Shown in pieces: positions 1-32,259 of a DNA stretch of 32,259 nucleotides. Below the pieces are notes generated by a model that ran no database searches, was not told the DNA's origin, and saw only the letters and a list, made by a program, of their open reading frames with translations. Where the stretch lies: the NCBI GenBank assembly GCA_021158405.1, contig JAGGUP010000064.1, positions 1 through 32,259 on the forward strand, written 5' to 3'. How positions within the stretch are numbered: position 1 is the stretch's first letter; each line of letters begins with the position of its first letter. This DNA is from Bacteroidales bacterium (GTDB taxonomy: Bacteria; Bacteroidota; Bacteroidia; Bacteroidales; UBA12170). The position numbers and the translations under genes are program-made.

Positions 1-1704
1 ATTCTCATCTAAAGGAGATTCTGCAATAGTAAATATTGTAGTATGATTTTCGGCACCTGAATTATCTACTGATAAACCACCTGAATTTTCTTGCTCCTGT
101 TTGCTTTTATCATTGGTAGTTAAATCGGGAGAAATAATAGTCCAAGTATCGCCCATATCTTCCGATTTATGCAAAAATTGACTTCCGATATAAATCCGAT
201 TTGGTTGATGTTCACTTATCGCCATTGGCGCATTCCAATTGAAACGCAATTTTGGATATCCTTTTTGAGGAAGAGGCTGAATAGTCTTTATCAACTTATT
301 ATCCACATCAAAACGCCAAACATTCTCTGCTCCTTGCATTTCAGAATAAATAATATTTTTTGTAGGATGCTTATATACTCTAAAACCATCACCTGCTCCT
401 ATTGAATTCCAGTCTCGAGCTTCTATGCCTGCATCCGAAGCGGAAGGCCCATACCAAGATCCATTGTCTTGCAAGCCACCATATACATTATAGGGTTCGG
501 CATTATCAACACTCACTTGATAAAATTGCGAAATAGGGAGATTTTCCACTATTTCCATTGTGGTGCCGCCATTCCAGGAACGATAAACGCCGCCATCTGT
601 TCCTGCATAAATCCTATCTGAATCTTTTACATCAAAAACTATATCATGAATGTCACTATGCATCATTCCTAAATTTTTAAACGTTTTACCGCCATCTCTT
701 GAAATGGATCCATTCAATCCTGCTTTTACAACAACATCCGGATTTTTAGGATCAACAACAATTCTTGAAAAGTAAAAAGGGCGCACCGTAATGCCAAAAT
801 CATTATTTAATTGTTTCCAGTTTTCACCGGCATCATCACTTCGATAGAGTCCTTTAAGAGCATCTTCTTCGGCTTCTATTACCGTATAAAGAATATTCGG
901 ATTAGATGGTGCTACCGCGATAGCGAGACGACCCAGTTTCCCTTTTGGAAAACCATTGTGAATTTTTTTCCACGTTTTTCCGGCATCCAAAGATTTATAG
1001 AGCGCACTATATTCTCCTCCTGAATCAAAAGACCAGGCCGTTCTTCTAAATTCCCACATAGAGGCATAAAGAACTTCAGGATTTGTTGGATCTATAGCCA
1101 AATCGGCACATCCCGTTTTTTGATTTACGTATAAAACTTTGTCCCAAGTTTTTCCTCCATCGGTAGTTTTATAAACACCACGTTCTTCACTATCCGACCA
1201 AAGAGCGCCTAAAACAGCGACATATATTTCGTCAGAATTCTTTGGATTTACAATGACATTAGCAATACGTTCTGAATTTTCAAAACCTATTTTATTCCAG
1301 GAAGAGCCTCCATCAATAGATTTATAAAGCCCGTCACCAACAGAAACACTATTACGTGTCCAAGTTTCTCCCGTCCCAACATAGATAATATTATCCGGAT
1401 CATTTGGATCAAGTGAAACGCAACCTATCGATTGGCAATAATCATCAAAAATTGAATTGAAAGTTGTTCCAGCATCGTTCGATTTCCAAACACCACCTCC
1501 AGCAGTACCTGTGTAAATAATTCTAGGATTTGTGGGGTGAACTTCCATATCGTTAATCCGACCACTCATTAAAGCAGGACCAATGTGTCGAGCTGTAAGA
1601 CTACCAAATAAATCTTTTACAGAAACGGTATTTGTTGTCTGAGCTATAGACATTTGTGATAATATACCTAAACTCAATACAAAAGCAATTACTATTTTCT
1701 TCAT
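1..1704 (-). CDS. Secreted sortilin/VPS10-like BNR-repeat beta-propeller protein, 3' end missing
   Basis: The reading frame is open from an ATG at 1704 down to position 1, giving 568 residues before the window cuts the gene. The first 22 residues, ending in SIAQ, form a signal peptide, so the protein is exported. After it come about eight Asp-box (BNR) motifs of the form S-x-D-x-G-x-T-W/F, for example GLYKSIDGGSSW, GVYKTTDGGKTW and ALYKSLDAGKTW, which mark the blades of a sortilin/VPS10 or sialidase-like propeller. Family members in Bacteroidota are usually around 1000 residues, so roughly half is absent. They are often named 'glycosyl hydrolase' or 'photosystem II stability factor-like', but no catalytic residues are recognisable here and the function is unknown; ligand or protein binding is the usual guess. 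The gene lies 66 bp downstream of a LolA-like gene, with a terminator between them. Confidence 0.85.
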   Translation of the reverse strand, partial: MKKIVIAFVLSLGILSQMSIAQTTNTVSVKDLFGSLTARHIGPALMSGRINDMEVHPTNPRIIYTGTAGGGVWKSNDAGTTFNSIFDDYCQSIGCVSLDPNDPDNIIYVGTGETWTRNSVSVGDGLYKSIDGGSSWNKIGFENSERIANVIVNPKNSDEIYVAVLGALWSDSEERGVYKTTDGGKTWDKVLYVNQKTGCADLAIDPTNPEVLYASMWEFRRTAWSFDSGGEYSALYKSLDAGKTWKKIHNGFPKGKLGRLAIAVAPSNPNILYTVIEAEEDALKGLYRSDDAGENWKQLNNDFGITVRPFYFSRIVVDPKNPDVVVKAGLNGSISRDGGKTFKNLGMMHSDIHDIVFDVKDSDRIYAGTDGGVYRSWNGGTTMEIVENLPISQFYQVSVDNAEPYNVYGGLQDNGSWYGPSASDAGIEARDWNSIGAGDGFRVYKHPTKNIIYSEMQGAENVWRFDVDNKLIKTIQPLPQKGYPKLRFNWNAPMAISEHQPNRIYIGSQFLHKSEDMGDTWTIISPDLTTNDKSKQEQENSGGLSVDNSGAENHTTIFTIAESPLDEN

Positions 1705-1723
1705 TTTGATACGATTTAAGAGA

Positions 1724-1759
1724 ATAAAAAAATCCCCAATAGATTTATTATTGAGGATT
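1724..1759 (-). terminator. Intrinsic terminator after the LolA-like gene
   Basis: On the minus strand an 11-bp stem (arms at 1749-1759 and 1731-1741, one G-T pair, 7-nt loop) runs directly into a T-run (an A-run at about 1724-1732 on the plus strand). It lies just past the stop codon at 1771 and before the next start at 1704, so it should end or attenuate transcription between the two genes. Confidence 0.7.
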
Positions 1760-1770
1760 AAAAGCATATT

Positions 1771-2550
1771 TTACTTTTTTACTTCTGGAGGCGTAACTAC
1801 TACTTCCTCAGGAAATTCAAACTCTATATCATTAATTTGAGGATTTAATTCAATTTTGTCAATAGCAATAGTTTGACCGGGCTGTCCTTTTAATCCTTGA
1901 GTTAATGAAAAAGGCAGATAAACATCACCCACTTCTTGATAATCACTCATTTTTGATTCTGAAACCTGTCCTTTCATAGGCCCTGCTTTAATCTCAACTT
2001 GTACAACTAAGGGAACAAAGTTTTCTGTATCAAAGAAATAGTAAGAAACATTATCCTCTTCTACCCCATCAACAAAAATCGGTTTTTTTGTTAGTTTAAG
2101 TTTAAAAGTTTCAGTACCATCCATGGTTTCCTTCCCTAATAATTCAATGATATATCCGTTTTCTTTATAGTTTAAAAATGGATCAGGAAATTCATTCATC
2201 TGACGTTTTAAATTATCAGTGGTTTCTTGATCTCCTTTTTCTGCTTTTTGAGTCATGAAATTGGTGCTCCACAATACTTCACCATTAAAAACGCCTTGCT
2301 TAATTTCCTTGCCTTGAAAATTAATCACCGTCATTTGTTTTCCATTTTTTAACCGAATAATTTCCAAAGGAATCTCCATTCCTCCTTGATTAATTTTAGC
2401 ACTCATTTTCATACCTCCTATTTTTTGCCAAGCATCTACTCCACCTGTATTCTCAAAATAGTTGGCAATAATTTCATCTGCAGTTTGTGCATTTAATTGA
2501 GCTGAAAAGCTAACTATCAATGCAATAAATAATAATTTTAATGTATTCAT
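1771..2550 (-). CDS. Periplasmic LolA/LolB-like (outer-membrane lipoprotein-sorting superfamily) protein
   Basis: This 259-residue protein starts with a clear signal peptide (hydrophobic residues 4-18, cleavage near LNAQ-T). The mature part has alternating beta-strand character and the opening TADEIIANYFENTGGVDAW. That opening is typical of the Bacteroidota paralogues of the LolA/LolB lipoprotein-carrier fold, where a curved sheet holds a hydrophobic ligand. The match is to fold and family pattern, not to a proven LolA; true LolA is somewhat shorter and usually sits in another context. It lies upstream of the VPS10-like gene on the same strand, but a terminator separates them. A 14-bp palindrome lies about 40 bp upstream of its start. 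Its own substrate is unknown. Confidence 0.7.
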   Translation of the reverse strand: MNTLKLLFIALIVSFSAQLNAQTADEIIANYFENTGGVDAWQKIGGMKMSAKINQGGMEIPLEIIRLKNGKQMTVINFQGKEIKQGVFNGEVLWSTNFMTQKAEKGDQETTDNLKRQMNEFPDPFLNYKENGYIIELLGKETMDGTETFKLKLTKKPIFVDGVEEDNVSYYFFDTENFVPLVVQVEIKAGPMKGQVSESKMSDYQEVGDVYLPFSLTQGLKGQPGQTIAIDKIELNPQINDIEFEFPEEVVVTPPEVKK

Positions 2551-2589
2551 ACGTTTACGTTTATTTTTTTAATGTCTTTCAGAACTTGG

Positions 2590-2603
2590 TAATATGCATA
2601 TTA
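2590..2603. promoter_or_regulatory. 14-bp perfect palindrome upstream of the LolA-like gene
   Basis: TAATATGCATATTA reads the same on both strands and lies 39 bp upstream of the start codon at 2550. Its position would suit an operator near the promoter. No transcription factor can be assigned. The rest of the 2551-2843 gap is AT-rich with no ORF or strong hairpin. Confidence 0.3.
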
Positions 2604-2843
2604 TTTACCTTTAAATTAAGCACATTTCCTCGCTCATTATGAAATTTAATTAGATCACATTTTGTAATTGGATAAACAAATATCAATAATATTACTTAAA
2701 GTTCTGCTTTTTTTGATTTATTTAACACAATTCGATATTTAAACAATTGATGTGGATATTCCTTAAAGACAGCTTCCCGTAATTAGAAACAAGCACAAAA
2801 TAAAATACTGACTAGATTGGAATCTCTTGCGGCTTTTTATCGA

Positions 2844-3215
2844 CTATTCACCTATCAATTGATAAATGGCTTCCATTAATTGAGAATTATCAAACGGTTT
2901 CGCTAAAGTTAAAGAAGCACCTAAAAGTTTGGCGGAATGCAAATTATCTTTTGCATTAATTCTTCCCCCACCCGAAATTGCAATTATTTTAACGCTTTTA
3001 TCTTTGCGCTTTAGATCTATAATAGTTTCTATTCCTTCCTTGTTTGGCATAATAATGTCGGTTATCACCAAATTGGGTTTAAGTTCTTGCCAAATTTGCA
3101 AGCCTTTTTCTCCATCACTAGCAGAAAAAACAGTGAAGTCTTTCCTTTCCAGCATTTCAACAATCATCGTTCTAAATTGAATATCATCGTCAATTACTAA
3201 AATTCTTTTTTTCAT
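2844..3215 (-). CDS. Receiver-only response regulator
   Basis: The protein is 123 residues, the length of a single REC domain with nothing attached. The acidic pocket is D9-D10-D11, the phosphorylation site is D53 in LVITDIIMP, the switch residue is S81 in AISGGG, and the conserved lysine is K106 in AKPF. It has no DNA-binding or enzymatic output domain. It begins 14 bp downstream of the stop of the large histidine kinase gene on the same strand, so the two are almost certainly co-transcribed and act as a pair. Hybrid kinases of this architecture often carry the receiver at their own C-terminus; here it is a separate protein. The output could be a phosphorelay partner, allosteric feedback or protein binding, which cannot be told from sequence. 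Confidence 0.92.
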   Translation of the reverse strand: MKKRILVIDDDIQFRTMIVEMLERKDFTVFSASDGEKGLQIWQELKPNLVITDIIMPNKEGIETIIDLKRKDKSVKIIAISGGGRINAKDNLHSAKLLGASLTLAKPFDNSQLMEAIYQLIGE

Positions 3216-3229
3216 TTCTCTCTCTTTTT

Positions 3230-6004
3230 TTATGATATAGTAGGCAAATAAATATAAAATGTAGTTCCTTTTCCCAATTCGGATTCTACATACAATTCGC
3301 CTTTGTGATTTTTAATTATTCCATGAACTACCGATAATCCTAGCCCTGTTCCATTTCCTACACTTTTGGTTGTATAAAATGGCTCAAAAATTCTATTTAA
3401 CACTTGTTCTGTCATCCCCATACCATTATCTCTAACATAAATACCAACAAAAGAAATGCTATTTAATTTATTCACGAGACCTTGATGTTTCTCTTTAAAA
3501 ATGGTATTGCTAATCCGACATTCTAGTTGTCCTTTTTCAATACCTTCCATAGCATGAAAAGCATTATTAAATAGATTGATAAATACTTGTTGCATTTCAA
3601 TTTCATTGCCTAATATTTCGATAGATTCGGAGCTAAAGTTAGACTCAAAATGAATTCCTTTTGGTCGGGTAGATTCCACCATTTCTACGGCCGATTGTGC
3701 TACAGCAACAATATTGACACGATTCTGTTTTTCACTTTCATCAATTCGACTAAAGGTTAAGATTTTCTGAACCGTATGTTGTGCCGATTTTGCAGCTTTT
3801 ATAATTTGATTAAAATAACGATTTATTGCTGAACCTTCGGCTGAATCATCATAACCCATGCTACTATAACCTAAGATAGTACCCAAATAATTATTAAAAT
3901 CATGAGCCACTCCTCCCGCCATAGTCCCTACGGATTCTAATTTTTGCACTTGAAATAACTGTTCTTCCAATTTCTTTTTCTCATTTTGAGCATTTAGAAT
4001 ATCACTAACATCTCGCATATAAATCGCAAGTCCACTCACTTCAATTCCCTGCTTATAAACGGGGTTTATGGTTATTTCGTATGATCTATTTGTATTTGAA
4101 ACCAGATTAAACTTACGACTTGTACTTAATTTGAAAACTCTTTGTATATGTAAGTCAAATTGGCCATCAAAGAAGCTGTCGACAATTTGGTTAAATTCAT
4201 AACCCACCAGTTGGTTTCCTTTATTTAATATAAGTTCTGCTTTTGAATTTGCCGAAACCACCTGTCTGTTTATATCAATTAAAAGAACAATGTCGTTTGA
4301 AGCATCGATTAACGCTTTTATTTTCTCTTCACTTTCCAGAACTACCTGATATTGCTCATTTATACGAGTTGTTGATCTTTTATTGGCGATAAAGCGCATA
4401 TAAAATGAAATTGCCAGAATTAATAAAATTAAGGTAACGAAGTAATTAATATAGACTTTAATCTTATTTTTATAATTAATTTCATCTTGTTTGCGTAGTA
4501 ATTTGGCAAGCTCTTTATCCTGCGCTTCTTTCTCCAGTTTAATTGTAAGATAAGAAGTTTTATCGAGTGACACTTGATTAAAAATAGAATCATTAATTTG
4601 ATGATACAACTTTTGATGCTTCAAGGCCATTTCATATTTTTTGGCTTTTTCAAAATAATCTGCTAAAAAACGATGGTTTTCAAATTGAATCTTCTTCAAA
4701 TCAATTTCTTCAGCAATTTTATTGCTTTTGTTCAAGTAATAAACTGTAAGAGAATCATTTCCAATTTCAGCATAGGCTTGACCATATTTTTGATAAACAT
4801 CCGCTAATCCGCTAATGTTATCAACTTCAAGAAAAGCTTCTTCTGCTTGAGTAAAAAAAGAAAAAGCCAATGGATACTTCTTCATAGCAAAATAAATTTT
4901 GCCCAAAGTGGCCTTGGTTTCGGCAATTCCACGTTTATTCATGAGTGTATTTTCAATCTGCAACGATTTTTGAACATAATACAAGGCGGAATCTGTATAG
5001 CCTGTATTTAAATACAATTCACCTATATTATGCAAACCAACAGAAATACTTTGTTTGGAGTCTGTTTCCTCACCCAAAGCAATCGATTTCCGGTAATACT
5101 CCAACGATTTTTCTGCATTCCCGGAATATTGAAAAGAATTTCCCATGGAATTATAGATACCTGAAATATTTGATTTATTGTCCGATTTCTCAGCTAATTC
5201 CAGCGCCTCCGAAAAATTTGATAAGGCTTCATTATACTCCGCCCAACTATTGTAAATGATTCCTTTATTTGTTAGAGTAGCACTCACGCGATGCCAATCT
5301 TCCAATTTTCGCATCGCATTTTCATATTCGGTCCAAACCTCTATTGCGCCTTTATAATCACCCAAATAATACAATTCGATTCCTATGGAATTTTTTGTAA
5401 TATTCAACTCATAAGAATCCCCTATTTTTTGATAATATTCTTCCGCTTTTTGAAAAGAATGTAGTGCATTATGGTAATCGTCCACCATATTATAGGTTGT
5501 TCCAGATTTAGAATAGGCATTAGCGAGCGATTTATAATCGCCTACAGATTCAAAAAAAGAAATGGCATCACCATAAGCTTTAATTGCTTCCTTAAACATA
5601 CCTCTCTGCGAATAACTTTCTCCCAAACCGACAGAAGCAAGTGCTAAATTATCCGGATCGTTTAAGTCAAAAAAGATTTTTTTAGACTCTTTAAAATAGT
5701 CCTCGGCTTTTAAAGGACTGTTAGCATAATTGCAAATGGTTCCCTTGACAAAGTATGCTTTTCCCACTCCTTTAGGATATTTTATTTGTGTTGCTAAACG
5801 AATGGCCTCATCTGCCGATTGATGAGCCAACTCAGCATTGGATACTCCTTGCAACTTTGCAATCTCAATATAGACATCTACGAGCTTCGATCCGCTATAT
5901 TTCAAACTCAAATCCATTAAACTGTCTAAACGGCTGTTCTGCTGCGTTTGTGAATACAACGAGAATGAGAGAGATAAAAATAGCAGAATTAGAGTTCTTT
6001 TCAT
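3230..6004 (-). CDS. Sensor histidine kinase with secreted TPR domain, one transmembrane helix and PAS
   Basis: I choose the ATG at 6004 (924 residues) because it is followed at once by a signal peptide, MKRTLILLFLSLSFSLYSQ. An in-frame ATG at 6052 would add 16 residues that bury the signal. Numbered from 6004, about ten tetratricopeptide repeats span residues 40-470 and should be periplasmic. A transmembrane helix lies near 520-540, a PAS domain near 560-670, and a HisKA domain follows with the phospho-acceptor histidine near residue 701 in GGVAHDFNN. The ATPase domain shows the N-box (QQVFINLFNNAFHAM), DNGMGM and GNGTGLGL. There is no receiver domain; the receiver is the next gene, 14 bp downstream. 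The TPR part probably senses a protein or peptide in the periplasm, but the signal is unknown. Confidence 0.92.
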   Translation of the reverse strand: MKRTLILLFLSLSFSLYSQTQQNSRLDSLMDLSLKYSGSKLVDVYIEIAKLQGVSNAELAHQSADEAIRLATQIKYPKGVGKAYFVKGTICNYANSPLKAEDYFKESKKIFFDLNDPDNLALASVGLGESYSQRGMFKEAIKAYGDAISFFESVGDYKSLANAYSKSGTTYNMVDDYHNALHSFQKAEEYYQKIGDSYELNITKNSIGIELYYLGDYKGAIEVWTEYENAMRKLEDWHRVSATLTNKGIIYNSWAEYNEALSNFSEALELAEKSDNKSNISGIYNSMGNSFQYSGNAEKSLEYYRKSIALGEETDSKQSISVGLHNIGELYLNTGYTDSALYYVQKSLQIENTLMNKRGIAETKATLGKIYFAMKKYPLAFSFFTQAEEAFLEVDNISGLADVYQKYGQAYAEIGNDSLTVYYLNKSNKIAEEIDLKKIQFENHRFLADYFEKAKKYEMALKHQKLYHQINDSIFNQVSLDKTSYLTIKLEKEAQDKELAKLLRKQDEINYKNKIKVYINYFVTLILLILAISFYMRFIANKRSTTRINEQYQVVLESEEKIKALIDASNDIVLLIDINRQVVSANSKAELILNKGNQLVGYEFNQIVDSFFDGQFDLHIQRVFKLSTSRKFNLVSNTNRSYEITINPVYKQGIEVSGLAIYMRDVSDILNAQNEKKKLEEQLFQVQKLESVGTMAGGVAHDFNNYLGTILGYSSMGYDDSAEGSAINRYFNQIIKAAKSAQHTVQKILTFSRIDESEKQNRVNIVAVAQSAVEMVESTRPKGIHFESNFSSESIEILGNEIEMQQVFINLFNNAFHAMEGIEKGQLECRISNTIFKEKHQGLVNKLNSISFVGIYVRDNGMGMTEQVLNRIFEPFYTTKSVGNGTGLGLSVVHGIIKNHKGELYVESELGKGTTFYIYLPTIS

Positions 6005-6190
6005 TGCCAGCGTTTGGTTATTTAAACGAAGAGTAATCTTAAAGCGACACAAATTACAAAAAAAATGAAAGTGCTAAAACTATTAGAGTAACATTTTATA
6101 AAAAGCTTTTACAGGCTCTATGTCAACGATATAGGTGGCTATAATTGGTTGAATAAGAAATATATGGCATGCGAAATTATTCTAAGACAG

Positions 6191-6418
6191 CTATTTTATA
6201 GGTTCGTAAAAGAGTTCTTTGCTAAATTTTTGGCCAATTGTCTTTAAATTATCCCATAAGGATGTTGGATTAGAAGCCGAAAAGGATTTGTTAATAATGG
6301 TAGAGTTTGCTCTCTTTTCTCTTGAAATAGAAGCTTCCTCATAAAAACAATTTCTAATTTCACCTTTGTAAAAACGGCGTTTATTTTCCTGAATTAAATC
6401 TATTATTCCTCTCGACAT
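6191..6418 (-). CDS. Small hypothetical protein
   Basis: A 75-codon ORF on the minus strand with a charged, mostly soluble product (MSRGIIDLIQENKRRFY at the N-terminus, rich in K, R, N, S). It has no signal peptide, no membrane segment and no family I recognise. It stands alone between the kinase gene (same strand, about 190 bp away) and the divergent gene at 6666. Reasons to keep it are that it has an ATG start, an amphipathic N-terminal helix and a large AT-rich upstream region shared with the divergent gene. There is no clear ribosome binding site, which is common in this phylum. It could still be a chance ORF. Confidence 0.4.
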   Translation of the reverse strand: MSRGIIDLIQENKRRFYKGEIRNCFYEEASISREKRANSTIINKSFSASNPTSLWDNLKTIGQKFSKELFYEPIK

Positions 6419-6436
6419 ATACTTAATTTTTTCTTG

Positions 6437-6593
6437 TTTTCTTAATTATTTTGCTTTAATTGCTTACCCTCAAAGTAAAAATCCGAAACAAAAATAGCGC
6501 GCTATTAAAGAATTGTAAACATATTTAAGACTTATATTTTTACTTAAGCAATATTTAAGTAATTTATTTTTTCTTAATTATTTTCTTAATAAT
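6437..6593. repeat. Direct and inverted AT-rich repeats in a divergent intergenic region
   Basis: The 16-mer TTTTCTTAATTATTTT occurs exactly at 6437-6452 and again at 6569-6584, and a third partial copy (TTTTCTTAATAAT) begins at 6581. Between them lies an 8-bp inverted repeat, TTACTTAA at 6540-6547 and TTAAGTAA at 6555-6562, with a 7-bp spacer. The region 6419-6665 holds no ORF and should contain the promoters of the genes at 6418 and 6666. The repeats could be operator sites or simple low-complexity DNA. Confidence 0.45.
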
Positions 6594-6665
6594 ATTGCCT
6601 ATTTATTGAATTCACTTAAAATTTAATGTACTTTTACTCTTTATAAAGACAAAAGCGAAATAGCT

Positions 6666-7850
6666 ATGCAAGAGTTGTTTACTTTTCTTGATAACCCCTA
6701 TTTGGTCATTTTAGGTGAAAGTTTAAGAAGCTTACCTGGAATTGAGCGTGTGGATCTTTTGTTTTATAATTCTGAAACTGCAAAAACGGAGCTACATAGC
6801 ATTGAGAGAAGTTATCGGATACAACAGCCTGAGCAAAAAGAGTTTGATAAGGATTCTTTGGATATCTTAAATACATTTAGACGAAAGCAAAGCAGCCAAA
6901 ATTGGTTAAGTATAAGCCATATCCCCTATTCAAATAATCAATCGAAAAGCCTTAAGCAAGATCTTTTTTCCGAGTTTGAAAGCCATGTTTTGTGTGTGGC
7001 ATTTCCAAATTCAACGGATTATGCCAAGGATCTTTTTCTCTTTTATTTTCGAAAAAATACAGCCGATTTTGGTTTAAGTCTATCAGATAACGTCTTGACA
7101 ACTTCAAATAAAGCAATTATTGGTCATTTGATATTCAGTAGTTTAAATGCACAACTAAAAACAGTGATGCACAACCAGAAGAGCTTGCGTATGCTTAATG
7201 AGCAAACGCGGTATATTTTGGAGTCAAAACATAAAACGGAGCAAGAGAATTTTAAAATTAAAGAACGGAACAAGGAAAACTTAATTCAACTTACCGAATT
7301 CTTAATCAATGATTTAAGCGCTGATGAAAAAGACGTCTTTTATTTATCTGAAGAAGCAAAGGAATTGATAAGTGAATTTAACGGAAGCGTTTTTGATCTC
7401 AAAAAACAGCTTGGGAAAGCAATGTCATTGGCCAAAACGCTAAATTATGGAACTGGCGTGCATGAGCACATTATAAAAGCAGATTATTTTAACTTTGATA
7501 TTTCCACGATAAAGCAAGAGCATACAATAAACTCTTCTTCAGAAACTCTTGCGGTAGAAAATATCAAGCACCAACACTCCAAAACATTTGATTTTCTAAA
7601 CGAAATGGAACAAGCAGCTCAAACTATACTTAATTTAGGATGGAAACTTACGAGCGCAAATGTGGGGCATAAATTTGAAAAACCTATTACCGCAGCCGCT
7701 ATTTCGGATAAGCTAAAACATCATAGCGATAAGATAATCCGCTTGTTAGAGCAATATCCAGCCAAATGGCTACTCATACGTAAACGATTCCGTCCCCTGC
7801 AAAATGTAATTATTAAGTCAGAAAACAAGCCGTTCGAAAAGGCGAGTTAG
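6666..7850 (+). CDS. Conserved cytoplasmic protein of unknown function with HTH-like C-terminus
   Basis: The protein is 394 residues, starting at the first ATG of the frame. It lacks a signal peptide and membrane helices. I do not recognise a named family. Residues 1-165 look like a mixed alpha/beta globular domain, possibly GAF-like. Residues about 175-260 are highly charged and helical and probably form a coiled coil. The last 70 residues (from about 325, GWKLTSANVG) are basic and helical, with PITAAAISDKL followed by KWLLIRKRF, which resembles a helix-turn-helix or other nucleic-acid-binding segment. A link to transcriptional control is inference only. The GH92 gene starts 70 bp downstream on the same strand, so the two may be co-transcribed. 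Confidence 0.75.
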   Translation: MQELFTFLDNPYLVILGESLRSLPGIERVDLLFYNSETAKTELHSIERSYRIQQPEQKEFDKDSLDILNTFRRKQSSQNWLSISHIPYSNNQSKSLKQDLFSEFESHVLCVAFPNSTDYAKDLFLFYFRKNTADFGLSLSDNVLTTSNKAIIGHLIFSSLNAQLKTVMHNQKSLRMLNEQTRYILESKHKTEQENFKIKERNKENLIQLTEFLINDLSADEKDVFYLSEEAKELISEFNGSVFDLKKQLGKAMSLAKTLNYGTGVHEHIIKADYFNFDISTIKQEHTINSSSETLAVENIKHQHSKTFDFLNEMEQAAQTILNLGWKLTSANVGHKFEKPITAAAISDKLKHHSDKIIRLLEQYPAKWLLIRKRFRPLQNVIIKSENKPFEKAS

Positions 7851-7920
7851 TCGAATTATTCTCATTGAATTAGCAGAATTGTTAAATTTGAGAAAATTTT
7901 CATTCAATCTTTCCTCGACC

Positions 7921-10242
7921 ATGAAATACTTAAGTGTTATTTTTTTTAGTTTATTTTTCGAATTACTAATTGCTCAAGAAAACCCTAATTTTATTCAGTA
8001 TGTAAATCCATTTGTAGGAACTCAGAATATGGGACATACTTTTCCCGGTGCCACTCGCCCATTTGGCATGGTTCAACTAAGTCCCGAAACTGACACACAA
8101 GCTTATGCCATCGATGGAAAATACAATCCAGATGTTTATGCTTATTGTTCAGGTTATCAATACAAAGATTCCACGATAGTCGGTTTTAGTCATACTCATT
8201 TTAGCGGAACTGGTCATTCCGATTTAGGCGATTTTTTGGTAATGCCAACTGTTGGGAAATTATACTTAAATCCGGGAAAAGCGGACACTCCGGAAACGGG
8301 ATACAGATCTCGATTTTCTCATGCAAACGAAATCGCAGAGCCTAATTATTACAAAGTTTATCTTTCTGATTATAAAATAAATGCAGAGTTTACTTCAAGT
8401 ATACATGTAGGTTTTCATCGTTATACTTTCCCAAAAACAGATAGTGCAAATATTGTTCTGGATCTTATGTCGGGCATCTATAATTTTGATGAAAAGAATG
8501 TATGGACATTTGTACGTGTAGAGAATGATACGCTGGTTACGGGATATCGGGAAACTGAAGGTTGGGCAAGAACAAGAACAGTTTATTTTGCACTTTCTTT
8601 TTCCAAACCAATTAAAAACTACGGTCATAAAAAATATGACCAGCAAGTTTATAAGGGTTTTTGGCGCAAATTTGATGAAACAAAGAATTTTCCTGAAATG
8701 GCAGGCCGACAAATTAGAGCTTATTTTCAATTTGATACAGAAGAAAACGAGCCCATTTTATTAAAATTTGCATTGTCTTCAACAAGTACAGAAGGTGCTT
8801 TGAGAAATTTGAAGGCTGAAATTCCACATTGGGATTTTGAACGTACGAAGAAAGAAGGACAAGAAGTTTGGAATGCAGAGCTAGCAAAGATACAAGTGGA
8901 AACATTGACTTTGGCTGATAAAGAAACCTTCTATACGGCATTATATCACAGCTTTTTAAGTCCAATAGAGTTTATGGATGTTGACGGGGCTTACAAAGGC
9001 TTAGACGGAAATATACATCAAGCAAATGATTTTACTAATTACACTATTTTCTCACTATGGGATACCTATCGGGCACTTCATCCCTTGTTTAATTTAATTC
9101 AACCCAGTAGAAATAAAGATATGATGGAATCGCTTTTGGCACATTACGATCAAAGCGTTCATCCAATGTTACCTGTATGGTCGCATTATGCCAACGAAAA
9201 CTGGTGTATGATTGGTTATCATAGTGTTTCTTTATTGGCTGATGCCATGATAAAAAAAGTGCTAAAGCCAGAATCTTATCACAGAGCTCTGGAAGCTTCT
9301 GTTCAATCGGCAAATACAGATTATTATGATGGTATTGGATATTATAAAAAATTAGGTTTCGTCCCTGATGATAAAAATCCATATTCGGTTTCTATAACTC
9401 TGGAATATGCATACGACGACTGGTGTATAACGCAAATGGCTAAGGAAATAAATGAGGCTGGTATTGCTAATGAATTTGAACAAAGAGCCCTCTCCTATCA
9501 AAATGTATTTAATCCGCAAAGAGTATCTATGGCACCTAAATTGGAAAATGGTGAATGGCGCACTAATTTTGATAAGCTAAGCACACACGGTGAAGGATTT
9601 ATAGAAGGAAATGCGTGGAATTATAGTTTATATGTTCCTCAAGATCCAAAAAAATTGATTTCATTAATGGGTGGAAAAAAAGTTTTTGAGCTACACCTAG
9701 ATTCTTTATTTACTCAGCACCTGGATGATCGCTATTTTGCAAATACAGAAGATATTACGCGTGACGGTATTATCGGTTTGTACGTGCATGGAAACGAACC
9801 TGGGCACCATATTGCATTTCTATACAATTGGACAGATGCGCCATGGAAAACACAAGCTCGTGTCCGAATGATAATGAAAACAATGTATTCCAATACAAAA
9901 GATGGCTTATGCGGGAATGATGATGCCGGGCAAATGAGTGCTTGGTTTGTTTTTAATGCCTTGGGATTTTATCCTGTAGCGCCTGGCTCAAATTATTATT
10001 CTATTGGAAGTCCTCTTGTAAAATCGGCAAAACTTTCCTTTGAAAATGGGAATATTCTTCAAATAAAGACCGTTAACCAAAGTTCAGAAAATATTTATAT
10101 TCAAAAGATTACATTGAATAATAAAATAATAAATCGCCTGTATCTAACTCATGATGAGCTGATACAAGGCGGTATATTAGAATATAAAATGGGAAATAAA
10201 CCCAATAAAAAATTAATTCTTCCTCTTTCTAAACCCATTTAA
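7921..10242 (+). CDS. Secreted GH92 alpha-mannosidase
   Basis: The ATG at 7921 is chosen (773 residues) because it opens directly into a signal peptide, MKYLSVIFFSLFFELLIAQ. A TTG-initiated extension to 7879 would hide it. The mature protein starts with FIQYVNPFVGT, and the window shows the family hallmarks: GHTFPGATRPFGMVQLSP, GFSHTHFSGTG, EGNAWNYSLYVP, HGNEPGHH and CGNDDAGQMSAWF. GH92 enzymes are calcium-dependent exo-acting alpha-mannosidases, mostly alpha-1,2, that trim N-glycan or fungal mannan chains; the linkage here cannot be fixed from sequence. The signal has no lipobox cysteine and the protein has no T9SS tail, so a periplasmic location is likely. Its stop codon overlaps the convergent synthase-phosphorylase gene by 14 bp. 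No SusC/SusD pair is present, so this is not a full polysaccharide utilisation locus. Confidence 0.95.
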   Translation: MKYLSVIFFSLFFELLIAQENPNFIQYVNPFVGTQNMGHTFPGATRPFGMVQLSPETDTQAYAIDGKYNPDVYAYCSGYQYKDSTIVGFSHTHFSGTGHSDLGDFLVMPTVGKLYLNPGKADTPETGYRSRFSHANEIAEPNYYKVYLSDYKINAEFTSSIHVGFHRYTFPKTDSANIVLDLMSGIYNFDEKNVWTFVRVENDTLVTGYRETEGWARTRTVYFALSFSKPIKNYGHKKYDQQVYKGFWRKFDETKNFPEMAGRQIRAYFQFDTEENEPILLKFALSSTSTEGALRNLKAEIPHWDFERTKKEGQEVWNAELAKIQVETLTLADKETFYTALYHSFLSPIEFMDVDGAYKGLDGNIHQANDFTNYTIFSLWDTYRALHPLFNLIQPSRNKDMMESLLAHYDQSVHPMLPVWSHYANENWCMIGYHSVSLLADAMIKKVLKPESYHRALEASVQSANTDYYDGIGYYKKLGFVPDDKNPYSVSITLEYAYDDWCITQMAKEINEAGIANEFEQRALSYQNVFNPQRVSMAPKLENGEWRTNFDKLSTHGEGFIEGNAWNYSLYVPQDPKKLISLMGGKKVFELHLDSLFTQHLDDRYFANTEDITRDGIIGLYVHGNEPGHHIAFLYNWTDAPWKTQARVRMIMKTMYSNTKDGLCGNDDAGQMSAWFVFNALGFYPVAPGSNYYSIGSPLVKSAKLSFENGNILQIKTVNQSSENIYIQKITLNNKIINRLYLTHDELIQGGILEYKMGNKPNKKLILPLSKPI

Positions 10243-13200
10243 TTAAAGGGAAATCCTCCTGATAAGCCAGATTTTTAGATTTGGGACTCAAACGGAATAC
10301 ATAATCGTATACGCCAGTTCTTTCAACTGCAATGGCACATGAATATAAAATATTTCCATTAGGCAAACTTTCTACTTTTAGCTCCTCTTTATAGATAATA
10401 TACTTTATATCACCATCTTCTATTTCCCCGAACAAAATTTCAACACGAACCTCTTCTGGCAACAATTCGGCTAAATTCACTTCGATGCGCGCTATAAAAA
10501 TATCTCCTAGACTTAATGTTTGTTCTTGATCAGTTTGAGGTAACTCTACAGAAACAATACTGATATTCTCCCATTTAATCGCTGTTTTCTCTTTCCATTT
10601 TGCCAATTCCACTGCTAGTTTAAAGTGATCTGCTTGAAAAGCTTTACTACTGGTAAATAACTTATTGTAAAAACGATCAAAATAATCATCGAGCATACGT
10701 TTCATGGTAAAACGAGGCGCAATTTGAGTAAATGTATTTTTTATATGAGTAACCCATTTATCAGAGACCTTACTCGTATTTTTCTCATAATAAGTTCTCA
10801 AAATTTCTGACTCAAGTTTCGAATAAATTATTTCTACATCGCGCATATTCTGCATGTCCTGTTTCAGATAGGTTCTACCCTCTTCAAGTGCCCAACCTGC
10901 TCCATCTTTATAACCTTCGGCCCACCATCCATCAAGGACAGAGAAATTCATAACCCCATTCATTACAGCCTTTTCTCCACTAGTACCAGAAGCTTCCAAA
11001 GGTCGGGTTGGCGTGTTCAACCACACATCAACTCCGCTTACCAAATACTTTGCCAATTGCATATCGTAATTTTCGACAAATAAAACTTTTCCAATAAAGT
11101 CGGGCATTTTAGAAACTTCAATAACTCTTTTTATCAGATCTTGACCCGCTTTATCGTGTGGATGTGCCTTTCCTGCAAATAGAAACTGGATAGGTTGCGT
11201 TTTATTACTCACCAATTTTCGTAATCGATCTAAATTAGTAAATAATAAATGTGCTCTTTTGTAAGTAGCAAAACGACGTGCAAATCCAATAGTTAAGGCC
11301 TTTGGATCCATATTTTCAACTACTTGAACAATATAAGCCGGATTTTCTTGTCTCTGAGTTAATTCTTCTGTCAATCGAATGCGTAAATAATCGAATAATA
11401 ACTTTTTCTGATTGAAATGAATCATGCAAATACGCTCATTTGGAACCTCATCTATTTTTTTCCACAGATCTTCATCGCTTTGATTTTTCAAAAAATCTTC
11501 GCCAAAAAGTTCGTGATGGAACTGCTGCCAGGCTTTCGAAGCCCATGTAGAATAGTGTACACTGTTGGTCACATATCCAATATGAAGTTCATCAGGATAA
11601 TAACCTTCGTACAGAGATGCAAACATTTTCTGACTCACACGACCATGAATACGGCTTACTCCATTCATTTCTTGCGACATTCGGGCAGCAAGAACGCTCA
11701 TCGAGAACTTCTCACCAGCCTGATTAGAATTCCATCTTCCAAGATTCATAAATTCATCCCAGCTCAACTGTAAACGATCGGCATAATGTAGAATGTATTT
11801 TCTTAAAATGCCTTCCTCAAAAGCATCGTGTCCAGCAGGAACAGGTGTATGGGTTGTAAAGAGTGTGCTCGCCCTTACAACTTCTTTCGCTTCATTGAAA
11901 CTTAATTTCTCATCTTGAATGAGATTTTTCAATCTCTCCAATGAGTTGAAAGCGGCATGACCTTCATTTGCATGATAAATATCTGGTTTCAAACCTAATG
12001 CTTCAATTAGTCGAATACCACCTACACCCAATAAGAGCTCTTGTTTTAACCGGTTTTCCCAATCACCGCCATAAAGTTGGTGAGTTACTTTACGATCTTC
12101 CTCCGAATTTTCTTCGACATCTGTATCAAGCAAATAAAGTGGAATTCGACCAACCTGCGCCACCCATATTTTAGCCATCATTTTTCTTCCCGGCAAAGCA
12201 ATGCTAATTACCGCCCATTCGCCATTAGGAAAACGTACAGGCTCTACTGAAAGTTGAGAGAATTTTTGCGGGTTATAAATATCCAATTGATCACCTTCAA
12301 GAGATAATTTCTGTTTAAAATAACCATAGCGATACAATAAGCCGATACCAATCATATTGATATTTGAATCGGAAGCTTGTTTTAAATAATCTCCGGCTAA
12401 AATTCCCAATCCCCCTGAATATATTTTCAAGCTATCGTCGATGCCATATTCCATACTAAAATAAGCAATTTGTTGTTTTGGCTTATTTTTAGCTTTGGCC
12501 ATGTAAGTTTCGAACTTAGTTAAGACATTTTCGTAATCGACCATAAATTCCGGATTGGTCAAAAATCTTTCAAAACGAGCTTGTGAGATTTTTTCAAGCA
12601 TGGCCACAGGGTTCTTTTCTAATTTAAACCAGAGATCGCCACCCAATTCCTCAAAAAAGTCCTGAGCGCAATAATTCCACGACCACCAAAGATTTTTTGT
12701 AAGCTCTGCTAGCTTGTTCAATTTCTTTGGCACAACAGGGCGAACCAATACTTTTTTCCAAGAGGGCTTCTGTGATACACTTAAAGAAGTAGATTTTACT
12801 AAATTGAATTGAGTTTGGCTTAAAATATCCTTGCTTCTATATTGAGCTTTTTCTATTGCTAATTCGTAGGTTTCCTTATAGTATTTAATAAACTTTTTCC
12901 ATTGAGCTTCTTTCGCTATTCGAGTCGCATCAATTTTGGCATTTTTTATTTGATTATTATCTGCCAAGTAAAAACTTTCCATAACTTCAGAAATCCGACT
13001 GATAACTTCCTCATCATTTGAATAGCCACGAGGAACAACTATTAATCCTTTGTTCTCCTCAAAATTAGCTTGTACCCATCGGCCAAACCCAGACAAATTG
13101 GTGGTGACAGAAGGAACTCCAAAAGCAACACTCTCTAATGGAGTATATCCCCAAGGTTCGTAATAAGATGGAAAGACACTCAAATCGAAAGCCGATAAAA

Positions 13201-14452
13201 GGTCATAGTAAGTGGTATTAAAAATACCATCTTGTCCATTTAAATAAGCAGGCACTCCAATAACCGTAAGTAAATCATTCTCCGCATTATACATATGAAG
13301 TTCATTCATTTTGTTTCGGATGGGATCATGAATTTTATCGGTTAATTGGTGCGTAAACCGATTACTGGTAAAATTCATTTCTTCTGATTCTAAAGCCTTT
13401 GCAAGTTCCAAATTAGGTCCTTTAATACCACCGGGAATCATTAAAAATGCTATAACTCTTCTCTTAGTAAGTCTTGTTTTTAACTGATTAAGTGCTTCAA
13501 GGAAAACATCGATTCCTTTATTTCTGTACTCATAACGACCGCTGATGCCAATCAATAAAGTATCTTTGGCGAAAGAAATATCAGTCATTCTTCCGGCTAC
13601 TTTTAGCAATAAATCCCTACTTTCAACACGTTGTTGTTCCAGGTTTTCTTTTCCAAAAGTGACAAATTTTCCATCAAATCCATTTGGAGTGACCACATCT
13701 ACGACTTTGCCTAAGAAATGTTTACATTCAATATTGGTGACTTCACTAACGGTTGTAAACATATCCGCATTTTCTGCTGCTAATTTTTCAATCGAATGTT
13801 TGGCCACTACCGAAAACTCGCGAGCGACTAACTCCGGATTGTATCTTTCAATATGATCATAAAGAGGTAAACCATTTCCTGCAATAGAACGACCTAAAAC
13901 AGTTGCATGGGTAGTAAATACGGTAGCAACGGAAGGATTCTTTTGTTTTAAATAGAGAATAGCAGAACCTGTCATCCATTCATGAAAATGAGCAATTATT
14001 CCATCTTGATAGACTCCAAAATGTTTCTGAAAACTATCGATTACACGTCCAACAGCATATCCAAACAGAGCAGGTTCGATATAATCCCATCCGCCTGAAA
14101 TGGAATCTAATTTATAAGATTCCCACCAAGAAGCAAAAATTTTATCCTTTTCACTAAAATAGGGTTTAAAATCAATAAGGATTGCAATTGGTTTTCCTTT
14201 AATATTCCAGTGTCCTATGCGAAAATTAATACCCTCAGAATGAGCCTGCAATACCCATTCAGGGTACAATAATTTATCTTCTGTAAATTCCGGGTTATTA
14301 CTAGTTTCCATCCAAACATCCGGACCGATAAAGAAATAATTATCTCCATATTCTGGTTGAATGGAAGGAGCTTTAGAGGCTAATACAGTATGTATTCCTC
14401 CAATTTTATTACAAACTTCCCAAGCAGTTTCAAATATATATTTTGATTTCAT
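10229..14452 (-). CDS. Bifunctional GT3 glycogen synthase - GT35 alpha-glucan phosphorylase fusion
   Basis: A 1407-residue fusion. Residues 1 to about 540 resemble the eukaryotic-type GT3 glycogen synthase: IGGIHTVL near the N-terminus, AHFHEWMTG (154-162), TTHATVLGR (180-188), VTPNGFD (254-260), the sugar-nucleotide segment GRYEYRNKG (305-313) and the acidic pair in YEPWGYTPLE (E432 and E440). GT3 enzymes normally use UDP-glucose. From about 575 a short-type alpha-glucan phosphorylase follows, with a DUF3417-like start (NLWWSWNY), YFSMEYG (664-670), HANEGHAAF (828-836), HTPVPAGHDAF and the PLP lysine K1161 in GTSGEKAVMNG. Residues 1295-1407 form a beta-rich tail. The enzyme should both elongate and phosphorolyse alpha-1,4-glucan in the cytoplasm. 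It is last in the glucan cluster, 243 bp from the GH57 gene, with an inverted repeat in that gap. Confidence 0.95.
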   Translation of the reverse strand: MKSKYIFETAWEVCNKIGGIHTVLASKAPSIQPEYGDNYFFIGPDVWMETSNNPEFTEDKLLYPEWVLQAHSEGINFRIGHWNIKGKPIAILIDFKPYFSEKDKIFASWWESYKLDSISGGWDYIEPALFGYAVGRVIDSFQKHFGVYQDGIIAHFHEWMTGSAILYLKQKNPSVATVFTTHATVLGRSIAGNGLPLYDHIERYNPELVAREFSVVAKHSIEKLAAENADMFTTVSEVTNIECKHFLGKVVDVVTPNGFDGKFVTFGKENLEQQRVESRDLLLKVAGRMTDISFAKDTLLIGISGRYEYRNKGIDVFLEALNQLKTRLTKRRVIAFLMIPGGIKGPNLELAKALESEEMNFTSNRFTHQLTDKIHDPIRNKMNELHMYNAENDLLTVIGVPAYLNGQDGIFNTTYYDLLSAFDLSVFPSYYEPWGYTPLESVAFGVPSVTTNLSGFGRWVQANFEENKGLIVVPRGYSNDEEVISRISEVMESFYLADNNQIKNAKIDATRIAKEAQWKKFIKYYKETYELAIEKAQYRSKDILSQTQFNLVKSTSLSVSQKPSWKKVLVRPVVPKKLNKLAELTKNLWWSWNYCAQDFFEELGGDLWFKLEKNPVAMLEKISQARFERFLTNPEFMVDYENVLTKFETYMAKAKNKPKQQIAYFSMEYGIDDSLKIYSGGLGILAGDYLKQASDSNINMIGIGLLYRYGYFKQKLSLEGDQLDIYNPQKFSQLSVEPVRFPNGEWAVISIALPGRKMMAKIWVAQVGRIPLYLLDTDVEENSEEDRKVTHQLYGGDWENRLKQELLLGVGGIRLIEALGLKPDIYHANEGHAAFNSLERLKNLIQDEKLSFNEAKEVVRASTLFTTHTPVPAGHDAFEEGILRKYILHYADRLQLSWDEFMNLGRWNSNQAGEKFSMSVLAARMSQEMNGVSRIHGRVSQKMFASLYEGYYPDELHIGYVTNSVHYSTWASKAWQQFHHELFGEDFLKNQSDEDLWKKIDEVPNERICMIHFNQKKLLFDYLRIRLTEELTQRQENPAYIVQVVENMDPKALTIGFARRFATYKRAHLLFTNLDRLRKLVSNKTQPIQFLFAGKAHPHDKAGQDLIKRVIEVSKMPDFIGKVLFVENYDMQLAKYLVSGVDVWLNTPTRPLEASGTSGEKAVMNGVMNFSVLDGWWAEGYKDGAGWALEEGRTYLKQDMQNMRDVEIIYSKLESEILRTYYEKNTSKVSDKWVTHIKNTFTQIAPRFTMKRMLDDYFDRFYNKLFTSSKAFQADHFKLAVELAKWKEKTAIKWENISIVSVELPQTDQEQTLSLGDIFIARIEVNLAELLPEEVRVEILFGEIEDGDIKYIIYKEELKVESLPNGNILYSCAIAVERTGVYDYVFRLSPKSKNLAYQEDFPLIKWV

Positions 14453-14493
14453 CTATCTTTAATTTTTAGATTATATTTTGATGTTAAATTTAT

Positions 14494-14534
14494 AAAGAAT
14501 TATATTTCAGGCAAATGCATCAATATAATTCTTT
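14494..14534 (-). promoter_or_regulatory. 13-bp perfect inverted repeat in the leader of the synthase-phosphorylase gene
   Basis: AAAGAATTATATT at 14494-14506 and its exact reverse complement at 14522-14534 are separated by 15 bp. The element lies 41 bp upstream of the start codon at 14452. It may be an operator or a hairpin in the 5' leader. It has only two G:C pairs per arm and no T-run directly after it, so it is not a convincing terminator. The rest of the 14453-14695 gap shows no gene that I can support. Confidence 0.5.
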
Positions 14535-14695
14535 TGAAAAATCCCTTTTGACAGACCTAATATTTAAAGTCTTCCCTCTTAATAAAGAAGAATTTCTAAT
14601 TTTTTCTCACTTGATTTCATATTTAAAATGGTCATACAAATTCACCCACGGAAAGAGGTATGCTGTATATAAATATGCCCTTATTATTAATAAAT

Positions 14696-16180
14696 TTAAG
14701 GCAATCGTGCTATTTTCTTTCTCAAATCTTCTTTATAACTTTCTATTTCCTTACTCGATAAAGCATTGGAAGTCTCTCGGTATTCTTGAATCTTATTAAG
14801 CTCCTTCTTTCCAATTATTTTCATCATTTTATCGCGAATTGCTTGATCGCTTTCAAAAAACAGAGCCGACAGTTCTCCTAAACTCAAGTCTTTCACCATT
14901 TTTTTAAGCTTCACATTTGTAAACTTCCCAAGCATGTTAAAAACATCTTCTTGAGGAGATTGCAAGCTTTCAATATCACTTTCTTGTCTGGATTTTCCTT
15001 CTCTTTCTAAGCGGATATAAAAATCGGAAAGTACATTCATAAAATTTATAAATGCTTCATAAGGAGAGCCGTAGGGTGTAAAATACTGATGTACAGCACC
15101 ATCGGAAAACCACTTGGTACACATATAATAAAAATGATCACTGGCTTGTAATTTAAGCCAATCCTTTTGCAAGCTGGGATCTTGACAATTCCGCATGGCT
15201 ACTTCTATCGCATACAGTTTGTCAAAAGCTTCATCTTGTATTTCATTACCTAACCACGCTGTTAAATCTCTTTCTTCATCAGCCCAACTAATTGCGTTTG
15301 GAACATGAATAGCAGCAATTGGCTGATATTCTTTGCTTACTTCTGATGGCGTTTTAAAACATAAATTGGGTTTTTTCAATATCTTTTCAGGTAAATTCCG
15401 CATAAATTCAAAAATCCCTGTTTCAGTCCACTGATGTTCTCCAAAGGTTTCATAATCCATATACAAATTAGCAACCTGTTCTTTTGGATTTAGTTGGCCT
15501 AACCAATCCGAAAATTTATCTGTTGTCAAAGGCCATTCATTCCAATTTTGGTTGGAAAAGCGAAAAGCAATATCGTCGCTAAATTGAAAATTTCTCAACA
15601 ACACTTTTAAACGAGGATTTATAGCGTTTGTATATACAAAATTCGGGCTTTTCCATCCTAAAACGTGCTTTGCACCTTCTGTTAACATGGTTTTAAATCC
15701 CATTTCAGCTATGGTCTCTCCTATTTCATCAGAGTAAATTAATTCTGTATTTCGAAATGTTTGTGGACTTACACCAAAAAGTTCTTTTATCTTTTCCTGA
15801 TGCATTTTAATTTGCCTGACAAATTCCTCCTTACTCTTCATCCCTGACAAGGAATGAGCATAAGTTTCGGCTAGAAATTCTACATTTCCTGTCTGTGCCA
15901 ATTGCTTAAAACTAGCTAAAACTTGGGGCGTATATTCCTGAAATTGATCCAAAGCAGATCCACTTATAGAAAAACTAACTTTAAAAGCTTTGCCATGTTT
16001 TTGAATTAATTCGAGTAACAAATTATTCATAGGAATGTAGCTTTTTGCAGCTACACGTTCCATGATCGATTTATTTAAATAATCATCGTAATAATAATGA
16101 TCATTACCTAAGTTAAAAAAACGATACTTTTTTAAACGATAAGGTTGATGAACCTGAAAATAAAGACAAACTGATTGCAT
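14696..16180 (-). CDS. GH57 alpha-amylase-like glycoside hydrolase
   Basis: The 494-residue protein begins with the GH57 signature HQP (residues 11-13, VCLYFQVHQPYRLKKYRFF). The catalytic nucleophile is E146 in FRNTELIYSDEIG and the acid/base is D242 in YMDYETFGEHQW, with AETYAHS (105-110) as a further family motif. There is no signal peptide, so it acts on cytoplasmic glucan. GH57 contains alpha-amylases, 4-alpha-glucanotransferases and branching enzymes. The length and N-terminus match the Bacteroidota amylase-like group better than the longer branching enzymes, but transferase activity is possible. The start codon lies 5 bp after the stop of the GT4 gene, so the two are tightly coupled. 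The C-terminal 100 residues are helical and charged. Confidence 0.9.
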   Translation of the reverse strand: MQSVCLYFQVHQPYRLKKYRFFNLGNDHYYYDDYLNKSIMERVAAKSYIPMNNLLLELIQKHGKAFKVSFSISGSALDQFQEYTPQVLASFKQLAQTGNVEFLAETYAHSLSGMKSKEEFVRQIKMHQEKIKELFGVSPQTFRNTELIYSDEIGETIAEMGFKTMLTEGAKHVLGWKSPNFVYTNAINPRLKVLLRNFQFSDDIAFRFSNQNWNEWPLTTDKFSDWLGQLNPKEQVANLYMDYETFGEHQWTETGIFEFMRNLPEKILKKPNLCFKTPSEVSKEYQPIAAIHVPNAISWADEERDLTAWLGNEIQDEAFDKLYAIEVAMRNCQDPSLQKDWLKLQASDHFYYMCTKWFSDGAVHQYFTPYGSPYEAFINFMNVLSDFYIRLEREGKSRQESDIESLQSPQEDVFNMLGKFTNVKLKKMVKDLSLGELSALFFESDQAIRDKMMKIIGKKELNKIQEYRETSNALSSKEIESYKEDLRKKIARLP

Positions 16181-16185
16181 ATTTA

Positions 16186-17490
16186 TTATTTATCTAATTC
16201 TATATTATTTAACAGTACACTTTCATAAGCTGCTTTAACTTGTTTTGCCGCATGTTCCCATTTTAAATTATCCACTTCTTCAACTCCGTTCTTAATAAAC
16301 ATTTCAGATAATGAATTGTAGTGAAGTAGTCCATAAATAGCATCTGCTATTCCTTCAACATCCCAAAAATCAACTTTTAAGGCATTGGTAAGAACTTCTG
16401 CAACCCCCGATTGTTTAGAAATTACCACAGGCACATTCGATCGCATAGCTTCCAATGGAACTAGCCCAAAAGGCTCAGATACAGAGGGCATTACAAACAC
16501 ATCCGATAATTGGAACATTTTATCTACTTCGGCTCCTTTTAAGAAACCTGTAAAATGAAATTTAGTAGCTATTCTCAATTTAGCAACTCGCTTAATTAAT
16601 TCTTCGAACATATCTCCATTTCCAGCCATTACAAAACGAACATTATCATCTCTTTCCAGGATTAATTTGGCAGCTTCCACAAAGTATTCGGGACCTTTTT
16701 GGAAAGTAAGTCGCCCTAAAAAAGTAACTACTTTTTCTTTAACGGAACGATTGAGCTGCAGATTATCCTTATCAACAGGCTCAATGGCATTATGAATCGT
16801 TTGAATTTTTGCCGGATCAATCCCATAGTGCTTGATAACAATATCACGTGTAAGGTTACTTACTGTAATAACTCTATCAGCCTCTTTCATCCCTTTTTGC
16901 TCAATACCAAAAACTTCCGTATTGATTCTATCTTCTCCTGCGCGATCGTATTCGGTGGCATGCATATGAACAACCAGAGGTTTGCCGGAAACTTCTTTGG
17001 CAGCAATTCCTGCCATATAAGTCAGCCAATCGTGTGCATGGATAATATCAAAATCATTTTGTGCAGCAATACTTGCACCAACCATTGCATAGCGGGCAAC
17101 TTCCTCCATCAAATTTTTACCATATTTACCCGAGAAAGTATATTTCTCACCCAAAATAAGATGCTCTTTTTCTTTAATTGAATGCTTTACATCTTCATGT
17201 ATTTTGGCAAAATCTTCAGGATCTATATAAGGTCTTATATTTGAACCTATTTCGAGATAAGTTAACTTATTCCAAAAATCTTGAATATGTTTTTGTTTAT
17301 AATTCACGGGAATATCACTTGCATTCACAATACGAGCAGCTCGTTGATCTTCATCTCCAAATGCTTTTGGAACAACAAAAATCATTTCCACATCGTGTTT
17401 CAGAAGACCTTTGGTTAAGCCATAAGAAGCCGTACCTAAACCACCTGTAATATGTGGAGGAAATTCCCAACCAAACATCAATACTTTCAT
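16186..17490 (-). CDS. GT4-family glycosyltransferase, glycogen synthase-like
   Basis: This 434-residue GT-B enzyme opens with FGWEFPPHITGGLGTASYGL, the glycine-rich acceptor loop shared with starch and glycogen synthases. It continues with HAHDWLTYMAG (151-161), the donor-site pair R260 and K265 in GRLTFQKGPE, and the E-x7-E motif of family 4 (E339 and E347 in SEPFGLVPLEAMRS). It probably transfers glucose from a nucleotide sugar to an alpha-glucan or primer in the cytoplasm. Related genes occur beside debranching enzyme, GH57 and the GT3-GT35 fusion in other Bacteroidota, which supports a role in glycogen building, but the donor is not proven. It lies between the debranching enzyme (84 bp upstream) and the GH57 gene (5 bp downstream). 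Confidence 0.9.
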   Translation of the reverse strand: MKVLMFGWEFPPHITGGLGTASYGLTKGLLKHDVEMIFVVPKAFGDEDQRAARIVNASDIPVNYKQKHIQDFWNKLTYLEIGSNIRPYIDPEDFAKIHEDVKHSIKEKEHLILGEKYTFSGKYGKNLMEEVARYAMVGASIAAQNDFDIIHAHDWLTYMAGIAAKEVSGKPLVVHMHATEYDRAGEDRINTEVFGIEQKGMKEADRVITVSNLTRDIVIKHYGIDPAKIQTIHNAIEPVDKDNLQLNRSVKEKVVTFLGRLTFQKGPEYFVEAAKLILERDDNVRFVMAGNGDMFEELIKRVAKLRIATKFHFTGFLKGAEVDKMFQLSDVFVMPSVSEPFGLVPLEAMRSNVPVVISKQSGVAEVLTNALKVDFWDVEGIADAIYGLLHYNSLSEMFIKNGVEEVDNLKWEHAAKQVKAAYESVLLNNIELDK

Positions 17491-17494
17491 GAGC

Positions 17495-17578
17495 CTATAT
17501 TTTTATTAAGCCTGTCACCTGATATGCGTTGACGTCGCCATCCTTTTGCGTTAACATATTTATTCTGGATAGTTTCAT
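17495..17578 (-). CDS. Possible 27-codon ORF filling the debranching enzyme-GT4 gap
   Basis: An ATG at 17578 overlaps the TGA stop of the debranching enzyme as ATGA. The frame runs 27 codons (MKLSRINMLTQKDGDVNAYQ and seven more) to a TAG that ends 4 bp before the GT4 start. The fit at both ends is what a translationally coupled small gene would show. The middle of the stretch is also clearly more GC-rich than neighbouring gaps. Against it, 27 open codons can occur by chance. A second frame (N-A-K-G-W-R-R-Q-R...) is also open across the region and stops in an ATGA overlap with the GT4 start. No family recognised. Confidence 0.3.
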   Translation of the reverse strand: MKLSRINMLTQKDGDVNAYQVTGLIKI

Positions 17579-19539
17579 ATATGCTTAGATTTAAAAGTGT
17601 TAATTTCAATTTGATACATCAAGCTTAAAATAGCGGAAACACTCCAGGCTTGTGAAACACCACCTTTTCCTTCGTGGGGTGGATCTCCATTGTAAAGCTC
17701 CGAAACACTCCCAATTCCATGCTCCACCATCACTTCTTCGAAACGATCTAAAATAGTTTGTATATCACCCAATCCGCTTTTTCCATATAAATGAAATAAA
17801 ACATCCGTATAAGGAATTAACAGCCAAGGCCATACAGCACCATTGTGATAAGAATTATCTCTGATTTCGATATTTCCTTCGTATTTGGATTTATATTTTG
17901 GATTTTTTGGAGATAAACCCCGAATACCACGAGGAGTTAACAATTCTTGTTTTACAACATCAAGAATAAATTTCTTCAAAGAATCAGCCATGGGTGAAAA
18001 TGGCAATGATGCTGCAATTAACATATTAGGACGAACATCCCATGAAATCTCCTTCTCGTTTGAATAATCAGCCAAATAATTATGCTTAATATCTGTAAAC
18101 GTTTCGAGAAAGCTTTTTCCAATCAAATCCAAGGAAAGATTAATTGTTTCGTCGCTTGTCTTTTTTCCAAATTGCGATTCCAAAGATTGGTATAAAGCAA
18201 TAGCATTGTACCAAAGCGCATTGATTTCAACAGCATATCCAGAACGTGGTGTAACTGCTTTGTCGAATAGAATGGCATCCATCCAAGTTAATGGTACATT
18301 TTCTTTAGCAGCATAAATAAGTCCATTATCAGTCATATGAACACCCAATTCATCGTTTCCATGTTGATAAGCTTCCAAAACAGCTAACATTGGTTTCTTA
18401 TATTTCCTCCAAACCTTCCGAGCATCTTTTGTGAAATAAATATATTTCTGTAAAGCCCAAAAAAACCACAAGGAAGTATCTGCAGAAAAATAATCTATTT
18501 TAGAAGCGGTGCTTCTATTAGGAAAAAAACCATTCTTTAGTTTTGAAACCCAGGTATCCATAATACTGATAAATCTCTTTTCCTCTCCCAAAGCCAAAGT
18601 TAACCCCGGAAGGGAAATAAAAGTATCACGTCCCCAGCTGCCATACCACGGTAATCCTGCAGCAATCTTGGTATTCCCGTCTTGTTCAATTAAGAATTGC
18701 TGAGCTGCATTTTTTAAATTATTCTTAAAACTATCGCGAGGAATACGTTTTTTCACTTGCTGATTAAATTGGCGAGTAAAAGTTGTAGGCGTTCCTTCTT
18801 CTATGCTCGCCTGCAATATAACGCTCTCTCCCTTTTTGATAGTAAACTCAAAATCACCGGGAGCTAATAAATCTTCATGCCCTTTGTATCCTCGTTTTAT
18901 ATCTTTCATATATTCAAAATCGAGATACCAATCCGGATGATGAACATATTCTACTTCTTTTGAAAATTGTAAATACAAAGGAGTAAAACCAGGATATATT
19001 TGCATTTTAGTTCCCTTATTAACTTCTTCGTAGGAAGTATCCGCTTTTGTATTCGCTTTAGTAAGATGGTGAATATTTCTATAAGCGAGCAGTGGTTTGA
19101 TTCGGAAAATAGTCTTAGAACTGGCTTCTAACAAAGTATATTTCACAAACATACTCGCCTTTTTATCACTAAAAATACTTTCAACAGAAAGAACAACTCC
19201 ACCCACACGATAAGTAATTTTAGGAATAGGATCAGTAATATATTCGCGCATATATTTATGTCCTTTTGGATTATACTCGCCCCCTTTGTACTTATGTATA
19301 CCTAAATTAAATGAGGCGTCGTGTTGTATTACTGTCAAATCTAAAGAGGAGAGTAACACATGATTCTCATTACCAAAATTAGGTTGAGGAACTACAAGAA
19401 GACCGTGATATTTCCTTGTATTACAACCAATTACTGTACTACTAGCATAAGAGCCACTTCTGTTAGTTCTAACAAACTCCTTTTGTAAAGCGAAACTTAA
19501 ATTGGTTAAATGTTTTTTGTCAAAATGAATGTAACTCAT
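17575..19539 (-). CDS. Glycogen debranching enzyme, amylo-alpha-1,6-glucosidase (GH133)
   Basis: The 654-residue protein has an N-terminal beta-rich GDE domain (residues about 15-260, starting EFVRTNRSGSYASSTVIGCN and TRKYHGLLV). A C-terminal (alpha/alpha)6 catalytic domain follows. Key motifs are LPWYGSWGRDTFISLPGL with D305, NSYHNGAVWPWLLIPY, and SELYNGDPPHEGKGGVSQAW near the C-terminus, where the second acidic residue lies. The enzyme hydrolyses alpha-1,6-linked glucosyl residues at branch points after phosphorylase has shortened the outer chains. This fits the phosphorylase module encoded downstream. There is no signal peptide. It is the first gene of the cluster, with a good -7 box about 54 bp upstream. 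Confidence 0.94.
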   Translation of the reverse strand: MSYIHFDKKHLTNLSFALQKEFVRTNRSGSYASSTVIGCNTRKYHGLLVVPQPNFGNENHVLLSSLDLTVIQHDASFNLGIHKYKGGEYNPKGHKYMREYITDPIPKITYRVGGVVLSVESIFSDKKASMFVKYTLLEASSKTIFRIKPLLAYRNIHHLTKANTKADTSYEEVNKGTKMQIYPGFTPLYLQFSKEVEYVHHPDWYLDFEYMKDIKRGYKGHEDLLAPGDFEFTIKKGESVILQASIEEGTPTTFTRQFNQQVKKRIPRDSFKNNLKNAAQQFLIEQDGNTKIAAGLPWYGSWGRDTFISLPGLTLALGEEKRFISIMDTWVSKLKNGFFPNRSTASKIDYFSADTSLWFFWALQKYIYFTKDARKVWRKYKKPMLAVLEAYQHGNDELGVHMTDNGLIYAAKENVPLTWMDAILFDKAVTPRSGYAVEINALWYNAIALYQSLESQFGKKTSDETINLSLDLIGKSFLETFTDIKHNYLADYSNEKEISWDVRPNMLIAASLPFSPMADSLKKFILDVVKQELLTPRGIRGLSPKNPKYKSKYEGNIEIRDNSYHNGAVWPWLLIPYTDVLFHLYGKSGLGDIQTILDRFEEVMVEHGIGSVSELYNGDPPHEGKGGVSQAWSVSAILSLMYQIEINTFKSKHI

Positions 19540-19592
19540 TAATAAATCCTTATATTAAAAATTACGTAATAATAATCAAAATTAATTGAGTA

Positions 19593-19600
19593 CAAAGATA
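19593..19600 (-). promoter_or_regulatory. Putative Bacteroidota -7 promoter box for the glucan cluster
   Basis: On the minus strand the sequence TATCTTTG matches the phylum consensus TAnnTTTG exactly, 53 bp upstream of the debranching-enzyme start at 19539. No clear TTG -33 element is found at the usual 19-21 bp spacing, so activation by a regulator is possible. A 7-bp inverted repeat (19618-19638) lies just upstream, where such a regulator could bind. Confidence 0.45.
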
Positions 19601-19617
19601 CCTAATTTTCTAGTAAT

Positions 19618-19638
19618 TTAGATTAGTTCCAAATCTAA
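19618..19638. promoter_or_regulatory. 7-bp inverted repeat in the divergent promoter region
   Basis: TTAGATT at 19618-19624 and AATCTAA at 19632-19638 are separated by AGTTCCA. The dyad sits 18 bp upstream of the putative -7 box for the glucan cluster and about 130 bp upstream of the asparaginase-like gene. The size and place suit a dimeric regulator, but short AT-rich dyads also arise by chance. Confidence 0.3.
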
Positions 19639-19769
19639 TTTAACAAAAAAATAATATGCAAACGATTGCTGTTCAGAAGAAAAACATTTTCTACATCAAG
19701 GGCATTAATAATCTTGAATGAAAATGAAAGACAAGAGAATTGTTTAGCTTTGTGTGGAAAAAAACACCC

Positions 19770-20258
19770 ATGAATATTACACTCATTCAAACTGGAGGAA
19801 CTATTGATAAAGACTATCCTAAATCCATAAATGGCTGGGCTTTTGAAATTGGAGATCCTGCTTTTTTAAGGATAATTAAAAAGCTGCCTAATACGATTAA
19901 ATGGGAAACGATTCCTTTGCTAAAAAAAGACAGTACTGAATTAACATCAGAAGATAGAACGGAAATTGCAAAAGCTTGTCAAAAAACATCCAATGCTAAG
20001 ATTATTATAACTCATGGAACCGATACCTTATTAGAAACGGCTTTAGCATTGAGTTCCATAAAGAATAAAACAATCATACTTACGGGTTCGATGCGACCTG
20101 AACGTTTTAGTAATTCGGATGCGGATCTTAACTTTGGTATGGCTTTGGCTGGTGTTCAAACACTTCCATCGTGTATTTATATTGCCATTCAAGGAATAAT
20201 AAGCCCTTATAATAAACTGGGAAGAAATTTAGAAACGGGACTTTATTTTATTAAATAA
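19770..20258 (+). CDS. Half-size asparaginase (N-terminal asparaginase domain only)
   Basis: I choose the ATG at 19770 (162 residues, MNITLIQTGGTIDKDYPK), because a TTG start at 19740 adds ten residues before the first beta-strand. The protein keeps the catalytic elements of the bacterial asparaginase N-terminal domain: T11 in TGGTID, T84-D85 in THGTDTLLETA, TGSMRP (105-110) and a possible active-site lysine, K149, in YNKLGRN. Normal asparaginases have about 330 residues and a C-terminal domain that completes the active site of a neighbouring subunit. Here the frame ends cleanly after LETGLYFIK, so this is a short family type, not an obvious truncation. It may hydrolyse asparagine or a related amide, but this is uncertain. 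The PLP enzyme starts 8 bp downstream. Confidence 0.85.
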   Translation: MNITLIQTGGTIDKDYPKSINGWAFEIGDPAFLRIIKKLPNTIKWETIPLLKKDSTELTSEDRTEIAKACQKTSNAKIIITHGTDTLLETALALSSIKNKTIILTGSMRPERFSNSDADLNFGMALAGVQTLPSCIYIAIQGIISPYNKLGRNLETGLYFIK

Positions 20259-20266
20259 TTAGAACA

Positions 20267-21214
20267 ATGATACCAACACCAACCATAACAGAGCTAATAA
20301 AAGCCAGAAAAAACCTTGCAAATTACATTCATCAAACACCCGTTTTTCAATCTACTGCATTGAATGAAATGACTGGTGCCCAACTTTTTTTTAAAGCTGA
20401 GAATTTACAAAAAATGGGAGCTTTTAAGATGCGTGGCGCTATGTATGCAACGCTACAACTCACCAAAGAAGAACAGCAAAAAGGAATCGCTACTCATTCT
20501 TCCGGAAATTTCGCACAAGCAATGGCTCTGAGTGCCAAATTATTAGGGATTCCAGCTTGGGCTGTTATGCCATCCAATGCACCTCAAGTAAAAAAAGCAG
20601 CTGTGGCTTCTTATGGAGCTACAATTATTGAATGCGAGCCTACTTTAGAAGCTCGAGAAACCACACTGCAAAAAGTAGTAGATCAACATCAATGCACGGC
20701 ACTTCACCCTTACAACGATATCGACGTTATATTAGGAAATAGTACAGCCACTCAAGAACTTTTGGAGCAAATCGATGCTTTAGATTTTATTATCTCGCCA
20801 GTTGGCGGAGGTGGTTTAATCTCTGGAACTGCGCTGGCTGCCCATTATTTATCTCCAAAAACAAAAGTAATTGGAGCAGAACCAAAATTAGCCGATGATG
20901 CTTTTCGATCTTTACAAACAGGAGTTATTCAGCCTCCTCTAAAACCATTGACAATTGCAGATGGACTTAGAACTGCTCTGGGAACTATTACTTTTCAATT
21001 TATTCAGCAGTATGTTGATGAAATTAAACTAGCAGAAGAAGACGAAATAATTGAAGCAATGCGATTAATTTGGGAAAGAATGAAAATAATAGTGGAACCT
21101 TCAAGTGCTATTACACTTGCCATTGTGTTAAAAAATAAAGATTATTTTAAAAATAAACGAATTGGCTTAATACTCTCGGGTGGAAATGTGGATTTAGGAA
21201 AACTCCCATTTTAG
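20267..21214 (+). CDS. Serine racemase / threonine dehydratase-like PLP enzyme (fold type II)
   Basis: The 315-residue enzyme has the PLP Schiff-base lysine K54 in KMGAFKMRGA, the cofactor loop SSGNFAQA (77-84), the phosphate-binding GGGGL (179-183) and SGGN near the C-terminus. GAEPKLADDAF carries E204, A208 and D210 with the spacing of the serine racemase metal site. S78 matches the racemase second catalytic base. It lacks the C-terminal regulatory ACT domain of biosynthetic threonine deaminase, so racemisation or ammonia-lyase action on serine, threonine or 3-hydroxyaspartate is most likely. The usual histidine of SSGNHxQ is phenylalanine (F81). It follows the asparaginase-like gene by 8 bp, suggesting a joint role in aspartate or hydroxy-amino-acid turnover. 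It ends 6 bp from the convergent MerR gene. Confidence 0.9.
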   Translation: MIPTPTITELIKARKNLANYIHQTPVFQSTALNEMTGAQLFFKAENLQKMGAFKMRGAMYATLQLTKEEQQKGIATHSSGNFAQAMALSAKLLGIPAWAVMPSNAPQVKKAAVASYGATIIECEPTLEARETTLQKVVDQHQCTALHPYNDIDVILGNSTATQELLEQIDALDFIISPVGGGGLISGTALAAHYLSPKTKVIGAEPKLADDAFRSLQTGVIQPPLKPLTIADGLRTALGTITFQFIQQYVDEIKLAEEDEIIEAMRLIWERMKIIVEPSSAITLAIVLKNKDYFKNKRIGLILSGGNVDLGKLPF

Positions 21215-21220
21215 GAATTA

Positions 21221-21547
21221 TTAAATCTCTTGCTCTAAATCGACAAGAAAAGAGCGTATATTCTTTAATCGCTTGACTAATTCAAAGTTTTCGTTGAGCT
21301 CATCCTCTTTTTGTCTCAGCTTTTGCTTAGCGCCCTGTAGCGTATAGCCTCTCTCTTTTACAAGATGAAATATCAAATGAAAATTATCAACATCCTTTGG
21401 CGTAAAGAAACGTGTACCCTTTTTATTCTTTTTAGGTTTAATTATTGAGAATTCACTTTCCCAAAAACGGATCAATGACTGGTTAACGCCAAACATTCTG
21501 CCCACTTCACCAATGGAATAATACAATTTATCTTTTGGATGTTCCAT
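21221..21547 (-). CDS. MerR-family transcriptional regulator
   Basis: A 108-residue protein with a winged helix-turn-helix of the MerR type in residues about 8-75: YYSIGEVGRMFGVNQSLIRFWE, then a wing with GTRFFTPKDVDNF, and a second helix pair ending KERGYTLQGAKQKL. The last 30 residues form a short helix (LNENFELVKRLKNIRSFLVD) that should dimerise. There is no effector domain or metal-binding cysteine. It starts 3 bp after the stop of the M23 peptidase gene and is surely co-transcribed with it. The pairing next to alaS is common in Bacteroidota. Its target genes are unknown. Confidence 0.93.
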   Translation of the reverse strand: MEHPKDKLYYSIGEVGRMFGVNQSLIRFWESEFSIIKPKKNKKGTRFFTPKDVDNFHLIFHLVKERGYTLQGAKQKLRQKEDELNENFELVKRLKNIRSFLVDLEQEI

Positions 21548-21550
21548 AAT

Positions 21551-22525
21551 CTATTTAGAAACGTTAGCAACAGAATAATTAGCTAACTTTATAATTTCAT
21601 CGTAATCTTCAACGTTTAAGTCATTGAAAAAATAATAAATAGGATTGACTCGTTTATCATTTTTACGAACTTCATAATGTAAATGCGGACCCGTTGACAA
21701 ACCTGTATTTCCCACAAAACCAATAATTTGCCCACGTTTTATATGTTGACCTTTTCTTACATTAATCTTATTTAAATGAGCATAAACCGTCATATATCCA
21801 TAACCATGATCAATTTTAATAATATTGCCATAACCATAATTAGAATGGGTTGACTGAACAACTATGCCATCACCTGAAGCATATACATCCGTACCAAGTG
21901 GTGCAGCAAAATCAATCCCTTCATGAAAGATCTTTGTCTTATATATAGGATGAATCCTATACCCATAAAATGCAGATATTCTACTTTTATATTTATCGCT
22001 AATAGGCTGAATAGCAGGGATACAAGCCATCATTTTTTCTTTATTCCTAGCCATTTCAAACACCTCATCAAAAGATTTGGATTGCACATACATTTTATTA
22101 CTTAGCTCATCCACTTTCTTAGAAGTATAAAGAATAAGATCAGAATTCTTAAACCCTCTAAGTTTAGAATAGCGATCTGTGCCTCCAATACCGGCTTCTC
22201 GAATTTCTTCAGGAACAGGTTCTGCCTCAAAAATTACACGGTAAATATTGTCGTCTCTTTCTTGCAAATCTTTGGCTACATTATCCAAACGCTCCAAACG
22301 ATCATTCAAAATAGAAAATTGTAACTTAAATTGATCAAGTTCACGTTCTTGAATCAATTCTTTAGGTGATTTAAAAAAATTAAATGAAATAGCTAAAATA
22401 AGCACAGCGAAAAACAAGCCTGAAAAAATTATGGAAATGACTCTCACCAATCCTGATCTCAAAGTAGGCTTAATTAATTCGTATTGTAGATTTACCTCAT
22501 TAAAGCGATATGTATTTTTCGCCAT
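21551..22525 (-). CDS. Membrane-anchored M23 (LytM-type) peptidoglycan endopeptidase
   Basis: The 324-residue protein has a short cytoplasmic start, a transmembrane helix at residues about 29-50 and a coiled coil at about 55-95. A C-terminal LytM domain spans about 180-300. The zinc ligands are H201 and D205 in FHEGIDFAAP and H283 in PHLHYEV. H250 in YAHL and H281 are the expected catalytic histidines, so the domain looks active. It should cut peptide cross-links in the periplasm during growth or division. The coiled coil resembles regulators of amidase activity, but intact ligands argue for real hydrolase function. It shares its upstream region with the divergent alaS gene. Confidence 0.92.
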   Translation of the reverse strand: MAKNTYRFNEVNLQYELIKPTLRSGLVRVISIIFSGLFFAVLILAISFNFFKSPKELIQERELDQFKLQFSILNDRLERLDNVAKDLQERDDNIYRVIFEAEPVPEEIREAGIGGTDRYSKLRGFKNSDLILYTSKKVDELSNKMYVQSKSFDEVFEMARNKEKMMACIPAIQPISDKYKSRISAFYGYRIHPIYKTKIFHEGIDFAAPLGTDVYASGDGIVVQSTHSNYGYGNIIKIDHGYGYMTVYAHLNKINVRKGQHIKRGQIIGFVGNTGLSTGPHLHYEVRKNDKRVNPIYYFFNDLNVEDYDEIIKLANYSVANVSK

Positions 22526-22566
22526 AGACTTTCAATTCCTCTAAATAAAAATGTAATAACAAGCCA

Positions 22567-22574
22567 CAAATTTA
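22567..22574 (-). promoter_or_regulatory. Putative -7 promoter box for the M23-merR pair
   Basis: TAAATTTG on the minus strand matches TAnnTTTG, 41 bp upstream of the peptidase start. A second copy of the same octamer lies at 22586-22593. No convincing -33 TTG at standard spacing is seen for either. Confidence 0.35.
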
Positions 22575-22596
22575 GTGTTTTAAACCAAATTTACTC

Positions 22597-22604
22597 TATT
22601 TTTG
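22597..22604 (+). promoter_or_regulatory. Putative -7 promoter box for alaS
   Basis: TATTTTTG on the plus strand matches TAnnTTTG, 83 bp upstream of the alaS start, leaving a leader of about 75 nt. There is no clear -33 element. The box lies next to those of the divergent peptidase gene. Confidence 0.3.
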
Positions 22605-22687
22605 TGTCGATTTTTTTCAACAGACTAATTGTGTATAAAAAACCTTTAAATACTGGTTATTAATTAGTCGCAAGAACTTCAAACACT

Positions 22688-25309
22688 ATGAAAGCAAAAG
22701 AAATTAGGACGAAATTTTTAGAGTTTTTTGAATCTAAGCAACATAAAATTGTTCCCTCTGCCCCACTGGTAGTCAAAAACGACCCAACATTGATGTTTAT
22801 TAATGCAGGAATGAACCAATTTAAAGATATTTTTTTAGGTCACGGCCATTCAGAGAGTAAGCGTGTAGCTGACACTCAAAAATGTCTGCGCGTAAGTGGA
22901 AAACACAACGATTTAGACGAAGTTGGACATGATACTTATCATCACACCTTGTTCGAAATGCTAGGCAACTGGTCCTTTGGTGATTACTTTAAAAAAGAGG
23001 CTATTGCTTGGGCTTGGGAGTTACTCACCGAAGTATATGGTCTTGATAAGGAGAGTTTATATGTTACTGTCTTTGAAGGCGATAAAGAAGACGGAACCGC
23101 CTTTGATAAAGAATCTTTTGATTTTTGGAAGGCAATCATACCAGAAGATCACATTTTAAATGGAAATAAAAAAGATAATTTCTGGGAAATGGGTGATAGT
23201 GGCCCTTGCGGTCCCTGTTCTGAAATACATATTGATATACGAACTATAGAAGAAAAAGCAAATATTTCAGGGCGCGATCTTATCAATCAGGATCATCCCG
23301 AAGTAATAGAAATTTGGAATCTTGTCTTTATTGAATTCAATCGAAAAGCAAATGGTCAGTTGGAAACTCTTCCCAATAAACATATCGATACAGGTATGGG
23401 ATTTGAAAGGCTTACAATGGCTATTCAAGGTGTTCGATCCAACTACGATACAGATATTTTTCAACCCATTATTCAAACTATTGCAAAAGAAACCGGTTTT
23501 GAATATGGCAAGGATAAAAAGAAGGATATCGCTATGCGGGTTGTCGCAGATCATATCAGAGCTTTGGCTTTTACAATTGCTGATGGTCAATTACCTTCCA
23601 ATGTTGGTGCTGGTTATGTCATTCGACGAATACTTCGTAGAGCAGTGCGATATGCTTATTCCTTCTTAGATAAAAAAGAAGCATTTATGTATAAAGTCTT
23701 GCCTGTTTTAATTCAAGAAATGGGCGAAGCTTTTCCCGAATTAATTAAGCAAGAAAAGCTCATTTCAAAAGTAATTCAAGAAGAGGAAAATTCTTTTTTA
23801 AATACCTTAAGTACTGGTATAATGCGTATTGAAAAGATTATCGAACAGCTTACTTTAAGTGGACAAAAGAGCCTTTCAGGAAAAGATGCCTTCGAACTCT
23901 ACGATACTTTCGGCTTTCCTTTTGATTTAACGGAGCTGATTTTAAAGGAAAATGGGTTTCGTGTCAGCAAAGCTGATTTCGATAAACATATGCGAGAACA
24001 AAAGGCACGTTCAAAACAAGCTTCCATTACTGAAACTGATGATTGGGTGATTGTTTCTGAACAAATAGAAGGAAATGGTTTTGTCGGCTACTCCTTGCTT
24101 TCAACAGAAATAAAAATAGTGAAGTATAGAAAAATTCAAGCAAAAAATACGATTGCCTACCAGCTGGTTTTTAATCAGACTCCTTTTTATGCAGAATCAG
24201 GTGGACAAGTTGGTGACACCGGGTTTATTCAAAACGAAACTGAAACAATTAATATTTTCGATACCAAGAAAGAAAACAACTTAACGGTTCATTATACGAA
24301 TCAGTTACCAAAAAATCCTGAAAATACTTTTCAAGCCCATGTAACTGCAGAGAAAAGATGGATGACGGCCAATAATCACACGGCAGCTCATCTTATGCAT
24401 CATGCACTGCGCGATGTTTTAGGAACTCATGTGGAACAAAAAGGGTCTTATGTAGATGCTGATTATTTACGTTTCGACTTTGCTCATTTTCAGAAAATGA
24501 GTGATGAAGAAATCCTTCAGGTTGAGGATCTTGTAAATCAAGCAATTTGGAACAATGCTCCGGCAAATATTCAAATCGATGTTGATATAAAAGAAGCTGA
24601 AAAACTTGGTGCAATAGCACTTTTTGGTGAGAAATATGGTGACAAAGTACGTGTAGTTCAGTTTGCTGATTCAATAGAATTATGTGGTGGAACCCATGTT
24701 GAAGCAACCGGGCAGATTGGTTTATTCAAGATTATACACGAAAGTGCAATTGCGGCTGGAATTCGTCGTGTTGAAGCTATTACTGGAGAAAAAGCAATTG
24801 CTTATTATAATACTCAAGCAAATGAATTAGACCAAATTAAAGGCTTATTAAAAGGACAAAAAGAGCTGAGTAAAGGGGTTCAAAATTTGTTAGATGAAAA
24901 CAAGAAATTACATAAACAAATTGACGAATTAAATCAGCTAAAAGCCGCAGGAATAAAAGCAGAACTCCTTACCAAAGCTCTCAAAATAAATGGTGTAAAC
25001 ATCATAACATCTACGGTCGATTTGGATGCTAACAATATTAAGAATTTAGTATTTGCACTTTTGAGAGATGCAAAACATACCCTTGTTGCATTGGGTGGAA
25101 AAAGCGATGATAAAGTAACTTTGACAGTAGCTTTAAGCAAGGATTTGATAGATGAAAAAGGCTTAGATGCCGGAAAAATAATTCGTTCTGTTTCAAAAGA
25201 AATTCAAGGCGGTGGCGGTGGTCAAGCTCATTTTGCAACCGCAGGAGGTAAAAATCCAAATGGATTAGAAAAAGCTTATCAATTGATTAAGGAACAAATG
25301 AATAAGTAA
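22688..25309 (+). CDS. alaS: Alanyl-tRNA synthetase
   Basis: This is a full-length (873 residues) class II synthetase that charges tRNA-Ala. The N-terminus (EIRTKFLEFFESKQHKIVPS) and GDSGPCGPCSEIHID belong to the catalytic domain. VGAGYVIRRILRRAVRY marks the tRNA-recognition region. The editing domain has the zinc-type motif HTAAH (H564 and H568) with CGGTH (C666 and H670), which removes mischarged serine and glycine. The C-terminal C-Ala domain ends with the glycine-rich IQGGGGGQAHFATAGG. Nothing is missing or unusual. It is divergent from the M23-merR pair, a common Bacteroidota arrangement. Confidence 0.98.
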   Translation: MKAKEIRTKFLEFFESKQHKIVPSAPLVVKNDPTLMFINAGMNQFKDIFLGHGHSESKRVADTQKCLRVSGKHNDLDEVGHDTYHHTLFEMLGNWSFGDYFKKEAIAWAWELLTEVYGLDKESLYVTVFEGDKEDGTAFDKESFDFWKAIIPEDHILNGNKKDNFWEMGDSGPCGPCSEIHIDIRTIEEKANISGRDLINQDHPEVIEIWNLVFIEFNRKANGQLETLPNKHIDTGMGFERLTMAIQGVRSNYDTDIFQPIIQTIAKETGFEYGKDKKKDIAMRVVADHIRALAFTIADGQLPSNVGAGYVIRRILRRAVRYAYSFLDKKEAFMYKVLPVLIQEMGEAFPELIKQEKLISKVIQEEENSFLNTLSTGIMRIEKIIEQLTLSGQKSLSGKDAFELYDTFGFPFDLTELILKENGFRVSKADFDKHMREQKARSKQASITETDDWVIVSEQIEGNGFVGYSLLSTEIKIVKYRKIQAKNTIAYQLVFNQTPFYAESGGQVGDTGFIQNETETINIFDTKKENNLTVHYTNQLPKNPENTFQAHVTAEKRWMTANNHTAAHLMHHALRDVLGTHVEQKGSYVDADYLRFDFAHFQKMSDEEILQVEDLVNQAIWNNAPANIQIDVDIKEAEKLGAIALFGEKYGDKVRVVQFADSIELCGGTHVEATGQIGLFKIIHESAIAAGIRRVEAITGEKAIAYYNTQANELDQIKGLLKGQKELSKGVQNLLDENKKLHKQIDELNQLKAAGIKAELLTKALKINGVNIITSTVDLDANNIKNLVFALLRDAKHTLVALGGKSDDKVTLTVALSKDLIDEKGLDAGKIIRSVSKEIQGGGGGQAHFATAGGKNPNGLEKAYQLIKEQMNK

Positions 25310-25364
25310 AATTAAAGCCGGCACAGCTGGCGAATTATAAATTAAGACTGAAGAAATAGAAAAA

Positions 25365-25676
25365 ATGGATAGTGGAAACGCTATAATTATTCTAGGGAAA
25401 CAAAATATTTACCCTTGTTATTTCACACAGGTTCTTTCGTTTGTAAATGAAGTAAAAACCATTATTCCATTTCCGAGAAGTGATGATTTTACCAATACAC
25501 TTTTGTGTGTTTTGTCTCATTCTCGTATTCTTAAAATTATGCAAACTGAAATGAAAAAACCTGATTACCAAATTATACGCCGATTTATATCATCAGAATC
25601 TGAGGGATATTTGCTTAAATCAATCTTGGAAAATGTACCCGAAGAAATCCGATTATTGGGATTCTTGAAATCTTAG
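25365..25676 (+). CDS. Small hypothetical protein downstream of alaS
   Basis: A 103-residue product with no signal peptide and no membrane helix. It has a hydrophobic first strand (AIIILGKQNIYPCYF) and an amphipathic C-terminal helix (YLLKSILENVPEEIRLLGFL). The start lies 55 bp after the alaS stop on the same strand, so read-through transcription could express it. I do not recognise a family. The length and composition look protein-like, but with no family match it could be lineage-specific or false. It ends 37 bp from the convergent YigZ gene. Confidence 0.5.
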   Translation: MDSGNAIIILGKQNIYPCYFTQVLSFVNEVKTIIPFPRSDDFTNTLLCVLSHSRILKIMQTEMKKPDYQIIRRFISSESEGYLLKSILENVPEEIRLLGFLKS

Positions 25677-25713
25677 TCTTACCATTCGACTTATTAGTAT
25701 TCCAGGCCCTGTC

Positions 25714-26328
25714 TTAAATGGTTTTTAGATAAGATATTTTTAATGTATAAATAGCTTTAAACTGATCATATATCCTTTCAGAATCTTGTTTTCTTATTTT
25801 AAACTGTAATTTACAATCTACTTGAAAATCAGTGCTTAAAGGATTTATTTGCTCTTCTTTCAAAATCTTCATTACCGTATTCATATCAGGATAATTGAAA
25901 CTAAGCTCGTACACATCTTCAATCTTTTTTTCAATAATAAGAGCATTTCCAATAGCATCTTTTGCTGCTGAACGATAAGCATTTATCAAGCCAGGAATCC
26001 CTAATTTTGTCCCACCAAAATACCGCACCACGATTATGAGCGTATTGGTTAAATCATAAGAAAGGAGTTGACCGTGAATTGGTTTACCGGAGCTTCCGGA
26101 AGGTTCTCCATCATCATTTGCTCGCCAAGCAGATTTATCGGCTCCAATTATATATGCATAAGCCTGATGCCGCGCATCATAATGCTTTTTACGTATATCT
26201 TGCAACTGATTTTTTATATCTTTCTCATTAAAAACGGGAAATGCATATGCATAGAATTTACTTCCCTTATCTTTAAATTCACCCCTTGCCGGCTGGCTTA
26301 ACATTTTGTAGGTATCTTCAAATAGCAT
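25714..26328 (-). CDS. yigZ: YigZ/IMPACT family protein (UPF0029)
   Basis: The 204-residue length matches the bacterial family. The N-terminal Impact domain shows NDDGEPSGSSGKPI (71-84) and the family signature RYFGGTKLGIPGLINAY (102-118). A second, ferredoxin-like alpha/beta domain of about 65 residues follows (YELSFNYPDMNTVMKILKEE). The eukaryotic relative IMPACT regulates the kinase GCN2; the role of the bacterial form is not settled, though a ribosome or translation link has been suggested. It is a monocistronic gene, convergent with the small hypothetical gene and divergent from the hybrid kinase. Confidence 0.92.
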   Translation of the reverse strand: MLFEDTYKMLSQPARGEFKDKGSKFYAYAFPVFNEKDIKNQLQDIRKKHYDARHQAYAYIIGADKSAWRANDDGEPSGSSGKPIHGQLLSYDLTNTLIIVVRYFGGTKLGIPGLINAYRSAAKDAIGNALIIEKKIEDVYELSFNYPDMNTVMKILKEEQINPLSTDFQVDCKLQFKIRKQDSERIYDQFKAIYTLKISYLKTI

Positions 26329-26438
26329 TTAATTATATTTGTGGCTAAATTAAATAAAGCTGTTGGCAAATTAAGAAATTAATTTAGCATATGAAATAAT
26401 CAAAAAAAAATGTAATTTGCAAATGCAAAATTAACTAG

Positions 26439-27947
26439 ATGAAACAACTGAAATATATATTATTTTTCAGCACTTTTATTTTTACTTTCTCCGCTTCTGC
26501 TCAGACAATTAGCAATGTATTTTTATCGACTTTATTGCCAGATATTCAGAGTGATGGACAAGTAGAATTTACTCAAACCATTTGGTTTTATTTACTGCTT
26601 TTACTCATTGCTCTTGTAGTCTCATTTGTAATTTATCGTATCTGGGTTAGCAGCTTAAACAAAAGCGATCAGGAATTACGCGATCAAGTGAAGGATCAGA
26701 CAATCGATTTACAACGCAATATGGATAAATTATTGCAAGAAATTGTTGAACGAAAACGCATTGAAAACGCCTTAATAGCAGAAAAAGAACGCGCAGATTC
26801 TGCAAATAAAAGCAAAAGTGAATTTTTAGCCAATATGAGCCACGAGATCAGGACTCCGATGAATGGCATTATTGGTATGACAGATATTCTTAAACAAACA
26901 AAACTGGATGCAAAACAAGAAGATTATGTTCTAACCATTCAACATTCTGCAGCTTCTCTTCTAAACCTAATCAATGATATTCTTGATTTTTCAAAAATAG
27001 AAGCCGGGCAAATTGATATTGAGGAAATCGATTTTAATCTTCACGCCGCCACACTAGAAATACTCGATATATTAAAATACAAAATCAACGAGAAAAAACT
27101 CTATTTAAAAACACATATTGCACCCAATGTACCTCAATGGGTAAAAGGTGATAACTTCCGTTTTAAACAAATTCTAACCAATTTGTTTAACAATGCTGTT
27201 AAATTTACAGAAAATGGCGGTATTACTGTAAATGTATCTATGACAGACCAAACACCAACTCACGTAAAGATTAAATTTGAAGTAATCGATACAGGTATTG
27301 GAATTACAGAAAGTAATCTAAAAAAACTTTTCCAGTCCTTTTCACAAGTTGATTCTTCTACCACACGATTGTATGGTGGTACAGGTCTAGGATTAGTTAT
27401 TTCAAAAAATATAGCCAAGCTTTTAGGAGGTGAAATGGGTGTTGAAAGCGAAGAAGGTAAAGGCTCTAATTTTTGGTTTTGGATTAATTATAAAAAATCT
27501 CAGCATTCACATTTAACTGTTGAACCAATTAAAGTGAAAGAGAATCTGGAACCAAATAAACTTCATGTATTGCTTGCTGAAGATAATCCAATAAATCAAA
27601 AAGTGGCTAAAATGCATCTGGAAAAATTAGGACATAGCGTTGAATGTGCCAACAATGGAAAAATCGCATTTGAAATGTACACTAAAAATGATTATGATTT
27701 AATTTTTATGGATATCCAAATGCCGGAAATGGATGGTATTCAAGCCACTAAACTTATACGTGAATTTGAAAGCGATATTCAATTAACAACTCCAATTAAA
27801 ATTATTGCATTGACAGCCAACGCTATGAAAGGTGATAAAGAAGCCTGTTTAACTGCCGGCATGAATAATTATATGAGTAAACCATTTAAGCCAGCAGAAC
27901 TATCTCAAGTGTTAAAAGAAAGTTTCCCAGATACTGATCTTTCCTGA
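26439..27947 (+). CDS. Hybrid histidine kinase with C-terminal receiver domain
   Basis: The 502-residue protein has a signal peptide (residues 1-22, ending SASAQ), only about 26 periplasmic residues, and a transmembrane helix at about 48-68. A coiled coil follows (75-125). The HisKA domain has the acceptor H135 in [13 protein letters not shown]. The ATPase domain shows [17 protein letters not shown] (284-289) and GGTGLGL (313-319). The receiver has E381-D382, the phosphorylation site D425 in [12 protein letters not shown], and a C-terminal lysine in MSKPF. There is no Hpt or output domain, so it should pass phosphate on to a separate protein. With almost no sensor domain, it may sense through the membrane or a partner protein. 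It stands alone; the next gene is unrelated. Confidence 0.94.
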
Positions 27948-27956
27948 TATTTTCTA

Positions 27957-27964
27957 TATTTTTG
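27957..27964 (+). promoter_or_regulatory. Putative -7 promoter box
   Basis: TATTTTTG matches TAnnTTTG, 23 bp upstream of the start at 27988 and just past the kinase stop at 27947. It would give a very short leader for the downstream gene. No -33 TTG at proper spacing. Confidence 0.25.
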
Positions 27965-27987
27965 TGACTTTGTGAAACCCAACTCGC

Positions 27988-29403
27988 ATGCAAATCGATA
28001 CTTTAAGTTCAGTACGTAAGGCTTTAATACTAAATCTTGATTCAACCGTTTACGGCACTTTTGCTGAAATTGGAGCAGGACAAGAAGTGGCCAGAACCTT
28101 TTTTCAAGCCGGTGGCGCCTCTGGAACCGTAGCCAAAACCATATCGGCATATGATATGGAAATGAGTGATGCACTATATGGCAAAGAGCCTTCTAGTCGC
28201 TATGTTTCAAAAAATCGTCTTCTCAAAATGCTTAAACAGGAAGCTACCGAATTAACAAAAACTCTTGGAAAATCTATAAGAAAAGGTACTCGCTTTTTTG
28301 TTTTTGCTGATACAGTGACAACCATCAATTTTGCAAAAGACAAAAAAGGACATGGCTGGATGGGCGTGCGATTTCAAATTGATCCAAAAGGAGAAGCCAA
28401 CGAAGTAATACTGCATGTTCGTTTGCTTGAGAATACAGCAATCCAACAACAGGAAACTTATGGAGTTTTAGGCACTAACCTTTTGTACGCTTGCTTCAAT
28501 CATTATAAACGTCCCAACCTTTTTCTTCAATCTTTGATGGATTCTTTATTACCTGATCAATTAGAAATAACTATGATTGAGATGTCAGGTCCGGAGTTAA
28601 ATTATGTCGATAACCGATTATTAGGTGTTCAATTGGTTAAAAACGGTATGGCAAAAGCGATTATTTTCGATCACAGCGGCAAAGTACAAACGCCTGAGGA
28701 AATGCTCTATAAAAAGAACGTTTTGGCTTTTAGGGGTAGTTTTAGACCTATTACTTATGTGGGTCTCGATATGATTGAGAGTAGTTATTCTCTTTTCAAA
28801 AGAGATGCCGATTATGACAAAAGTAATACTTTAGCACTTTGTGAGATCACTTTAAATAACTTACTTTCGGAAGGAGAATTCTCTGAGCAAGACTTTCTTG
28901 ATCGGGTTGATATATTAAATGGTATAGGACAAAATGTTATGGTGTCTAACTATCGCGAATATTACAAACTTGTCTCCTATTTTTCACAATTTCAGATAAA
29001 AAATTTAAGAATAGTCATCGGAGTTCTAACATTAAAAAAAGTGCTCGATAAAAGCTATTACAGCCATTTAAAAGGAGGTGTTTTAGAAGCTTTCGGAAAA
29101 TTGTTTACGGATAATATGAAACTCTACGTCTATCCGGCTTTACAAAAAGATCTTGAAAATCTTATGGATTCAACAAGTATTCCACGAAGTCACGATTTAA
29201 ATTTCATATACAATTACCTAATCCAAAATCGAAAAATTATCGATATCAAAGAGGTAAACAAGGAAAGACTGCATATTTTTAGCAGTCAGGTTTTAAAACT
29301 TATCCATGAAAAAAATCCCGAATGGGAAACTATGGTTCCTGACTATGTTTCAGAACAAATAAAACAAAAGAATCTTTTTGGTTATCAGCCAGTGAAAAAA
29401 TAA
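27988..29403 (+). CDS. Conserved cytosolic protein of unknown function
   Basis: The protein is 471 residues and has no signal peptide, membrane helix or beta-barrel pattern. I recognise the sequence type from memory: relatives in marine Bacteroidota are sometimes labelled 'TonB-dependent receptor', which this sequence does not support. The N-terminal block is striking and probably the active or binding site: GTFAEIGAGQEVARTFF (23-39), GGASGTVAKTISAYDMEMSD (42-61) and RYVSKNRL (71-78). It holds glycine-rich loops that could bind a nucleotide or phosphate. A second half, with NPEWETMVPDYVSEQIK near the end, is helical. It lies 40 bp after the hybrid kinase but is probably not functionally linked to it. 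No function can be given. Confidence 0.8.
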   Translation: MQIDTLSSVRKALILNLDSTVYGTFAEIGAGQEVARTFFQAGGASGTVAKTISAYDMEMSDALYGKEPSSRYVSKNRLLKMLKQEATELTKTLGKSIRKGTRFFVFADTVTTINFAKDKKGHGWMGVRFQIDPKGEANEVILHVRLLENTAIQQQETYGVLGTNLLYACFNHYKRPNLFLQSLMDSLLPDQLEITMIEMSGPELNYVDNRLLGVQLVKNGMAKAIIFDHSGKVQTPEEMLYKKNVLAFRGSFRPITYVGLDMIESSYSLFKRDADYDKSNTLALCEITLNNLLSEGEFSEQDFLDRVDILNGIGQNVMVSNYREYYKLVSYFSQFQIKNLRIVIGVLTLKKVLDKSYYSHLKGGVLEAFGKLFTDNMKLYVYPALQKDLENLMDSTSIPRSHDLNFIYNYLIQNRKIIDIKEVNKERLHIFSSQVLKLIHEKNPEWETMVPDYVSEQIKQKNLFGYQPVKK

Positions 29404-29516
29404 GGTTCAAGGATATAACTTCAATTTATAATGCCCACTAGTGTTATATTTATTAAAATAACGCATTTATATAGACTATTAAAGTTCTATTTTTATAATT
29501 TAAACACACTTAAAAA

Positions 29517-31763
29517 ATGAGCAGAAAACCTTTTTTTTTATTTTTGACTTTTATTATTGCCACTAATTTTTTAATAGCACAAACCAGCATTAGCTGGAAC
29601 GGTTATGAGATAGCTTATATTGGCGGAACTGACTTTGATACCGGACTGGATGGTAAAGATGTAAATTCAAAATTACAAATTAAAAACGTAAGTAATGAAT
29701 CTCCTGTTCCAATATACTTTCAATTGTATATTGAAGGACTTACAGCTGAAAATCCAAATCGAGATAACCATGGTGATGGAGGTTTTGCTGTCTTCCCTAA
29801 TGGTGGCGGACTTTATATTGAAAAAACTGAGATAGCATATACGCAAAGTTGGTTGAGTGGAATTTACGAAAGTAGATTTAATAATATTCCGCCAAGTGTT
29901 AATCAAAGTAAAAGCTATAATTTTCACTTCTTATATAGTGAATCACAAGAAGCCTTAAATGCATCTGGATTTCCAAAAGATGCTTCATTAGTCGCTGATT
30001 TACCCGTAAGTCTTACTTTTACGAATCACGAAAACAGTATTGATGTTAGCAATGGAGATTTAAGTATTGAAATAGAAGTAACTACTGATGATACTTCCCC
30101 TTTCTATATAGAAGTAGCAACTGAATTAAAAGGCTTTAAAAATGATCTTTTCAATGCCATTAAAGTTCAGGATGGTAATGGAGGTAGCACTCCTTATATT
30201 TTCAGGGCACACGTTAAAAAAAGAAACGACTGGTTAGTCAAAATTGCCAAACCGGGGAAGAAAACAGAAATTATTTCTGTTGATCCAAACAGCCCCAATA
30301 TTAATGTTACTATAGGACAATATCCATCAGGTCTTTCTCCGTATAATTTCACACTTATCAAATCCGTTACTACCCCAACAGGATTCTGGCGAGGTGCAGT
30401 TTCAGAGAGTGAAGGTACATTTTTAGCTATTCCTGGTCAAGAAAACTGGAATGGGACATCATCTCCAAAAACAGATTCAAGAATTTATAAATATAGTTTC
30501 GATGGAACTCTACTTTGGGATTTCGATTTTAAATGGGAAGCCTGGGCTGGTGATATGAGTGAAGATGGTAAAGTGGTTGTAGTGGCCAGTAATCATCCAG
30601 AAGAAAGTGGAACTTACAATCCTTCGGGCGGTGAATATATGTTGGTTATTGATGGAGAAACAGGTAATTTGATTAGAAATATACCTGCTATTGAAACAAA
30701 AAGTTTAAAAATCTCTCATGATAGTAAATATGTTGCTATAGGAACTCAAGCAGGAACTTTTCATATCTATGATTTAGTAAATCAACAGCTTCATATGAAT
30801 GTTGGTGGCCTAAATTTTTATGGACAAGTTCGTGAAATTTTGTGGGGTAATGATAATTCTTCTATATACGTAAGTACAGGTGATGGCTATTTACGAAAAT
30901 ATAGTTTAAACCTTGAGGGAGCTATGAGTTCAACTACAACTTGGGCAGCTTATGCAGGGGGATGGTCTTTTGTTAATGGATTAAATCTGACTGAAGATTA
31001 TAACTATATTACTGTTGGATCTAAAGACAAAGGTCAAACCGTTATAAACACCATTAACGGAACTATCCTTTGGGCTAAACATACAGGAAATTTCGATTCA
31101 AAGGTATCTAAAGACGGAACCCAAATGCTTACATTTGGAGGTAAAGTATATGATCTATTAACGGGTAAATTTATAGGATATCTAAATCGCACTGCAACAA
31201 CTCATTTCTTTAATAAAAGTAATTTAATACTTGCTGTAGATAGAGTAAATCAAGGAGAGCAAATTCAAAATGCTATAACAGTTCATTCACCAGAAGGTGA
31301 TTTACTACAAAATGCAAGTGGTCAAGACAGATTTTATGATATAAATGATTTAAGTTATTCTGGAGGCGAACAGGTACAATGGTCTTACCTTTCCAAGGAT
31401 GATAGCAGGCTAATCGTTTTAAGTAGAGATATGGATACATCTGATGAAGTTGGCATTTCTATTTTTTCAATCACCGATGATAGAGAAGATCCGCTTGCTG
31501 TTGAAGATGTCCCCGTATTTTCTGATTATATTATGCTTTATCCAAATCCTGCAAACGACAAACTGAATCTTTCATTTAATAATACATTCATTGATGATAT
31601 TATTTCTGTCCAAATACTAGATATTAACGGAAGAACGATAAAGAATATGGAATCTCTACTTCCTCATCTACAGCTAGATATAAGTGAATTAAATACAGGC
31701 GTTTACCTTGTTAAAATTCAAACTTTAAGCGGGGAATATTCTACTAAACTTGTGAAAAGATAG
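29517..31763 (+). CDS. T9SS-secreted beta-propeller protein with Por sorting domain
   Basis: The 748-residue protein has a signal peptide (residues 1-21, MSRKPFFLFLTFIIATNFLI). A cellulose-binding-like or Ig-like N-terminal region is possible at 25-170, starting SISWNGYEIAYIGGTDFDTG. A WD40/PQQ-like propeller lies at about 285-655, with repeats such as LVIDGETGNLIRNIP and ISHDSKYVAIGTQAGTFHIY. A type IX secretion C-terminal domain covers about 670-748: LYPNPANDKLNLSF, VQILDINGRTIKNM and LNTGVYLVKIQT, ending KLVKR. That tail directs export across the outer membrane and usually surface attachment. The propeller carries no recognisable catalytic motif. A strong terminator follows the stop, so the gene ends its transcript. 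Confidence 0.9.
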   Translation: MSRKPFFLFLTFIIATNFLIAQTSISWNGYEIAYIGGTDFDTGLDGKDVNSKLQIKNVSNESPVPIYFQLYIEGLTAENPNRDNHGDGGFAVFPNGGGLYIEKTEIAYTQSWLSGIYESRFNNIPPSVNQSKSYNFHFLYSESQEALNASGFPKDASLVADLPVSLTFTNHENSIDVSNGDLSIEIEVTTDDTSPFYIEVATELKGFKNDLFNAIKVQDGNGGSTPYIFRAHVKKRNDWLVKIAKPGKKTEIISVDPNSPNINVTIGQYPSGLSPYNFTLIKSVTTPTGFWRGAVSESEGTFLAIPGQENWNGTSSPKTDSRIYKYSFDGTLLWDFDFKWEAWAGDMSEDGKVVVVASNHPEESGTYNPSGGEYMLVIDGETGNLIRNIPAIETKSLKISHDSKYVAIGTQAGTFHIYDLVNQQLHMNVGGLNFYGQVREILWGNDNSSIYVSTGDGYLRKYSLNLEGAMSSTTTWAAYAGGWSFVNGLNLTEDYNYITVGSKDKGQTVINTINGTILWAKHTGNFDSKVSKDGTQMLTFGGKVYDLLTGKFIGYLNRTATTHFFNKSNLILAVDRVNQGEQIQNAITVHSPEGDLLQNASGQDRFYDINDLSYSGGEQVQWSYLSKDDSRLIVLSRDMDTSDEVGISIFSITDDREDPLAVEDVPVFSDYIMLYPNPANDKLNLSFNNTFIDDIISVQILDINGRTIKNMESLLPHLQLDISELNTGVYLVKIQTLSGEYSTKLVKR

Positions 31764-31798
31764 AATTTATATTAGAAAAATTCTATTATTTTTTATCA

Positions 31799-31837
31799 CA
31801 AAGCCCGTCAAAAAATAATTTTTTTTGACGGGCTTTG
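31799..31837 (+). terminator. Strong intrinsic terminator
   Basis: A perfect 17-bp stem (CAAAGCCCGTCAAAAAA at 31799-31815 and its exact complement at 31821-31837) with a 5-nt loop lies 35 bp after the stop codon of the secreted propeller gene. The stem has a GC-rich core, the T-rich arm gives a U-run at the loop, and a short TTT follows. Confidence 0.85.
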
Positions 31838-31866
31838 TTTAATAAGCTGAGCTCAGTGTCCATTTA

Positions 31867-32117
31867 CACTAAAAATATTTAGTGCGTGACAAAAATTGAA
31901 TTTGATACAATAAATCAGAATAGGCTGAAAGCCTTATTTAATTCAGCCCAATACTATGCATTGGGAAATAGAATAAAATGGTATTCAGCATCCTGAAGGG
32001 ATTAGCTTAATTTATTTGCCTTATACCTACGGTGAGCTCGCAAGCTCGGTTCAAGGCGATTAAAATATTTCAATATTTAGCCCAAGGCGTTTCCGCCAGT
32101 TGGCGGATAAAATACGC
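31867..32117. repeat. Cluster of short palindromes, REP-like interspersed repeat region
   Basis: The 31838-32259 stretch has no gene. It holds at least six hairpins: CACTAAA/TTTAGTG (31867-31884), AGGCT/AGCCT (31922-31934) with an alternative GGCTGAA/TTCAGCC pairing (31923-31948), CCCAAT/ATTGGG (31947-31965), TTCAG/CTGAA (31984-31997), GAGCT/AGCTC (32034-32047) and TCCGCCA/TGGCGGA (32092-32107). The last is wrapped in GCGT/ACGC (32087-32117). The order resembles intergenic palindromic repeats I recall from other Bacteroidota genomes. Copy number here is unknown. Confidence 0.55.
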
Positions 32118-32234
32118 TATAAAAACGACTCTACTGCTTAATGAATTGATTCCAAAATCAATCAAAACATTTAAATTCTAGTTATAAAGCCAAAAAATTC
32201 TATTTAAAAAACTAAATATTTAGAAATGTTTACT

Positions 32235-32242
32235 TAACTTTG
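32235..32242 (+). promoter_or_regulatory. Putative -7 promoter box for a gene entering at the window edge
   Basis: TAACTTTG matches TAnnTTTG. An ATG occupies the last three bases of the window (32257-32259), 14 bp further on, and could be the start of the next gene. A 12-bp perfect palindrome, CTAAATATTTAG, sits at 32212-32223, just upstream. No -33 TTG is evident. Confidence 0.3.
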
Positions 32243-32259
32243 TAAAATATTTACGAATG

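Follow-up and report, generated by a model that had tools for sequence, protein, structure and literature searches.

Fused enzymes of glycogen metabolism include MalQ-GlgB in Neisseria, GlgA-GlgB in Criblamydiaceae and Waddliaceae, and TreS-Mak, as named in the available portion of one account (PMC11046441). Like the protein described here, each of these carries two alpha-glucan enzymes on one chain, but none of the fusions named in that portion pairs a glycogen synthase with a glycogen phosphorylase, enzymes of opposite direction. In Bacteroides and Prevotella, the GT3 synthase and the GT35 phosphorylase are separate proteins of the same families, encoded in the same order and on the same strand as in the fusion. 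Among eukaryotic synthases, human GYS1 is described, in the accessible part of the source, as containing a domain for tetramerization and a regulatory helix in which clustered arginines bind glucose-6-phosphate (PMC9287172). How Bacteroidetes make glycogen without GlgC is left open in the sections available of a review (PMC10395257). Here we characterize a GT3-GT35 fusion in the window, the whole 32,259-nucleotide stretch of Bacteroidales DNA that was analyzed; a literature search of open papers, with subscription papers and preprints outside its range, gave none on such a fusion among the matches listed.

The fusion gene occupies positions 10229..14452 of the minus strand as one uninterrupted ORF with an ATG start and 1407 encoded residues, and frame 1 of the plus strand over the same interval contains stops throughout. 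Pfam and NCBIfam place the domains in the order GT3 synthase, DUF3417, short-type phosphorylase. The synthase half (residues 1-542; 12827..14452, minus strand) is defined by PF05693 (Glycogen_syn; E 7.3e-101, 339.1 bits against a curated cut-off of 27), by alignment to yeast Gsy2 and by structural matches. It is followed by a linker of about 26 residues (543-568; 12749..12826, minus strand), delimited by pLDDT below 50 and a variable sequence. DUF3417 and the GT35 alpha-glucan phosphorylase core span residues 569-1300 (10553..12748, minus strand), with PF11897 over 574-675, TIGR02094 over 662-1264 (827.7 bits against a cut-off of 191.7), a further match to PF00343 and structural matches. A C-terminal beta domain (residues 1301-1407, plus the stop; 10229..10552, minus strand) is recognized from the predicted secondary structure of the model of residues 208-1407 and aligns to the end of 9l6i. 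This ORF gave the sole PF05693 match and the sole PF00343 match found in its own genome. A chance ORF or an assembly chimera was considered and rejected, as all 20 of the 20 long ORFs fetched from relatives contain both halves, and named records show the same architecture.

Each half resembles enzymes of known structure. The synthase half matches human GYS1, yeast Gsy2 and one further synthase (Z 35.5-39.8), sharing with Gsy2 and GYS1 the GT-B fold, the E-x7-E pair and the equivalents of R320 and K326 at 30-32% identity in structural alignments. The phosphorylase half matches the Segatella copri glycogen phosphorylase (Z 44.6 for 20yr and 38.6 for 9l6i; Foldseek agrees), with 50% identity to 9l6i in the Foldseek alignment. 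The model for the Thermococcales maltodextrin phosphorylase, NF041129, scores 739.7 bits over residues 574-1396, below its cut-off of 1500 bits, and differs from the fusion, which has a synthase in front.

The motifs AHFHEWMTG and VTPNGFD are present in the window protein, as are E432, E440 and K1161. Alignment to yeast Gsy2 pairs E432 and E440 with E509 and E517, and R306 and K312 with R320 and K326, which we take to be the catalytic and donor residues. Among 76 fused loci, E432 (codon 13157..13159, minus strand) is Glu in 74, Asp in one and a gap in one; E440 (13133..13135, minus strand) is kept in 75, with one gap; R306 (13535..13537, minus strand) is kept in 74, with two gaps; and K312 (13517..13519, minus strand) is kept in 74, with Arg in one and a gap in one. 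In the phosphorylase half, the PLP lysine K1161 (10970..10972, minus strand) lies in EASGTSGEK, which aligns with EASGTGNMK of the classical phosphorylase 4l22, and is found in 74 of the 76 fused loci, the other two being gaps. R1060 and K1065, presumably the equivalents of phosphorylase R569 and K574 (rabbit numbering), were matched by eye to the classical phosphorylase motif; they are kept in 74 of 76 fused loci, with two gaps, and are also invariant in alignment A1. The equivalents of E432, E440 and K1161 are all retained in 32 of 32 split pairs. Against a copy from the same genus (L076), both the GT3 half (dN 0.110, dS 1.26) and the phosphorylase core (dN 0.083, dS 1.37) are under purifying selection. 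A degenerate half in the window was rejected, given intact and conserved residues and strong purifying selection. Domains and residues together confirm, at the level of sequence, what the first-pass annotation had proposed, namely that GT3 and GT35 are fused and that each retains an intact active site.

The same annotation called the synthase eukaryote-like, a description that fits its catalytic core and fails for its regulatory parts. The stretch from P340 to H368 comprises 29 residues in the window and 27-36 in 68 of the 70 fused copies, whereas all nine long stand-alone GT3 proteins have 79-80 there; the split synthases of Bacteroides and Prevotella share the short form (27-33 residues in 31 of 32, 55 in one). 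In the 21 residues before W518, arginines number one in the window and 0-2 in 61 of 70 fused copies, compared with 3-5 in long GT3 proteins and six in Gsy2, both counts leaving out L161, L163, L169, L178, L168 and L173. On our own reading of the alignments, the stretches missing here appear to be the tetramerization insert and the arginine helix, so that the fused GT3 differs from Gsy2 and GYS1 in lacking an insert of about 80 residues, in having largely lost the arginine helix and in having a phosphorylase attached behind it. Because both elements are missing, eukaryote-style control of the fused synthase is unlikely.

We assign a probability of roughly 0.7 to the reading that the protein is a bifunctional glycogen turnover enzyme whose two independent modules are tethered 1:1 on one particle. 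Two GT-B modules, joined by a flexible tether, would each fold and work independently. With an NDP-glucose as donor (most likely UDP-glucose), the GT3 module would add glucose to the non-reducing ends of the glucan, and the short-type GT35 module would remove glucose as glucose-1-phosphate using PLP. The tether would hold synthase and phosphorylase at a 1:1 ratio on the same glycogen particle, beside the debranching enzyme encoded in the same gene row. As the protein has neither the eukaryotic insert nor the arginine helix that binds glucose-6-phosphate, net direction would be set by metabolites (UDP-glucose versus inorganic phosphate) and probably not by eukaryote-style allostery. The split clade and the phosphorylase-only rows described below indicate that the halves are separable, in agreement with independent modules. 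Counting against a turnover enzyme are the lack of a GalU match over cut-off, the lack of a close branching enzyme and the altered synthases of L138, L140 and L173.

The fusion is the usual arrangement among relatives, and Bacteroides and Prevotella are the exception. In 60 genomes, the window's own included, 53 have a GT3 match, and 45 of these have an ORF of more than 1000 residues (40 of 1343-1891 and five of 1061-1183), long enough for both halves in a hand count that takes ORF length as a proxy for fusion; the other eight have an ORF of about 550 residues (547-570). The expectation that such fusions occur in Bacteroidota is thus borne out by the fused relatives, and the description of the arrangement as unusual does not hold. 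Of the eight short GT3 ORFs, seven are directly followed downstream by a phosphorylase, and the eighth (genome G248, L101) has none within its 19-kb locus. A GT3 match is present in 226 of 247 genomes drawn from the order. In a draw of 198 genomes from the phylum, nine gave matches, seven over cut-off, and a fused-length frame appeared only in the window's genome; no other listed genome of this draw is marked as belonging to the window's order, which makes it uninformative on frequency there. The 60-, 198- and 247-genome sets are automatic draws, and a further 49 regions were hand-chosen by ORF length or GT3 type.

Classified loci comprise 76 fused, 32 split pairs, 11 phosphorylase-only and 10 GT3-only (nine of these with the different, long GT3), a collection that is no census, as it comes partly from a scan seeded on two phosphorylase motifs (best 80 of 589) in which loci without phosphorylase could not appear. 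In each of the 32 split pairs, those of Bacteroides faecis (L193) and Prevotella bivia (L154) among them, two ORFs lie -1 to 168 nt apart on one strand, their order matching that of the fused halves. Fused copies labeled as lying outside Bacteroidales come from Chitinophaga rupis, an isolate record, a Flavobacteriales MAG, and MAGs labeled Planctomycetota, Bdellovibrionales, Deltaproteobacteria (two) and Syntrophus, the copies from other phyla deriving from MAGs in which wrong binning is possible. Ten phosphorylase-only genomes were searched (L176 being outside this set, and genome completeness not given): seven give no GT3 match, and the other three encode a GT3 of 509-554 residues at an unlinked site.

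Phylogenetic analysis places the split form within the fused one. In the phosphorylase tree (FastTree, 112 rows, L161, L163, L169, L178, L168, L173, L172 and L176 left out), all 32 split and four phosphorylase-only rows form one clade (support 100) whose sister is the fused copy of Labilibacter (95); this tree takes its root from four fused copies of other phyla, with no outgroup from outside the fused group, and carries a long-branch warning for L171 with L174 and L155 with L157. The split clade, consisting of Bacteroides, Prevotella and Muribaculaceae, is nested among fused copies in the trees of both halves. A GT3 tree of 67 hand-chosen rows, 19 of the 32 split loci among them, rooted on the long stand-alone GT3, gives the same nesting with support 99 and 99, as does a more careful GT3 tree of 44 hand-chosen rows with 13 split loci (100/99 and 99/93); in each of these two GT3 trees, the fused copies from other phyla branch outside the rows of Bacteroidota. 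AU tests do not reject trees in which all fused rows are held together (p 0.0998, and p 0.199 with a set of 43 hand-chosen rows that includes 13 split loci). Since the split clade is nested among fused copies, the best reading is one fission in the ancestor of Bacteroides, Prevotella and Muribaculaceae, the reverse not being rejected by the AU tests.

This distribution bears directly on a neutral operon fusion, in which adjoining genes became one ORF and the link provides co-expression only; it is compatible with most of the turnover reading and denies only the benefit of the tether. The split pairs indicate that Bacteroides and Prevotella manage with two separate proteins, some rows have the phosphorylase only, and the linker sequence is variable. 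Most relatives with a GT3 nevertheless have the fused form, which also appears in records of several phyla, with a linker stretch of 33-41 residues, and a neutral join might have broken more often than in the single split clade found. We regard a purely neutral fusion as a tentative explanation with less than even odds.

The fusion gene is the last in a row of four genes on one strand. First stands a predicted amylo-alpha-1,6-glucosidase, or debranching enzyme (17575..19539, minus strand; PF06202, PF12439), which we take to belong to GH133, followed after 84 nt by a GT4 glycosyltransferase (16186..17490, minus strand; PF00534, with TIGR02149 as the nearest NCBIfam model, below cut-off), after a further 5 nt by a GH57 glycoside hydrolase (14696..16180, minus strand; PF03065, E 3.5e-76), and after 243 nt by the fusion itself. 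An upstream flank of 6 kb or more is available for 62 fused loci; GH133, GT4 and GH57 genes all lie upstream on the same strand in 44 of these and all lie downstream in seven; this trio was found beside none of the 30 split loci with at least 6 kb of flank, a further difference between the split and fused arrangements. The GH133 number is used for the debranching enzyme in the available part of PMC11046441, which also describes, in an archaeon, a cluster of GT4, GH133 and GH57 genes and leaves the role of this GT4 open. No promoter-like or terminator-like signal exceeds chance between 9900 and 19900 (30 promoter-like matches versus 38.9 in shuffles, six terminator-like matches versus 5.3).

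The enzymes expected around such a synthase were sought in the same genomes. GlgC (TIGR02091) is over cut-off in none of the 60 genomes, including the window's own assembly, which is 96.3% complete; the weaker matches in 59 of the 60 are to nucleotidyltransferases in the broader sense. The window's genome thus appears to have no GlgC of the classical bacterial GlgC-GlgA pathway, in keeping with the first-pass annotation, which had seen no ADP-glucose enzyme nearby and proposed a genome search for glgC and glgB. The bacterial GlgB model is likewise over cut-off in none of the 60 genomes, and in 43 a hit scores more than 190 bits, the ORF being 662-814 residues long in 40 of these cases (hand count). 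These hits fit a report, as far as its available text goes, that the branching enzyme of B. thetaiotaomicron is orthologous to human GBE1 (PMC4236520). Eight of 10 other genus members have such a hit above 190 bits; the window's own assembly contains no close copy of the genus' 675-residue branching enzyme (best 28% identity), perhaps an assembly gap. GalU is over cut-off neither in the window's genome nor in more than one of 31 genomes in a wider search, and PF01704, another UDP-glucose pyrophosphorylase family, gave no match in a search whose controls were also silent. UDP-glucose, the donor suggested earlier, is likely from sequence and by analogy with Prevotella bryantii, for which Lou et al. 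(1997) is cited in its support in the portions seen of PMC4432691 and PMC7935935; the absence of GlgC is a weak argument for it, given that no GalU match reaches cut-off either.

Both halves could instead serve synthesis, with the phosphorylase running in reverse from glucose-1-phosphate (for example, supplied via maltose phosphorylase) or making primers as glycogenin does, and GT3 extending from UDP-glucose. Phosphorylase is reversible, as is established and as the available text of PMC11046441 also states, and in P. bryantii glycogen rises on maltose together with maltose phosphorylase activity, according to the excerpt of PMC4432691. The debranching enzyme and GH57 of the row, however, fit breakdown, and we find a protein devoted wholly to synthesis unlikely.

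The stretch from Y529 to W565, 37 residues in the window, varies between 33 and 41 across the 76 fused loci. AlphaFold models of residues 1-1200 (mean pLDDT 84.5, pTM 0.55, residues 544-568 below 50) and 208-1407 (mean pLDDT 86.5, pTM 0.70, residues 543-568, 336-361 of the model, below 50) are truncated, overlapping monomers built on 43 alignment rows, with oligomers and glycogen-bound assemblies outside their scope. By our own arithmetic, the phosphorylase makes up about 0.53 and 0.70 of the two pieces, so the pTM values are close to those of one placed and one unplaced module. The models thus predict two folded modules, whose mutual placement is without confidence, and a disordered linker. 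There is no Met between residues 491 and 618 of the window protein, and hence no ATG start in that stretch for separate translation of the phosphorylase half, in a check that covered ATG starts; in 53 of 76 fused loci, a Met does occur within 530-575.

The first-pass annotation had suggested local control of chain length or a hand-over of glucan, in which a chain end would pass between the active sites and the balance of synthesis and trimming would fix chain length. The covalent link between two intact sites and the narrow range of linker length accord with such a ruler; the two overlapping models without confident module placement, the predicted disorder of the linker and the absence of the link from a whole large clade speak against it, and we consider it very unlikely.

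Of the 76 fused loci, 63 are identical to the window at all 29 checked positions, and the other 13 comprise four contig-end cuts (L161, L163, L169, L178), one run of N (L168) and eight real differences. In the GT3 half, L138 has R188C, K312R and E432D, and L140 has R188E and E158D, which look like decay of the synthase site; L143 has H157N; and L173 has an in-frame gap over residues 258-518, for which decay and misassembly are both possible explanations. The phosphorylase residue H875 varies in L157, L170, L172 and L180. In four genomes (L179, L186, L188, L194), the GH133-GT4-GH57-phosphorylase row is kept and no GT3 match is found. Loss of key residues in one half across relatives, named earlier as evidence against a working fusion, is thus confined to isolated cases (L138, L140, L173 and these four GT3-less rows). 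Loss of the synthase half is seen more often than loss of the phosphorylase half, in a phosphorylase-seeded scan that is blind to the reverse. That one half is mainly structural, with the phosphorylase as working enzyme and oligomer scaffold and GT3 as a decaying or accessory domain, is the least probable reading: the synthase-site changes in L138 and L140, the possibly misassembled L173, the GT3-less genomes and the PLP lysine, kept in all loci covering that position (74 fused, 32 split, 11 phosphorylase-only), would favor it, but phosphorylase loss would go unnoticed in such a scan, L101 has a short GT3 without phosphorylase in 19 kb, H875 is variable, and the window's GT3 is under strong purifying selection with E432 and E440 kept in nearly all fused loci.

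A bifunctional turnover enzyme also raises a more speculative proposal, that of a built-in glycogen cycle. Permanently co-localized on each particle, and with a synthase free of eukaryote-style allostery, the two enzymes would synthesize and degrade glycogen simultaneously, serving as a glucose-1-phosphate buffer and an ATP-spilling valve, and Bacteroides and Prevotella would later have split the enzyme, scattered the row and gained separate storage control. The text available of PMC4432691 reports glycogen cycling for Fibrobacter and suspects it as a cause of energy spilling in mixed rumen communities; its entry for P. bryantii is limited to heat production, the type of cycling not being determined. 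We hold a built-in cycle to be unlikely.

Taken individually, each half is ordinary, and the tether and its history are of moderate interest. The Bacteroidales rank among the major bacteria of the gut and the environment, and a fused synthase-phosphorylase as their usual enzyme would give the GlgC-less pathway a concrete core. The fused, split and phosphorylase-only lineages together provide a natural experiment on why opposing enzymes are tethered, and they pose the further question of whether glycogen cycling may be built into one protein.

Besides the fused synthase, a second form of GT3 glycogen synthase occurs among the relatives: a number of genomes from the window's order and class (loci L089-L097; G278, G372, G448 and others) carry a long stand-alone GT3 of 605-652 residues that is distinct from the fused type, and in G278, G372 and G448 this long form is the single GT3 match. 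It contains an insert of about 80 residues and a helix richer in arginine, looking, from its sequence, like a fully eukaryote-type synthase.

Within the fused and split proteins, substitutions occur at positions that are otherwise conserved (numbering of the 1407-residue fusion protein). In the phosphorylase half, the histidine at residue 875 is replaced by asparagine in three copies, each bearing a Deltaproteobacteria or Syntrophus label, and by methionine in a Chitinophaga copy (the four being L157, L170, L172 and L180). In the synthase, H157 is replaced by asparagine or aspartate in 25 of the 32 proteins encoded separately from the phosphorylase. Judged from sequence comparison, the swaps at both positions are lineage-specific. 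A larger change is found in the fusion ORF of a further relative (L173:7416-10877), where residues 258-518, the second half of the synthase, are absent in frame and the phosphorylase is intact; this gap may represent either a genuine loss or a misassembly.

In the assembly containing the window, neither GlgC, the enzyme of the ADP-glucose route, nor GalU, the UDP-glucose pyrophosphorylase, scored above its family cut-off, and a close copy of the 675-residue branching enzyme of other genus members was not found. Within the window, a GH92 family gene (7879-10242) is convergent with the fusion gene, their 3' ends overlapping by 14 bases, and this neighbor recurs in two loci of the same genus (L072, L076). 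A short TTG-initiated ORF (19740-20258, 172 residues) matches only the N-terminal asparaginase domain, and Pfam and NCBIfam searches gave no match for the ORFs at 6666-7850 (394 residues) and 27988-29403 (471 residues).

The GT4 transferase gene (16186-17490, reverse strand) holds a conserved position between the debranching enzyme and GH57 genes, and is retained in phosphorylase-only rows without a GT3 match. Its product is a candidate for making the glycogen primer, the task of glycogenin in eukaryotes, or for acting as a second synthase.
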